From NCBI GenBank assembly GCA_947629785.1, contig CANRFB010000013.1:1-50454 (forward strand): DNA of 50,454 nt. The letters run 5' to 3'. Source of the stretch: an uncultured Clostridia bacterium. GTDB lineage: Bacteria; Bacillota; Clostridia; Oscillospirales; Ruminococcaceae. A program made the translations under genes and the position numbers. Positions 1 through 50,454 of this stretch are shown one piece after another (positions within the stretch are counted from its first letter, which is position 1; each line of letters begins with the position of its first letter). The notes under the pieces were generated by a model, which saw nothing but the letters and a program-made list of their open reading frames with translations, was not told the origin of the DNA and did no database searches.

Positions 1-92
1 TGTAGGCAATACAAAATAATAAATAATTTCCCTGAATGATTTTTGTTAATATTTACAACACAAAAATGTAAAAAGATATTCCCACGATTTCC

Positions 93-121
93 TTGACCTT
101 GACCGAAAGTTGTGGTAAAAT
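93..121 (+). promoter_or_regulatory. Sigma-70 type promoter of the acyl operon
   Basis: TTGACC at 93-98 and TAAAAT at 116-121 are separated by 17 bases, giving a predicted start near 127. Operator 1 (133-149) begins just after this start, so a bound repressor would block initiation or early elongation. The leader to the first gene would be about 175 bases. A second TATAAT at 128-133 has no well-spaced -35 element. Confidence 0.6.
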
Positions 122-132
122 TATTAATATAA

Positions 133-149
133 TTCGACCGGCGGTCGAA
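133..149. promoter_or_regulatory. Palindromic operator 1 (TTCGACC-GGC-GGTCGAA)
   Basis: The two 7-base arms are perfectly complementary around a 3-base centre. The site recurs as operator 2 at 229-245. A dyad with GACC/GGTC cores of this size is typical of TetR/AcrR-family dimer sites. No such regulator lies inside the window, so the family assignment is inferred. Confidence 0.65.
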
Positions 150-228
150 AATCAAAAACGCGCAATTCTGCGAAATATTAATTATGAATCAGGACCTGCC
201 ACATTGTGGCTTTATTTTTAAAACAAAA

Positions 229-245
229 TTCGACTATCGGTCGAA
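229..245. promoter_or_regulatory. Palindromic operator 2 (TTCGACT-ATC-GGTCGAA)
   Basis: It has the same 17-bp length and the same outer TTCGAC/GTCGAA arms as operator 1, with a changed centre. The two sites lie 96 bp apart, both in the untranslated leader of the acyl operon. Such a pair could support DNA looping or a roadblock. The Shine-Dalgarno sequence GAGGTG at 293-298 follows before the first start codon. Confidence 0.6.
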
Positions 246-303
246 TTTTGTATGCAGGCATTAAGCATTACGAATTACGCATTAATATATTTGAGGTGAT
301 ATT

Positions 304-1263
304 ATGAAACCTATTATTGCAGCCGCGGGAGTTGCGGCAGCGGCAGGAACGGTCGGCGCATTTGCGGCGGCGTACACGCTTTTTAATCGGGTCATTCCCA
401 GACAGACCGAGCTTCGGGTGGACATCGGCGAAATGGCTGACCTCGACCAATGGGAAGAATATAAGAAAATTATCCACCCCAACAAGGAATGGCTTGCCGC
501 AAGGCAGATGGAGCATATTACCATACAGGCGCGGGACAAGATAACCCTCCACGGCGACTATATCCCCGCGGATGATCCCACCGATACTATTGTAATTGCT
601 TTCCACGGGTATACCGGCAGCGGAATGTCCGACTGCGCGTCTATTGCGGCGTTCTTTCTGAAAAAAGGCTTTGACTGCCTTGTGGTGGACAACCGCGCTC
701 ACGGCAAAAGCGAGGGCGACTATGTGGGATTCGGCATTCTTGACAGATACGACTGCCTTGCATGGGTAAGATACGTCTGCGAACGTTTCGGCAGCGGCAA
801 AAAAATCGTTCTGTACGGCGTTTCCATGGGGGCTTCAACGGTGGTAATGGCTTCGGGATTTTTACAGCTGCCCGAAAACGTCAAGGCGATAATTTCCGAC
901 TGCGCGTTCACTTCCCCCTATGACGTGTTTGCACACATTCTCAAAAGGGACTACCACCTGCCGCCTTTCCCCGTAATGAACATAAACAACGAACTTTGCA
1001 GACGGAAAGCGGGTTACGGCTTTGACGATTATTCCACGCTTACCGCAGTAAAGACCACGACCCGCCCCATTCTTTTCATTCACGGCGAAAATGATAATTT
1101 CGTGCCTACATGGATGAGCGAAAAGAATTACGAAAACTGCGCTTCCCCCAAGGAACTGCTTATAGTTCCAAATGCGGGACACGCTGCAAGCTATTATGAA
1201 AATGTTCCTCTTTACGAAAAAACAGTGTCGGATTTCCTCGGAAAATACCTGAATGAACAATGA
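304..1263 (+). CDS. Alpha/beta hydrolase with N-terminal membrane anchor
   Basis: This 319-aa alpha/beta-hydrolase fold protein has an Ala/Gly-rich hydrophobic segment at residues 5-25 that looks like a signal anchor, so the catalytic domain probably sits outside the membrane. It shows an oxyanion motif HGYTGSG (101-107), nucleophile elbow GVSMG with Ser174, a likely acid Asp264 in GENDNF, and His293. GAGGTG lies five bases before the ATG. It opens an operon with a condensation-like protein, an acyl carrier protein and an acyl ligase. A role as thioesterase, acyl hydrolase or transferase on the product is inferred; the family also contains peptidases and lipases, so the substrate is open. Confidence 0.85.
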   Translation: MKPIIAAAGVAAAAGTVGAFAAAYTLFNRVIPRQTELRVDIGEMADLDQWEEYKKIIHPNKEWLAARQMEHITIQARDKITLHGDYIPADDPTDTIVIAFHGYTGSGMSDCASIAAFFLKKGFDCLVVDNRAHGKSEGDYVGFGILDRYDCLAWVRYVCERFGSGKKIVLYGVSMGASTVVMASGFLQLPENVKAIISDCAFTSPYDVFAHILKRDYHLPPFPVMNINNELCRRKAGYGFDDYSTLTAVKTTTRPILFIHGENDNFVPTWMSEKNYENCASPKELLIVPNAGHAASYYENVPLYEKTVSDFLGKYLNEQ

Positions 1264-1279
1264 AAAGGGGTTTCTTGAT

Positions 1280-2689
1280 ATGAAAGAATTTAACATCAAC
1301 GGCGCGGTAATGCAGTGCTATCCGCTTACTGCCGCACAAAGGCTTCACAATTACACTATAAAATACGCGCCCCATCAGGTGCTTTGCATAGGAACGGGAT
1401 TCTACGTCAGGCAGGACGTGGATTTCTCCTTGCTGAAAGAGGCAATTTACGAATCATATAAGCGGTTCGATTCCATGCGCCTGCGTTTCGTTCAGGACAC
1501 TGACGGAACGATCTACCAGTATGTATGCCCCTTTGAGGAGCGGGAAATTCCGTTCTATGATTTTTCATCATGGAATGAAGATGACGCCCACAACGAAATG
1601 AAGAAATGGACTGCCGTTCCCTTTGAGCGGTTCAATTCCCCCATGAATAATGTTGTTATGATAAAGCTCCCCGACGGCTTCAACGGCGTTTATCTGAAAG
1701 TTGACCACATGACCATGGATTCAAGTTCCATAATCGCCTTTGACAGCGACGTTCTGGAAATATACTGCGCTAAAAAATACGGCACGCCCATGCCGAAATA
1801 TTCGCCGCTGCCCTATCTGGACGCGGTGAAGAAAGACCTCGAATATGAAGCGGGTTCTCCCGCAAAACAGCGCGACGCGGAATTCTGGGCGGAGGAACTT
1901 GCCAAAAAAGAGCCCATGTACACCGACTTCACGGGAATGGGACGGCTTCTCACCATGCGCCGCGAACTCAACAAGCCCCGCCTGAAAAGCTGCATGGTAG
2001 TTTCCCGCGACCCACGGGCGGATATTTCCGTTTATTCCCTTGAGAAAGAGCCCTCCGAAAGGCTTATGCAGTTCTGCGCGGAAAACAACGTTCCCATGGC
2101 GACTCTGCTGCTTATGGGACTGCGCACCGTGCTTTCAAAATTCAACGACGACGAGAAAGACGTTTCCATAAAAACCTGTATCGCTCGCCGCGGAACACTT
2201 CTTGAAAAGCGTTCGGGCGGAACGAGAATACACTTCTTCCCGCTGCGGACAATTATCCCGCCGAAAACGAAATTCATTGACGCGCTGCATATCATCCAAG
2301 GTGAGCAGAATAAGATTTTCCGCCATGCAAATTACGACCCCATCGCCCTCACAATGGAGCGGGGAAAGCGTTATAAACTCACTCCCGGCGCAAGTTATGA
2401 AAGCATGAGCCTTACCTATCAGCCCCTTACCATCAGACAGCGCGATGCGGAACTTCCCGATGTGGAATATAAGTCTTTCTGGTACTCAAACGGTGTTGCG
2501 GGACAGCCGCTGTATCTGACAGTTATGCACCGCACCACGGACAACGGACTGAATTTCAATTTTGAATACCGCAAGGACGTTGTTACCGAGTCGGAAATGG
2601 AATACCTTTACTATTACCTCTGCCGCGTGCTGTTCAGGGGAATTGAGGACAAGGACCGCACCGTCGGCGAAATTCTTGAAATGATATAA
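1280..2689 (+). CDS. Free-standing condensation/acyltransferase-like protein
   Basis: This 469-aa protein resembles the NRPS condensation and alcohol O-acetyltransferase/wax-synthase superfamily. The active-site region reads VDHMTMDSSS with His143-xxx-Asp147; the usual HHxxxDG has Asp instead of the first His and Ser instead of Gly. The second half carries lobe-like segments typical of the fold. I chose the ATG at 1280 because AAAAGGGG precedes it by nine bases; an in-frame ATG at 1253 overlaps the hydrolase gene and has no such site. With the next two genes it forms a minimal ligase, carrier and condensation set, so it probably joins a carrier-bound acyl group to an amine or alcohol. The acceptor is unknown. 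Confidence 0.75.
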   Translation: MKEFNINGAVMQCYPLTAAQRLHNYTIKYAPHQVLCIGTGFYVRQDVDFSLLKEAIYESYKRFDSMRLRFVQDTDGTIYQYVCPFEEREIPFYDFSSWNEDDAHNEMKKWTAVPFERFNSPMNNVVMIKLPDGFNGVYLKVDHMTMDSSSIIAFDSDVLEIYCAKKYGTPMPKYSPLPYLDAVKKDLEYEAGSPAKQRDAEFWAEELAKKEPMYTDFTGMGRLLTMRRELNKPRLKSCMVVSRDPRADISVYSLEKEPSERLMQFCAENNVPMATLLLMGLRTVLSKFNDDEKDVSIKTCIARRGTLLEKRSGGTRIHFFPLRTIIPPKTKFIDALHIIQGEQNKIFRHANYDPIALTMERGKRYKLTPGASYESMSLTYQPLTIRQRDAELPDVEYKSFWYSNGVAGQPLYLTVMHRTTDNGLNFNFEYRKDVVTESEMEYLYYYLCRVLFRGIEDKDRTVGEILEMI

Positions 2690-2702
2690 AAGGAGAATTA
2701 CT

Positions 2703-2930
2703 ATGTTTGAGAAATTAAAAGAGATCATCTGCAATTATGTTGAAGTTGACCCCGCGGACATCAAGCCCGAATCAAGATTCATTGACGACCTCGGCTTCAA
2801 TTCCTATGATTTTATGAGCCTTCTGGGGGAACTGGAAGAGACTTTTGACATTCAGGTGGACGAGCAGGAAGTTATGAAGCTTCACACCGTGGAGGACGCT
2901 GTAAATTACCTTGAAACGCTGAAGAAATAA
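2703..2930 (+). CDS. Acyl/peptidyl carrier protein
   Basis: This is a 75-aa acidic four-helix carrier protein of normal family length. The motif DDLGFNSYDF places the phosphopantetheine serine at Ser34 (usual form G-x-D-S-L; here Asn replaces Asp). AAAGGAGAA precedes the ATG, and the gene starts 13 bases after the condensation gene. The AMP ligase follows within 25 bases. It most likely carries the acyl chain activated by that ligase. No phosphopantetheinyl transferase lies in this window, so activation must use one encoded elsewhere. Confidence 0.9.
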   Translation: MFEKLKEIICNYVEVDPADIKPESRFIDDLGFNSYDFMSLLGELEETFDIQVDEQEVMKLHTVEDAVNYLETLKK

Positions 2931-2951
2931 TTCATGACGGGAGGAAAAACA

Positions 2952-4505
2952 ATGGACAAGAATTCTGTAAAAACCCTTGCGGATCTGGTCTGCGCGTCCG
3001 CTGCCGAATACGGCGGAAAGACGTTCATAAAAGAAAAAGACGGCAAGGAAATCAACGAAACATCTTTTGAAAATTTCAAAGAAAACTGCCTGAAAGTTTC
3101 AGCGTTCCTGAACGGCATTTCGGGCGGCGAAAAGCTGCACGCGGCTGTTATCGGCGGAACGAGTTCAATGTATCTGGAAAGCTATTTCGGCACGGTGATG
3201 AGCGGGAATGTTATTGTTCCCCTTGACGCGCAGCTTGCCTGTGAGGACATCTGCGAGCTTATGAACCGAGCGGACGTAACGGTATTTTTCTTTGATGTGC
3301 GTTACGCGCCCATGCTTCCCGCCGTAAAAAACACCTGTCCGCAGATAAAAACATACGTTGCTTTCAAGGACGCCGAGGGCGCGGACACTTCAATAACAAA
3401 GATAATTTCGGAGTATTCCCCTGCCGTTCCCGCAAAAATAAATTCTGCCGACCTTGCGGCGATAGACTACACTTCGGGGACTACCGGCAAGGCGAAAGGC
3501 GTAATGCTTTCCCATGGGAATCTTATTGACAACGCCATGTGTCAGGACGGGGAAAGTTCCCCCGAGGACACGCTTCTCACCGTTCTGCCTGTTCACCACA
3601 TATATTGTTTCACCTGCGACATACTGCTTTCCATAAGATACGGGGCGACGCTTTGCATAAATGATTCCATGATGAGAATTGCCCAGAATCTGAAACTTTT
3701 TCAGCCCACAATTATCCTGCTTGTGCCGATGATAATCGAGACACTTTACAAGCAGATAATGGCGGCTGCTTCCGCAAAACCCGATATTCCGCCCGCTGTA
3801 ATAGCGCAGTCGGTTTTCGGCGGACGTCTGAAAGGCATATACAGCGGCGGAGCGTATCTCGATCCCGACCTTATTTCGGGGTATAAAGAACTGGGAATAC
3901 CCATAGCGCAGGGCTACGGCATGACCGAATGTTCCCCCAGAATTTCCACCGCAAGTTTTGAGGACAAAAACGCGGGCGGAAGTGTGGGAACCATAGTAAA
4001 CGGCTGCGAAGTGCGCATTGAGGACGGGGAAATAGTTGTAAAAAGCCCGTCCGTAATGCAGGGATATTACAAAGACGCCGCAGCAACAGCGGAAGTTCTC
4101 ACTGCGGACGGCTGGCTGCACACGGGCGATCTGGGATTTGTAGACGAAACCAATCATGTTCACATCACGGGACGGAAGAAGAATCTTATCATTCTCAGCA
4201 ACGGCGAGAATGTTTCCCCCGAGGAGATAGAAAACAAGTTTTCGGGCGTTGCGGCTGTTCTTGAAGTGCTTGTTTATGCCGAGGACGGAGTTATCACCGC
4301 GGAAGTATTCCCCGACAAGGACGTTTGCGGCGGAATGACCGAAGAGGAGACTGCAAAGCTGATTTACGGCGAAGTGCAGAAGATAAACAAGACGCTTACG
4401 TCCTCAAAGACTATACACAGGCTTCGCATACGCGATGCAGAATTTGAGAAAACCACTTCCAAAAAGATAAAACGGCAGCAATCTACGCAGGGAAAACAAG
4501 TCTGA
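2952..4505 (+). CDS. AMP-forming acyl-CoA/acyl-ACP ligase
   Basis: This 517-aa ANL-superfamily enzyme (acyl-CoA synthetase, NRPS adenylation, luciferase) shows the P-loop motif YTSGTTGKAKG at residues 173-183, a YGMTE-type motif, the GDLG signature, and a C-terminal subdomain with GRKKNLIILSNGENV and a late catalytic Lys within TTSKKIKR. It should activate a carboxylic acid with ATP and load the carrier protein encoded upstream. GGGAGGA sits about seven bases before the ATG at 2952, so I prefer this over the ATG at 2934. It ends the operon; a repeat and a hairpin terminator follow. Confidence 0.85.
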   Translation: MDKNSVKTLADLVCASAAEYGGKTFIKEKDGKEINETSFENFKENCLKVSAFLNGISGGEKLHAAVIGGTSSMYLESYFGTVMSGNVIVPLDAQLACEDICELMNRADVTVFFFDVRYAPMLPAVKNTCPQIKTYVAFKDAEGADTSITKIISEYSPAVPAKINSADLAAIDYTSGTTGKAKGVMLSHGNLIDNAMCQDGESSPEDTLLTVLPVHHIYCFTCDILLSIRYGATLCINDSMMRIAQNLKLFQPTIILLVPMIIETLYKQIMAAASAKPDIPPAVIAQSVFGGRLKGIYSGGAYLDPDLISGYKELGIPIAQGYGMTECSPRISTASFEDKNAGGSVGTIVNGCEVRIEDGEIVVKSPSVMQGYYKDAAATAEVLTADGWLHTGDLGFVDETNHVHITGRKKNLIILSNGENVSPEEIENKFSGVAAVLEVLVYAEDGVITAEVFPDKDVCGGMTEEETAKLIYGEVQKINKTLTSSKTIHRLRIRDAEFEKTTSKKIKRQQSTQGKQV

Positions 4506-4552
4506 GCAGGCGCATCCTGCCAGAGTTGAGAGTTGAGAGTTAAGAGTTGAGA

Positions 4553-4635
4553 GCAGGCTGAGCCTGCACCCTTTCAGGTTTTATTTTAATTGAAACCGTA
4601 TGTGCCTGCCGTGAGGTTAAGTAAAGCACAATCTA
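4553..4635 (-). repeat. Interspersed intergenic repeat, copy g
   Basis: Reverse-orientation copy of the repeat family seen at least eleven times here. Its GCAGGC-TGA-GCCTGC dyad is at 4553-4567, and the TGAGG/TTAAGTAAAG end lies near 4635. Tandem GAGTTGA/GAGTTAA heptads occupy 4522-4552 next to the dyad. Another small dyad, GCAGG-CGCAT-CCTGC, lies at 4506-4520, right after the ligase stop codon. Confidence 0.8.
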
Positions 4636-4636
4636 C

Positions 4637-4673
4637 AAAAATTCCCCGCCTGTATGGACGGGGATTTTGTTTT
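4637..4673. terminator. Bidirectional intrinsic terminator
   Basis: AAAATTCCCCG pairs with CGGGGATTTT around a 10-base loop, followed by GTTTT on the plus strand. It would end the acyl operon and, on the other strand, serve the antitoxin gene whose stop codon it touches. Confidence 0.75.
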
Positions 4674-4923
4674 AAGCATTAAGTGCCTCCATAAGTTCGT
4701 CAATATTGTCAAACGGACCGTATAACTCACCGTTTTCCGCAGCAGACATTGCTGACAATGTTGCTGCGTTCGGTATCTCTGCGGCAGGTTCAAAGGGCAG
4801 ACCGTTGCAAAGCAGCGCTTTCCTATAAAACATATCCGTTGCCGTGTTTATATCCAATCCGATCTCCGCAAACAGTTCTGTAACTTTTGTTTCAAGTTCC
4901 GGTTCAATTGAAATATTTATCAT
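4672..4923 (-). CDS. Orphan RelB/DinJ-family antitoxin
   Basis: This 83-aa protein matches the RelB/DinJ antitoxin family. It has a ribbon-helix-helix start (MINISIEPELE) and the characteristic segment GLDINTATDMFYRKALLCNG followed by LPFE. Such proteins bind DNA and neutralise a RelE/YafQ mRNA interferase encoded directly downstream. Here nothing downstream codes for a toxin: the next sequence is a terminator and an intergenic repeat. The start has a GAAAGGAAA ribosome site, and a consensus-like promoter lies at 4967-4995. The gene is either a solitary regulator or antitoxin, or what is left of a module. Confidence 0.8.
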   Translation of the reverse strand: MINISIEPELETKVTELFAEIGLDINTATDMFYRKALLCNGLPFEPAAEIPNAATLSAMSAAENGELYGPFDNIDELMEALNA

Positions 4924-4966
4924 AGTAATTATTTCCTTTCATTTAAATTGCTGTTGTACTTATTAT

Positions 4967-4995
4967 ATTATACCACGAATAAATGAAAATTGCAA
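4967..4995 (-). promoter_or_regulatory. Promoter of the RelB/DinJ gene (TTGCAA-N17-TATAAT)
   Basis: On the minus strand TTGCAA (4995-4990) and TATAAT (4972-4967) are separated by 17 bases. Repeat copy a begins six bases upstream. The same hexamer pair and spacing occur at three other promoters that abut repeats, and at the araC promoter. Confidence 0.7.
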
Positions 4996-5000
4996 TAAAT

Positions 5001-5084
5001 GCAGATTGTGTTTCAGGTCATGCACGGTATACGTTAAGTTAGAAATCACAAAATAAAGCCTGACTGGGTCAAGGCTCAGCCTTG
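5001..5084 (+). repeat. Interspersed intergenic repeat, copy a
   Basis: Forward copy from GCAGATTG to the dyad CAAGGC-TCA-GCCTTG (5070-5084). The dyad end overlaps the last codons of the CNNM gene, giving that protein its C-terminal Lys-Ala-Glu-Pro and stop codon. Confidence 0.8.
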
Positions 5085-6322
5085 TCAGCCTTGTATTTGA
5101 TCCCCACTTTTGAAACCGACTGTTCGTCCGCTTCAAGCACGCTGACGGTGAATATCCCGCTTTCAATAACTGCCCCCGCTTGGGGAATACAGCCGAAAAG
5201 TTCCATTACCCAACCGCCTACGGTGTTGCTTTCCGTCTCGATAAGATCGGCGGGAAGCTCCATCTCTTCCAGCATATCGGAAATGCTGATGTCCGCGCGG
5301 ACGTCATAGGTGTTTTCCGCGACTTTTACCACGTTGTGGATAACTTCGTCATTTTCGTCGTAAATTTCGCCTACAAGTTCCTCGATAATATCTTCCATGG
5401 TGACGATGCCGCTGGTGCCGCCGTATTGGTCTTTTACGATAGCCATGTGAATTTTCGTGCGCTGCATTTCGTAAAGCACTTCGGAAATAAGCTTCATTTC
5501 CGAAACATACAGCGCTTTCTGAATAATTCCCTCAATGCTGACGGGCTTTCCCTCCGATTCGAGGAGCAGCGCGAAAAAGTCCTTTTCGTTTATAAGCCCG
5601 ATAATGTTGTCAATGGAATCTTCATAAACGGGCAGTCGGGTGTATCTGTCGCGGATAAATATTTCCTTTATCTTTTCAATGTCCTCGTTCCGCTCTACGG
5701 CTACGACCTTTACACGGGGGACAAGTATCTGCTCAATGATTATTTCGTCAAATTCAAGTGCGGAACGTACCAGATCGCTTTCCTGTTCTTCAAGAACGCC
5801 CTGATCCTCAATTTCTTCTATGATGTATTTCAGCTCGTCCTCGGTGAAATTGGGGGAATCGTCGGATTTTACGGCTTTAAGCATACCTTTCTGAATAAGC
5901 GAGAAAATCGCCGAGATCGGCGTTAAGATCCACATTATCGCGCTAAGGGGCGCAGAGAATGCAAGAGCGCACCTGTCGGCGTTCTGCTTTGCGAAAGTCT
6001 TGGGCATGATCTCCCCGAAAATAAGCACAAGTATGGTCATTACCACCGTGGAAACAGCCACCCCCGCCGCGCCGAACAGATTTACAAAAAACACCGTGCC
6101 AAGAGACGAGGACAGGATATTCACAATATTGTTCCCGATGAGAATAGTCGTCAGAGTTTTGTCGAAATTTTCCGCAATTTGCAGAGCGCGGGCGGCTTTT
6201 TTATTGCCGTTTGAAGCTTCATGCTTGAGACGTATTTTATTTACCGACGAGAACGCCGTTTCCATGGACGAAAACACCGCCGACATCGCTATTAAAACAA
6301 TAAGCGCTATTATATAACCCAT
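5069..6322 (-). CDS. CNNM/CorC-family membrane protein with CBS domains (hemolysin C-like)
   Basis: From the chosen start this is a 417-aa protein. An N-terminal DUF21/CNNM region has several membrane segments and the SSMETAFSS motif near its start. A tandem CBS pair follows in the middle (IKEIFIRDRYTRLPVYEDS and later GTSGIVTMEDIIEELVGEI), then a C-terminal CorC_HlyC domain. Family members act in divalent-cation (Mg2+) efflux or homeostasis. The start at 6322 (MGYIIAL) follows AAAGGCAAGG; the open frame extends 24 codons further but without a good site. The last residues (KAEP) are encoded by repeat copy a, which suggests the repeat altered the original 3' end. Confidence 0.9.
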   Translation of the reverse strand: MGYIIALIVLIAMSAVFSSMETAFSSVNKIRLKHEASNGNKKAARALQIAENFDKTLTTILIGNNIVNILSSSLGTVFFVNLFGAAGVAVSTVVMTILVLIFGEIMPKTFAKQNADRCALAFSAPLSAIMWILTPISAIFSLIQKGMLKAVKSDDSPNFTEDELKYIIEEIEDQGVLEEQESDLVRSALEFDEIIIEQILVPRVKVVAVERNEDIEKIKEIFIRDRYTRLPVYEDSIDNIIGLINEKDFFALLLESEGKPVSIEGIIQKALYVSEMKLISEVLYEMQRTKIHMAIVKDQYGGTSGIVTMEDIIEELVGEIYDENDEVIHNVVKVAENTYDVRADISISDMLEEMELPADLIETESNTVGGWVMELFGCIPQAGAVIESGIFTVSVLEADEQSVSKVGIKYKADKAEP

Positions 6323-6421
6323 ATGACCTTGCCTTTCATTTCGTTTTATAGTGTTATGATTTAATATGATAACACAAAACGGAAGATTTTGCAAGGGTTT
6401 TTTCCGATTTTGTCAGTATTG

Positions 6422-6455
6422 AAAAAATTCCCCTCGCTCTGCGGCAAGGGGAATT
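6422..6455 (-). terminator. Intrinsic terminator of the GH16 gene
   Basis: On the minus strand AATTCCCCT and AGGGGAATT flank a 12-base loop and are followed by a T-run. The structure begins five bases after the GH16 stop codon. Confidence 0.8.
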
Positions 6456-6459
6456 CTGC

Positions 6460-7218
6460 TTATTCTTCAAATTCGCTGTATGAAACCCATTCATATTCCG
6501 CGGTAAGGGGAAGATTTGTGTCGTCAAATGCGTTCAGCCAACTGTCAACGCCTGTTCCGCACCATGCGTTCATCATTATCTTTCCGGGCGTGGACGGGAT
6601 ATTTTCCGTGGCGGTGTAAGCTTCCGCGCCGTCAACATACCAGACTATCTTGTCGGCATACCATTCAAAAGCGTATGTGTGGAATCCCTCCGACGCGTCA
6701 AATCCCAGATCGTACAGATACTCGTGATTTCCCACACCGTTTGTGAAATAGTTGAACTGCACTTTTGTGGTGTCCTTGCCGAGAATTTCCACGTCGATCT
6801 CGTCCCACGGGTTATTGTCGGAAGGTCCCGTGTAGGTAAAGAACGAGGAAACAACGCCGTCGTTCCTGATGGCTTTCATGGAAACTTCATACCGCCCGTA
6901 GCTGTAGAAATTCTTTGAGCGGTATTCCGCGCCGGAATAGGGTATGCCTGACGTTATATCCGTGTCCTTGTCGATCTTTAACTGCATATGATCGTTTTCA
7001 AATGTGCAGTTTGCAGCCCGCCATGTGACATTGAACATACTTCCGTTTGTCCAGCCGTCGGAAATTTCAAACCATTCGGGTCCGCCGTCTTTAAGTTCCG
7101 CCCTGAAAGTTCCCTCGCCTGTTCCTGTGGTTCCCGAAGCGTTTCCGCCCTGACAGGAACAGAATATCATCATGCAGGAAACCGCCGCGGCAATTGTTTT
7201 CAAAAATACGTTTTTCAT
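6460..7218 (-). CDS. GH16-family beta-glucanase, probable lipoprotein (lichenase-like)
   Basis: This 252-aa protein starts at an ATG preceded by GGAGGAGAG (7218). A hydrophobic signal segment (5-20) ends in FCSC-Q, so Cys22 is a plausible lipidation site although the lipobox is imperfect. The mature part is a single GH16 jelly-roll domain of normal size with the retaining catalytic motif [10 protein letters not shown]: nucleophile Glu140, Asp142, acid/base Glu144. The spacing matches lichenases and endo-1,3(4)-beta-glucanases. It likely cuts mixed-linkage or beta-1,3-glucan at the cell surface. It lies downstream of an AraC regulator in the same direction, with its own promoter and operator between them. 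Confidence 0.9.
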
Positions 7219-7236
7219 ATGCTCTCCTCCAAAGTT

Positions 7237-7255
7237 TTTCATTAATGAAATTATA
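7237..7255 (-). promoter_or_regulatory. GH16 -10 element overlapping a palindromic operator
   Basis: TATAAT (7255-7250, minus) has no good -35 at 17 bases. TTTCATT-AATGAAA at 7237-7250 is a perfect 14-bp palindrome that touches the -10 element and covers the expected start of transcription. A weak -35 with an adjoining dyad suggests regulated expression; the binding protein is unknown. Confidence 0.5.
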
Positions 7256-7299
7256 CCACGGTTTCCCAAAAAGTAAATACAATTTTTTTGACATTTATA

Positions 7300-8055
7300 T
7301 TACGATTTTGATTTATTGTTTCCCCAGTTGGAGCGGTAGTATTTTTTGCGGAATTCGCCGGGGGTCATGCCCGTATACTTCTTAAAAGTGCTGATAAAGT
7401 GGCTGTGGGTGGTGAATGCAAGGTAATTCCCTATATCAAGGGCGGAATAGTCGGAATATTTCAGCATATTCTGTGCGGTCTCGATGCGTTTCACGGCAAT
7501 ATATGTGCTGATGGTTACCCCCACTTCCTTGTGGAAAAGCCTTGACAGGTACGCGGAACTGAGATCGACCGTTTCCGCAATATCCTCTATGGAGATCTGC
7601 GAATGCAGATTATCGTAAATATAGTCCATAGTCATTATAACGGGCTTGGAATAGATATTCCCGCGGGTAACGCATTTCATCTGTTTTGTGTAGTCCATGA
7701 CCGCTTCATAATGCAGTTTGTGAATTTCCTCGGCGGTGCCGCATTTATCCGCTTTTAATATGTAAAGGTCGCTGAGTGTGTAGGCGGTCTCCATTTCCAT
7801 GCCGCCCTCCACGCAGAACCTTGTCAGCATGGCGATAGTAATTACGAAATGATATTTCAGATTCCGCAGCGGGTCCTCCGAAAGCGTTCCCGAACCGCTT
7901 CCGCCAAGCGGCGTCATGTGCTTTCTGACCGATTCCTCATCGCCCGACTTAACGCAGTCGTAGAACTCGAATTCCTGCTCAAAAGGCGAATGTTTAAAGG
8001 AATACTCCCTGTTCATAAACGCCCTGTATGTAAGCGCCTTGCCCGATTCAGCCAT
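7300..8055 (-). CDS. AraC-family transcriptional regulator
   Basis: This 251-aa protein has a C-terminal double helix-turn-helix of the AraC/XylS family: SIEDIAETVDLSSAYLSRLF followed by the signature HSHFISTFKKYTGMTPGEFR near the end. The N-terminal part (1-140) is an all-alpha-looking sensor that I do not recognise; it is not an obvious cupin. It lies between the GH16 gene (same strand) and a divergent sugar-binding lipoprotein gene, so control of glucan-derived sugar use is the natural inference. GGGGGGTG precedes the ATG. Its long leader contains a full repeat copy (8148-8232). Confidence 0.88.
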   Translation of the reverse strand: MAESGKALTYRAFMNREYSFKHSPFEQEFEFYDCVKSGDEESVRKHMTPLGGSGSGTLSEDPLRNLKYHFVITIAMLTRFCVEGGMEMETAYTLSDLYILKADKCGTAEEIHKLHYEAVMDYTKQMKCVTRGNIYSKPVIMTMDYIYDNLHSQISIEDIAETVDLSSAYLSRLFHKEVGVTISTYIAVKRIETAQNMLKYSDYSALDIGNYLAFTTHSHFISTFKKYTGMTPGEFRKKYYRSNWGNNKSKS

Positions 8056-8078
8056 AAACCAACACCCCCCTTTTTTAG

Positions 8079-8259
8079 AGTTAAGAGTTGAGAGTTAAGA
8101 GTTGAGTTGTTGCAGTAACCGCTTATATCTTCGGTTTCAATGTTTTTGTAGATTTAACTTTACTTTATCTCACGGCAGGCATTAAATTAGAAATCACTAA
8201 GTAAAGCCTGAAAGGGTGCAGGCTCAGCCTGCTCTCAACTCTCAACTCTTAACTCTCAA
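8079..8259 (+). repeat. Interspersed intergenic repeat, copy b, with heptad borders
   Basis: The core runs 8148-8232 and ends in GCAGGC-TCA-GCCTGC. It is bordered on the left (8079-8106) by GAGTTAA/GAGTTGA heptads and on the right (8233-8259) by their reverse complement, so the whole unit has inverted heptad borders. It lies in the araC leader. Confidence 0.8.
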
Positions 8260-8289
8260 CACTTATTACAAACTAATATGCTTTAAATT

Positions 8290-8319
8290 ATTATAGCATA
8301 GGTGTTGCAAATTTGCAAC
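8290..8319 (-). promoter_or_regulatory. araC promoter with overlapping 16-bp palindrome
   Basis: On the minus strand TTGCAA (8318-8313) and TATAAT (8295-8290) are 17 bases apart. GTTGCAAA-TTTGCAAC at 8304-8319 is a perfect palindrome covering the -35 element. It lies between araC and the divergent sugar-binding gene, so one bound regulator could control both. The plus-strand gene has TATAAT at 8378-8383 without a recognisable -35, consistent with an activator. Confidence 0.6.
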
Positions 8320-8438
8320 AAAAATCCGATACAAAAGTCAAAAAAATGATATTTTATCCGCCGAGGATATGGTAAAGTATAATTACAGAAAACAAAGAAA
8401 CCCGATTATTGAAAGTCGGAAAAAGGAGAAGTGATTTT

Positions 8439-9848
8439 ATGAAAACCAAAAGAATGTTAGCATTTGTTTCCGCTCTTGCACTTTTAGGATCAATGACAGC
8501 CTGCTCAGGCGGATCCGGCGAGACAGAGACCACCACAGCCTCTACCGCTCCCAAGGAGCTGAACGAGGAGGACAAAGCCGCTCTTGAAGAAGTTGTTGTT
8601 GAGGGCGCGGAGAAACTCGAAAACCCCACTGTACGCTGGATAGCTACATACGACATCAACCCCGATAACGGCAAGCCCAAAATGCCCGCTCTTGAAATGT
8701 TCGAGACGCAGTACGGCGGAAAGATCGAGTGGCAGCCCACTACTTACGAGAACCGTTACAATGACCTTTCTACCGCGCTTATCGGCGGAACTGCTCCCGA
8801 TATGTTCCCCGCTCAGGAATTTGATACATTCCCCGGAAAGGTTCTGGACGGAATGTTCCAGCCTTGGGACGATTATCTTGACTTTAACGATGAGAACCTC
8901 TGGGCAGATGCACAGGGCGCGAAGAAACTTTCCGATATGCACGTTCTCAACGGCAAACACTATGTTGCAGCCGTAGGAACATATTCACAGTGCGTTATGG
9001 TTTACAACAAGAGAACCATTGAGGACAACGGTCTGGACGATCCCGCAGAACTCGTTGCAGAGGGCAACTGGACTTGGGACACATTCAGAAAGATGTGTAC
9101 AGACTATTGCAGCCGTGAAGAAGATAAATTCGCATACGACAGCTGGTATTTTGAAAGAGCGCTGCTGCTCACCACAGGTCTTGCACCTATCAGCATGAGC
9201 GACGGCAAGGTGGTAAATAACCTTTCAAGCGAAGAAGTAGAGCGAGCAGAAAACTTCATGTTCAACCTGAAGAAAGACGATCTGCCGCTTCCTAAAGCCG
9301 AATTCAACTGGGAAGAACACGCCGAGCGTATAGGCGAGGGCAAAACACTTTTCTATCCTATCGGAACATGGGCACTCTGGGGCGATCCTGCTTATAATAC
9401 AAAGTTCGGCGATCCCGGCGACATCATGTTCGTGCCGATGCCTAAGGATCCCAGCGCAGATGCTTACTACCTGCCCTCCAGCATGGACGCTTACGCTCTT
9501 TGTGAAGGCGCTTCCAACCCCGAAGGCGCAGCAGCTTATATGAAGTGCATACTCACCGCCGGCAACAGTGAGGAAAGCAACGCTATCACCGAAAAGCAGT
9601 ACCGCGAAGATTACGGCTGGACAGACGAAATGATCGATATGATGCACACCGTTGACGACCTCACAGAAGAACACCCCATGATCAGCTTCGTTATGGGTCT
9701 TCCTACAGACGTCGCAAACGCTGTTGACGACGCTCTCAAACAGCCCTCATTCTCCGGAACAGACTGGGCTTCCACAAGAGACGAACTCAGCATGGCTACA
9801 CAGACCGCTGTTGACGAGATCAACCAGCGCATTGACGAGCTTAACTGA
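8439..9848 (+). CDS. Sugar ABC transporter substrate-binding lipoprotein
   Basis: This 469-aa protein begins with a lipoprotein signal (MKTKRMLAFVSALALLGSM, then TAC, lipid Cys22) and a Gly/Ser/Thr-rich linker. The rest is a type-1 extracellular solute-binding fold, with segments such as GTAPDMFPAQEF and AWALWGDP-like patterns common in oligosaccharide binders. The start at 8439 follows AAGGAGAAG. No permease or ATPase gene is adjacent; partner MalFG-type permeases must be elsewhere. The GH5 gene follows after a double hairpin, and araC is divergent. Together this suggests uptake of beta-glucan oligosaccharides followed by intracellular cleavage. Confidence 0.88.
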   Translation: MKTKRMLAFVSALALLGSMTACSGGSGETETTTASTAPKELNEEDKAALEEVVVEGAEKLENPTVRWIATYDINPDNGKPKMPALEMFETQYGGKIEWQPTTYENRYNDLSTALIGGTAPDMFPAQEFDTFPGKVLDGMFQPWDDYLDFNDENLWADAQGAKKLSDMHVLNGKHYVAAVGTYSQCVMVYNKRTIEDNGLDDPAELVAEGNWTWDTFRKMCTDYCSREEDKFAYDSWYFERALLLTTGLAPISMSDGKVVNNLSSEEVERAENFMFNLKKDDLPLPKAEFNWEEHAERIGEGKTLFYPIGTWALWGDPAYNTKFGDPGDIMFVPMPKDPSADAYYLPSSMDAYALCEGASNPEGAAAYMKCILTAGNSEESNAITEKQYREDYGWTDEMIDMMHTVDDLTEEHPMISFVMGLPTDVANAVDDALKQPSFSGTDWASTRDELSMATQTAVDEINQRIDELN

Positions 9849-9877
9849 TTATTTTCCTATAACACCCCAATTTTCGG

Positions 9878-9922
9878 GCGGGAATTGAAAAATTCCCGCT
9901 CCCCTTAAAAGGGGAATTTTTC
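9878..9922 (+). terminator. Double hairpin between sugar-binding and GH5 genes
   Basis: GCGGGAATT-gaaa-AATTCCCGC (9878-9899) is followed by CCCC-TTAAAA-GGGG (9901-9914) and AATTTTTC. As partial terminators or mRNA-stabilising structures they would keep the binding protein at higher level than the enzyme downstream, a common arrangement in such operons. Confidence 0.65.
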
Positions 9923-9943
9923 ACAGAAAGCAGGAATATTTAC

Positions 9944-10894
9944 ATGAACGGTTTTAACGGTTACAAAAAGGGCGTTAATTTAGGCGGCTGGCTTTCCCAG
10001 TGCGATCACACCAAAGAACGCTATGATAATTTTATTTCAAAGTCCGACATTGAAAAAATAGTTTCATGGGGCGCGGATCATGTGCGTATTCCTGTTGACT
10101 ATGAACTTCTTGAAAAAGAGGACGGAACTCCCGACGACAGCGGTTTTGTATATCTTGACAAAGCCCTTGACTGGTGCGGAGAAACCGGTCTCAATATGAT
10201 AATAGACCTCCACAAGACTGCGGGATTTTCCTTTGACTATCTTGAAAACGAAAGCGGATTCTTTGACAGCGAAAAATATCAGGAGCGCTTTTACAAGCTC
10301 TGGGACAGAATTTCCGCGCGCTACGGGAAGTATTCCGACAGGGTAGCATTTGAACTCCTCAACGAAGTTACCGATCAGGCGTTCTGCAAAAAGTGGAACG
10401 AGATCGCAAAAACGGTCATGGGACGTATCCGCAAAAATGCCCCCGACACCTATGTACTTATAGGCGGCTACTGGAAAAACAGTCCTGCGGCGGTAAAAGA
10501 CCTTGACCCGCCCTATGACGATAAAGTAATTTACAATTGCCACTGTTACGACCCGATGGATTTCACGCATCAGGGCGCGGCATGGGTAAAAGAAATGGAT
10601 CAGAGCAAGCGCATAGCATTTTCCGAAACAGGAATTACTTCGGAATTTTTCGAGAAAATTTTCGGCGAAGCGCTTGAAACAGCCAAGAAGTACAACACCG
10701 CGCTTTACTGCGGCGAATACGGGGTAATAAACATCGTATCCCCCGAGGATACGGTGCAGTGGTTCAAGGCGATAAATGCCGCGTTCACAAAGATGGGTAT
10801 AGGACGTTCTGCATGGAGTTATAAAGAGATGGACTTCGGACTTTCGGACGAACATCTCAGCGGTGTATTGGATCAGATCATAAAATACCTCTGA
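9944..10894 (+). CDS. GH5-family glycoside hydrolase, cytoplasmic
   Basis: This 316-aa single-domain (beta/alpha)8 GH5 enzyme opens with the typical GVNLGGWLSQ. It carries HVRIPVDY, DLH, the acid/base Glu141 in ELLNEV, an HCYDP strand and the nucleophile Glu258 in CGEYGV. It has no signal peptide, carbohydrate-binding module or dockerin, so it likely acts on imported oligosaccharides. The start ATG follows AGCAGGA. It is in the same unit as the sugar-binding lipoprotein. Specificity (glucan, cellodextrin or mannan) cannot be fixed from sequence alone; the GVNLGGW opening is frequent in exo-beta-1,3-glucanase-like subfamilies. Confidence 0.88.
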   Translation: MNGFNGYKKGVNLGGWLSQCDHTKERYDNFISKSDIEKIVSWGADHVRIPVDYELLEKEDGTPDDSGFVYLDKALDWCGETGLNMIIDLHKTAGFSFDYLENESGFFDSEKYQERFYKLWDRISARYGKYSDRVAFELLNEVTDQAFCKKWNEIAKTVMGRIRKNAPDTYVLIGGYWKNSPAAVKDLDPPYDDKVIYNCHCYDPMDFTHQGAAWVKEMDQSKRIAFSETGITSEFFEKIFGEALETAKKYNTALYCGEYGVINIVSPEDTVQWFKAINAAFTKMGIGRSAWSYKEMDFGLSDEHLSGVLDQIIKYL

Positions 10895-10932
10895 TGAATA
10901 TCCAAATTTTGGTTTTTCATATTTCTCCTTAG

Positions 10933-10969
10933 GCAGGCATTATTTTGTATTTTTCAAAATAATGCCTGC
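10933..10969 (+). terminator. 15-bp perfect hairpin after GH5
   Basis: The arms GCAGGCATTATTTTG and CAAAATAATGCCTGC flank a 7-base loop, 39 bases after the GH5 stop. There is no T-run after it, so it may be an mRNA-stabilising end or a repeat fragment as well as a terminator. Confidence 0.5.
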
Positions 10970-10987
10970 TGCGCATTAAAACTAATT

Positions 10988-11070
10988 GCAGATTTAGCTT
11001 TACTTAATGCACGGTATACTTAATCGGAAAATAACAAAATAAAGCCTGCATGGGTGCAGGCTCAGCCTGC
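10988..11070 (+). repeat. Interspersed intergenic repeat, copy c
   Basis: Forward copy from GCAGATTTAGC to the dyad GCAGGC-TCA-GCCTGC (11056-11070). A palindromic hairpin at 11103-11139 follows before the toxin promoter. Confidence 0.85.
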
Positions 11071-11102
11071 CCGTGAGGCAAAGTAAAGCGGATCCTGCAA
11101 TC

Positions 11103-11139
11103 AAAATTCCCGCCTATATAGGCGGGAAAATTTGTTTTT
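11103..11139. terminator. Bidirectional hairpin terminator
   Basis: AAAATTCCCGCC and GGCGGGAAAATTT flank TATATA and are followed by GTTTTTG. It isolates the toxin promoter downstream from upstream transcription. Similar CCCGCC/GGCGGG hairpins accompany repeat copies at 4637 and 39195. Confidence 0.75.
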
Positions 11140-11144
11140 GTGTA

Positions 11145-11173
11145 TTGACACATTTCGACAAGTGTGCTATAAT
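11145..11173 (+). promoter_or_regulatory. Consensus promoter of par-like toxin RNA, module 1
   Basis: A perfect TTGACA (11145-11150), 17 bases and perfect TATAAT (11168-11173) give a start near 11181, where the transcript would begin GGGTACATCAA. Module 2 has the same arrangement. Confidence 0.85.
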
Positions 11174-11268
11174 ATTAATTGGGTACATCAACAAAAAACG
11201 GTCAGGCGGAAAATAAAGGGGGCGATGCCCCCTTTATCTGATCTTCCCCTTGAGAGAGGGGTGAGTTA

Positions 11269-11355
11269 GTGAACTGGAATGATATATTTACATTCGTTTT
11301 AGTCATATGCAACGTCGTTTTGATAATGCAGAATAACAATAACAAAAAGAAATAG
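11269..11355 (+). CDS. Small hydrophobic type I toxin-like peptide, module 1
   Basis: This 28-codon frame begins with GTG: MNWNDIFTFVLVICNV, then a few more hydrophobic residues and an Asn/Lys-rich tail (NNNNKKK). It is one membrane-spanning helix with a charged end, as in Fst/Ldr and other type I toxins. GAGGGG lies seven bases before the GTG and is partly paired with CCCCTT upstream (11246-11261), which would limit translation. The identical peptide is encoded in module 2 at 34493-34579. Toxicity is inferred from architecture. The family is not one I can name from sequence. Confidence 0.75.
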   Translation: MNWNDIFTFVLVICNVVLIMQNNNNKKK

Positions 11356-11435
11356 CCGCTGTACATTCCAAGGACACGGCTATTTCTTTTAGCTGAATAC
11401 AAGGGGTGACCGTCTACTTGGTGTACCCTTTTATT
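11340..11435 (-). ncRNA. Convergent antisense RNA (antitoxin-like), module 1
   Basis: It is transcribed leftwards from the promoter at 11442-11470 and ends at the shared hairpin at 11345-11390. The RNA is about 95 bases. Near its 5' end it carries GGGTACACCAA and ACGGTCA, which repeat the 5' elements of the toxin RNA (GGGTACATCAA, ACGGTCA). This layout (convergent RNAs, common bidirectional terminator, direct repeats a and b) is that of the pAD1 par locus RNA I/RNA II. Function is inferred from this match. Confidence 0.75.
11345..11390. terminator. Shared bidirectional terminator, module 1
   Basis: AAAAGAAATAGCCG pairs with CGGCTATTTCTTTT around an 18-base loop. It works for both convergent RNAs. 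The left arm contains the toxin stop codon. Compared with module 2, one base pair of the stem changes from A-T to G-C on both sides. Confidence 0.85.
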
Positions 11436-11441
11436 GATTAT

Positions 11442-11470
11442 ATTATACTACCTTTTTTCCTGTTTGTCAA
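11442..11470 (-). promoter_or_regulatory. Promoter of antisense RNA, module 1
   Basis: On the minus strand TTGACA (11470-11465), 17 bases and TATAAT (11447-11442) are all consensus. Repeat copy d begins ten bases upstream of the -35 element. Confidence 0.85.
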
Positions 11471-11480
11471 TACATATTTT

Positions 11481-11564
11481 CAGATTTAACTTCACTTTAC
11501 CTCACGGCAGGTACAAGACTGATATAAACAAAATATAACCTGAAAGCGTGCAGGCTCAGCCTGC
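11481..11564 (+). repeat. Interspersed intergenic repeat, copy d
   Basis: Forward copy from CAGATTTAAC to GCAGGC-TCA-GCCTGC (11550-11564). Its right end adjoins the remaining 3' part of a second toxin gene, so the copy replaces that gene's promoter and N-terminus. Confidence 0.85.
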
Positions 11565-11566
11565 TC

Positions 11567-11605
11567 TCCCTTATCATTGCGGTTAGAAATAATCGCAAGA
11601 AGTAA
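11567..11605 (+). pseudogene. 3' remnant of a second small toxin gene
   Basis: The frame reads SLIIAVRNNRKK and a stop codon, the end of a short hydrophobic peptide with a basic tail, like type I toxins. There is no start codon, ribosome site or promoter, because repeat copy d directly precedes it. The terminator and antisense promoter of the module are still intact downstream. Confidence 0.6.
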
Positions 11606-11610
11606 GGCAG

Positions 11611-11704
11611 ATAAAAAAAGACCGCCCGACTCTTCCAAAAGCGGCGGTCTTTGACCAATGTGGAAAGAAGGAACCAATCCAAACTGCGTGCCTTCTTTTT
11701 TATT
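11611..11704 (-). ncRNA. Orphan antisense RNA of the broken toxin module
   Basis: Transcribed from the consensus promoter at 11711-11739 towards AAAGACCGCC...GGCGGTCTTT (11617-11652) with a T-run on this strand. Its length of about 95 bases matches the antisense RNA of module 1. Its target is reduced to a fragment here, so it may act in trans or be relic. It has no convincing coding frame. Confidence 0.6.
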
Positions 11705-11710
11705 GATTAT

Positions 11711-11739
11711 ATTATACTATCTTTTTTCCTATTTGTCAA
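11711..11739 (-). promoter_or_regulatory. Promoter of the orphan antisense RNA
   Basis: TTGACA (11739-11734) and TATAAT (11716-11711) on the minus strand are 17 bases apart. Repeat copy e begins nine bases upstream. Confidence 0.8.
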
Positions 11740-11748
11740 TACTTTTTT

Positions 11749-11857
11749 CAGATTTAACTTTACTTTACCTCACGCCGGGTACATACGGTTTCAAGCAAAA
11801 TAAAGCCTGATTGGGTGCAGGCTCAGCCTGCCCTGAAAGGGTCAAGGCTCAGCCTTG
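11749..11857 (+). repeat. Interspersed intergenic repeat, copy e (compound end)
   Basis: Forward copy ending in GCAGGC-TCA-GCCTGC (11817-11831), followed by a second partial end with CAAGGC-TCA-GCCTTG (11843-11857). The second dyad supplies the stop codon and the last codons of the 48-aa gene on the minus strand. Confidence 0.8.
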
Positions 11858-11988
11858 GACATTGCGATTTTGTCTATCAGTTCAAGTAATTCCTCTTTAG
11901 TGTATTCTTTCTTTTCCCCGTTTGAGAAAATTAATCGCAGCTCATATAATGTTGCCATTTTTGCAAATTGAATCTCTTTTTCAGTCAT
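11842..11988 (-). CDS. Small protein of unknown function, 48 aa
   Basis: This 48-codon gene starts at ATG 11988 with a strong AAAGGTGGG site seven bases upstream and a TTGCAA-N17-TATAAT promoter at 12036-12064. The protein begins MTEKEIQFAKMATLYELRL and continues with a charged helical stretch (KKEYTKEELLELIDKI). It looks soluble and alpha-helical. The last five residues (SKAEP) and stop lie inside repeat copy e, so the original C-terminus may have differed. I do not recognise a family. Confidence 0.65.
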   Translation of the reverse strand: MTEKEIQFAKMATLYELRLIFSNGEKKEYTKEELLELIDKIAMSKAEP

Positions 11989-12035
11989 ATAATACCCACC
12001 TTTCTAAAAGTTCAGCGGTTTCTCTTATAATTTAT

Positions 12036-12064
12036 ATTATATCACGTTTTTTCACGAATTGCAA
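12036..12064 (-). promoter_or_regulatory. Promoter of the 48-aa gene (TTGCAA-N17-TATAAT)
   Basis: TTGCAA (12064-12059) and TATAAT (12041-12036) on the minus strand are 17 bases apart. Repeat copy f begins 23 bases upstream. Confidence 0.7.
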
Positions 12065-12087
12065 GCATTATCAGCTTACTTTTTATT

Positions 12088-12172
12088 GCAGACTGCGCTT
12101 TGCCTTGCCTCACGGCAGGCACATTCGGAAAATAACTAAATAAAGCCTGACCGGGTGCAGGCTGTAGCCTGC
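12088..12172 (+). repeat. Interspersed intergenic repeat, copy f
   Basis: Forward copy from GCAGACTGCG to GCAGGC-TGTA-GCCTGC (12157-12172); here the dyad loop is TGTA instead of TCA. A GCGGGGG/CCCCCGC hairpin at 12185-12202 follows, between the repeat and the tRNA 3' end. Confidence 0.75.
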
Positions 12173-12205
12173 CCTGATTCTGCTCGCGGGGGCTCCCCCG
12201 CGCCT

Positions 12206-12282
12206 TGGTGCGCCTGACAGGATTCGAACCTGCGACCTCCGGAGTCGGAGTCCGACGCTCTATCCAACTGAGCTACAGACGC
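12206..12282 (-). tRNA. tRNA-Arg (anticodon CCG)
   Basis: The minus strand gives a complete cloverleaf: acceptor GCGTCTG paired with CAGGCGC, D-arm GCTC/GAGC, anticodon stem TCGGA/TCCGG with loop CTCCGAC (anticodon CCG), and T-arm with GGTTCGAATCC. CCA is encoded at 12208-12206. It reads CGG arginine codons. A TATAAT lies at 12333-12328 upstream. Confidence 0.95.
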
Positions 12283-12290
12283 ATAATTAT

Positions 12291-12322
12291 CTGCCGGATC
12301 GTTTACAGTCCGGCAGTTTTTT
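12291..12322 (+). terminator. Intrinsic terminator (plus strand) upstream of the tRNA
   Basis: CTGCCGGA and TCCGGCAG flank a 10-base loop and are followed by TTTTTTG on the plus strand. Read from the minus strand it forms a hairpin in the tRNA leader and could also mark the end of the flagellar transcript. Confidence 0.6.
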
Positions 12323-12339
12323 GTAATATTATATGAAAT

Positions 12340-12804
12340 TTAATTGGAAATATTCAGCTTTGAACCTTTGTTAACATTAATGGACGTCTGCGAAAAATAG
12401 TCAATGACTTTCTTGCCCTTAGCCGATCGTTCAAGACGTTCCCGAAGCTCATCACGCATCTTTCCTAAACGGTCATATGCGCTTTTGTCATCGCGGACGA
12501 TCTTGTCGTTAAGTTCGCGGATATGCCGTATCCTGCTCTGGAGCTCTACCAGTTCCTCATTGAGCCCCTCTATGTCCTCAAACTGCATTAGCTTGTTGAG
12601 AGTCTCCTGATTTTCTATGGACTGCTCGCTTATGTATTTTTTTATGTCCAAGGAAATGCCGTCCATGGCGGTAATAAGCTTCTGCCGTTCGTCTATAAGT
12701 TCCCCGACGCCGTCTATATCTTCGTAAAGCATACGGTTTGTGATCTCGCTGTAACGTTCCATCTGCTGAACTTTGCGGTCAACAAGGTCTAAAATCGTAT
12801 TCAT
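12340..12804 (-). CDS. FliT/FlgN-like flagellar export chaperone
   Basis: This 154-aa, highly charged, mostly helical coiled-coil protein begins MNTILDLVDRKVQQMERYSE. It follows fliS by 20 bases, the usual place for FliT-type chaperones that bind FliD before export. It is longer than enteric FliT and resembles FlgN-type chaperones in helix content. Sequence similarity alone is weak; the call rests on helix pattern and position at the end of the fliD-fliS cluster. Confidence 0.6.
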   Translation of the reverse strand: MNTILDLVDRKVQQMERYSEITNRMLYEDIDGVGELIDERQKLITAMDGISLDIKKYISEQSIENQETLNKLMQFEDIEGLNEELVELQSRIRHIRELNDKIVRDDKSAYDRLGKMRDELRERLERSAKGKKVIDYFSQTSINVNKGSKLNISN

Positions 12805-12824
12805 AACAGCTTCCCCCTATTGTA

Positions 12825-13193
12825 TCAGAAACCCTTGGAAGCTTCCGCAAACGCATCACGCAATTCCTGAAAAAACGGAAGCAGCGTACGGAGTATTTCC
12901 GCGTCCTTTTTTATGTTCGCCTGTATAAGATTTTCGCGGAAATATTGGTACATGGACGCAAGATTCTGGGAAATTTCGTACTTTTCTTTAAGGTGCGAAT
13001 CAAGTGTGTCCACTATATCCGAAACCCTCGTTATGGAATTGTGCGCCTTGGGAATGCTGGGTTCTTCCTCAATAAAATATATAGCCTTGTTAAGCTCGGT
13101 TATCGCTTTGTCATAAAGAGCAACTACAAGCTGCCCCGGAGTCATTGTTGTTACATTCTGCTGCATATATTTCTGGTACGGATTCTGCAACAC
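12825..13193 (-). CDS. fliS: Flagellar export chaperone FliS
   Basis: A FliS four-helix bundle of about 122 aa that chaperones flagellin in the cytosol. It shows the family pattern LQNPYQKYMQQ, MTPGQLVVALYDKAI and a C-terminal RDAFAEASKGF. The first in-frame ATG (13202) sits almost on the AAAGGA site; the GTG at 13193 is ten bases away from it and is my preferred start, with the adjacent TTG also possible. The GGA-rich fliD-fliS spacer and a strong hairpin (13233-13260) precede it, so its translation may be set separately from fliD. Confidence 0.9.
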   Translation of the reverse strand: MLQNPYQKYMQQNVTTMTPGQLVVALYDKAITELNKAIYFIEEEPSIPKAHNSITRVSDIVDTLDSHLKEKYEISQNLASMYQYFRENLIQANIKKDAEILRTLLPFFQELRDAFAEASKGF

Positions 13194-13232
13194 TATGACC
13201 ATTTCCTTTCAGGATTTTTTAGGCATACCGTG

Positions 13233-13408
13233 CAGGGAACGGTAGTAACCGTTTCCCTGCCGATGTTCCCGCCGCTGCGTCCCTGCCGCTCCCTGCGTTC
13301 CTTCGCTGTTTGCGGCTTCCTTGCCGTTTGCGCTTTCCATGCCGAATATGGCGTCCCTGCCGTGTTCTGACGTCCTTGTCAGCTTCCTTGCCGTTTGCCG
13401 CTTCCCTG
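13233..13408 (-). promoter_or_regulatory. CARGGA-rich fliD-fliS spacer, candidate CsrA-binding array
   Basis: Read as flagellar mRNA (minus strand) this stretch has CAGGGA or CAAGGA at eight places (plus-strand positions 13254, 13280, 13290, 13318, 13354, 13373, 13385, 13403), plus CATGGA (13336) and GAAGGA (13299). CARGGA is the core of the known CsrA consensus, and csrA lies two genes upstream in the same transcript. Segments GGCAAACGGCAAGGAAGC recur. A GCAGGGA...TCCCTGC hairpin lies at the fliS end. A frame is open across it but lacks a ribosome site. CsrA binding is an inference. Confidence 0.55.
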
Positions 13409-13462
13409 CAAGCCGATTGACGGGATTAGCCTTTTTAGGAATTAACTAAGTTAATTTGGTTA

Positions 13463-16018
13463 TCAGGCGCCTGTTGACGTGTCTGTGAAGTAGGACATCT
13501 GCGCCTGCATCTGCGCCATGTATGTTTCAAGCGCGGAGAACTGTTTCCAGTAACGTTCCTGCTCAGCTTCGTACTTTTCATTGAGTCTGTCGATAACTTT
13601 CTGTATGGACGCCATCTCTCTGTAAATAAGGTTATCCGTGTCGGTCTTGGTATTTTCCATACCTGCCATGGAGGTGAGATAACCGTACTTCTTGGACTTT
13701 GTGGAAATAGCCTTTTCAACAGTCTGTTCAAGTCTTGCCGCAAGTCCGTTTTCGGAATCGGTAAAGAAGTCCGCGATCTTGTCGCCGTAGGTCGCGATGG
13801 CACTGTCAAGCTCGCTTTCGTTTATTTCAAGCTTGCCGTTATCCGTCCACGAATCGGTAAGATGTATGCCCATATCGTTAAGACCGAAACCGTCAACATA
13901 CTTGCTCATTGTGCCTCTCAGTTCGGAAAGGAACTTCTGAACGGTGGTATCGCGGTAAAGGAGACCCTTTTTAGCGTTTTCGTTCCAGTTCTCGATCTCC
14001 TTGTCGGTCATTTCCTCCTCCTGCTCTTCGGTAAGAGGATCGTAGTATGAACCGTTGGACTTGGGTCGGGACGTGGAAGTCTCACCGTAAAGATCGGAAA
14101 GCAGCTTGTTGTAATCCTCAACAAATCCCTTGATAACATCTTTAAGCCCGCTTGTGTCCTTGGTGGTTTCAACGGTGATGTAATCATCTTCCGACTCGGC
14201 TGCAAAATCCTTTGCGTTGGAAATATCAAATGTAGTTCCGTCAAATGTGAAAGAGTTGGTCGCACTTGTGTATGTGGTGAAATTCTCACCGTCGCTGCTT
14301 ACGGAAATTGTTCCGTTTGCGCCGTATGTGGTGAAAATATCCCCGTCCTTAGCGCCGTGAATGTCTTCGGTCTTTCCGAAAACGTTAGTCAGGAACTCTG
14401 ACGCAGCGGAATCAACTCCACCGTCGGGCAGGGAAATGTCTCCTGCTGCAAGAATGGTTCCGTCGCTCTGCATTTTAACAACGCCTGCTTTTACAAGGTC
14501 GTTGATAAGAATTCCTGCGCCCTCGGAAGCTTCGGTAACGGTAACTTCCTTGCCGTCAACCATGAACTTCATTTCGTTCTTGTCGGAGATCTTGTATGTC
14601 TCGTTGGCGGTAAGCTTCTGCTTAGTGTCGAGCGAACCGCTTATCATGGAATCGGAATCCGCCGCATCTAATTTGACCTGCGTATTCTGGGAACTTACAA
14701 CTATCTGACCGTTCTTGTAGCTTATGTTTACATCTGACGGAATATCACTATCGGGGTTAGCTTTTTGATAAGCTTCCGAGAATGCCTGTGCAAGCCTCAA
14801 AGATATTGCTGCATCGTCATGGGTGCTGCCGTCATCCGGTTTGTTCCAATCGGAAAAATCAAGTGTAAGTTCTTTTTCTTCGCCGTCATCGAGAGTTATT
14901 TTTATTTTGTAATCGGTCTTATCGCCGGGATCAAAACCTGCTTTCAGCTTGGAAGCAAGATCCTTGTCGATCTTTACGGAAGCCGTGGCGTTTCCGTCAT
15001 ATGTAAGCTTGCCCTTGGCGGCTTCGGTAGCCTGCATCTGGGAGGGATCGATGTTGAACAGCGAGTTCAGCAGGTTGCCCTTTGACTGATACATATCGAT
15101 CTTCTGACCTGCGCCTGTGTCCTTGGTTTCCAGCTTGAATGTCTGGGAAACGTTGCTGAAAGACATCTTTACGCCTGCGCTTGATTTATTTACGGTATCA
15201 ATGATTTCGGAAATTTTCGTGTCATTGGTGAACGAGAAATCCACGCCGTTGATGTTGATCTTGTATGTTCCGTCCTCGGATTTGAGTTCCTGAGCGAAAG
15301 CCACATCGCCGAGCTTTGAAGATGTGGAAATTCTGCTGTATGCGGTATTTTCAAGACCAACGCCCTCTTTGTTGTAGCCGACGCTGAATGTGTGGAAAAC
15401 GCCGTCGTCCGCGCTGTTGAAAGAAAGCATATTTCCGCCGTCTTTGAACTCAAAGCCCTGATCCTCTCTCTTTACGCCCTCAAAAGCAGCGTTTACGGCA
15501 GTAAGGAAGTTCTGCTTTGACTCTGCTTCGTCTGCGCCGCCCTTGAACGTGATGGTCTTTGAAGCACCGTCAAGGTCAATGCTGAGAGTGTAGTCTCTGC
15601 CCTCGATATTGTTGGAAAAATCAAGAGCAACTTCGCCCGCCGCCGCAGAACCGTTTGAAGTAACGGTTGCAGCCTTTGCGGCTTGAGCAGCCTTTATGGT
15701 ATATTTAGCAGGAACTGCGCCCGACGCGGCAGTTGCGGAAATTACCTTGTCATTTGAGGAAGTTGCAAGGTACTTTCTCATTACGGCATTTGCCTTGATA
15801 GATGTAGGACTGAGAATATCAAGGTACTTTTGCTTGAAGTCAGAAATTTTGGAAATAATGGAACGGTAGGATTCCTGTTTCCACTGGAGCTTCTGGAGCT
15901 TCTGCTTCTGGGAATTTATACGGTTCTTGGTAAGCGCGGACATGGACTTGACCATTTCTTCCGTGTCCAGACCGGAAATAAGTCCCGCATATCTGTTTCT
16001 GGTATCAATACTTGACAT
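13463..16018 (-). CDS. fliD: Flagellar filament cap protein FliD (HAP2)
   Basis: An 851-aa FliD that caps the filament and helps flagellin fold outside the cell. The N-terminal part (SSIDTRNRYAGLISGLDTEE through the KQKLQKLQWKQESYRSI coiled coil) and C-terminal part (LNEKYEAEQERYWKQFSALE, AQMQAQMSYF) are the conserved D0/D1 regions. The centre is a long Asp/Gly/Ser/Thr-rich insertion, so the protein is clearly larger than common FliD proteins. GGAAAGGATG precedes the ATG. It follows csrA by 23 bases. Confidence 0.93.
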   Translation of the reverse strand: MSSIDTRNRYAGLISGLDTEEMVKSMSALTKNRINSQKQKLQKLQWKQESYRSIISKISDFKQKYLDILSPTSIKANAVMRKYLATSSNDKVISATAASGAVPAKYTIKAAQAAKAATVTSNGSAAAGEVALDFSNNIEGRDYTLSIDLDGASKTITFKGGADEAESKQNFLTAVNAAFEGVKREDQGFEFKDGGNMLSFNSADDGVFHTFSVGYNKEGVGLENTAYSRISTSSKLGDVAFAQELKSEDGTYKININGVDFSFTNDTKISEIIDTVNKSSAGVKMSFSNVSQTFKLETKDTGAGQKIDMYQSKGNLLNSLFNIDPSQMQATEAAKGKLTYDGNATASVKIDKDLASKLKAGFDPGDKTDYKIKITLDDGEEKELTLDFSDWNKPDDGSTHDDAAISLRLAQAFSEAYQKANPDSDIPSDVNISYKNGQIVVSSQNTQVKLDAADSDSMISGSLDTKQKLTANETYKISDKNEMKFMVDGKEVTVTEASEGAGILINDLVKAGVVKMQSDGTILAAGDISLPDGGVDSAASEFLTNVFGKTEDIHGAKDGDIFTTYGANGTISVSSDGENFTTYTSATNSFTFDGTTFDISNAKDFAAESEDDYITVETTKDTSGLKDVIKGFVEDYNKLLSDLYGETSTSRPKSNGSYYDPLTEEQEEEMTDKEIENWNENAKKGLLYRDTTVQKFLSELRGTMSKYVDGFGLNDMGIHLTDSWTDNGKLEINESELDSAIATYGDKIADFFTDSENGLAARLEQTVEKAISTKSKKYGYLTSMAGMENTKTDTDNLIYREMASIQKVIDRLNEKYEAEQERYWKQFSALETYMAQMQAQMSYFTDTSTGA

Positions 16019-16041
16019 AAACTATCATCCTTTCCAAAGAT

Positions 16042-16278
16042 TCATGTATCTGAACCCTGCTGTTTTTTTATCATTGAAATAAGATCTGCGGCGGGTTTGT
16101 GAACAGCCGCCTGAATATTGAATTTTTCCGTGTCGAAAAGTTCGCTGCGGATTATCCTCACGTCCGGCGGAGCGTCAATGCCGATTTTAACTCTGTCCTT
16201 ATTGGTTTCGACTACCGTTACGCGGATATTTTCACCGATGCGGAGTTCTTCACCCACTTTTCGGGTTATTACCAGCAT
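16042..16278 (-). CDS. csrA: Translational regulator CsrA
   Basis: A 78-aa CsrA with the canonical start MLVITRKVGEELRIGENIRV and KIGIDAPPDVRIIRSEL core; the dimer binds GGA motifs in mRNA and usually represses translation. The fliW stop codon immediately precedes its ATG, so the two are translationally coupled. In Firmicutes FliW binds CsrA and releases flagellin translation when flagellin is scarce. The C-terminal tail (KPAADLISMIKKQQGSDT) is slightly longer than in short CsrA proteins. Confidence 0.96.
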   Translation of the reverse strand: MLVITRKVGEELRIGENIRVTVVETNKDRVKIGIDAPPDVRIIRSELFDTEKFNIQAAVHKPAADLISMIKKQQGSDT

Positions 16279-16713
16279 TTATTCTCCCTCCTTTGTAAAG
16301 ATAGGGAATTTTATCGGATAGTTTTCCGAAGCGATCACCTGAGCCGCCAGCATATTTTCCGTATCAACTACTATCGGACTTTTCAGATTGACCGTTGTAT
16401 TCTTATATTCTTCCGGAACCACCGCAAGCACAAGGTATCTCAGTTTATCTTCCGGCTTGGAATTTAATGCCGCAAGGCTTTCCTCGTCGGCTGTGACCGT
16501 GTAGTCTTTTGTAAGCTGCTCCGGATCGAAAACTATAAAGCAAAGATTCTCGTCGTCAACGCTTTGCAGCCATGCGGGGAATACATTATCTCCCAGCGGA
16601 GAAAGCATAATGAATTTTTTCATCTCCTCAAAGGCAAATAAGCCGTTCGGGAAATTTATTATTTTCTCCTCCGAAATATCCTGCTCACCGAAATCTCTTG
16701 TTTTTACAGTCAT
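16279..16713 (-). CDS. fliW: Flagellar assembly factor FliW
   Basis: A 144-aa FliW, the protein antagonist of CsrA. Family motifs include INFPNGLFAFEEMKKFIMLSP near residues 19-40, FLQS-type PAWLQSVDDENLCFIVFDP and LVLAVVPEEYKNTTVNLKSPI with NYPIKFPIF at the end. It lies between the DUF6470 gene and csrA, as in Bacillus (yviE-fliW-csrA). AAAGGAA precedes the ATG. Confidence 0.96.
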   Translation of the reverse strand: MTVKTRDFGEQDISEEKIINFPNGLFAFEEMKKFIMLSPLGDNVFPAWLQSVDDENLCFIVFDPEQLTKDYTVTADEESLAALNSKPEDKLRYLVLAVVPEEYKNTTVNLKSPIVVDTENMLAAQVIASENYPIKFPIFTKEGE

Positions 16714-16728
16714 TGTAAGTTCCTTTCA

Positions 16729-17331
16729 TCATGCGAACACATCAAGGGGCGGTTCGTAGTTGGGATCTGCGCTTCTGGGGAAATAAATGGGGTCGCCCAG
16801 ATATTCTATATCAAGCTTCGGCATCTGCTTGATGATAAATTCAATGCTGCCGGGGATAAATTCAAACTCGGGAATATCCGCGGAAGTATCTACCGCTGCC
16901 GCGTTGCTTATCTGATAGTTTATGCTGAGTGTTCCGTCCGAATAGCTTACCGCGCTGTTCTTGCTCTTAGGCAGGGACTGGAGTACCGACTCAATGCTTC
17001 TGGAAGCTTTCTGTGCCTTGAAAGCCTGCTGATCTCCGCCGCCGGGAAGTTTTACTCCCTCCGCGCCGCCGTCAGCCAGTTTTGCAATAGCCTGATAAGT
17101 AAGAGTAATGCCCCCGTCGTTTCCCGAGGGAATGTAAGTATCATAGTTCCTCAGTTCGGAAAGATCCATTCTGTAAGGCTGAGCTTTAAGGCACAAACCT
17201 CCGTTCTGACCTGCCGACACCTGCACTGACGGAGCGGAAGCCGTATTGTTCTCCACCGGTCTGAATTCCGGTCTCTGAACTTTTACCTCCACTTTAATTG
17301 GAATATGTTTTATGCTTAAAAGCTGTTCCAT
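16729..17331 (-). CDS. DUF6470 (YviE-like) protein
   Basis: This protein of about 200 aa begins MEQLLSIKHIPIKVEVKVQR and contains RMDLSELRNYDTY and NGGITLTYQAIAKLADGGAE, a pattern shared with YviE/DUF6470 proteins found between flgL and fliW in Firmicutes. Its function is not established. The ATG at 17331 has GGAGGCGGTG upstream and is preferred over a farther in-frame start. The protein ends with a short Pro-rich tail. Confidence 0.85.
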   Translation of the reverse strand: MEQLLSIKHIPIKVEVKVQRPEFRPVENNTASAPSVQVSAGQNGGLCLKAQPYRMDLSELRNYDTYIPSGNDGGITLTYQAIAKLADGGAEGVKLPGGGDQQAFKAQKASRSIESVLQSLPKSKNSAVSYSDGTLSINYQISNAAAVDTSADIPEFEFIPGSIEFIIKQMPKLDIEYLGDPIYFPRSADPNYEPPLDVFA

Positions 17332-17389
17332 ATCAATACACCGCCTCCGCAGAGGCATTCTCCTTTCGTATTTTTTGTGTTATGTCAAA

Positions 17390-18967
17390 TCATATGAAAT
17401 CAAATATGCTCTTGGGAAGTGTGCTGCTGCTCATCTTCAGAGACGCTTCAAAGGCAGCGGAAACATTGTCATGGTGGGTTATTTCTTCATTCATGTCCGT
17501 GCCCTCAACGGTGTTCTGGCGTTCCTTGAGGTTAAGCTCGTAAACTTCGGTTCTGTCAACGTAGAAATCAATTGTATTCTGCTTTATTCCAAGGGTCGTC
17601 ATTTGTTTGAGAATGTGGTTGTTGGCTTCGTTTGCCCTGTCTATGATAGCGTTTGTGGAACTCAGGTCCCCCTTGTAAAGGTAATATGCGGAATCAAGTA
17701 CAAGCTGAACGAGGTTCTGGCTGAATCCCTCGGAATCCATGCCGCTGCCTGTGATGGAAGCGCCGTTCAGGCTGATGTCAAGGGCTGTCTGGTCGTCAAC
17801 GATACCTTCTTTATTATACTCTATTCCTATTCCGATGTCAACAAGTATGGGCTTCGAGCCGGGGAATATGTAAGAGTTATCGTTCTTTGCAAATGCTTCT
17901 GTGAAATCAAGGTCAAAATCTTTGTTTTCCCATTCGTTGGTCATGGTATTGAATGTGGAAACGTTAAAATGATGTTCGTCACCCTCGCCGTCCTCGTAGA
18001 TAAGGTTTCCGTCCGCATCGCGTTCCAGAGCGTTGAAGTTAATGGGAATTCCGTTGTAGGTAACGGTTTTCGGAACCATGATCTTGTTGCCTTCCTCGTC
18101 TGTCTTTATCTGAAGTTTGCCATCTGCGTCATACTCATAGAATTCTTCCCAGTTGGGGGGATAAACGATCTTGTTTGCGGTAACGCCTTCCATTTCGGTT
18201 TTGGTCAGGGTCATTGTATCATCGCCTGTAGCGGCTTTAAGAGCATCTTCAAGTCTTGTTGCCTGCGACTCGTTAAGAACAGCATCGCTTTTCAGAGTGT
18301 AAGTCGTTGTTGCTTGTTTGTCAGGATCGTTTGAAACGTCATATTCTTCTTTTGTGATCTCGTTTCCGTCGCTGTCTGTGTAAACGGTATTCGAGTCAAA
18401 CAAAAGCTGATCGTTTTTGTCAAGGGCGTTGAACTGTTCTTCCGTAAGGGTCGAATCAGCACCGAACAAAATTCCGTTATAAAGCTTTTCGGGCGAATCA
18501 TTGTCCGTCATAAACGCCGTTTCTATGCTGAAAGCGGGGCTGCCGTTATTTGTTCCGCCGAAGATACGTCTTTCCGCGAAATCCGCATTAAGCATTTCCA
18601 CCATCTGCTCGGCAACTTTTTCAAAGTTCTGGGCGTAGATGTCGTTTTCCATCTGGGTATGTGTGCCGTTTGTCGCCGCGACTATGTCTGCTTCATACTT
18701 TACATAGATGCTGTCGGCAATGGTGTCAAGGTTCTTTTCGGCTGCGCTGAAAAGTTCCTTGGAGGAATTGAGGTTATCCTTATATATAAGCTGATCTCTC
18801 AGCTGACGGCGGACGCCTAATGCTCTTACGCCGTTGATGGGGTCCTCGGAAACGCGGTTGAATCTCCGCTGTGTTTCTATTCTTGTCTGACTTTTCAGCA
18901 TGGCAGTTTCCATTCTGTTGTAGTTCCGGATATACTGCCTCATTCTGATGTTATTGGTAACTCTCAT
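17390..18967 (-). CDS. flgL: Flagellar hook-filament junction protein FlgL (HAP3), enlarged
   Basis: This 525-aa protein starts with the flagellin-like D0 motif MRVTNNIRMRQYIRNYNR, then QRRFNRVSEDPINGVRALGVRRQL, and ends with a matching helical D0/D1 region. It joins the FlgK ring to the filament. FlgL proteins are usually near 300 aa; the extra length is a central acidic domain (about 175-370) rich in Asp, Thr and Lys. It follows flgK by 29 bases. Confidence 0.93.
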   Translation of the reverse strand: MRVTNNIRMRQYIRNYNRMETAMLKSQTRIETQRRFNRVSEDPINGVRALGVRRQLRDQLIYKDNLNSSKELFSAAEKNLDTIADSIYVKYEADIVAATNGTHTQMENDIYAQNFEKVAEQMVEMLNADFAERRIFGGTNNGSPAFSIETAFMTDNDSPEKLYNGILFGADSTLTEEQFNALDKNDQLLFDSNTVYTDSDGNEITKEEYDVSNDPDKQATTTYTLKSDAVLNESQATRLEDALKAATGDDTMTLTKTEMEGVTANKIVYPPNWEEFYEYDADGKLQIKTDEEGNKIMVPKTVTYNGIPINFNALERDADGNLIYEDGEGDEHHFNVSTFNTMTNEWENKDFDLDFTEAFAKNDNSYIFPGSKPILVDIGIGIEYNKEGIVDDQTALDISLNGASITGSGMDSEGFSQNLVQLVLDSAYYLYKGDLSSTNAIIDRANEANNHILKQMTTLGIKQNTIDFYVDRTEVYELNLKERQNTVEGTDMNEEITHHDNVSAAFEASLKMSSSTLPKSIFDFI

Positions 18968-18996
18968 TTATATCAGCCCTTTCAGTAAATTACGGT

Positions 18997-21693
18997 TTAT
19001 CTGAGACCTACAAGTCCCGTGTTGTTGATAAGCTTGTCAAGCGCCTCGTCAAGCGTGGAGATCATTCTGGAAATAGCGTTGTACCACTTCTGATAGTTCA
19101 TCATGTTAACGCCTTCCTCGTTAAGGCTTACGTCCATTACCTCGCTGCGGCTTGTTTCCACTCCGGTAAGCTGAATGTCCGTTAACTCGTAAACGCCGTT
19201 TACACCGGATCTCTGAGTTCCCACTTCCTCGTTCATATAGGAAACAAACTTGTCAAGCGTTCTTTCCTGCGAAAGCGTATGTCCCATTCCGTCGGAATAG
19301 GTGAGAGGGTTGCTGAACAGCGCCAGCAGCTTGTGGATATATGTGTTGTCCAGTTCCTCGTATTCGTTCTGACCGTAGGGGTTTGCGACAATATCGGGGT
19401 TATCCCGCCATGTATCGCTCAGTCTGAAATTCTCCGCTGCCTTGCGGAAATCGTCGCCGCACTCAAAAAGTATGATGTCCGATGTTTCAAAATCAGCTGA
19501 AATTCCCTCATCGGTGCTGCTCTTGAAGAAGTCCGCGAACTTTTCTGCTTCTTCCTTGGTAAGAGTCTTGCCGCCGTTTGTTTTCGCTGCAAGTTCTTCA
19601 AGTTTTGAATTGATCTCGTCTGCAAGGGCGGAAGCTTCGGCTTCGTCCGCGCAGGTCTTTATGACCTGACCGTTTACGGTAACTGTAGCACCGTCCGCCG
19701 CTGCCGTTCCGGTGACTTCCTTTCCGTCGAAAAGCGTTATCACCGTGTCCTCGGCGCCGTCAGCGCCCGGAATTGTAATATTAAGAGTGTGTTCGCCGTG
19801 GGTGTAATCGTCAATTCCCGCATAGACGTTGTTGAACGCTTCACACATTGTCCGCACATAGGAATTGAGCATATCGCGGTAATATTCAATGCCCTGATAA
19901 TCGTTTACGGCGATTGTCCGTGCCTTTTCGCCCTTGAACTCGCCGGCGTCCTCGCCGCCTGCCTGCATATTGTAGGAATTATTTCCCTCGTTGGGAATGG
20001 CACTTATTTCTTTTGCCGTTGTTACGCCGTCTTTTTCTTCCAGAACGGAAACTCCGCCGACGGTAACGTTATACTTGCCGTTTTTGTCTTTTGTGATAGT
20101 TCCGCCTACGGAAGCAAGCGCCGCTGCAATTTCTTCAAAATCGCTGCTGCTTATTTCCTTGCCCGCTGAAATATCCGCCGCAAGCTGTTTCAGAAGATCG
20201 TTTACTTTTGTAACGTTTTCAGCCATAGCCGCCGGCTTATCGGAAGCATACACTGTAAGATTGTCCAGATCCTGCGGTTCGTCGGGATTTCCGACGGAAA
20301 GGGTCTTGAACGCAAGAATTTCGTTGCCGTCTGCGTCCTCGCTTCTTTCCATAATGACCGTATTTCCGATCTTTACGCTTTCTATATCGCCGTTTTCGTC
20401 GGTTTTTACCGTTGCGCCTATGCTGTCTTTAAGGGTCTGGATAAGTTCGTCACGTTCGTTATCGGGAATTTTAGGGCTTGCTGAGAAACCTTTTGCAAGG
20501 GCTTCAAGAGCCTTATTTGCAATTTCCGCCTGCTGTTTGAGAGCGGCGTCCTTGGGTTCGGCTGTAAAGGTGATACCCTTGCCGTTGTACATATCCAGCA
20601 GACCTCTCAGCGAACCGGAACTCAAGTACGGTAACTCGTTATGATTCAAGCCTGTTATATCTATGGTCTTTCCTGCTTCGCCGTTTCTGACAAGGATCAT
20701 GGGGTCGCCGCCGGTATTGCTCTTGACGTTCATTTCGTACCAGTCCTGCTTGCTGTACAAGCCGGAAAGGGGCTTTCCTCTTTCGTCGGTAACAGGCGAC
20801 CACGCGTCTTTCATGTCGGTCTGTGAAATTATGAAAGAAAGTTCCGTAGGTCTGGGATTTTCTTCTGTGGCAGCCATTTGCGCGTAATACTTTTCGCTTA
20901 CCACCAATTGATTTGCAAACTTGACGGAGAACGTTCCGTCCATTTCCTCCTTATACTCGATATTTCCGTACTGAGCAAGTTCATCAAGGAGGTAATTCAT
21001 TTTATCTTTAAGTTCCAGCGGACCGTAGTCGCTCTGTACCGAATAGTTTCCGTTGGCGCTCTTGATATTGTTCATGGAAATGTAGGAGTCTTTGATCTGC
21101 TCGTTGAGGCGTCCCATTTCCGCGAATATATCATTGATCCTTTTAAGAGTAGTCTGGGTATCGCTGATAGTATCTTCCGAAACTTTCTGCAAGTCCAGTG
21201 CGTAAGTTCTTATAGCCTCTTCAAGGTTCTGGGCGGTATCTTTGGTAATGTTAGCCATTTCCGCGCGGTCCGCGTTATCGGCGGTGTAACCTTGGAGAGC
21301 GGCTTTCAGCTTGTAGACCATAGCCGCGAAGCTTGCTTCCACATCGGAAGAATCGGCTTCGATACTGTCGAAAATATCTTCAATATCGCCGAGAGTGCTC
21401 AATTTAACGCCCACATCGCAGAGATCGCCGCTGTAATTTCTTACTTGAAGGTCATAAATGCGGCTGCGGACCTGAGCAATACCCATTACCTGCGCGCCTT
21501 TGCCCGCCAGCGAAACTGCTGTGTTATATCCCAGAGTGCCGTTTGAATTTGCTATGGAAACTATATCCACTCTTTGTCTTGAATAGCCCGGGGTATCTAT
21601 ATTTGAAATGTTGTTTCCGGTAATATCCAGCGCTTTCTGTGCGATCATAAGCGCGTCACGCTGAACATAAAGTCCCAAAAAACTCGATGCCAT
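18997..21693 (-). CDS. flgK: Flagellar hook-associated protein FlgK (HAP1), enlarged
   Basis: An 898-aa FlgK that sits at the hook tip. The N-terminus (SSFLGLYVQRDALMIAQKAL, then NNISNIDTPGYSRQRVDI) and the C-terminus (GVNMMNYQKWYNAISRMIST, LDKLINNTGL) are the conserved polymerising helices. The middle of about 500 residues is variable, with an alternating alpha/beta composition. This is larger than the usual 450-650 aa. GAAAGGAAATG precedes the start. Confidence 0.94.
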   Translation of the reverse strand: MASSFLGLYVQRDALMIAQKALDITGNNISNIDTPGYSRQRVDIVSIANSNGTLGYNTAVSLAGKGAQVMGIAQVRSRIYDLQVRNYSGDLCDVGVKLSTLGDIEDIFDSIEADSSDVEASFAAMVYKLKAALQGYTADNADRAEMANITKDTAQNLEEAIRTYALDLQKVSEDTISDTQTTLKRINDIFAEMGRLNEQIKDSYISMNNIKSANGNYSVQSDYGPLELKDKMNYLLDELAQYGNIEYKEEMDGTFSVKFANQLVVSEKYYAQMAATEENPRPTELSFIISQTDMKDAWSPVTDERGKPLSGLYSKQDWYEMNVKSNTGGDPMILVRNGEAGKTIDITGLNHNELPYLSSGSLRGLLDMYNGKGITFTAEPKDAALKQQAEIANKALEALAKGFSASPKIPDNERDELIQTLKDSIGATVKTDENGDIESVKIGNTVIMERSEDADGNEILAFKTLSVGNPDEPQDLDNLTVYASDKPAAMAENVTKVNDLLKQLAADISAGKEISSSDFEEIAAALASVGGTITKDKNGKYNVTVGGVSVLEEKDGVTTAKEISAIPNEGNNSYNMQAGGEDAGEFKGEKARTIAVNDYQGIEYYRDMLNSYVRTMCEAFNNVYAGIDDYTHGEHTLNITIPGADGAEDTVITLFDGKEVTGTAAADGATVTVNGQVIKTCADEAEASALADEINSKLEELAAKTNGGKTLTKEEAEKFADFFKSSTDEGISADFETSDIILFECGDDFRKAAENFRLSDTWRDNPDIVANPYGQNEYEELDNTYIHKLLALFSNPLTYSDGMGHTLSQERTLDKFVSYMNEEVGTQRSGVNGVYELTDIQLTGVETSRSEVMDVSLNEEGVNMMNYQKWYNAISRMISTLDEALDKLINNTGLVGLR

Positions 21694-21710
21694 TTATATC
21701 ATTTCCTTTC

Positions 21711-22163
21711 TCAGGCATTTTTGGAAATTGCGGCTCTTACTGCGCCTTCGCGTTTTACCGAGCCTTTTCCGTCATATACGTCCACTTCGCCGACTCTGCT
21801 GTTTATCCTGCGAAGTCTTTCGGTAACTATATCGTTTGCAATATCGTTTATTTCCTTTATTTTAAATACCAGTTCCGACATTTCCTTATGCTGATTCTCA
21901 AGCTTGCCGCGGTACTGTTCCGGCGCGGACTCGGTTATTTCCGAAAAGCTTGCGCCGTTGGTTTCCGCCAGAAGCTTGAGTCTCTTGGACTCGTAGGAAT
22001 TGGTCTTCATAATGAAAGCCTGCTCCGATGACAGTTCTTTGCTGAGTTTTTCTATCTCGCCCTTGTTAAGCAGGTCAAGCTTGGAATACTCAAATTTCAG
22101 AAACTCTCTGTAATGCGCGATATATTCGTCAAAGAACGCCGTCACCTTATTATAATCAAGCAT
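21711..22163 (-). CDS. flgN: FlgN-family flagellar chaperone
   Basis: A 150-aa helical protein, MLDYNKVTAFFDEYIAHYRE with KLDLLNKGEIEKLSKELSSE, placed directly before flgK. FlgN chaperones FlgK and FlgL to the export apparatus. The heptad pattern and position support the call. The last residues form a basic tail (KGSVKREGAVRAAISKNA). Confidence 0.85.
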   Translation of the reverse strand: MLDYNKVTAFFDEYIAHYREFLKFEYSKLDLLNKGEIEKLSKELSSEQAFIMKTNSYESKRLKLLAETNGASFSEITESAPEQYRGKLENQHKEMSELVFKIKEINDIANDIVTERLRRINSRVGEVDVYDGKGSVKREGAVRAAISKNA

Positions 22164-22250
22164 AATTTTCTTCCCTTTCGTATAATTATGCGTTTATTTT
22201 ACAATTAGTATAAATTTCTTCTTTGTCCTGCAAAAACACGCAAAAACGAC

Positions 22251-22265
22251 GCTGTCCCGAACAGC
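22251..22265 (-). terminator. Small hairpin after flgM, possible attenuator
   Basis: On the minus strand GCTGT-TCGGG-ACAGC is followed by GTCGTTTTTG, 17 bases after the flgM stop. A short stem with a T-run would let only part of transcription reach flgN-flgK. Confidence 0.45.
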
Positions 22266-22281
22266 GGTCATGCAGTTCGGG

Positions 22282-22560
22282 TCAGTCCTCCAGAATGGAA
22301 GCGGCAACGCTTTCAGCGGAGATGTTATAGGAACCGTCAGCTATCATGGCTTTGAGAGCGGCGATTCTTTCGGGAGAAGCGAAACTCTCAACGGTCTTTA
22401 CTATAGAAGCCTTAGCCCCCGCAGTTCCCGCCTTGGAAACGGAGGAGAACTCTGCCTTGTCTGTGTTGTGGACAGACGAAGAAGTCTGCTTTTTGCGCAC
22501 GGGTTCATATGCGCTCTTGGCGTATGCGGACATTATCGAACCGTATTTGTTTATTTTCAT
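22282..22560 (-). CDS. flgM: Anti-sigma-28 factor FlgM
   Basis: A 92-aa FlgM-family protein, MKINKYGSIMSAYAKSAYEP at the start and the sigma-binding C-terminal helices SPERIAALKAMIADGSYNIS with AESVAASILED. It holds sigma-28 inactive until it is exported through the finished hook. The start at 22560 is chosen over an upstream in-frame codon because the protein then begins like other FlgM proteins and follows AAAGGA. It is the first gene after the sigma-28 promoter, so sigma-28 drives its own inhibitor. Confidence 0.9.
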   Translation of the reverse strand: MKINKYGSIMSAYAKSAYEPVRKKQTSSSVHNTDKAEFSSVSKAGTAGAKASIVKTVESFASPERIAALKAMIADGSYNISAESVAASILED

Positions 22561-22633
22561 AACCGATCCCGTCCTTTCGAGCCCACATTGGCGTATGGGC
22601 ATAGTTTCAGCGATAATTATCCCTCTGTTATAT

Positions 22634-22660
22634 ATATCGGCAGGAGTTTCAAAAACTTTA
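22634..22660 (-). promoter_or_regulatory. Sigma-28 (SigD/FliA) flagellar promoter
   Basis: On the minus strand TAAA (22660-22657), 15 bases and GCCGATAT (22641-22634) match the sigma-28 consensus TAAA-N15-GCCGATAA at all but the last base. It lies about 75 bases before flgM and is the likely source of the ten-gene transcript to the fliT-like gene. Confidence 0.9.
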
Positions 22661-22756
22661 GGGTTTTTTCGCAATTTTTCAAAAAAATTTTTTGCGGAAT
22701 TTATATTCTTTCAAATTTATACTGTCAGTATAGAAATTTTGCCTTTAAATGACAGA

Positions 22757-23677
22757 TTATACAATAATTGACACTTTTTGTTCTTCATAGGGAATAGGCG
22801 GCATAGTTTCTTTCGGTTCGGTAGGCGCCGTGGAAACGGCGGAAGTTTCTTCCTTTTCTTTCTCCTGTTCCTCGAAAGGACCGCGCATTTTCACCGCCTT
22901 GCCGTTTTCGTCAAGCCAGCCCTGTTTCTCGAAGTATTCTTCCAGACAGAGACCGCTGTTCTTTATTTCGTTTGCGTAATAAAGACCCACGAAGCGGTAA
23001 TGCCACGGTTCGTAAATGATTCCGGTAACGTCCTGTTTGCCCTTTGGGTATCTGAGGATAAATCCGTATTCCGCGGCGTGTTCGTTCAGCCATCTGAAAG
23101 CGTCGGTGTTTTCAAAGCCGTCGTCGTCCATGCTCTGGTATTCCTCGCACATGATGTCGAGAGCGAGACCCGCGTTGTGTTCGCTTTCGCCGGGGAGGGC
23201 GACTTCCGCTAAAGTGTCGGCGTAGGCTTCATCGTAAGTCATTCCGCGGTTATCCATTCTGTCCTGAACGCTGTTGTCGAAATTCTGCTGCTGATATTCA
23301 ATAGTACGGTAAGCCGATACCACCAGCAGGTCAATGCCGTCCTCTTTCGCGTCGTCTATCATTCTTTCCAGATAATCCGCGGCGCGGACGTCAAGGTAGT
23401 ATTCTCTCCAGCTTTCAAATACCACCTCTGTTTCTATCATATTGTCGTAATCCTTCGGCAGAGGATTGTTCTTGTTCACAAGGAACATAGCCCACTTATT
23501 ATCTATATTCTCGTCCTCCTCGGGTTCGGTCACGGCTGAAGTCGTCACTGCGGAAACGGTCGTTCCGGTTGTTTCGGAAACTTCCGCGGACTCCCCGTCC
23601 CTGTTTCTGAAAACAAAATTCGTCAGCACGAAAGCAAGCGCTATCAGCAGTGCCGTTATAATTGCTAAATATTTCAC
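22757..23677 (-). CDS. VanY-type M15 D-alanyl-D-alanine carboxypeptidase, membrane anchored
   Basis: A 306-aa peptidase with a signal anchor at residues 3-23, a Ser/Thr-rich linker, and an M15B domain: SAYRTIEYQQ, the zinc motif SEHNAGLALD (His167, Asp174) and EPWHYR (Glu223, His226). It trims terminal D-Ala from peptidoglycan stem peptides outside the membrane. A Pro/Thr/Glu-rich tail ends the protein. The start is GTG with AAAGGAGAG ten bases upstream. No vancomycin-resistance genes are nearby, so a housekeeping role is likely. Confidence 0.9.
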   Translation of the reverse strand: MKYLAIITALLIALAFVLTNFVFRNRDGESAEVSETTGTTVSAVTTSAVTEPEEDENIDNKWAMFLVNKNNPLPKDYDNMIETEVVFESWREYYLDVRAADYLERMIDDAKEDGIDLLVVSAYRTIEYQQQNFDNSVQDRMDNRGMTYDEAYADTLAEVALPGESEHNAGLALDIMCEEYQSMDDDGFENTDAFRWLNEHAAEYGFILRYPKGKQDVTGIIYEPWHYRFVGLYYANEIKNSGLCLEEYFEKQGWLDENGKAVKMRGPFEEQEKEKEETSAVSTAPTEPKETMPPIPYEEQKVSIIV

Positions 23678-23731
23678 GTTCTTTACTCTCCTTTGTTTTT
23701 GTGTTCCTGTTCGTATACTTATACTTTATTA

Positions 23732-23760
23732 ATTATACCATTAAAAAATATCTTTTTCAA
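23732..23760 (-). promoter_or_regulatory. Promoter of the M15 peptidase gene
   Basis: TTGAAA (23760-23755) and TATAAT (23737-23732) on the minus strand are 17 bases apart. The left inverted repeat of the island starts about 40 bases upstream. Confidence 0.7.
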
Positions 23761-23798
23761 CACATAATGTAAATTTTTCAAAAACGCTGATCTTTAAT

Positions 23799-23892
23799 AA
23801 AAAAGCGCAAAAAGAGTGGAGATATGATTTTCAGAATAGTTTGCCTGCACGGTTATATGGGAATTTTGCCCGACAAAAATTTCTCTGATACC
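23799..23892 (+). repeat. Left inverted repeat of the island
   Basis: It opens with AAAAAAGCGCAAAAAGAG and TGGAGA, and closes with GCCCGACAAAAAT then TTCTCTGATAC. Against the reverse complement of the right end, the first 24 positions match at 23, the last 49 at 40, and the middle is diverged; one indel is needed. Confidence 0.7.
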
Positions 23893-23899
23893 CCCCGCG

Positions 23900-24277
23900 C
23901 TATGCTATCGCATAAGAACTTCTGCCTATCGGCAATTAAAACTTTTGCTATCGCATAAAGCCTGCTGCCTATCGGCAATAATTGCCGGTCGCGGGGCGAC
24001 CGGCGATGGTGTTTAAAAAAGAAAAAAGGTTAAAGTAAAGGGGAAATGCCTGCAAAACAAGAAATATTTCCGGTACATGACCGACATCACGTTCTGACAT
24101 TTTTATTATGACACGACGACATGACAGCATGACCGACATCACGTTCTGACAGTTGATTTGGCGGGTCTCCCGGCAGTTCCCTGTATCTGCAGAGAGGCTT
24201 GCCGGTTGCGGGCAACCGGCAATACCCTTTAAAATGGCATATAGATTAAGAGAAGGAAAAATGCCTGCTTAAAAAAC
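23900..24277 (+). other. Gene-free stretch with short dyads and 24-bp direct repeats
   Basis: No coding frame of note. TGCC-TATC-GGCA dyads occur twice before 24000, with two TGC-TATC-GCA variants between or beside them, then GCCGGTCGC-GGG-GCGACCGGC near 23985-24005. A 24-bp sequence containing GACCGACATCACGTTC occurs at 24076-24099 and again at 24128-24151. TTGCCGGTTGCGGGCAACCGGCAA forms another hairpin near 24200. Confidence 0.6.
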
Positions 24278-25390
24278 GAAAGGAGTGTTGCCTATCGGCA
24301 AATCAAAATAACCCACTATAACCATATAACACTTTAAAAATATAACCCAATAAAATAAAAAATGAAAGGGGTGTTGCCTATCGGCAGCTCAAAGTAACTA
24401 ACGGACATCATGTAAAACATTATTATATATGACATCATGCCCGACAGAGTGAGTGACATTAAACTGTGACATCACGACTGACAAACACATTCCGACATCT
24501 TGACTGACATCAACGGATACCTGCGGTGTGAACCGTGCCGCAAGGTCGGTTTCACGCCGCAGGCTGACAGAATCAAATACTTAATTTGCTAACCCGGTAA
24601 TCTTCATAGATTACGTCCTTTTACGGACACTGCAGGGTTTCTCGGCAGTTCCTGCCGAGAAACGTCTTGCATTTTGGCAGGGGTTAGTGCTTGCGCACTA
24701 ACGTTACAGTTATAAAATGAAAGAAAAAATGAAAGGGGGCTTGCCTATCGGCAAATCAAAATAACCCACTATAACCATATAACACTTTAAAAATATAACC
24801 CAATAAAATAAAAAATGAAAGGGGGTTTGCCTATCGGCAGCTCAAAGTAACTAACGGACATCATGTTCTGACATTTTATATATGACATCATGCCCGACAA
24901 AACACATTTGCTAATTATTAAACCCCGGTAATCTTCATAGATTACGTCCTTTTACGGACACTGCAGCGTTTCTCGGCAGTTCCTGCCGAGAAACGTCTTG
25001 CATTTTGGCAGGGGTTAGCGCTTGCGCGCTAACGATACAGTTATAAAATGAAAGAAAAATGAAAGGGGGCTTGCCTATCGGCAGCTCAAAGTAACTAACG
25101 GACATCATGTTCTGACATTTTTATATGACATCATGCCCGACAGAGTGAGTGACATTAAACTGTGACACCACGACTGACAAACACATTCCGACATCTTGAC
25201 TGACATCAACGGATATCTGCGGTGTGGACCGTGCCGCAAGGTCGGTTTCACGCCGCAGGCTGACAGAATCAAATACTTAATTTGCTGATCCGGTAATCTT
25301 CATAGATTACGTCCTTTTAAGGACACGGCAGAGTTTTCCGGCAGGTCTCAGTATCTGTCGGGAGGCTTTCTCGCCTTAACAAAGTAAAAA
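24278..25390 (+). repeat. Noncoding array of structured repeat units
   Basis: Three units (about 24361-24730, 24815-25058, 25059-25390) share the same order of elements: TGCCTATCGGCA dyad, GACATCA-type motifs, a 44-base hairpin CCTGCGGTGTGAACCG...CACGCCGCAGG, GTAATCT-TCAT-AGATTAC, GTTTCTCGGCAG-TTC-CTGCCGAGAAAC and GTTAGTGC-TTGC-GCACTAAC. Unit 2 lacks the 44-base hairpin, and the third unit diverges at its end. An 80-base AT-rich block is repeated at 24278-24360 and 24731-24814. Each unit starts with an 11-codon frame MKG(V/G)LPIG(S/K)SK-stop. Confidence 0.75.
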
Positions 25391-25433
25391 ATGAAAGGGG
25401 TGTTGCCTATCGGCAGCTCAAATTTACCTGTTA

Positions 25434-25600
25434 ACAAATTCAATTTTACAAACCAATTCGATAATGAAAGAGTGATCGCTATGCAAAAAACAAATTTTAC
25501 AAACCAATTCGATAATGAAAGGATGATCGCTATGCAAAAAACAAATTTTACAAACCAATCCAATAATGAAAGGATGATCGCTATGCAAAAAATAAATTTT
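25434..25600 (+). repeat. 51-bp tandem repeat carrying a ribosome site and ATG
   Basis: Three near-identical 51-bp units plus a partial one. Each holds AAAGAG or AAAGGA, then GATCGCT and ATGCAAAAA, so three in-frame starts (25481, 25532, 25583) each have their own ribosome site. The unit length is 17 codons, so gain or loss of a unit keeps the frame. Confidence 0.85.
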
Positions 25601-26311
25601 AAAAATCTTGTAAGGAACCATGAGGAGATCAGACAAACCATTGAGGCACTGAAAAGTGTACCTCCCGCATACATACCCTACTTGGCATATGAACCATATG
25701 ATATGATCGAAAAATTGGAGTACTTCCCCGACAGTACATTTGAAATGATATGTATGGAGCGGGAAAACGTCATTAAATCGGAATATTACGAATACAACGG
25801 CAAGCCGAGGTATGACGATGACGGTATCTGCTATGAACTCAGGTCATTATTGAGAAGAATAGGCGAGGGTATCATGTATACCAATGGATGTTCTGTTATT
25901 TATAATGTGAAACCATACAGCAGCAGATCAACGGCTGTTATGGACAGCTTTATGAGAATAGGCATACATGATTACATGGATACAATGTCCGAACTTATGG
26001 GAGATAAAGACCCGTTCCTGAGAGAAATAAGCAGTATCGGTGCAAATGCCGTTTTCGAGGCTATGGGAACAGATACGAGAGTCGCAGATGATGCAAAGCT
26101 GCATCGTTCCGATGTTTTCAGGCAGTTGGGAAATGACGTTTCCTTGGGCGATCTGCTGTATGCGGCTCTTGAGGTTTTAGATCACGCTCGCGGAGTTACG
26201 CTCAGCAACTCGCAGCACCCGACCGATGAACTTATAAAAGCATCATGGTTATTGAGTTCGGTACTGTTTGACCCTGTTGCAGCATTTTCCGATAACTATA
26301 TGACAACATAA
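25481..26311 (+). CDS. Unknown protein A of the island (paralog of protein C)
   Basis: A soluble, acidic protein of up to 276 aa with no family I recognise. The N-terminus is the 17-residue repeat MQKTNFTNQFDNERMIA (two full copies from this start); the core begins at the third ATG (25583, MQKINFKNLVRNHEE). Its second half resembles protein C: FMRIGIHDYMDTMSELMG matches FMRINVNDYIYTVNELLG, and SLGDLLYAALEVLDHAR with LLSSVLFDPVAA matches IGDVLYAAQQTMNKAR with LLTSILFDPLAA. The open frame reaches back to 25391 through a leader dyad. The true start is uncertain. Confidence 0.7.
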   Translation: MQKTNFTNQFDNERMIAMQKTNFTNQSNNERMIAMQKINFKNLVRNHEEIRQTIEALKSVPPAYIPYLAYEPYDMIEKLEYFPDSTFEMICMERENVIKSEYYEYNGKPRYDDDGICYELRSLLRRIGEGIMYTNGCSVIYNVKPYSSRSTAVMDSFMRIGIHDYMDTMSELMGDKDPFLREISSIGANAVFEAMGTDTRVADDAKLHRSDVFRQLGNDVSLGDLLYAALEVLDHARGVTLSNSQHPTDELIKASWLLSSVLFDPVAAFSDNYMTT

Positions 26312-26330
26312 CAAATTAACAAAATAAAAA

Positions 26331-26550
26331 ATGAAAGGGGGCTTGCCTATCGGCAGATCCAAGTAATTAACGGACATCATGTAAAACATTATTATATATG
26401 ACATCATGCCCGACAGAGTGAGTGACATTAAATAATGACATCCTGACTGACATCAGCGGATACCTGCGGTGTGAACCGACCTTGTGGTACGGTTTCACAC
26501 CGCAGGCTGACAGAATCAAAACTTATTATTCTGAAATCAAGGAGGTAATG
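26331..26550 (+). promoter_or_regulatory. Structured leader of the island operon
   Basis: A further copy of the repeat unit: the 11-codon frame MKGGLPIGRSK-stop (26331-26366), GACATCA motifs, and the hairpin CCTGCGGTGTGAACCG...CGGTTTCACACCGCAGG at 26463-26506. It ends in GGAGGT before protein B. Compared with the units at 24520 and 25216, stem positions vary but stay paired (T-A against T-G). Here the unit sits directly before genes, which suggests a regulatory RNA leader. Confidence 0.6.
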
Positions 26551-26553
26551 TCC

Positions 26554-26907
26554 ATGAATTTACGTGACATAAAATCAAAGAATGACGACCCGTCTATACG
26601 CGACCATACGCTTATATCAAAGGTGATCAACGACCTGCTGAAACTGCCGGTAAGCTCTGTTTATGCCGGCGTGGGCGATAACAGAGAGTACAAAAGCTAT
26701 AACAGTTTCGGCGATATACTGTACAATGATGAATACCACGATATGGGCAGTATGGCGGATCTTATGCGTGACATATGCGCATATCTGTCCAAGAATAACC
26801 ATTCAGAATGGGACACCGACATAAACGTCTGCACCAACCAGAATGACTGCACATACTTCCTGTTCTCATGGTTTTTGCAGATGGACAGCGACATCATACT
26901 TACATGA
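26554..26907 (+). CDS. Unknown protein B of the island
   Basis: A 117-aa protein, MNLRDIKSKNDDPSIRDHTL at the start, with a Cys/Asn/Asp-rich end. GGAGGT lies seven bases before the ATG at 26554; earlier in-frame ATGs lie in the leader hairpin. No signal peptide or membrane helix. A stretch DILYNDEYHDMGSMADLMRD weakly recalls the middle of protein A. It is the first gene of a four-gene operon. I do not recognise a family. Confidence 0.7.
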   Translation: MNLRDIKSKNDDPSIRDHTLISKVINDLLKLPVSSVYAGVGDNREYKSYNSFGDILYNDEYHDMGSMADLMRDICAYLSKNNHSEWDTDINVCTNQNDCTYFLFSWFLQMDSDIILT

Positions 26908-26923
26908 AAGTGAGGTAATGCTT

Positions 26924-27547
26924 ATGCAGACCAATATTGAAAAACTTATGGAAAAACTCCGGACAGAGTCCAATGCCAAGCACATTGTGAATATGTTCAT
27001 GCGCATAAATGTCAATGACTACATTTACACGGTCAATGAACTTCTTGGGGCATCAAGTCCGTTCCGACAAATTATCACGAATACGGAATCTGATATTATA
27101 TCATCATTATTTGATCCTATGCCTGCCGCAGCCGCTTCGCCGGCTGCGGATCGCTGTTCACCGCCCGAAAATCATACGGAATTTTCCGAACCCGACGATG
27201 ATGACTATTATTGCGATTATGATCTGCTTTTTGATGATGATGACGACTTTGATGACGATGATGACAATGTATACCACCCGACCACGGAAGCCTCATTCTG
27301 GCAGATGAGACTGCGGGGAGGTGAAAAAACCATTGGCGATGTGCTGTATGCGGCACAGCAGACAATGAATAAGGCCCGTGAAAAATACACGGACAAATAC
27401 AGGAAAAATCATGATTTTTCCGTCGTTTTTGACGAATTCCTGAAAGTAGGCTCTCTGCTCACTTCAATACTGTTCGATCCGCTTGCAGCGATCGCCATAA
27501 ACAATCAAAACAACGCCAACAACATAACAGAAAGGACTGATGTGTAA
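26924..27547 (+). CDS. Unknown protein C of the island, with acidic linker
   Basis: A 207-aa protein whose start at 26924 has GAGGT seven bases upstream, the same geometry as protein B. An N-terminal domain (FMRINVNDYIYTVNELLG, PFRQII) and a C-terminal domain (IGDVLYAAQQTMNKAREKY, LLTSILFDPLAA) are joined by a Pro/Ser linker and an extreme Asp run (DDDDYYCDYDLL and FDDDDDFDDDDDN). Both domains align with protein A, so the two are paralogs in which the linker differs. Its stop codon TAA overlaps the ATG of the protease gene. Function unknown. Confidence 0.75.
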   Translation: MQTNIEKLMEKLRTESNAKHIVNMFMRINVNDYIYTVNELLGASSPFRQIITNTESDIISSLFDPMPAAAASPAADRCSPPENHTEFSEPDDDDYYCDYDLLFDDDDDFDDDDDNVYHPTTEASFWQMRLRGGEKTIGDVLYAAQQTMNKAREKYTDKYRKNHDFSVVFDEFLKVGSLLTSILFDPLAAIAINNQNNANNITERTDV

Positions 27548-28149
27548 TGATGAATACAAACATCTTAAAGGAAAGCTCAAGAGGTGTTCAGCCGATAAGC
27601 ATTTCCGACATTCATTTCCGGAACAGAGTGATCTTCTTCACCGATGACGTAACTCCGACGTCCATGGAACGGCTCATTTCGCAGCTTCTGTTCCTTGAAA
27701 GCGAAGCTCCCGGCGAACCCGTTACCCTTATAATCAACAGCCCCGGAGGCGATGTAGAATCGGGCTTCGCGGCTGTTGACGTAATTGAGGGTATGACTTC
27801 GCCGCTTACTACCGTATGCACGGGAATTGCCGCGTCTATGGGCGCGATACTGTTCCTTGCGGGCAGTTCGAGAATAATCACACCCCATTCTAAACTGCTT
27901 ATCCATGACCCCAGCTACGGCGCGGGAAATCTTTCGGGAGTGAAACCTCTTAACATCAAAGAGGATCTGGACAGGCTCATGGCTGTGCGTTCCGAGCTTG
28001 CAGAGTACATCTCCAAACGCACCGGACAGCCCAAGGACGACGTTCTTGAACTCACCAAGACCGATTACTGGATGTCCGCAAACAAAGCCCTGAAATTCGG
28101 TGCTGCCACCGAGATCAGGAGATTCGTATTACCCGCCGACGAACAATAA
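27547..28149 (+). CDS. ClpP-fold serine protease
   Basis: A 200-aa ClpP/S14-family protease. Catalytic residues appear intact: Ser in GIAASMGAIL, His in LLIHDPS and Asp in TKTDYWMSANKAL. The INSPGGDVESG oxyanion strand is present. It is as long as housekeeping ClpP but differs in the N-terminal loop and lacks the usual YGLID end (here FGAATEI). It begins within the stop codon of protein C, and no Clp ATPase is adjacent, so it may use a cellular Clp/Lon ATPase or the ATPase gene that follows. Phage head-maturation proteases of this fold are an alternative, but no phage genes are present. Confidence 0.88.
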   Translation: MMNTNILKESSRGVQPISISDIHFRNRVIFFTDDVTPTSMERLISQLLFLESEAPGEPVTLIINSPGGDVESGFAAVDVIEGMTSPLTTVCTGIAASMGAILFLAGSSRIITPHSKLLIHDPSYGAGNLSGVKPLNIKEDLDRLMAVRSELAEYISKRTGQPKDDVLELTKTDYWMSANKALKFGAATEIRRFVLPADEQ

Positions 28150-28162
28150 AGGAGGAATTGCC

Positions 28163-29461
28163 ATGATGAAAACAATTTACATGAACAAAAGACTTATTAC
28201 AGAAGATTTTATTGTCAGCAATGACACCCGCAAGACCGGACTTAACAACAACGACCTTGTAATAGGCGTTTCCGGCGCGGGAAAAACAGGTTCGTACGTT
28301 ATTCCTAACATACTCAATACCGAGGACAGCTTTGTTGTCACGGACACAAAGTCCAATCTTTACAGAAATTACAGAAAGTCCCTTGAAAACAGGGGCTTTT
28401 CTGTATACAACATTGACCTTATCGACCCTGCAAACAGCATGGGTTACGACCCTCTTGACTATGTTGAAACTACTATGGTAAACGGCAGTATAAAATATTC
28501 CGAAAGGGATATTCTGTCAATTTCGACCGCTATATGTCCCACAACAGCCCATGACGACGCGTTCTGGCTGAATCAGGCAAGGACGTTTATATGCTGTCTT
28601 ATAACCTATGTCCTTGAGAATTTCGAGGGGGAAGAAAGGAATCTTGCCTCTGTGGCTGACCTTTTCAAAATATCGGGAGCGGCTGTACACAAGTATTTTA
28701 CCATACCTTTCCTTGATGAATACAGCGTTACAAACCCTGATTCCTATGCCACAAGATGCTATGAACTTCTAAAACCCGGATTCCGCAGTGATAAGACATG
28801 GGGCTGCATTGAACTTTTTGTTGCAAATGCTCTGCGCTGCTTCGACTTCGACAGTGCGCGGAAAATGCTTTCCATGCCCAAAACTTTCCGCTTTGAAAAT
28901 CTCGGAACGGAAAGGTGCGCGCTCTTCATCAATGTCAGCGACACCGACAGATGCCTTGACCCTATTGTGAATGTCTTTTATACACAGATATTCCAGACGC
29001 TTTGCAAAGTTGCCGACAACAGTCCCGACAGCAGACTGCCTGTTCCTGTCAGGGTAATTCTTGATGATTTTGCGGCAGGCACGGTAATACCCGATTTTGA
29101 TAAGCTTATCAGCGTTATCCGAAGCAGGGATATTTACACCAGCATTATCCTGCAAAGCATTTCACAGCTTGATTCGATATACTCCGCTTCTCAGAAATGG
29201 TCTATCGTAAACAACTGTGATACCATACTGTATCTGGGCGGTACGGACCTTACCACCATAGATTATCTTGCCGAACGTATACGCAAGCCCTCCGACGAGG
29301 TAATGGCTCTTGAACTTGATAAGGCGTATGTTATCCAGCGCGGCATGAAATCCGCACGCAAAGTCACCAAAACCAAGCCTTACACCATTAAGGAAAATTA
29401 CATTTCCCAGTGGGAACGTTACAACTTGCCCAATGCCTCGTCCGACATATTTTCCCGCTAA
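28163..29461 (+). CDS. VirD4/TraG-like ATPase (coupling-protein family), no membrane domain
   Basis: A 432-aa P-loop ATPase of the TraG/VirD4 family. Walker A is GVSGAGKT (35-42). A Walker-B-like strand reads VRVILDDFAAG (297-306), with Asp where coupling proteins usually have Glu. DTKSNLYRNY and SIILQSISQLDSIY are further family features. The N-terminal membrane helices of conjugative coupling proteins are missing. The start at 28163 follows AAAGGAGGA, 13 bases after the protease stop. With no relaxase, VirB4 or VirB6 nearby, it is either a stranded mobilisation gene or the motor of a different system. Confidence 0.85.
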   Translation: MMKTIYMNKRLITEDFIVSNDTRKTGLNNNDLVIGVSGAGKTGSYVIPNILNTEDSFVVTDTKSNLYRNYRKSLENRGFSVYNIDLIDPANSMGYDPLDYVETTMVNGSIKYSERDILSISTAICPTTAHDDAFWLNQARTFICCLITYVLENFEGEERNLASVADLFKISGAAVHKYFTIPFLDEYSVTNPDSYATRCYELLKPGFRSDKTWGCIELFVANALRCFDFDSARKMLSMPKTFRFENLGTERCALFINVSDTDRCLDPIVNVFYTQIFQTLCKVADNSPDSRLPVPVRVILDDFAAGTVIPDFDKLISVIRSRDIYTSIILQSISQLDSIYSASQKWSIVNNCDTILYLGGTDLTTIDYLAERIRKPSDEVMALELDKAYVIQRGMKSARKVTKTKPYTIKENYISQWERYNLPNASSDIFSR

Positions 29462-29482
29462 AATGCGGCATACGCAATACGA

Positions 29483-29522
29483 AGTCCGCACGGAACCTAA
29501 CCGTTCCGTGCGGACTTTTTTT
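29483..29522 (+). terminator. Strong intrinsic terminator of the island operon
   Basis: AGTCCGCACGGAA and TTCCGTGCGGACT form a long GC-rich stem, followed by a run of seven T. It ends the operon 22 bases after the ATPase gene. Confidence 0.92.
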
Positions 29523-29529
29523 ACAAATC

Positions 29530-29601
29530 TGCCATAGGCAAAAGAACTGATTCCCCTATGGGGAAAGTATAAATTAAGCGCCCTATGGGCGCTAAGGCGG
29601 C
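29530..29601 (+). repeat. Three dyads with TAT-type loops near the right end
   Basis: TGCC-ATA-GGCA, TTCCCC-TAT-GGGGAA and AGCGCCC-TAT-GGGCGCT follow one another. Loops are alike while stems differ, as in the TGCC-TATC-GGCA and TGC-TATC-GCA dyads at the left end of the island. Confidence 0.6.
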
Positions 29602-29693
29602 GTATCAGAAACATTTTTGTCGGGCGAAATCTTCATAGAACCGCGCAGGTATGCGTTTTAAAAAAATTGTCTCCACTCTTTTTGCACTTTTTT
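29602..29693 (-). repeat. Right inverted repeat of the island
   Basis: It is the counterpart of 23799-23892 in opposite orientation. It begins GTATCAGAAACATTTTTGTC and ends TCTCCACTCTTTTTGCACTT followed by a T-run. Confidence 0.7.
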
Positions 29694-29713
29694 CAGAGAA
29701 AAAACCATTTTGC

Positions 29714-29754
29714 AAAATCCGCAGGTCACTATTAAGTCCCCTGCGGATTTTTTT
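29714..29754. terminator. Bidirectional terminator at the MATE 3' end
   Basis: AAAATCCGCAGG and CCTGCGGATTTT flank a 14-base loop and are followed by a T-run on the plus strand. The MATE stop codon overlaps it. Confidence 0.8.
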
Positions 29755-31120
29755 ACGAAACAGCCTTTTTTATCAATCTGCGGAAAAGTATTACTCCGAT
29801 AACTGCGGTGATTATTTCAGCTATGGGAAATGTTGCCCATGACAGCCGTATCATATCGGGGTCTGCCTTTGCGATTTTCGCGAAAATAAGTGCAAAGGGG
29901 AATATGAACAGCACCTGCCTGCAAACCGAGATAATAAGCGATTCCATACCGCCGTCCATCGCTTGGAATACCCCCTGAAATGCGATATTTACGCCCGCAA
30001 ATACAAAGCATATTGAAATTATGTGCATGGCGCTTATGCAAAGCTGCTGCGTTTCTCCCGAAAGTCCGAAAATATCCGAGAACGGCACGGCAAAAAGTTC
30101 GATTATGATAAATCCTGCAAGCATAATGACCACCGTGTAGATCTGCCCGTACTTGACGCATTCGCGGACTCTGTTCCTGTCGCCCATACCGCAGCTGAAC
30201 GCCGTTACGGGCATTATCGCGTCGCGCATACCGAATGCCGCAAACAGCAGGAACTGCTGTATTTTGTAGTAAAGTCCGTAAGCCGTTACCATGGCTTCGC
30301 TTATGCTTCCGAAAATAAGGTTCAGCCCGTAGGTCATTACCGAAATAAGCGCCTGCGAAATTATTGCGGGCAGTCCTATTGAATAAATATCCTTTATCAC
30401 TGCGAGCGACGGTTTGAAATTACATATGTCATTGTGAATTTCCTTGTTGACTTTCAGGTGGAAAACAAGTGCCGTCACGAATGACACTATCTGTCCCATG
30501 ACTGTTGCATATGCCGCGCCTTTTACTCCCATTTCGGGAAATCCGAACCAACCGTAGATCAATATGGGGTCGAGGATAATATTTGTCACCGCGCCTGCTA
30601 TCTGGGCAATTGTGGAAAACAGCGAACGTCCCGTAGACTGGAGGAGTTTTTCGTAGACTGCGAACAGTGACATTCCGAAAGAGAATATGCAGCAGATTTT
30701 CAGGTAATCCGTACCCATCTGCGCGATTATGGGATTTTCGGTCTGGGAGCGGATATATGCTTCCGCGCCGAAAAGCCCGAACAGCAGGAACAGAACGTAT
30801 ATCATCACCGCAAGGAACACGGCGTTTCCCGCGGCTTTGTCGGCGCGTTTCCCGTTGCCCATGCCGAGGCTTTTTGCCACAAGGACGTTTGCGCCCACGC
30901 CCGTGCCTATTCCCACCGCAACCATAAGAATTTGCAGCGGGAACGCCAGTGTCAGCGCGTTAAGGGCGGCTTCCCCGTCAAATGCCATATTTGACACGAA
31001 AGCGCTGTCTACGATGTTATATACCGCCTGCAAGACCATTGAAATTATCATGGGTATTCCCATGGAGAGCATGAGCTTTCCCACGGGGGCGGCGGACATT
31101 TTGTCTGAATTGTTTTTCAT
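29753..31120 (-). CDS. MATE-family multidrug/metabolite exporter
   Basis: A 455-aa membrane protein with twelve predicted helices in two matching halves. It opens MKNNSDKMSAAPVGKLMLSM and contains GIPMIISMVLQAVYNIVDSA, the DinF/NorM-like pattern. Such proteins export cationic compounds using Na+ or H+ gradients. AAGGAGAG precedes the ATG. Its leader (31121-31236) holds two hairpins, the second a terminator, so expression probably depends on readthrough. Substrate unknown. Confidence 0.92.
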   Translation of the reverse strand: MKNNSDKMSAAPVGKLMLSMGIPMIISMVLQAVYNIVDSAFVSNMAFDGEAALNALTLAFPLQILMVAVGIGTGVGANVLVAKSLGMGNGKRADKAAGNAVFLAVMIYVLFLLFGLFGAEAYIRSQTENPIIAQMGTDYLKICCIFSFGMSLFAVYEKLLQSTGRSLFSTIAQIAGAVTNIILDPILIYGWFGFPEMGVKGAAYATVMGQIVSFVTALVFHLKVNKEIHNDICNFKPSLAVIKDIYSIGLPAIISQALISVMTYGLNLIFGSISEAMVTAYGLYYKIQQFLLFAAFGMRDAIMPVTAFSCGMGDRNRVRECVKYGQIYTVVIMLAGFIIIELFAVPFSDIFGLSGETQQLCISAMHIISICFVFAGVNIAFQGVFQAMDGGMESLIISVCRQVLFIFPFALIFAKIAKADPDMIRLSWATFPIAEIITAVIGVILFRRLIKKAVS

Positions 31121-31142
31121 TTCTATCTCTCCTTATAAAATA

Positions 31143-31170
31143 AAAAACGCGCAGCCTCAGCCGCACGTTC
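31143..31170 (-). terminator. Terminator hairpin in the MATE leader
   Basis: On the minus strand CGTGCGGC-TGAG-GCTGCGCG, with two wobble pairs, is followed by TTTTTTATTTT, only 11 bases before the ribosome site of the MATE gene. It would stop transcription before the gene unless prevented. Confidence 0.7.
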
Positions 31171-31189
31171 TTATTCAAAGGGGGATAAG

Positions 31190-31228
31190 ATGTGCAGCCT
31201 GATCGGACTTACGCCATCGGCTGCACAT
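31190..31228 (-). promoter_or_regulatory. First hairpin of the MATE leader (candidate sensor)
   Basis: The arms ATGTGCAGCC and GGCTGCACAT are perfectly paired around 19 bases, at the very 5' end of the predicted transcript. A short frame MMCSRWRKSDQ... ending in LIPL-stop spans it without a ribosome site. With the terminator behind it, it forms an attenuator-like leader. I cannot match it to a named riboswitch class. Confidence 0.55.
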
Positions 31229-31238
31229 CATGTAATTT

Positions 31239-31267
31239 ATTATATCTGTTTTCCGGAAAATTGTCAA
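31239..31267 (-). promoter_or_regulatory. Consensus promoter of the MATE gene
   Basis: TTGACA (31267-31262), 17 bases and TATAAT (31244-31239) on the minus strand are a perfect match, unlike most chromosomal promoters. This fits a gene controlled after initiation. Confidence 0.85.
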
Positions 31268-31470
31268 AGGGAATTCTGCACAAAAAAGCGGAAAATTTCC
31301 CGCTGCCGCATTTTAAATTCTGCCAAAAAAAGAGGTCCGCACGGACGTCAACCCGTATGGACCAAAATCAAAAGCCATCAAAATTATAATTAAAAAGAAG
31401 CAAAAAGAGGTTAATTCTATTATAAAATATTGTCTGCCGTTTGTCAAGGGGTTTTTTGAAAAAAATATCA

Positions 31471-34113
31471 TTATTCCGTGCGAAGCGCGGTAACGGGGTC
31501 TTTCCGAGCCGCAACACCCGAGGGGATAAGCCCCGCAATAAGCGTTAATGCCATGCTGATAACTACAAGTATCGCGCCGCCAACGGGAGGAAGTTCGCAA
31601 AGCCCGCTTATGTCGGTAAGGTGGGTTATTATCATGTTGATCGGAATATTCAGCAGCAGCGTGGTGATAATTCCGATCGCGCCTGCGGTGAATCCCACAA
31701 TAAGTGTTTCGGCGTTGAATACGCGGGAGATGTCTTTCTTGGAAGCGCCGATAGCGCGGAGAATACCTATCTCCTTTGTGCGTTCCAGTACGGAAATATA
31801 TGTGATAATTCCTATCATTATTGAGGAAACTACAAGGGAAATTGCCACAAACGCAATAAGAATATAGCTGATAGCATCAATTATGGTAGTTACGCTGCTC
31901 ATCATAATGCCCATGATGTCGGTGTACTGTATGCAAAGGTCCTCCTGTCCGCTGTCGTTCATTCGCTTGTTGTAGTCGTCGATAATGTCGGTAATAAGTT
32001 CCTTGGACTCAAAATCCTTGGGGTAGATGTTTATGGAACTGGGGTCGTCAAGGTCGGACGCACCCATAATTGCAAGGTTTCCGTCATAGGTAGCGTCCGT
32101 CTGCGCAGCGTTCATCTGTTCGGAGAATGCCTCTGCAACTTGTTCTTCGGTCATGCCCATTTCAAGCGCCTGCTGTATCTGTGCGCCCATAGCCTGCTGT
32201 TCCTCGGGAGGGAGCGTGGCAATATATGCCTGAAGTTCTTCCATGGTCATGGGTTCGGGTTCTTCCTTTTCGGTTTCGGGGAATTCTATTCCCGTGAAAA
32301 TATCCGTGTCGGGGTTGGCTTTCTGCTCCTTGACAATTTCGCTGTCGTTCACCTTGTTTATAAGGTGGGTCATAAGTTCCGACTTGTAGCCGATAGTTCC
32401 TATTTCGCTTGCGGCGGCAGTGCTGTCGGAGGGGCGGATAATTCCTACAATTTCAATTTCCTCGGCGTTCTGTACCTTGTCGGTCATGTAAATGGAGTCG
32501 TCCCGCTTATCCACCCAGACGTCGCCGTCCTTTTCAAAATAGTCGGTGTTCAGCAGAAGCTTGAATTTTGTGCCGATAATATCGTCAAAATCAAGGCTTT
32601 CCAAGGAGTTGATGTCCTCGACAGTCTCGCCGTCAATTGTCCTCTGAATGGCGTCGGTAAGTTCGCTGTCGTCAAGAATTCCCAGTGTGTAGAGGGAATA
32701 GTCCGTAACCTGATTGTAGCGGTTTACTATTAAAACTACTTCGTTGTAATTTTCGGGCATTCTTCCGTCAAGAATTTCGTACTGGGAGTCAAGTATTTCC
32801 TCTTTGGAAATAAGTTCTCTCCAGACGTTCATGCTGCTTGCCATTATGGGGTTCTGCGCCACCTGCGAAAGTCCCATGTCATCGAAGATGGAACTGGGAT
32901 TTACCTTGAAAACTCCGTCTGAGGTGTCCTCTTTATAAAGTGTAAGCTGCGTCTGATAGGAATATTTTATATCGCTGATAAGGTCGTCAATGCCCGACTC
33001 GTCGCTTTCTATAAACTTCTTGAAGCTTTTCAGGTCGTTGGCGGAAATTTCCGCGAACATGGCTTCCATCATTTCGGTCATGACGTTCTGGGGGTAAATT
33101 TTATTCTGTTCAAAATCCTCATCGCTGCCCTGTGCCATTGACATCATGGTAGTCATAACGGTAGTCATGTCAATGGACGTTCCCTCAATGGTAAGGGGAT
33201 AGCTTGAAAGCGTCTCTTCCTGAACGCGGTCTATGTAGTCGTGAGTTCCGCTGGAAAGGGAAAGTATCAGCGCAATTCCTATGATACCTATACTTCCCGC
33301 AAAAGCAGTCATGAACGTTCTGCCTTTTTTCGTCATAAGGTTGTTCATGGAAAGCGCCAGCGCGGTGAAGAACGACATGGAAGCTTTTTTCTTTACAACT
33401 TCCGTTTTCTGAGTATCGGATTTTTCGGCTTTTCCGTCGAATGGGTCGCTGTCGGCTTTGACTTCGCCGTCCAGAAGTCTTATAATTCTTGTGGAATACT
33501 TTTCCGCAAGTTCGGGGTTGTGGGTAACCATTATAATGAGTCTGTCCTTGGCGATTTCCTTGAGAAGCTCCATAATTTGCAGGCTTGTTTCGGAATCCAG
33601 CGCGCCTGTAGGTTCGTCCGCAAGGAGAATGTCGGGTTCGTTGACGATAGCGCGGGCGATGGCGACTCTCTGCATCTGACCGCCCGACATCTGATTTGGC
33701 TTCTTGTTCAGCTGGTCGCCCAGACCGACTTTTTCGAGGGCTTCAACGGCGCGTTTTCTGCGTTCGGTCTTGGAAACGCCCGAAAGGGTAAGGGCGAGTT
33801 CCACATTTGAAAGCACAGTCTGGTGCGGGATAAGGTTATAACTCTGGAAAACAAAGCCTATGGAATGGTTTCTGTAAGTGTCCCAGTCCCGGTCTTTGTA
33901 CTGCTTGGTAGATTTTCCGTTAATGATAAGGTCGCCGCTTGTGTACTGGTCAAGACCGCCGATAATATTCAGGAGAGTGGTTTTTCCGCAGCCCGACTGT
34001 CCCAGAATGGAAACGAACTCATTCTCGCGGAATTTCATGCTAACGCCGCGGAGGGCGTGTATTTCGGTATCGCCGACTGTATAATTCTTGACGATATTGT
34101 TAAGCTCCAGCAT
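31471..34113 (-). CDS. MacB-like ABC transporter, ATPase fused to FtsX permease
   Basis: An 880-aa fusion. The N-terminal LolD/MacB-type ATPase (1-225) has Walker A GQSGCGKTT, the signature MSGGQMQRVAIARA and Walker B ILLADEPTGALDSE. One helix near 265-285 follows, then a large extracellular domain (about 290-730, Asp/Glu-rich), then three C-terminal helices of the FtsX family (SLVVSSIMIGIITYISVLER, GILRAIGASKKDI). Such mechanotransmission transporters export peptides or act in antimicrobial-peptide resistance. The start at 34113 follows GAAGGCGG. It appears to be monocistronic. Confidence 0.92.
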   Translation of the reverse strand: MLELNNIVKNYTVGDTEIHALRGVSMKFRENEFVSILGQSGCGKTTLLNIIGGLDQYTSGDLIINGKSTKQYKDRDWDTYRNHSIGFVFQSYNLIPHQTVLSNVELALTLSGVSKTERRKRAVEALEKVGLGDQLNKKPNQMSGGQMQRVAIARAIVNEPDILLADEPTGALDSETSLQIMELLKEIAKDRLIIMVTHNPELAEKYSTRIIRLLDGEVKADSDPFDGKAEKSDTQKTEVVKKKASMSFFTALALSMNNLMTKKGRTFMTAFAGSIGIIGIALILSLSSGTHDYIDRVQEETLSSYPLTIEGTSIDMTTVMTTMMSMAQGSDEDFEQNKIYPQNVMTEMMEAMFAEISANDLKSFKKFIESDESGIDDLISDIKYSYQTQLTLYKEDTSDGVFKVNPSSIFDDMGLSQVAQNPIMASSMNVWRELISKEEILDSQYEILDGRMPENYNEVVLIVNRYNQVTDYSLYTLGILDDSELTDAIQRTIDGETVEDINSLESLDFDDIIGTKFKLLLNTDYFEKDGDVWVDKRDDSIYMTDKVQNAEEIEIVGIIRPSDSTAAASEIGTIGYKSELMTHLINKVNDSEIVKEQKANPDTDIFTGIEFPETEKEEPEPMTMEELQAYIATLPPEEQQAMGAQIQQALEMGMTEEQVAEAFSEQMNAAQTDATYDGNLAIMGASDLDDPSSINIYPKDFESKELITDIIDDYNKRMNDSGQEDLCIQYTDIMGIMMSSVTTIIDAISYILIAFVAISLVVSSIMIGIITYISVLERTKEIGILRAIGASKKDISRVFNAETLIVGFTAGAIGIITTLLLNIPINMIITHLTDISGLCELPPVGGAILVVISMALTLIAGLIPSGVAARKDPVTALRTE

Positions 34114-34205
34114 AGAGCCGCCTTCTTTCATGCAAAAATACAGAAATATTATACCACATTTTTAATTGCCAAAAATAGCATTTTATATTAATTTTGTTGA
34201 AACAG

Positions 34206-34378
34206 CAAGGCTACAGCCTTGACCCATGCAGGCATTATTTTGTTTATATCAGTCTTGTGCCTGCCGTGAGGCATAGCAATTTTTGCAGATTGTCTTTGCT
34301 TCATGCACGGTATATTTAAGTTAGAAATTACTAAACTTTGCCTGAAAGCCCGCGGGGGCTTCCCCGCCTCAGCCTTGG
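34206..34378. repeat. Interspersed repeats, copies h and i, head to head
   Basis: Copy h (34206-34282) is reversed and starts with CAAGGC-TACA-GCCTTG. Copy i (34285-34378) is forward and ends with a GC-rich GCCCGCGGGGGCTTCCCCGC block and CTCAGCCTTG. The two share their TGCAGATT ends at the junction. Confidence 0.75.
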
Positions 34379-34396
34379 AAAATTTGTTTTTACATA

Positions 34397-34425
34397 TTGA
34401 CAGAATTCGACAGGTGTGATATAAT
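34397..34425 (+). promoter_or_regulatory. Consensus promoter of par-like toxin RNA, module 2
   Basis: TTGACA (34397-34402), 17 bases and TATAAT (34420-34425); the RNA would begin near 34433 with GGGTACATCAA, as in module 1. Confidence 0.85.
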
Positions 34426-34492
34426 AAAAATCGGGTACATCAACAAACAACGGTAGGCGGTCAATTCTTCTCCTCAGAAATGGGGTGAGTTA

Positions 34493-34579
34493 GTGAACTG
34501 GAATGATATATTTACATTCGTTTTAGTCATATGCAACGTCGTTTTGATAATGCAGAATAACAATAACAAAAAGAAGTAG
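34493..34579 (+). CDS. Small hydrophobic type I toxin-like peptide, module 2
   Basis: A 28-codon frame from GTG encoding the same peptide as 11269-11355 (MNWNDIFTFVLVICNV, hydrophobic, then an NNNNKKK tail). The nucleotide sequence of the frame is also the same except the last Lys codon (AAG here, AAA there), a base that lies in the terminator stem and is compensated on the other arm. TGGGGTGAG gives the ribosome site. The upstream leader differs from module 1 and lacks its GGGGGC/GCCCCC hairpin. Confidence 0.78.
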   Translation: MNWNDIFTFVLVICNVVLIMQNNNNKKK

Positions 34580-34663
34580 CCGCTGTACATTCCAAAGGGC
34601 GACTACTTCTTTTTTTAGTCAAACATGAGGGGTGACCGTCTACTTGGTGTACCCTCTTTTATT
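34560..34663 (-). ncRNA. Convergent antisense RNA (antitoxin-like), module 2
   Basis: It runs from the promoter at 34670-34698 to the shared terminator at 34568-34617. Its 5' part contains GGGTACACCAAGTAGACGGT, the same as in module 1, again repeating the GGGTACA and ACGGT elements at the toxin RNA 5' end. It is about 100 bases. Confidence 0.75.
34568..34617. terminator. Shared bidirectional terminator, module 2
   Basis: AAGAAGTAG...CTACTTCTT followed by a run of T. Relative to module 1 the stem carries the paired change A-T to G-C, which keeps both the structure and the Lys codon. Confidence 0.85.
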
Positions 34664-34669
34664 AATTAT

Positions 34670-34698
34670 ATTATACCCCATTTCGTCTGCATTGTCAA
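34670..34698 (-). promoter_or_regulatory. Promoter of antisense RNA, module 2
   Basis: TTGACA (34698-34693), 17 bases and TATAAT (34675-34670) on the minus strand. Confidence 0.85.
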
Positions 34699-34733
34699 TA
34701 CTTTTTTCAGATTTAATTTATTTGCAGATTATC

Positions 34734-34816
34734 TTTGCTTCATGCACGGTATATTTAAGTTAAAAATTACTAAACTTTGCCTGAAAGCCCGCGGGGGCTT
34801 CCCCGCCTCAGCTTTG
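34734..34816 (+). repeat. Interspersed intergenic repeat, copy j
   Basis: Forward copy, nearly the same as copy i, with the GCCCGCGGGGGCTTCCCCGC block. Its right end runs straight into the promoter of the metallophosphoesterase gene. Confidence 0.8.
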
Positions 34817-34836
34817 CTTCAACTCTTATTTTCATA

Positions 34837-34865
34837 TTGCAATCATAAAAATTATGTGTTATAAT
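34837..34865 (+). promoter_or_regulatory. Metallophosphoesterase promoter, duplicate of the DacF promoter
   Basis: TTGCAA (34837-34842), 17 bases and TATAAT (34860-34865). The 29-base core differs from the DacF promoter (39084-39056, opposite strand) at one position, and similarity continues upstream into the repeat. Confidence 0.8.
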
Positions 34866-34895
34866 AGAAGAAAACCAATTCCGGGGGCAGATACA

Positions 34896-35591
34896 TTGAT
34901 TTGTGTAACAGGCGATATGCACGGCGATTACAGCCGCTTTAACGACAGTAAGATAAAAAAACTCAGAAAAGGCGATTTCCTTATAGTCTGCGGCGACTTC
35001 GGATTTGTCTGGAACGGCTCGAAAAAGGAAAAGCGCATACTTAAAAAAATCGGCAGAAAGCGTTTCTATACCTTGTTCGTGGAGGGCTGCCACGAAAATT
35101 ACGACCTGCTGGAAAGCTATCCCGAGGAGGACTTCTGCGGCGGAAAGGTGAACGTTATCTCGGGCAGACTTATGCGCATGAAACGCGGAAGTATGTTTGA
35201 ACTGCAAGGTCATAAATTTTTCGCTTTCGGCGGCGGTCAGACCAAGGAAATAGACATACGCCGCGAGTCGGGCACATGGTGGGAACGTGAACTCCCCACT
35301 CCCGAAGAAGTGAAGCACGGCATTTCCGTTTTGCAGGAAAACGGCAACGCTGCGGATTATATCATTACCCACGAACCGCCCGCGTCCATGAAAGAGTTCC
35401 TCGGCTTTGAAGTCCGACAGATAAGCCATATGCACACATTTTTTGACGCCGTGAAGAACGATTGTAAGTTTAAAATGTGGTTTTTCGGGAAAGCTCATAA
35501 AAATAAGCTCATTCCCCCAAGGTATCAATGCCTTTTCGACGAGGTGGTGCAGATACAAAGCGCGCTGCCTAAGAAAAAAGGCAGGAAATAA
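34896..35591 (+). CDS. Calcineurin-like metallophosphoesterase with altered metal motifs
   Basis: A 231-aa protein from the TTG at 34896 (MICVTGDMHGDYSRF). This start is eight bases after GGGGGC, and the in-frame ATG at 34854 lies upstream of the predicted transcription start. The fold is a small metallophosphoesterase: GDMHGD, VCGDFGF and ITHEPP are present. The usual GNHE is GCHEN, and the final GHxH is GKAHKN, so two metal ligands look replaced. Activity may be reduced or use a different metal geometry. The tautomerase gene follows by 19 bases. Confidence 0.8.
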   Translation: MICVTGDMHGDYSRFNDSKIKKLRKGDFLIVCGDFGFVWNGSKKEKRILKKIGRKRFYTLFVEGCHENYDLLESYPEEDFCGGKVNVISGRLMRMKRGSMFELQGHKFFAFGGGQTKEIDIRRESGTWWERELPTPEEVKHGISVLQENGNAADYIITHEPPASMKEFLGFEVRQISHMHTFFDAVKNDCKFKMWFFGKAHKNKLIPPRYQCLFDEVVQIQSALPKKKGRK

Positions 35592-35610
35592 ATTTTAAGG
35601 AGAGATCATC

Positions 35611-35847
35611 ATGCCGCACATTTCGGTAAAAATGCTCAAAGGACGTACCGAAGCCCAGAAACAGGAGGCTGCAAAGAAACTTACCGCCGCGCTCTGCGAA
35701 GCCCTCGGCTGCGGTGATACCCATATCACCGTGGGAATTGAGGACTTTACCGCCGAGGAATGGCAGGAGGTTTTCGCAAAGGATATAGAGGGCAAAAAGG
35801 ACACCCTTTATAAAAAACCGTCCTATGACCCAAAGAGTCTGCTCTGA
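35611..35847 (+). CDS. Tautomerase-superfamily small protein
   Basis: A 78-aa protein beginning M-PHISVKMLKGRTEAQKQEA, the 4-oxalocrotonate tautomerase pattern with Pro1 as catalytic base after Met removal. Length is slightly above the 60-70 aa norm, with a short C-terminal extension. AAGGAGAG precedes the ATG. It is cotranscribed with the metallophosphoesterase; a functional link between the two is not evident. Confidence 0.82.
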   Translation: MPHISVKMLKGRTEAQKQEAAKKLTAALCEALGCGDTHITVGIEDFTAEEWQEVFAKDIEGKKDTLYKKPSYDPKSLL

Positions 35848-35860
35848 TCCGCTGCGGAGC

Positions 35861-35886
35861 GCCGTTCCCGTATTTGCGGGAACGGC
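35861..35886 (+). terminator. GC-rich hairpin after the tautomerase gene
   Basis: GCCGTTCCCG-TATTTG-CGGGAACGGC, perfect 10-bp stem, 14 bases after the stop codon. No T-run follows, so termination would be weak. Confidence 0.5.
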
Positions 35887-35955
35887 GGACATTCCGCGGA
35901 ACTTTCGTATGCAGTGATATTTTGTAAGATAATATGGACAGGAGAAAGTTAAATT

Positions 35956-36846
35956 ATGGGACTTTTTGATAATATCGCAAATAAACTTTCGGGAAAAGGC
36001 GATCCCGACAATTTTGCGGAAAAAGTTATGCAAAAGTTGGACGAAAAATTTCCGCCGCTGCCTGTTTTGAGATTTGAACCGAAACGTGCAGAAAATCTGA
36101 GCGTTTTTGAAACAAAACTTGGCGGAGTTCCCTATTTCCCGAAAGATATGGAATATCCTCTTGATAAAGCGGAAAATCATAAAGGCGAACCGTTAAGACT
36201 GCTTGCACAGCTTAATTTTGAAAAATTGCCGCATATCGAAAATTTTCCCCGGAAAGGCATTTTGCAGTTTTTCTGTGCAAGTAATGACGAAGCGGTGTAC
36301 GGAGCGGATTTTGACGACCTTTGCAGCGCAAAAAGTTTTCGCGTTATATATCACGAAAATATTATTTCCGATGAAAGCAAACTGCTTTCGGCGGAAGATA
36401 TGCCGAAATTCAGCGGAGAATACGGGGAGTTCCCCTTTGAGGGAGAATTTATTCTCGAAGCGGGAAAACCTGAGATGTGTCCGCTGTCGGTATCAAGTTA
36501 TCTGTTTGAAGAAAATGTTACGGAAATTTACAACAAAGTTACCGGAGAAAAAGCAGAAAATTGGTACGATATAGACGAAGAAAAATTTGATAAAATAAGC
36601 GAAGAAAGAGTTTTTGAAAACACCTGCATCGGCGGGTACCCGTTCTTTACCCAGTCCGATCCGCGTTACGATGATGATATAAAAGACTGTAATATCCTGC
36701 TTTTCCAGTGTACGAGCTTTTTTTCGGCAGACGGGAAGGAAGAAGTTATGTGGGGCGATCTCGGAGTGGGAAATTTCTTAATTCCGGAAGAAAATCTTAA
36801 AAAGCTTGATTTTTCCAAAGTTGTGTATAACTGGGACTGCGGATAA
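35956..36846 (+). CDS. DUF1963 (YwqG-like) protein
   Basis: A 296-aa cytoplasmic protein. Segments LGGVPYFPKDMEYPLDK, LLAQLNFEKLP, GILQFFCASND and, near the end, IGGYPFFTQSDPR with LLFQCTSFF are typical of the DUF1963/YwqG family. Its biochemical role is not known. AGGAGAAAG precedes the ATG by eight bases. AT-richer codons than its neighbours hint at a separate history. Confidence 0.88.
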   Translation: MGLFDNIANKLSGKGDPDNFAEKVMQKLDEKFPPLPVLRFEPKRAENLSVFETKLGGVPYFPKDMEYPLDKAENHKGEPLRLLAQLNFEKLPHIENFPRKGILQFFCASNDEAVYGADFDDLCSAKSFRVIYHENIISDESKLLSAEDMPKFSGEYGEFPFEGEFILEAGKPEMCPLSVSSYLFEENVTEIYNKVTGEKAENWYDIDEEKFDKISEERVFENTCIGGYPFFTQSDPRYDDDIKDCNILLFQCTSFFSADGKEEVMWGDLGVGNFLIPEENLKKLDFSKVVYNWDCG

Positions 36847-36895
36847 AAATATTTGCCCGCAGGAACATATATATTCTGTCTGAAAAACAAAATGA

Positions 36896-36925
36896 CCGCG
36901 CTGTAAACAGCGCGGCTCGTTTTTC
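36896..36925. terminator. Bidirectional terminator between convergent genes
   Basis: CCGCGCTG-TAAA-CAGCGCGG followed by CTCGTTTTTC on the plus strand, between the DUF1963 gene and the convergent HD gene. Confidence 0.82.
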
Positions 36926-36929
36926 ATAT

Positions 36930-37475
36930 TCAGGCGGATCTCCTGCCCCGTACTATGCGGAGAAACGCATTTTCAGCTTTTTTCAGCCTTGGGATAACAG
37001 TTTCTAAAAGTCCGCAGTATTTGTCCACAAGAACGATTACCACAGTCTCGCGATGTCTCGGAACAGCCGTAATGTTCAACGGAAACATATGCTTTCCGAT
37101 AATATCGCTTTCAAGCTCCGATATGTAGAAATTTTCGCGGACGTTTTTTAATGCGGTCTGCGCGTGGGTGAAACCGTGGAGACGTTCGCCCTTGTCTTTA
37201 TCGGGCTTGTAGGTGTGCCAGTCGTAAAGGAACAGGTCGTGAAGCAGTCCCGCTCTTGCGGCGGCACGGGTATTCCATGAGAAAAATCTGCAAATTCTGT
37301 AATTATAATACGAAACGTTCAGACAGTGCTGAAAACAAGTTGTATCTCCATGATGTGTAAATTCTTTCATTTTAAGGACAAGTTCATTATCAAGAAGGTC
37401 GGAAACAAGATAGTAGTAATCCTTAGCCTTCTGATCCCTGAGCAGGTTCAGTTTTGAACCGATGGCTTTCAGCAT
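36930..37475 (-). CDS. HD-domain phosphohydrolase-like protein
   Basis: A 181-aa HD-superfamily protein. Metal-binding pattern: His in FQHCLNVSYYNYRI, the HD pair in RAGLLHDLFLYDW, and later His/Asp residues (GERLHGFTHAQTA). HD proteins of this size hydrolyse nucleotides or phosphoesters. A TTGAAA-N17-TATAAT promoter lies at 37528-37556. The start codon is somewhat far (about 14 bases) from GGGAG. Confidence 0.85.
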   Translation of the reverse strand: MLKAIGSKLNLLRDQKAKDYYYLVSDLLDNELVLKMKEFTHHGDTTCFQHCLNVSYYNYRICRFFSWNTRAAARAGLLHDLFLYDWHTYKPDKDKGERLHGFTHAQTALKNVRENFYISELESDIIGKHMFPLNITAVPRHRETVVIVLVDKYCGLLETVIPRLKKAENAFLRIVRGRRSA

Positions 37476-37527
37476 TTTTTAGCGGTCATCTCCCTTCGGA
37501 AATCCCTTGAACGGGTATTCCGCTACT

Positions 37528-37556
37528 ATTATACAATAACTGCAAAGATTTTTCAA
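37528..37556 (-). promoter_or_regulatory. Promoter of the HD-domain gene
   Basis: TTGAAA (37556-37551), 17 bases and TATAAT (37533-37528) on the minus strand. Confidence 0.65.
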
Positions 37557-37616
37557 CAATTTTTCAAAAATTACCGCACAATTTTCAACACTGATTTTTA
37601 AGCACTTTTAACAAAT

Positions 37617-38984
37617 TTACATTCTCCGCTTGGATTTTGAGGAAACTTTCTTCATTTTCCTGCGGCGTTTCTTGGTGGCAAGGATATAAACTATAATATA
37701 TGCCGCTATCAGGACAGCCGCCGCCGCAACAGCCGTTTTGAACCAGAACGAGCCCACAAAGGCTTTTGCTTTCATAATATTATATTCAAGCTGGGAAAGA
37801 GCGACAGCGTCTTTTGCAACAAGGTCCACGGTGCAGAGTTTTTCCCCCGAAAGGGAAAGGGTATACGTTCCGAAAACCTGTCCCTTTTCCACAGGCGCAA
37901 GAACTGCCCCGTCCGAATCAAGATAGCCGTCGGTGTTTATCTCCTGTTTCAGGTTGGAACGGTCAAGGGTGTTGGGCCATAACGTGTAAAAATCTTCCGC
38001 GGGAACGAGCAGAACGTGTTCCGCGTTGTCGCCCAATTTTACGGGAATTTCGGTTATTTCCTCCGTTTTGCTGAGAATTTTTTCATATGAAAAGGTATTG
38101 AACGCCCATTCGTATATATTTTTCTGGTCGGTGTACTGATCGTTGGCTTTTGAACCGTCCTCGTTGTACATGGGCGCGCCGAGGGTAACGAGAAGATAGT
38201 TGTTTCCGTCCTTTGAAGCAAGGGAAACGAGATTTCTTCCCGATTCGTCCAGAGTACCTGTTTTCAGACCGCGGGCGGGTTCGTAATAGAATTCGCCGTT
38301 GTGCACCATGGCATTGGTATGATGGATAGTCACCCAGCCGTCCTCGTGGTAGTTGGTGGCGTGGAGAGTATATTCGGTGGTGGTGGCAATTTCAACGAAT
38401 TTGGGGTAATTGTCAACGGCGTACTTTGCAATAAGCGCCATATCCCGGGCGTTGGTATACTGTTCGTCATCGTAAAGACCGTGGGGGTTTACGAAATGCG
38501 TTCCCGTGCAGCCTATTTCCTCGGCTTTGGCGTTCATCATGTCGATAAAATTGGGAATGCTTTCGCCGCCGACGTTATATGCGAGAATTCCCGCAGATTC
38601 GCAGGCGGAATACATCAGCATGGAATACATCAGGTCGTTGGCGGTGATTATTTCGCCCCGTGAATAGCCCACGGCGGAGGGGTTTTTCCCGTAAAGGTCG
38701 TCAAACACCACAAGGGGGGCTTCGTACTCGGTATTGTCAAGGTCGGTCACATGGTCAAGCACCACGATAGCGGTCATTATCTTTGTAAGCGAAGCGGGGT
38801 ACCATTTCTTAGTGGGATTTTTTTCATAAACGATAATGTCCTTGTCCATATTGATAAGGACGGCGGCTTCGCTTGCAATGGTAAAATTCGGCGTAAAGGT
38901 AACAGCCGAAGCGGGTATACAGGAGAAAATTGTAAAAGCAAGGACGGCTGCAAGAATGACGGCGGCTTTTCTGTAAAATTTCAT
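37617..38984 (-). CDS. DacF-like D-alanyl-D-alanine carboxypeptidase (S11)
   Basis: A 455-aa penicillin-binding protein with a signal peptide (4-28), the S11 domain and a C-terminal membrane helix (about 415-440) followed by a basic tail. Motifs: SLTK with Ser65/Lys68, and KTG in GLKTGTL. The middle SxN motif reads S-A-C in MYSACESAG, so the usual Asn is Cys. It trims pentapeptides in peptidoglycan. It is driven by the TTGCAA-N17-TATAAT promoter at 39056-39084. Confidence 0.9.
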   Translation of the reverse strand: MKFYRKAAVILAAVLAFTIFSCIPASAVTFTPNFTIASEAAVLINMDKDIIVYEKNPTKKWYPASLTKIMTAIVVLDHVTDLDNTEYEAPLVVFDDLYGKNPSAVGYSRGEIITANDLMYSMLMYSACESAGILAYNVGGESIPNFIDMMNAKAEEIGCTGTHFVNPHGLYDDEQYTNARDMALIAKYAVDNYPKFVEIATTTEYTLHATNYHEDGWVTIHHTNAMVHNGEFYYEPARGLKTGTLDESGRNLVSLASKDGNNYLLVTLGAPMYNEDGSKANDQYTDQKNIYEWAFNTFSYEKILSKTEEITEIPVKLGDNAEHVLLVPAEDFYTLWPNTLDRSNLKQEINTDGYLDSDGAVLAPVEKGQVFGTYTLSLSGEKLCTVDLVAKDAVALSQLEYNIMKAKAFVGSFWFKTAVAAAAVLIAAYIIVYILATKKRRRKMKKVSSKSKRRM

Positions 38985-39055
38985 ATTTGCTACAACACCG
39001 CGGCGCGGCGTATACTCCTTTCAAAGCAATTATCTGCGATTTTTTCAATAATCAT

Positions 39056-39084
39056 ATTATACCACATAATTTTTATGATTGCAA
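39056..39084 (-). promoter_or_regulatory. DacF promoter, duplicate of the metallophosphoesterase promoter
   Basis: TTGCAA (39084-39079), 17 bases and TATAAT (39061-39056) on the minus strand. All but one of 29 bases agree with 34837-34865, and upstream sequence into repeat copy k is also similar. Confidence 0.8.
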
Positions 39085-39105
39085 CATAAAAATAAGAGTT
39101 AAGAG

Positions 39106-39190
39106 CAAGGCTGAGCCTTGACCCATGCAGGCTTTATTTTGCTTATATCAGTTTTGTACCCGGCGTGAGGTAAAGTAAGGTTAAATCAGT
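39106..39190 (-). repeat. Interspersed intergenic repeat, copy k
   Basis: Reverse copy starting with CAAGGC-TGA-GCCTTG (39106-39120) and ending near TAAAGTAAGGTTAAATC. AGAGTTAAGAG precedes it, and CTCAACTCTCAAC at 39234-39246 mirrors the heptad border. Confidence 0.8.
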
Positions 39191-39194
39191 AAAT

Positions 39195-39220
39195 AAAATT
39201 CCCGCTTTTAAAGGCGGGAA
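39195..39220 (-). terminator. Terminator of the RpiR-flavoprotein operon
   Basis: On the minus strand TTCCCGCC-TTTAAAA-GCGGGAA is followed by TTTTATTT, 28 bases after the flavoprotein stop codon. Confidence 0.75.
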
Positions 39221-39247
39221 AGGGGGTAGGCATCTCAACTCTCAACG

Positions 39248-40483
39248 CTATATAGCCTGCCCAGCGGCTCTTGCAGTGGAAAACGCTATCTGCAAATTGA
39301 ATCCCCCCGTGTAAGCGTCAACATCAAGAACTTCCCCCGCAAAGAAAAGCCCGCCGATAAGCTTCGATTCCATGGTTTTTGGGGAAACTTCCGATACCTT
39401 TACCCCGCCGCTTGTAATTATCGCTTCGTCTATGGGGCGGAAACCTTTCACCGTCAGCGGGAAATTTTTTATCAGCTTCGCAAGTTCCGAACGTTCCTGC
39501 TTGGTGACCGAATTTACCTGCTTGTCGGGGGATATTCCCGATAGTTTTACTATTACGGGGATCATTCTGGCAGGGAGAAGCTTTGAAAGGGCATTGGCGA
39601 AAATGCGGTTGGGTATCTCGGAAAAATCCCGCAGGATCCGCTTGTCCAATGTGGGAAGATCAAGGGCGGGCTTCAGGTCAATGAAAATTTTATACCGTTT
39701 CCGTTCAGGTTCGCGAATGTGACTGGAAGCACTCAGTATCAGAGGTCCCGATACCCCGAAATGCGTAAACAACATCTCCCCCATGTCCTTGAACAGAACT
39801 TTTCCGCTTTTTTCGTCAGAAAGGGAAACTTCCACATTCCGCAGGGAAAGCCCCATCATTTCTTTGCAGAAGTTTTCCTCCGTTTCCAATGGCACAAGTG
39901 AGGGTTTCAAAGGTATAATAGTGTGTCCGAGTTTTTCGGCAAATCTGTACCCGTCACCGTCCGAACCCGTCCGCGGATATGACTTCCCGCCTGTGGCGAT
40001 AATTACCGTTTCCGAACGGAAAATGTCGTTTCCGCAAATAACTCCCCCAACCGTGCCGTTTTCGGAAATTATTTCCGTAACTTTTTCGTGAAGCGTTGTG
40101 ACCCCGTTCCGCTTGCAGAATTTTTCCAAGGCGTTCACAATGTCCGCCGCCCTGTCGCTTACGGGGAAAACCCTGTTCCCCCGCTCGGTTTTTAGCGGAA
40201 CGCCTAAGTTTTCAAAGAATTCCATGCAGTCCCGACAGCCGAACCGACTGTACGCGGAGTACAAAAACCGCGGATTTACGGGAATGTTTGCAAAGAATTC
40301 TTCATCTGTACAGGAATTTGTAACGTTGCACCGGCCTTTTCCCGTAATGGAAAGCTTTTTCCCCAAGCGGTCGTTTTTCTCGAGGAGAAGAACTTTCCTG
40401 CCCCGTTCCGCAGCAGTTCCCGCAGCCATCATTCCCGCCGCGCCGCCGCCGATAACAATGCAGTCAAAATTATTTTCCGTCAT
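39248..40483 (-). CDS. BaiN/HI0933-family flavoprotein (NAD(P)/FAD-dependent oxidoreductase)
   Basis: From ATG 40483 this is a 411-aa flavoprotein, MTENNFDCIVIGGGAAGMMA at the FAD-binding start, with the family signatures GKKLSITGKGRCNVTNS, GGKSYPRTGSDGDGY and, near the end, GGLFFAGEVLDVDAYTGGFN. The family includes the 3-dehydro-bile-acid reductase BaiN, but most members have no proven substrate. The start overlaps the RpiR gene by 14 bases and has AAGGA eight bases upstream; a longer in-frame start is less likely. Confidence 0.88.
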   Translation of the reverse strand: MTENNFDCIVIGGGAAGMMAAGTAAERGRKVLLLEKNDRLGKKLSITGKGRCNVTNSCTDEEFFANIPVNPRFLYSAYSRFGCRDCMEFFENLGVPLKTERGNRVFPVSDRAADIVNALEKFCKRNGVTTLHEKVTEIISENGTVGGVICGNDIFRSETVIIATGGKSYPRTGSDGDGYRFAEKLGHTIIPLKPSLVPLETEENFCKEMMGLSLRNVEVSLSDEKSGKVLFKDMGEMLFTHFGVSGPLILSASSHIREPERKRYKIFIDLKPALDLPTLDKRILRDFSEIPNRIFANALSKLLPARMIPVIVKLSGISPDKQVNSVTKQERSELAKLIKNFPLTVKGFRPIDEAIITSGGVKVSEVSPKTMESKLIGGLFFAGEVLDVDAYTGGFNLQIAFSTARAAGQAI

Positions 40484-41390
40484 TTGCCTGTTCCTTATCG
40501 TCGGAAGTCTTGTAGACTTCGTATTCATCGTAAATTTCTTCAAGACGTTCATAGTTGTGGATAACGTAGTCGCTTTTCCGAAGTCCTACCGCAACGATAA
40601 GCGCATTTATAACGCTCATGGGCGCAACAAGGGAATCCGCAAAGGAAACCATGTCGCTGCGGGCAAGAAGAATGTTGTCCGCATACGCCGCAAGGGGAGA
40701 AGCCTTGCTGTCGGTAATGGCGATTACTTTCGCGCCCTGCGCCGAAGCGTACTGGAACGCCTGAACGGTGTGCTTTGAGTATCTTGGAAAGCTGATGCCG
40801 ATCATTATGTCATTCTCGCCGATGTTGAGTATCTGCTCGAACATTTCACTTGTAGAAGTGGTGTGGACAAGCTTTACACTGTCAAACATCATGTTGAAGT
40901 AGAACGACAGGAAACGCGCCAGCACCGCCGCCGAACGGGCACCTATAACGTAAATGTTCTTTGCCCGGCAGAGCGTGTCAACAGTGCGGTAAAATTCCTC
41001 ACGGTCGCCCTCCTCAAGAGTCTTGCGTATCTTGTCAATGTCCATGTTCAGGACTTTTTCGTAAACGTCGCTGCCGTCGTTGCCCCCAAGCTGATCGTTC
41101 ATAACGTCTATCCGCTGAACGGTGGTAAGCTTGTTGCTGGTAAATTCTTTCAGCGCTCTTTGCAGTTCGGGATAGCCGTCAAACCCGAGTTCCGTGGCGA
41201 ACCGAACCACCGTGGATTCGCTTACCCCTGTTATCGCACCTAATTTGGAAGCGGTCATAAAAGCCGCTTTGTCGTATCTTGTCATAATGTACTCGGCGAT
41301 TTTTTTATGTCCTTTTGAAAGCGAGGGCATTATCTCGTGGAGTTTGTTGAAAAGATTTGCGTCAGGTGCGGAATTGGACGCATTGTTCAT
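40470..41390 (-). CDS. RpiR/MurR-family transcriptional regulator
   Basis: A 306-aa regulator with an N-terminal HTH_6 domain (MPSLSKGHKKIAEYIM, TGVSESTVVRFATELGFDGY) and a C-terminal SIS sugar-phosphate-binding domain (YVIGARSAAVLARFLSFYFN to about 260). Such proteins sense phosphosugars. It is in an operon with a flavoprotein that ends in its stop codon region and a DUF3006 gene 37 bases upstream. AGGAGGAA precedes the ATG. Confidence 0.93.
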   Translation of the reverse strand: MNNASNSAPDANLFNKLHEIMPSLSKGHKKIAEYIMTRYDKAAFMTASKLGAITGVSESTVVRFATELGFDGYPELQRALKEFTSNKLTTVQRIDVMNDQLGGNDGSDVYEKVLNMDIDKIRKTLEEGDREEFYRTVDTLCRAKNIYVIGARSAAVLARFLSFYFNMMFDSVKLVHTTSTSEMFEQILNIGENDIMIGISFPRYSKHTVQAFQYASAQGAKVIAITDSKASPLAAYADNILLARSDMVSFADSLVAPMSVINALIVAVGLRKSDYVIHNYERLEEIYDEYEVYKTSDDKEQANDGK

Positions 41391-41427
41391 AAAAATTCCT
41401 CCTAATAAACCTTGAAATAATTCGGGA

Positions 41428-41634
41428 TCATTCCCATAAATCGTTTTGCAGTTTTAAAATCTCGCCGCGGAGTTTTTCCGTTGAAGCGATATCTTTTATA
41501 TATACCCCGTTTTCAAGGATCACCGCGTCTCCCTCGCGGACGTCCTTGGCAAGTTCCGAAACAGCAACTTCAAAATGCTTGTCCTCGTTTTCAATGACGG
41601 CGAATCCGTCCTCTATCCTGTCAATTATAAGCAT
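41428..41634 (-). CDS. DUF3006 small protein
   Basis: A 68-aa protein, MLIIDRIEDGFAVIENEDKH at the start, with the short beta-rich DUF3006 pattern and VREGDAVILENG. It starts 12 bases after the MBL hydrolase gene, the usual pairing for this family. Function unknown. Confidence 0.85.
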   Translation of the reverse strand: MLIIDRIEDGFAVIENEDKHFEVAVSELAKDVREGDAVILENGVYIKDIASTEKLRGEILKLQNDLWE

Positions 41635-41646
41635 ATAATTTCCTCG

Positions 41647-42633
41647 CTATCTGTCGGTTTTTACATAAATTCTCTCACCGTCTGAATATATGATAATATT
41701 CCCGTTCTTTGCGGTGCCGTACCATTCCGCGCCGAAGTTTTCAATGGCTTCTATGGTTTCCGCGTGGGGGTGTCCGTAACTGTTGCCCTCGCCGTACTGG
41801 ATAACGCATTTTTCGGGGGAAACAGCTTCAAGGAACTCCTCGCTTGTGGAAGTGCTGCTGCCGTGATGCCCTACCTTTAAAACGTCCGCGTCCACGTTTT
41901 CGCCCTCGTCAAGAATGTCATTTTCCGCGGCGTTTTCCGCGTCTCCCGTGAAAAGATAGGACGTCGAACCGTATGTAAGCCGCAGGACTACAGAATAATT
42001 GTTCAGGTCGTCGTAATCTTTCAGCGGCGCAAGGATCTCAAATCGGGGCGGCGCGTCGTCCTCGTCCGATTTCTCAAAGGAATAGATTGTATGCGGCTTT
42101 GCGGCGGTAAGTTTCAGCCCCTTGCTTTTAAGTGCCTGCAAGAAATTCCTGTAAACTTTGGAAGTTGGCGTAAGCTCGTCCTTTACCCGCGGGGCAATGA
42201 CTTTCCCTATCTCGAATTCCGGAATTATGTAGGACATTCCGCCCATATGGTCGGAGTGGGGGTGGGTCGCCACAACATAGTCCAGCTTTCTGACGCCCTG
42301 CTTTTTAAGATAGGAAATGACCGTTTCCGCTTCTTCCGCCTCGCCGCAGTCTATGAGCATGGCGGAATTTTTATACATTATAAGTGAACAGTCGCCCTGC
42401 CCAACGTCAATGAAATGTATCTGCAAGTCGGCGTCCCTGTCGATGAACGTGGAAACCGCCGAGTCGGGAATTTCCTCGCCGCCTGTTTCAAGGTGTATGC
42501 AGTAAAGGAATACCGCGCCTAAAAGTATCAGTATGAACGCCAGAGCCGGGGAAATTCCTAACCTCTGCGCCGTTTTGACTGCTGCTTTTGCGGTCTGTTT
42601 TGACTTTGACGAGCGTTTCCTGCTTGCCGCCAT
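41647..42633 (-). CDS. ComEC-type MBL-fold hydrolase with N-terminal membrane anchor
   Basis: A 328-aa protein with one membrane helix (about 29-47) and a metallo-beta-lactamase domain outside: [27 protein letters not shown] (metal motif HxHxDH) and [12 protein letters not shown]. It resembles the hydrolase part of ComEC without the competence channel. Family members are thought to be nucleases or phosphodiesterases. The N-terminus overlaps the 3' end of the YgiQ gene by 76 bases in another frame. GGAGATAA precedes the ATG. Confidence 0.9.
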
Positions 42634-44501
42634 TTATCTCCATTTCCTTTCTTATTGGAATTGCGCTGCTTCTCGGCAATTTCCGCAAGATATTTTGAGT
42701 CGGGCTTTACAAGGCAGTCCTTTCCATGACCTATAAGGTCGGTGCGATGGGCTTTCTGCAAGGCTTCAATGACTCTGCGCTGATTTTCCGGTCGGAAATA
42801 TTGCAGCAAAGCCCGCTGCATAGCCTTTTCCGCAGGCGTTTTCGGAACGTAGACTTCCTCCATTGTGTAGGGGTCAAGCCCCGTGTAGAACATACAGGTT
42901 GAAATGGTTCCCGGAGTGGGGTAGAAGTCCTGCACCTGTTCGGGGCGAATTTTAAGGCTTTTCAGGAATAACGCCAGTTCCACCGCTTCTTTAAGGGTGC
43001 TTCCCGGGTGAGAGGACATGAGGTATGGAACGAGATACTGCTCCTTTCCTATCTGTCCCGTGATCCTGTAAAATTTATCCTGAAATTTCTTATAAGCTTC
43101 AATGTGGGGCTTCCCCATTTTGTCAAGGACTACCGCGGAACAGTGTTCGGGAGCGACTTTAAGCTGACCGCTGACGTGGTATTCGATAAGTTCCCGCATG
43201 AACTCATCGTTCTTGTCCTCCATAAGATAGTCGTATCTTATGCCGCTGCGGATAAATACACGCTTTATTTTGGGAATTGCCCGTATTTTGCGGAGGAGGT
43301 CAAGATATTCGGTGTGGTCTGCTTCAAGATTCTTGCAGGGCGTGGGAGCGAGACACTTTTTCCCTTTGCAAAGACCGCTTTCAAGCTGCTTGTGACAGCT
43401 TGGCGCTCGGAAATTCGCCGTAGGTCCTCCTACGTCGTGAATGTAGCCTTTGAAGTTCGGCAGCGTGGTGAGAAGTTTCGCCTCCGCAAGAATGCTTTCC
43501 TCGCTGCGGACGGCAATTTTCCGCCCCTGATGCAGGGCGATGGAACAGAAATTGCAGTTCCCGAAACAGCCGCGGTTGTGGGTTATGGAAAACTCCACCT
43601 CTTTTATTCCCGGAACGCCGCCGTCCTTTTCGTACATGGGGTGATAAGTCCGCATATATGGCAAGGCGTAGACATTATCAAGTTCTTCCGTTGTGAGAAC
43701 GGGCGACGGGGGCAATTGCACAAGCATATATTTCTCCTGCCGCTGAATTATCGTCCGCCCGTAAACTTCGTCCTGCCAGTCGTACTGCTGACGGCAGGCA
43801 ATGGCGTAGGACTTCTTATCCTCGCGGCAAAGTTTCAGGGAGGGACATTCCACCGCCCCGAAAGGCGTGTTCTTGGGTTCGCAAAGGTATGCCGTTCCGC
43901 GGATATCGGTAAGGGAGTGAACGTTTTCCCCCGCCGCAAGACGATTGCAAATTTCCGTTATCTGATGTTCGCCCATGCCGTACATAAGAATGTCCGCGCC
44001 GCTTTCTTCAAGTATCGACGGGCGAACGACATCGTCCCAGTAGTCATAGTGGGCAAAACGCCGCAGGGACGCTTCAAGACCGCCTATTCCGATGGGAATA
44101 TCCCCGTAAATTTCGCGGATTTTCTTACAGTAGACCATCACCGCGCGGTCGGGACGTTTCCCCGCCTTTCCTCCTGCGGTGTAAGCGTCGTCGGAACGCT
44201 TTTTCTTTGCGGAAGTGTAATGCGCCACCATGGAATCAATATTCCCCGAAGTTATCATAAAGGCAAATTTCGGTCTGCCAAGCTTTTTGAAATCCCTATC
44301 GGAACGCCAATCGGGCTGTGAAATTATACCCACGGTATAGCCGAGGCTTTCTATTACTCTCGATATAATGGAGATTCCAAAACTCGGGTGGTCCACATAG
44401 CTGTCGCCTGTTATGCAGATAAAATCAAGCTGAGAAATTCCCCGCTCTTTCATATCTTCTTCTGATACCGGAAGAAATGGCATAAAATTCACCTCCGACA
44501 A
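42558..44501 (-). CDS. YgiQ-family radical SAM protein
   Basis: A 647-aa radical SAM enzyme of the YgiQ (UPF0313) family. The cluster motif CFGNCNFCS (CxxxCxxC) lies near residue 315, after a B12-binding-like N-terminal domain ([20 protein letters not shown]). [18 protein letters not shown] is a family hallmark. Its reaction is unknown. The C-terminal 35 residues are Lys/Arg/Gln/Asn-rich and are encoded in the region shared with the downstream gene. AGGTGAAT precedes the ATG. Confidence 0.93.
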
Positions 44502-44521
44502 AAATTATCCTTTTATAACTT

Positions 44522-44947
44522 TTATAAGTAATATTCCACAAGGGCATAATGTCCGGAAGAATACAGCCGGTAGGACACAGCTATCCATAAAACAAGCCAT
44601 ATATGTAATATCAGTATCAGATCCATTGCCTTTCTTCCGGCAAATTTTTTATTTGTTGTGTGAGCAGCCACACAGCCGCCTATCGATCCGAAAAGAAGCG
44701 AAAGAATGATCGCACCGGCTTTTTTGTTGTTTTCAACACACGCGCCTGCGCCGAGATTAAGGAAGATAAACACTATCGCGGCAAAGATCAATATAATACG
44801 CTCCGAAAATGCAAATGCTGCCAGAAGCAGAATAAATACCCCGCCAAATGCCATTGTTTCCGAAAAAAGACTTGTTACCGTCAAAAATATTCCGCACATA
44901 TTTACGAATAAATATGAATGATTTTTGATAAAATTAAGAATTTTCAT
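44522..44947 (-). CDS. Small integral membrane protein, possibly DUF1294-like
   Basis: A 141-aa protein with about four membrane helices. The stretch LLFGSIGGCVAAHTTNKKFA recalls the DUF1294 signature, but the match is partial. Function unknown. The start at 44947 has GAGGAG eight bases upstream and lies inside the 3' end of the NYN gene (14-base overlap), which indicates translational coupling. It ends 20 bases before the YgiQ gene. Confidence 0.7.
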   Translation of the reverse strand: MKILNFIKNHSYLFVNMCGIFLTVTSLFSETMAFGGVFILLLAAFAFSERIILIFAAIVFIFLNLGAGACVENNKKAGAIILSLLFGSIGGCVAAHTTNKKFAGRKAMDLILILHIWLVLWIAVSYRLYSSGHYALVEYYL

Positions 44948-45695
44948 AAACCGACTCCTCATTATCTGTAATTTTATTATTACAATTGTCTATGTACGGT
45001 CTTATTTTTATAAGTCCGTCAATGTGTTCGTATAAATCTTTTTTTATAGGCGCACCGAGAGGATTCAGCAAAAAGTCTATTCCTTCACGCCGTGCCTGTT
45101 TTGCCGCAGGGACAAAATCGCTGTCTCCGGATACAAGAATTATCTGATCTGCAAGTTTTTTATAAGCAATTGAAGCAATATCAATGCCAATACGCATATC
45201 CACACCTTTTTGCTCAATATTCAATGTCAAATCAGAGTTTGTTATGTCCTTAACTTGTATTTTACCGCTTAAAAGTTTTTTCAGAGCATCATATTTTAAA
45301 CTATATTCGATTGCATTTTCACTGAGTCTGCCAAGTCTTAATGCAAATTTCCGCTGATGTTTAAGCTCGTCTAAAAATTGTGTCATCCATTTATAGTCAT
45401 CGCTTTTTCCAAGATTTATGCTTCTATTTGATATAGGATCAAAAATCACTTTATCAAGAGGCGGACAGTCATAATAAAAAATTCTGTAAAGGTCACGTTT
45501 CTCATATTTATCAAAAGACAGCATTTTATGACAAAGGGTTACCAATTCATTGGCTCTGACTTCCGGAGAAACTTTTTCGCAATAATGGTTAGCACGTTTT
45601 CTGTAAAATGCACCTTCGATCAGAATTGCTGTTCGTACCTCACGTCTTTGGATCGGAAATTCCTGAAAATTCTTTTTCAATTCGCTCATCTCCAA
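44934..45695 (-). CDS. NYN-domain (PIN-like) putative ribonuclease
   Basis: A protein of about 253 aa with a NYN/LabA-type domain: TAILIEGAFYRKRANHY, later GVDMRIGIDIASIAYKKLAD and QIILVSGDSDFVPAAKQARR, which place the acidic metal ligands of PIN-like nucleases. It likely cuts or binds RNA. The start is uncertain: TTG at 45695 has GAGGGT about nine bases upstream, while the ATG at 45689 has none at good distance. AT-rich codons differ from the flanking genes. Confidence 0.85.
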   Translation of the reverse strand: MEMSELKKNFQEFPIQRREVRTAILIEGAFYRKRANHYCEKVSPEVRANELVTLCHKMLSFDKYEKRDLYRIFYYDCPPLDKVIFDPISNRSINLGKSDDYKWMTQFLDELKHQRKFALRLGRLSENAIEYSLKYDALKKLLSGKIQVKDITNSDLTLNIEQKGVDMRIGIDIASIAYKKLADQIILVSGDSDFVPAAKQARREGIDFLLNPLGAPIKKDLYEHIDGLIKIRPYIDNCNNKITDNEESVYENS

Positions 45696-45852
45696 AATAA
45701 AAATACCCTCGGTCTTGTAAATCCCCTTATGGTGGGGCAACTACTGCCGAGAGTATACTATCATAATTATAACTATGGTTATAAAATCATAACCACACTA
45801 TTTATTATACTCATCGGAATAAAAATTACAATGGTTTTATTGATTTTGTAAA

Positions 45853-45880
45853 ATATATTTGTTTAAATGCACAAATATAT
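45853..45880 (-). terminator. AT-rich hairpin after ftsK
   Basis: ATATATTTGT and ACAAATATAT, perfect 10-bp stem with an 8-base loop, 15 bases after the ftsK stop codon; TTTTAC follows on the minus strand. Confidence 0.5.
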
Positions 45881-45894
45881 CTTTAAATTTTTGT

Positions 45895-48510
45895 TTAATT
45901 TTCGCTGTCGCCGTCCTCGCCGCCCGAAACATTATCCTGATTTATCAGCTTTCGCTGTAACCACATTTCGCGGGTAACAAGCACCGAACGGGGCTTTGAA
46001 CCCTCGTAAGGACCTACAACGCCAAGTTCTTCAAGTTCGTCCATAACGCGCGCCGCACGGGCATAGCCAAGCTTCAGCTTCCTCTGCAAGTATGATACAG
46101 AAGCTTGTCCCGCGTCTATAAGAACTTCCACCGCTTGGTCGATAATGTCTCCGTCTCCGCTTGGAACGCTGTCACTGTCGGAAGTGGATTTCTCTCCCTT
46201 GACCGCGGGCATATTCTTTTCTATCTCTTCAATAATTTCGCTGGAATATTCTACCGTTCCGCCGCTCTTGATAAATTCCACAACGGCTTCCACTTCCTTT
46301 GTGGAGGCAAAACAGCCCTGTATTCTGATAGGCTTGGGAATTCCCTGCGGGTAGTAGAGCATATCACCGTGACCAAGGAGTTTTTCCGCGCCTGCCGTGT
46401 CGATAATTGTTCGGCTGTCTATCTGGGAAGAAACGGTAAGGGCGATTCTTGAGGGGATATTTGCCTTGATAAGTCCCGTGATAACATCAACTGTCGGTCT
46501 TTGGGTCGCAATTATAAGGTGCATACCCGCCGCACGCGCCATCTGCGCAAGTCGGCATATGGAATCTTCCACTTCGTTGGAAGCCGCCATCATCAGGTCG
46601 GCAAGCTCGTCTATAATAATGACTATCTTAGGAAGCGGCTCAACGCCCTCTGTTTCCGCAGCCATTTCGTTGTAACTGCCATGGTCGCGGACATTGTAAT
46701 CCGCAAAAAGCTTGTAACGTTTCAGCATTTCCTGAACTGCCCACGAAAGCGCGCCTGCCGCCTTTCTCGGGTCGGTAACTACAGGAATGAGCAGGTGCGG
46801 GATCCCGTCATAAACCTTGAACTCGACCATCTTCGGGTCGATAAGCACAAGCCGCACTTCGTCCGGAGTTGCGTTGTATAGAATACTCATAATTATACTA
46901 TTTGTACAAACCGACTTACCCGAACCGGTAGTTCCCGCAATTATCATATGGGGCATTTTGGCAATATCGCCTATCATAATGTCGCCGTCAATGTTCTTTC
47001 CCACAACGAAGCTGAGCTTGCTTTTGTTGTTTGCGAACTCGGGGCTTTCTATCATTTCGCGGATGGTAACAATATCCTTTATTTTGTTGGGGACTTCCAC
47101 GCCGACGGCGGCTTTTCCGGGGATAGGGGCTTCAATTCTTACCCCTGCCGCCGCAAGGTTCAGGGCAATATCGTCCGCAAGTCCCGTTATTTTGGAAATT
47201 TTCACGCCCGCGCTGGGCTGGAGTTCATATCTTGTAACAGTCGGTCCGCGGTGAATATCCACAATTCTTGTCTGAACGCCGAAACTTTTCAGAGTGTCCA
47301 CAAGGGTGTCGGCGTTGGCTTTCATTTCCGCTTCGGCTTCCGCGGCGTTCAGGCTGTTGTCAACATCTTTCAGCAGGGAAATGGGCGGGAATGCGTATGC
47401 CGCCGTTTCCGTTTCCTGTTGGGAAATTTCCTGCTGAATGTCCGCCGCCGTGGGTGCGTCGGGCATATCAAGTTCTTCCTCGGTCTGGATCTTGTTTGAA
47501 GCGAGGGTGGATTGCTTCTTTGCTTTCTGTTCCGCGGTTTTCGGAACGTTCGGCGCCGCGGCGGGTTTCTTCTTTTCGGGAAGCGTGGCGGCTTTCTTTA
47601 TAATATCGTCAAGTTCGTTCTGAGCGGTCCTGACCTTTTCCACCGCTTCCTCGGAGGCTTTCGAGGGAACGGCTACGGGGTGTGCGGGCATTGAATTCAT
47701 GAAAATTTCCTGCTCGGAAAGTTCGGGCTTGTCTTCGGCTTTGGCGGAATTTTCCTCCGCTTTCTTGCCTTTCTGACCTGCGGGCATGGGAATATCCACA
47801 TTGAAATTTTTTGCCTTTTCCTTTACCACGCTTTGGGGAACGTCCGCATTGGGAACGGTTTTCCTGCCCTTTGGGGATTTAGCCCCCGGCGGCGGAACGA
47901 AATCGCCCTCATTTTCGGGAACATATTCCTCACGGGCGGCATTTGCCGCCGCAAATCCGCGTTTTATAAGATTTATCAGATCGATAACGGTCTTGTTTGC
48001 AAATATCATTATGAAAACGAACATCAGCAGAACGATGATTATCGCCGCCCCCGTTTTCTTGAAAAGCAATAACAGCGGAACTGCCAGCAGCGACCCGAAA
48101 ACGCCGCCGCCGCGGAGTTGTTTCCCCTCGGAATAAAGCAGCGGGATAATGTCGTCAAAGAAATTCCCCTCGGGAATCTCCGTTCCCGAAACTATCTGCA
48201 CAAAGGACGATACAAGGAAGATTATTATAAAGCACTGTATGACTTTGCCCTGAACAGCCTGTTTTGTCCTGTCGGTGGCTATCATAACTGAAACGTATAT
48301 CAGTATCACCGGAACGATAAACACCGAGAACCCGAACATTCCCAGAAAGATATTATGTATGCTGTGCCAAGCCGACTCGCCCTTTATCAGCGTAAAGAAA
48401 AGTATAAGCACTCCCAGCGCAAAAAGTATGGTCGACCACAGAACTCTGTCGCCGAGATTTGCTTCTTCCTGTGCGGCTTTTGAATTGGCGGGTCTTTTCT
48501 TTTCAGCCAC
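45895..48510 (-). CDS. ftsK: DNA translocase FtsK/SpoIIIE
   Basis: An 871-aa translocase. Four N-terminal membrane helices (about 20-175) are followed by an Ala/Pro/Lys/Glu-rich linker, then the motor with Walker A GTTGSGKS, Walker B VIIIDELADLMMA and the ATQRPTVDVITG segment. The C-terminal gamma winged helix (LQRKLKLGYARAARVMDELE) reads KOPS-type sequences. It moves chromosome DNA through the septum at division or sporulation. The start is GTG with GGGAGG upstream. It follows uppP and a TepA-like gene in the same direction. Confidence 0.96.
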   Translation of the reverse strand: MAEKKRPANSKAAQEEANLGDRVLWSTILFALGVLILFFTLIKGESAWHSIHNIFLGMFGFSVFIVPVILIYVSVMIATDRTKQAVQGKVIQCFIIIFLVSSFVQIVSGTEIPEGNFFDDIIPLLYSEGKQLRGGGVFGSLLAVPLLLLFKKTGAAIIIVLLMFVFIMIFANKTVIDLINLIKRGFAAANAAREEYVPENEGDFVPPPGAKSPKGRKTVPNADVPQSVVKEKAKNFNVDIPMPAGQKGKKAEENSAKAEDKPELSEQEIFMNSMPAHPVAVPSKASEEAVEKVRTAQNELDDIIKKAATLPEKKKPAAAPNVPKTAEQKAKKQSTLASNKIQTEEELDMPDAPTAADIQQEISQQETETAAYAFPPISLLKDVDNSLNAAEAEAEMKANADTLVDTLKSFGVQTRIVDIHRGPTVTRYELQPSAGVKISKITGLADDIALNLAAAGVRIEAPIPGKAAVGVEVPNKIKDIVTIREMIESPEFANNKSKLSFVVGKNIDGDIMIGDIAKMPHMIIAGTTGSGKSVCTNSIIMSILYNATPDEVRLVLIDPKMVEFKVYDGIPHLLIPVVTDPRKAAGALSWAVQEMLKRYKLFADYNVRDHGSYNEMAAETEGVEPLPKIVIIIDELADLMMAASNEVEDSICRLAQMARAAGMHLIIATQRPTVDVITGLIKANIPSRIALTVSSQIDSRTIIDTAGAEKLLGHGDMLYYPQGIPKPIRIQGCFASTKEVEAVVEFIKSGGTVEYSSEIIEEIEKNMPAVKGEKSTSDSDSVPSGDGDIIDQAVEVLIDAGQASVSYLQRKLKLGYARAARVMDELEELGVVGPYEGSKPRSVLVTREMWLQRKLINQDNVSGGEDGDSEN

Positions 48511-48554
48511 TTATTTTTCCTCCCTGTATTTTTTACAAATAATTATACTATTGA

Positions 48555-49421
48555 TTATTTTACAAAAGAAACTCTTGTTCCTGTTGTTATCTCGTAAATT
48601 GCGATTATAATGACGATTATGCCCAAAGCGAGGGTATACCAAGCAAAAATGCTGAACTTGTCGTTCATAACGAAAGCCTTTACGAGCCAGATGGCAAAAT
48701 ATCCCGCAACGGCTGAGACTATGAAGCTTACTATAAGGGGCAGGATATTTGCAGTAATTTCGCTTGCGGAAGCTTCGCCCAGTTTTACCACCGCGCCCGC
48801 AAGAATTACGGGGATCCCGAGTATAAAGCTGTATTCAACGGCGTCCTCGCGTTTCATGCCCGTGAAAAGCGCGGAACAGATAGTCGAGCCGGAGCGGGAA
48901 ATTCCCGGGACGAGGGCAATTCCCTGAAAAACACCTATTGTAAGCGCGGCGGGAACGGTGGTTTCCCCCGCGGTCTTTGTGCCTTTCCCGAACTTTGTAC
49001 TCAGGAAAAGCAGTGCGGACGTGTAGAGGAACGCGATTCCCTCCGCAAGAATTGACGGGTCGGAAGCAAGTCCCTCAAAGAAATCTTTGAATATGTAGAA
49101 TCCGAACAGGGGCAGAATGGAAATTATTATCATAATTATCATACGCCGTTCGGGGTTCATGGTTTTCCACTTGAATTTTCCGGTAAAAATATCGCCTATC
49201 ATTCTGAACGCCTCGATAATAAGCGCTTTTATCTTGTTCCAGAACGCCACAAACACCGCCAAAAGCGTTCCGAGGTGCAGGATAATGGTCATAGTCACCG
49301 CGCTTCCGCCGTCGAGACCGGTAAAGTGCTGGAAAAGCGACAGATGTCCCGAACTGGACACCGGCAGGAACTCTGTCAAGCCCTGTAAAATTCCCTGTAA
49401 GATTGCTTCAAGTACAGTCAT
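48555..49421 (-). CDS. uppP: Undecaprenyl-diphosphate phosphatase UppP (BacA)
   Basis: A 288-aa membrane protein with the two family motifs LTEFLPVSSSGHLSLF near the start and VPGISRSGSTI in the middle, and several membrane helices. It recycles the undecaprenyl carrier for cell-wall synthesis and affects bacitracin tolerance. AAAAGGAATATG gives the start. It sits 44 bases before ftsK. Confidence 0.96.
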   Translation of the reverse strand: MTVLEAILQGILQGLTEFLPVSSSGHLSLFQHFTGLDGGSAVTMTIILHLGTLLAVFVAFWNKIKALIIEAFRMIGDIFTGKFKWKTMNPERRMIIMIIISILPLFGFYIFKDFFEGLASDPSILAEGIAFLYTSALLFLSTKFGKGTKTAGETTVPAALTIGVFQGIALVPGISRSGSTICSALFTGMKREDAVEYSFILGIPVILAGAVVKLGEASASEITANILPLIVSFIVSAVAGYFAIWLVKAFVMNDKFSIFAWYTLALGIIVIIIAIYEITTGTRVSFVK

Positions 49422-49530
49422 AAAAACATATTCCTTTTCTGTTTATTTTTCAGGCAGCACCGCACAAAGCCGTAAGGCGGTCTTTTGCGCGGGGTTGCCT
49501 TATATAGATATTCCCGGAAAGTGCGGGAAA
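49422..49530 (-). other. tepA-uppP spacer with stem-loop
   Basis: The minus-strand mRNA can pair GCACCGCACAAAGCC-like and GGCGGTCTTTTGCGC-like segments around TTACGG (about 49456-49496). A T-run is absent, so it may tune relative expression of the two genes. Confidence 0.35.
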
Positions 49531-50256
49531 TTACCCATTATTATCGTCGGGATAGCGGGGTTCGCCGTTCTCGATGAGTTCGTAAAGCGCGCTTATGGCG
49601 TCGGAAAGTGTTCCCAGCGAGTCTATCAGACCCTCGGAAACCGCGGCGTCGCCGTCAAGGACGGTACCCATGTCCATGGTAAGTTCGCCCGTATTCATAA
49701 CAAGTTCCCTGTAGCGTTCGGGGGGAATTCTGCTGTTGCTTGAGACGAACTTGATTATCCTGTCCTGCATTTTCTCGAAATAGGACATAGTCTGGGGAAC
49801 GCCGAGGATAGTGCCGTTCATTCTCACGGGGTGGATAGTCATGGTAGCGCTTGGGACGATGAAAGATTTTTTGGCGGAAACTGCAAGCGGCACGCCTATG
49901 GAATGTCCGCCGCCTATCACCAGCGAAACGGTAGGCGTTTTCATACCGGCGATAAGTTCGGCGATGGCAAGACCTGCTTCCACATCTCCGCCCACGGTAT
50001 TGAGAATGATTATCAGTCCCTCAATGGAGCGGTCCTGTTCGATAGCCACAAGGGCGGGCATGATATGTTCGTACTTGGTGGTTTTATTCTGGGGCGGCAG
50101 GATATAGTGACCCTCCACCTGACCTATCACGGTCAGGCAGTGAATAAGGTGTTTGGAATTCTGTGAAATCACCTCGCCGGTTTTTTCGATAAGGTCGGCT
50201 TGGTCTATTTGTTCCTCGGTGACGGTCTTGTCGTAGTTTTCCTCGCAGTTTTGCAT
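49531..50256 (-). CDS. TepA-like ClpP-family protease
   Basis: A 241-aa ClpP-fold protein with an N-terminal extension. Catalytic Ser is in [10 protein letters not shown], His in [26 protein letters not shown] forms the oxyanion strand. TepA-type genes lie next to spoIIIE/ftsK in Bacillus as here. The family has been linked to protein export and spore biology in Bacillus; the role here is inferred. The second ATG (50256) has AAAGGA seven bases upstream; the first ATG is too close to that site. Confidence 0.88.
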
Positions 50257-50331
50257 ATTCATATCCTTTCCCGATACTGTTTTTGGAAATATTCTGCCGC
50301 GGAAAGTTCAAAAATATGCACAATTTAAATA

Positions 50332-50360
50332 ATTATACATCAAATCCTGCAAAATGTCAA
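50332..50360 (-). promoter_or_regulatory. Consensus promoter of the tepA-uppP-ftsK group
   Basis: TTGACA (50360-50355), 17 bases and TATAAT (50337-50332) on the minus strand, perfect hexamers. A GCGGGGG-AAG-CCCCCGC hairpin at 50363-50379 lies just upstream. Confidence 0.8.
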
Positions 50361-50454
50361 GCGCGGGGGAAGCCCCCGCACGGAAATCAATTTTCAAAAA
50401 CGACCCGCAAAATCGATTGTGGATTCATAAGACAATCAAACATAATATTCGAGA

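Follow-up and report, generated by a model that had tools for sequence, protein, structure and literature searches.

What would a cell do with an operon that sets a ClpP-like protease beside a VirD4-like ATPase and three unknown proteins? The locus that raises this question lies in a window of 50,454 nucleotides, the whole stretch of uncultured Clostridia DNA that was analyzed. The initial annotation described B, C, the protease, and the ATPase as tightly packed and as accompanied by neither a Clp unfoldase nor conjugation genes, and both descriptions are confirmed. The ORFs (Table 1) leave 16 nt between B and C and 13 nt between ClpP and VirD4, and C overlaps ClpP by 1 nt, or lies 2 nt from it if the second ATG is used. 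Pfam and NCBIfam searches find no Clp unfoldase encoded in the window's operon, which carries the VirD4-like ATPase instead, and relaxase and mating-channel genes are absent both from this operon and from the 25 Pfam families listed, of 99 found in 113 sampled neighboring proteins. The copy in the window belongs to an accessory operon that is carried on chromosomes, mostly those of Clostridia, and the gene set looks like an undescribed protein-destroying machine; the titles and abstract openings of the literature matches listed contain no description of a ClpP–VirD4 operon.

Table 1. Features of the operon and its surroundings in window coordinates
Feature	Position	Strand	Basis
Left inverted end	23799..23894	+	78% match to 29599-29693; absent from other copies examined
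Repeat-rich leader, no clear genes	23903..25430	+	Repeat units containing TTGCCTATCGGCA; several small hairpins
Protein A, unknown family, paralog of C	25391..26311	+	ORF; pairwise comparison
Additional leader-repeat copy, upstream of B	26318..26520	+	Repeat analysis
Protein B, small, fast-evolving partner	26554..26907	+	Profile matches near VirD4
Protein C, small, fast-evolving partner with acidic insert	26924..27547	+	Profile matches
ClpP-like serine protease	27547..28149	+	PF00574 1e-43; Ser-His-Asp triad intact
Soluble ATPase of VirD4/TraG type, CD1115-related, lacking an N-terminal membrane region	28163..29461	+	NF045973, PF02534
Intrinsic-terminator-like hairpin and T-run	29482..29524	+	Perfect 15-bp inverted repeat
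Right inverted end	29599..29693	-	blastn pairing and local alignment with left end

Recurrence of the ClpP–VirD4 pair

The gene order that the initial annotation singled out does recur. Among loci picked by VirD4 alone (79 retained out of 385 relatives), ClpP lies within 1.5 kb of VirD4 at 73/79 and directly upstream at 67/79, and five loci with room for it lack ClpP over this distance (L096, L097, L098, L102, and L114). ClpP occurs in the flank of up to 1.5 kb at every one of 10 loci drawn from this VirD4 clade and its near relative (L003–L012) and at none of 20 conjugation-type VirD4 loci (L013–L032). Of 65 pairs, 49 have a gap of −20 to +30 nt between the two genes, and 13 of the 65 share an ATGA overlap; both counts take whichever VirD4 start is closest to the ClpP stop and thus favor small gaps. 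ClpP and VirD4 distances co-vary (r = 0.835, n = 73; the largest of 1000 permutations reached 0.111). The dN/dS values of ClpP and VirD4 pairs range from 0.025 to 0.193, with dS above 1 in many pairs; to judge from their sequences, both genes are under purifying selection. The catalytic Ser and His are present in 77/77 aligned ClpP proteins of the module and the Asp in 75/77, and 13/13 aligned ATPases retain Walker A together with a Walker B of the DD form. These alignments and gene distances solidly support ClpP and VirD4 as a compact, conserved unit whose members co-vary and keep their active-site motifs, often with the fast-evolving partners A, B, and C alongside. The module is sporadic: a strict threshold detects it in 3 of 293 genomes of the class, and one genome (G016) holds truncated copies at nine places. 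The window's own genome encodes a related pair (L050) whose ClpP is 87–94% identical in two relatives. Carriers of the module include some gut and rumen bacteria, among them cultured commensals such as Blautia luti (L090) and Lachnospiraceae AB2028 (L071).

The protease, the ATPase, and proteins A, B, and C

The window ClpP shares its fold family and near-invariant triad with the housekeeping ClpP that works with ClpX, ClpA, or ClpC and is similar to it in length, and its PDB matches, among those listed, are ClpP proteins. It differs from housekeeping ClpP in falling below the NCBIfam ClpP equivalog cut-off (116.6 vs. 308.6 bits), in having a VirD4-like ATPase as its partner, and in a partly changed docking pocket. 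At F112, F82, and Y62, which we take to be the docking-pocket positions of ClpP, the change in the module is partial and non-uniform: the F112 equivalent is Glu in 46, Leu in 9, and Ile in 6 of 77 proteins, the F82 equivalent is mostly Leu, Met, or Ala, and the Tyr equivalent to Y62 is retained in 45/77. The housekeeping ClpP of the same genome also has Leu at the F112-equivalent position. A host unfoldase may serve the module ClpP. A prohead protease paired with a packaging ATPase was considered and rejected, given that the head-maturation model scores 72 bits and the best ordinary ClpP model 143.

The window ATPase resembles the CD1115 family of VirD4/TraG coupling proteins in its matches to NF045973 (279.8 bits, cut-off 250), to PF02534 (2.6e-36), and to Cag5, its sole PDB sequence match (1.7e-10). 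Unlike these coupling proteins, ATPases of the window type combine a DD Walker B and a ClpP neighbor with the lack of a membrane stretch. In 75 VirD4 ORFs, four of them without a recognized Walker A, and 20 controls, 16 of them measurable, a stretch with KD>=1.6 precedes Walker A in 0/71 module ATPases and in 13/16 conjugation-type controls; the module proteins have a median of 37 residues ahead of this motif. None of the 75 ORFs (398–516 aa) is a ClpP–VirD4 fusion, and no ClpP-docking motif was recognized by eye in the VirD4 alignment. Because the window ATPase passes the NCBIfam cut-off for a conjugal transfer protein, automatic annotation likely hides the module as a Clp protease beside such a protein.

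For protein A, searches of Pfam, NCBIfam, PADLOC, and PHROG give no match at the E-values applied; its likely start lies from 25391 to 25583 (additional in-frame starts at 25481, 25532, and 25583), in a region of three tandem 51-nt repeats. The proposal that A and C are paralogs held (24% over 178 aa, 7e-11 without composition correction). Protein C is predicted to be all-helical (AlphaFold2 pLDDT 71, pTM 0.59). At E<1e-3, the B profile matches an ORF near VirD4 at 33 of 80 loci; the C profile has matches at 38/80, and B, C, or both are detected at only 43/80 (E<1e-3). Within the genus, VirD4 loci of this clade account for 12/13 B matches and 6/6 C matches, so their homologs are hardly scattered there, a count to be read with caution since both profiles derive from ClpP/VirD4 loci themselves. 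The one exception for B (G001:C8) has neither ClpP nor the VirD4-like ATPase nearby. In the comparison of L033 with L034, dN/dS is 0.28 for B, 0.35 for C, and 0.09–0.10 for the enzymes. A ClpS adaptor was rejected as an identity for B, the match being non-significant (E 0.093 over 23 residues).

Leader, inverted ends, and genomic neighborhood

Internal repeats, not emphasized in the initial annotation, fill about 1.5 kb at 23.9–25.4 kb. The element TTGCCTATCGGCA occurs seven times in the window, every time within 24288–26355, against an expectation of 0.01. The leader (24000–25400) has no match among the other 20 genomes of the genus and nothing above threshold in Rfam; a structured RNA was rejected, the single CRISPR-repeat match being sub-threshold (E 0.076). 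At the other end of the operon, the strong terminator first described is upheld in its structure, a 15-bp stem without mismatches closing a 6-nt loop (29482–29517) and followed by a T-run, but a separate terminator scan of the window did not call this hairpin. The inverted ends are real: blastn pairs 23799–23894 with 29599–29693 in inverted orientation (78% over 96 columns, E 5.8e-15), and the two 200-bp end regions reach a local-alignment score of 86, compared with no more than 29 in 500 mononucleotide shuffles. The suggestion that these ends bound a mobile element finds no support in comparison. They have no further occurrence in their own genome, and a search of the remaining 147 of 148 family genomes yields only 19–25-base fragments of them, in six genomes. 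Self-comparison of 18 other loci, several of which are cut by contig ends, yielded no comparable pair; the best (L036, 70% over 80 bp, E 7e-4) sits within two flanking chemoreceptor genes. The genes flanking the island are non-adjacent in the relatives compared for an empty site.

Neighboring genes were sampled as 113 of the 126 nearest neighbors at 70 loci, omitting nine near-duplicate or tiny loci and 13 proteins. No Pfam family occurs in more than two of the sampled proteins, and of the 26 PADLOC models that match, each of the 25 listed matches one protein. A, B, C, ClpP, and the window ATPase are all without a PADLOC hit at E<=0.1; the PADLOC model mad8 weakly matches two ATPase relatives (L050, 1.6e-6; L036, 0.0023). 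An unnamed extra domain, which is encoded separately or forms part of a RecQ-like helicase or a DnaB-like ATPase, is found near 17 of 79 loci when searched by the domain alone and at 18 or 19 by a helicase-containing profile or loose cluster, many of the 17 having contributed rows to that profile's alignment. The RecQ-like protein of L034 matches PADLOC helicase models such as DpdF. The domain is present in 8 of 61 genomes searched, and in only three of the eight (G015, G019, and G011) does a match fall at one of this clade's VirD4 loci; the regions around the matches in G017, G048, and G012 lack ClpP and the VirD4-like ATPase, and the window's own genome has no match. Phage or plasmid cargo was rejected as a description of the module: matching records are all below 60% identity, those listed being at about 30–35%, and one IMG/VR contig has the ClpP–VirD4 pair.

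Candidate mechanism and competing explanations

We infer the mechanism and role of the operon from sequence features. Our preferred reading, held tentatively, is that a soluble VirD4 ring and a dedicated ClpP form an ATP-dependent protease with A, B, and C serving as its adaptors or targets, and that genome conflict is the probable setting. The ATPase would assemble into a ring, as its VirD4/HerA relatives do, and this anchor-free ring would dock on ClpP and unfold or thread protein into the barrel, so that a motor of the FtsK/HerA superfamily would take the place of the usual AAA+ partner. A, B, and C may set specificity as adaptors, gates, or substrates. The targets might, more speculatively, be DNA-associated proteins that belong to invading or replicating elements. 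Two observations prompt this idea: about one-fifth of loci have a helicase or DnaB-like ATPase bearing a common extra domain, and the operon occurs sporadically, at times in several copies and in places decaying. Both a defense role and a protease fed by the ring would fit these observations. The fuller proposal, that an FtsK/HerA pump without an anchor drives a dedicated ClpP while A, B, and C as a diversifying adaptor family and optional extra-domain helicases aim it at proteins of foreign or replicating DNA, is doubtful.

HerA-type defense ATPases, which belong to one ATPase superfamily with the VirD4-like ATPase, have SIR2 or nuclease partners. Their systems resemble the window's in being small operons with an effector enzyme and an accessory distribution, and differ in that the window's effector is a ClpP protease rather than a nuclease or NADase and that no PADLOC model matches its five proteins. 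In an alternative reading, the ATPase would pump DNA as a HerA/VirD4-like translocase within an anti-invader system, with ClpP cleaving A, B, C, or a host target after foreign DNA is sensed and the extra-domain helicases possibly loading the ATPase. VirD4 and HerA relatives are DNA pumps, and both the RecQ-like or DnaB-like partners and the weak mad8 matches agree with such a role. We nevertheless consider it unlikely: 62/79 loci lack an extra-domain gene in the stretch examined, no recurrent nuclease was seen by eye among the operon neighbors listed, and the PADLOC models listed are each confined to a single neighbor. A cellular housekeeping or developmental role has a precedent at the window's end (45895–50262), where a ClpP-related ORF lies two genes from an FtsK translocase in what we take to be the TepA–SpoIIIE neighborhood of Firmicutes. 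There, too, a ClpP-like protein is close to an FtsK-type pump, but the pump is not VirD4-like, a gene lies in between, and A, B, and C are missing. The mostly cellular Pfam families of neighbors (among 25 of 99 listed) and the conserved ClpP of the L050 pair also speak for such a role, which the sporadic distribution and the truncated copies in G016 make distinctly improbable.

A few loci have ICE-like neighbor genes, and we give an equally low chance to the operon being part of a conjugative, mobilizable, or integrative element, in which a coupling protein would have an accessory protease. The NCBIfam assignment of the ATPase points that way, as do DUF3991/Toprim and other ICE-like genes adjoining L126 and L130 and the recombinase genes close to 3 of 18 loci (a tyrosine integrase near L039 and L049 in G016, a serine recombinase near L043 in G012). 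Against it stand the missing membrane region, the lack of any Pfam family in more than two sampled neighbors, and plasmid and phage matches of low identity, with the pair on a single IMG/VR contig. A transposon with inverted ends of about 95 bp and a transposase encoded elsewhere is highly improbable and largely refuted. Its ends are genuine, the G016 copies have a common right end just past the terminator, and IS66 and IS4/5 family insertion-sequence genes lie close to two of them, but a transposon with these ends is unsupported because they are absent from every other copy examined; moreover, visual inspection revealed no target duplication, and the island itself encodes no transposase. Mobility by means other than the inverted ends is possible.

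If the fuller proposal, with proteins of foreign or replicating DNA as targets, is true, a DNA-transfer motor would have been converted into an immune protease. To our knowledge, energy-dependent barrel proteases are all driven by AAA+ motors (Clp, HslU, Lon, FtsH, or proteasomal). Should the soluble ATPase power ClpP, FtsK/HerA pumps would be recruitable as protease motors, and the ClpP–VirD4 module would offer a test case for the cargo of these pumps.

Recurrence and coupling of the ClpP and VirD4 genes

The pairing of a ClpP-like protease gene with a VirD4-like ATPase gene is well established as a recurring operon. ClpP was used in neither of the two ATPase searches: 61 genomes were queried with the window ATPase, and a named collection was queried with a 13-sequence ATPase alignment, which gave 385 relatives and 79 loci that were kept. 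These 79 loci, not all independent since some are near relatives of one another or re-finds of earlier loci, come from records that include Ruminococcus, Oscillospiraceae, Lachnospiraceae, Blautia luti, and Slackia equolifaciens. The gene order described in the initial annotation recurs among them: the module ClpP is directly upstream of VirD4 in 67 of the 79, separated from it by one gene in two, just downstream in four, and absent within 1.5 kb in six, including L105, because its contig starts there, and L097, where another ClpP and VirD4 lie approximately 7 kb away. As a control, loci from the search of the 61 genomes were compared: all 10 loci of the window's VirD4 clade plus a near relative (L003–L012, window included) have ClpP in a flank of up to approximately 1.5 kb, in contrast to none of 20 conjugation-type VirD4 loci (L013–L032; the flank is shorter in a few of these). 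Among the papers listed by literature searches that covered few subscription papers, none described a ClpP–VirD4 operon.

Of 65 adjacent ClpP–VirD4 pairs that could be measured, 49 have a gap of −20 to +30 nt and 13 an ATGA overlap; the counts are biased to small gaps because the VirD4 start closest to the end of ClpP was used. ClpP and VirD4 distances are correlated (r = 0.835, n = 73; largest of 1000 permutations, 0.111). One genome, G016, has nine places with an ATPase of the window's clade, several truncated or at contig ends; DNA matches among these copies are mostly 71–93% identical, and copies with the right end present mostly share the same end, just past a terminator-like hairpin. Values of dN/dS, which are rough because many dS exceed 1, are 0.025–0.053 for VirD4 and 0.027–0.080 for ClpP in G016 (four copies each), and for the related loci L033 and L034 they are 0.09 and 0.10 for the enzymes, 0.28 for B, and 0.35 for C. 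The core enzymes are constrained, and the partners B and C evolve faster.

Several further copies were observed. Three in G016 (L046–L048) are decayed or truncated, with no ClpP match and a partial VirD4, and in one of them a Rhs-like fragment was seen by eye where the copy is broken. A second ClpP–VirD4-like pair (L050, G000:C12; considered together with L011 and L012) is present in the window's own genome; it has an N-terminally extended ATPase of 545 aa and looks stably inherited because its ClpP is 87–94% identical in two related genomes. Within the window, an FtsK-type DNA translocase gene and, two genes away, a ClpP-related ORF form a second neighborhood of a pump and a ClpP-like protein.

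Partner proteins and an associated domain

Iterated profiles (E < 1e-3), scanned against ORFs from approximately 3.5 kb upstream to 3 kb downstream of VirD4, place B in 33 of 80 loci, C in 38, and either in 43. Compared by hhalign, the B and C profiles are similar (probability 96%), a result to be read with caution because some longer proteins entered both. Relatives of A–C are hardly scattered in the genus: among 21 genomes, 12 of 13 B matches lie within approximately 3 kb of a VirD4 of the window's clade, some at loci without ClpP, the other (in G001) having neither enzyme, and all six C matches are at such VirD4 loci, the window's own A and C accounting for three of the six. Given that both profiles were built from module loci, the scarcity of matches elsewhere is the informative part. 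AlphaFold2 predicts with moderate confidence that C is all-helical. Proteins of approximately 270–510 aa without a Pfam match, often paired, recur by some modules (L064, L065, L071, L042, and L044) and are possible further components.

An extra domain of approximately 275 residues without a Pfam name occurs near 17 of the 79 loci, at most approximately 7 kb away on the upstream side and 5 kb on the downstream side; several of these loci are close relatives (L051/L052 and L104/L108). It lies within RecQ-like helicases in 11 (L051, L052, L053, L057, L081, L083, L099, L104, L108, L122, and L128), is fused to a DnaB-like ATPase in two (L095 and L112), and is a separate protein in four (L054, L066, L067, and L076), adjoining a DnaB-like ATPase gene in L054 (by Pfam), L066, and L076 (both by eye). 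Part of its conserved pattern may resemble that of replication-initiator winged helices. The domain is not exclusive to the module: it is present in eight of the 61 genomes, at a VirD4 locus of the window's clade in three (G015, G019, and G011) and elsewhere in five, and neither ClpP nor VirD4 was seen in the stretches around the G017, G048, and G012 matches. The window's own genome has no match.

The island in the window

The island is as initially annotated, with inverted ends, three proteins without a known family (A, B, and C), ClpP (PF00574, 1e-43) as the fourth gene, and the VirD4-like ATPase, which passes the NCBIfam CD1115 coupling-protein cut-off, as the fifth. A, B, and C gave no Pfam match above cut-off and, with the E-values applied, no match in NCBIfam, PADLOC, or PHROGs. 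Local alignment of the ends scores 86 versus a maximum of 29 among 500 shuffles. A repeat-rich leader lies upstream of the genes, and seven copies of TTGCCTATCGGCA are present from 24288 to 26355. Complex repeats also carry a short recurring reading frame starting MKG(V/G)LPIG (by eye), which the beginning of A also contains in frame; these repeats are possibly leader peptides or remnants of duplicated genes.

Coordinates of features in the window and of examples of the extra domain
Feature	Position	Remarks
Inverted ends	23799-23894 and 29599-29693	Inverted copies, 78% identity over 96 columns, E 5.8e-15
Repeats with MKG(V/G)LPIG frame	23903-25430 and 26318-26520	
Leader stretch	24000-25400	No match among the other 20 genus genomes
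TTGCCTATCGGCA copies	24288-26355	
A	25391-26311	
B	26554-26907	
C	26924-27547	
ClpP	27547-28149	
VirD4-like ATPase	28163-29461	
FtsK/ClpP-related stretch	45895-50262 (-)	
FtsK-type translocase	45895-48510	
ClpP-related ORF	49531-50262	
Extra domain, L067	286-1218	Common to RecQ-like helicases and DnaB-like ATPases
Extra domain, L112	11389-12246	As above
Extra domain, L057	5543-6436	As above

Active sites, genomic setting, and candidate functions

All 77 module ClpPs that were aligned keep the catalytic Ser and His, and 75 keep the Asp; the ATPase retains Walker A and a DD Walker B (13-sequence alignment). A median of 37 residues precedes Walker A, with a membrane-like stretch in none of 71 module ATPases versus 13 of 16 measurable conjugation-type controls (20 taken, four not measurable). 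The loops of the unfoldase bind Escherichia coli ClpP in a docking pocket to which Y62, F82, and F112 belong. Module ClpPs have Glu at the F112 equivalent in 46 of 77, mostly Leu, Met, or Ala at F82, and still Tyr at Y62 in 45 of 77. In the housekeeping ClpP of the window's own genome, F82 is replaced by Tyr and F112 by Leu, and this difference therefore only partly separates it from module ClpPs; the residue changes agree with a changed ClpP partner, without proof of one. The most likely reading, which we hold tentatively, is that a VirD4/coupling-protein-type ATPase ring would drive a dedicated ClpP, with A, B, and C serving as adaptors or targets of this machine.

Ranked after the ring-driven ClpP is a DNA-pumping conflict system, which we consider rather unlikely. 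Membership in a mobile element and a cellular role are equally improbable, each below the conflict system. Genes of mobile elements, picked out by eye and so giving minimum counts, lie near some copies: at least two copies in G016 have a tyrosine integrase nearby, and at least two others have IS66 or IS4/5-family genes; the G012 copy has a serine recombinase, and L126 has DUF3991/Toprim. In plasmid and phage collections, every matching record is below 60% identity; one IMG/VR contig carries the pair. Across the 113 nearest non-module neighbors, each Pfam family is confined to two proteins at most, and the 25 of 99 neighbor families listed have mostly ordinary cellular functions. The module is an accessory, patchy system, the ATPase being found at a strict threshold in three of 293 class genomes, own included (up to six candidates per genome scored). 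A transposon with these inverted ends is very improbable: the ends were found at no other copy examined and thus do not explain module movement, so their proposed part in the island's mobility was not borne out. One copy (L036, G018:C151) lies between two chemoreceptor genes of opposite orientation, whose coding similarity accounts for a weak inverted pair around it. On the best reading, that of the ring-driven ClpP, the module would be an ATP-dependent protease, a known kind of enzyme, with an unusual motor as the new part.
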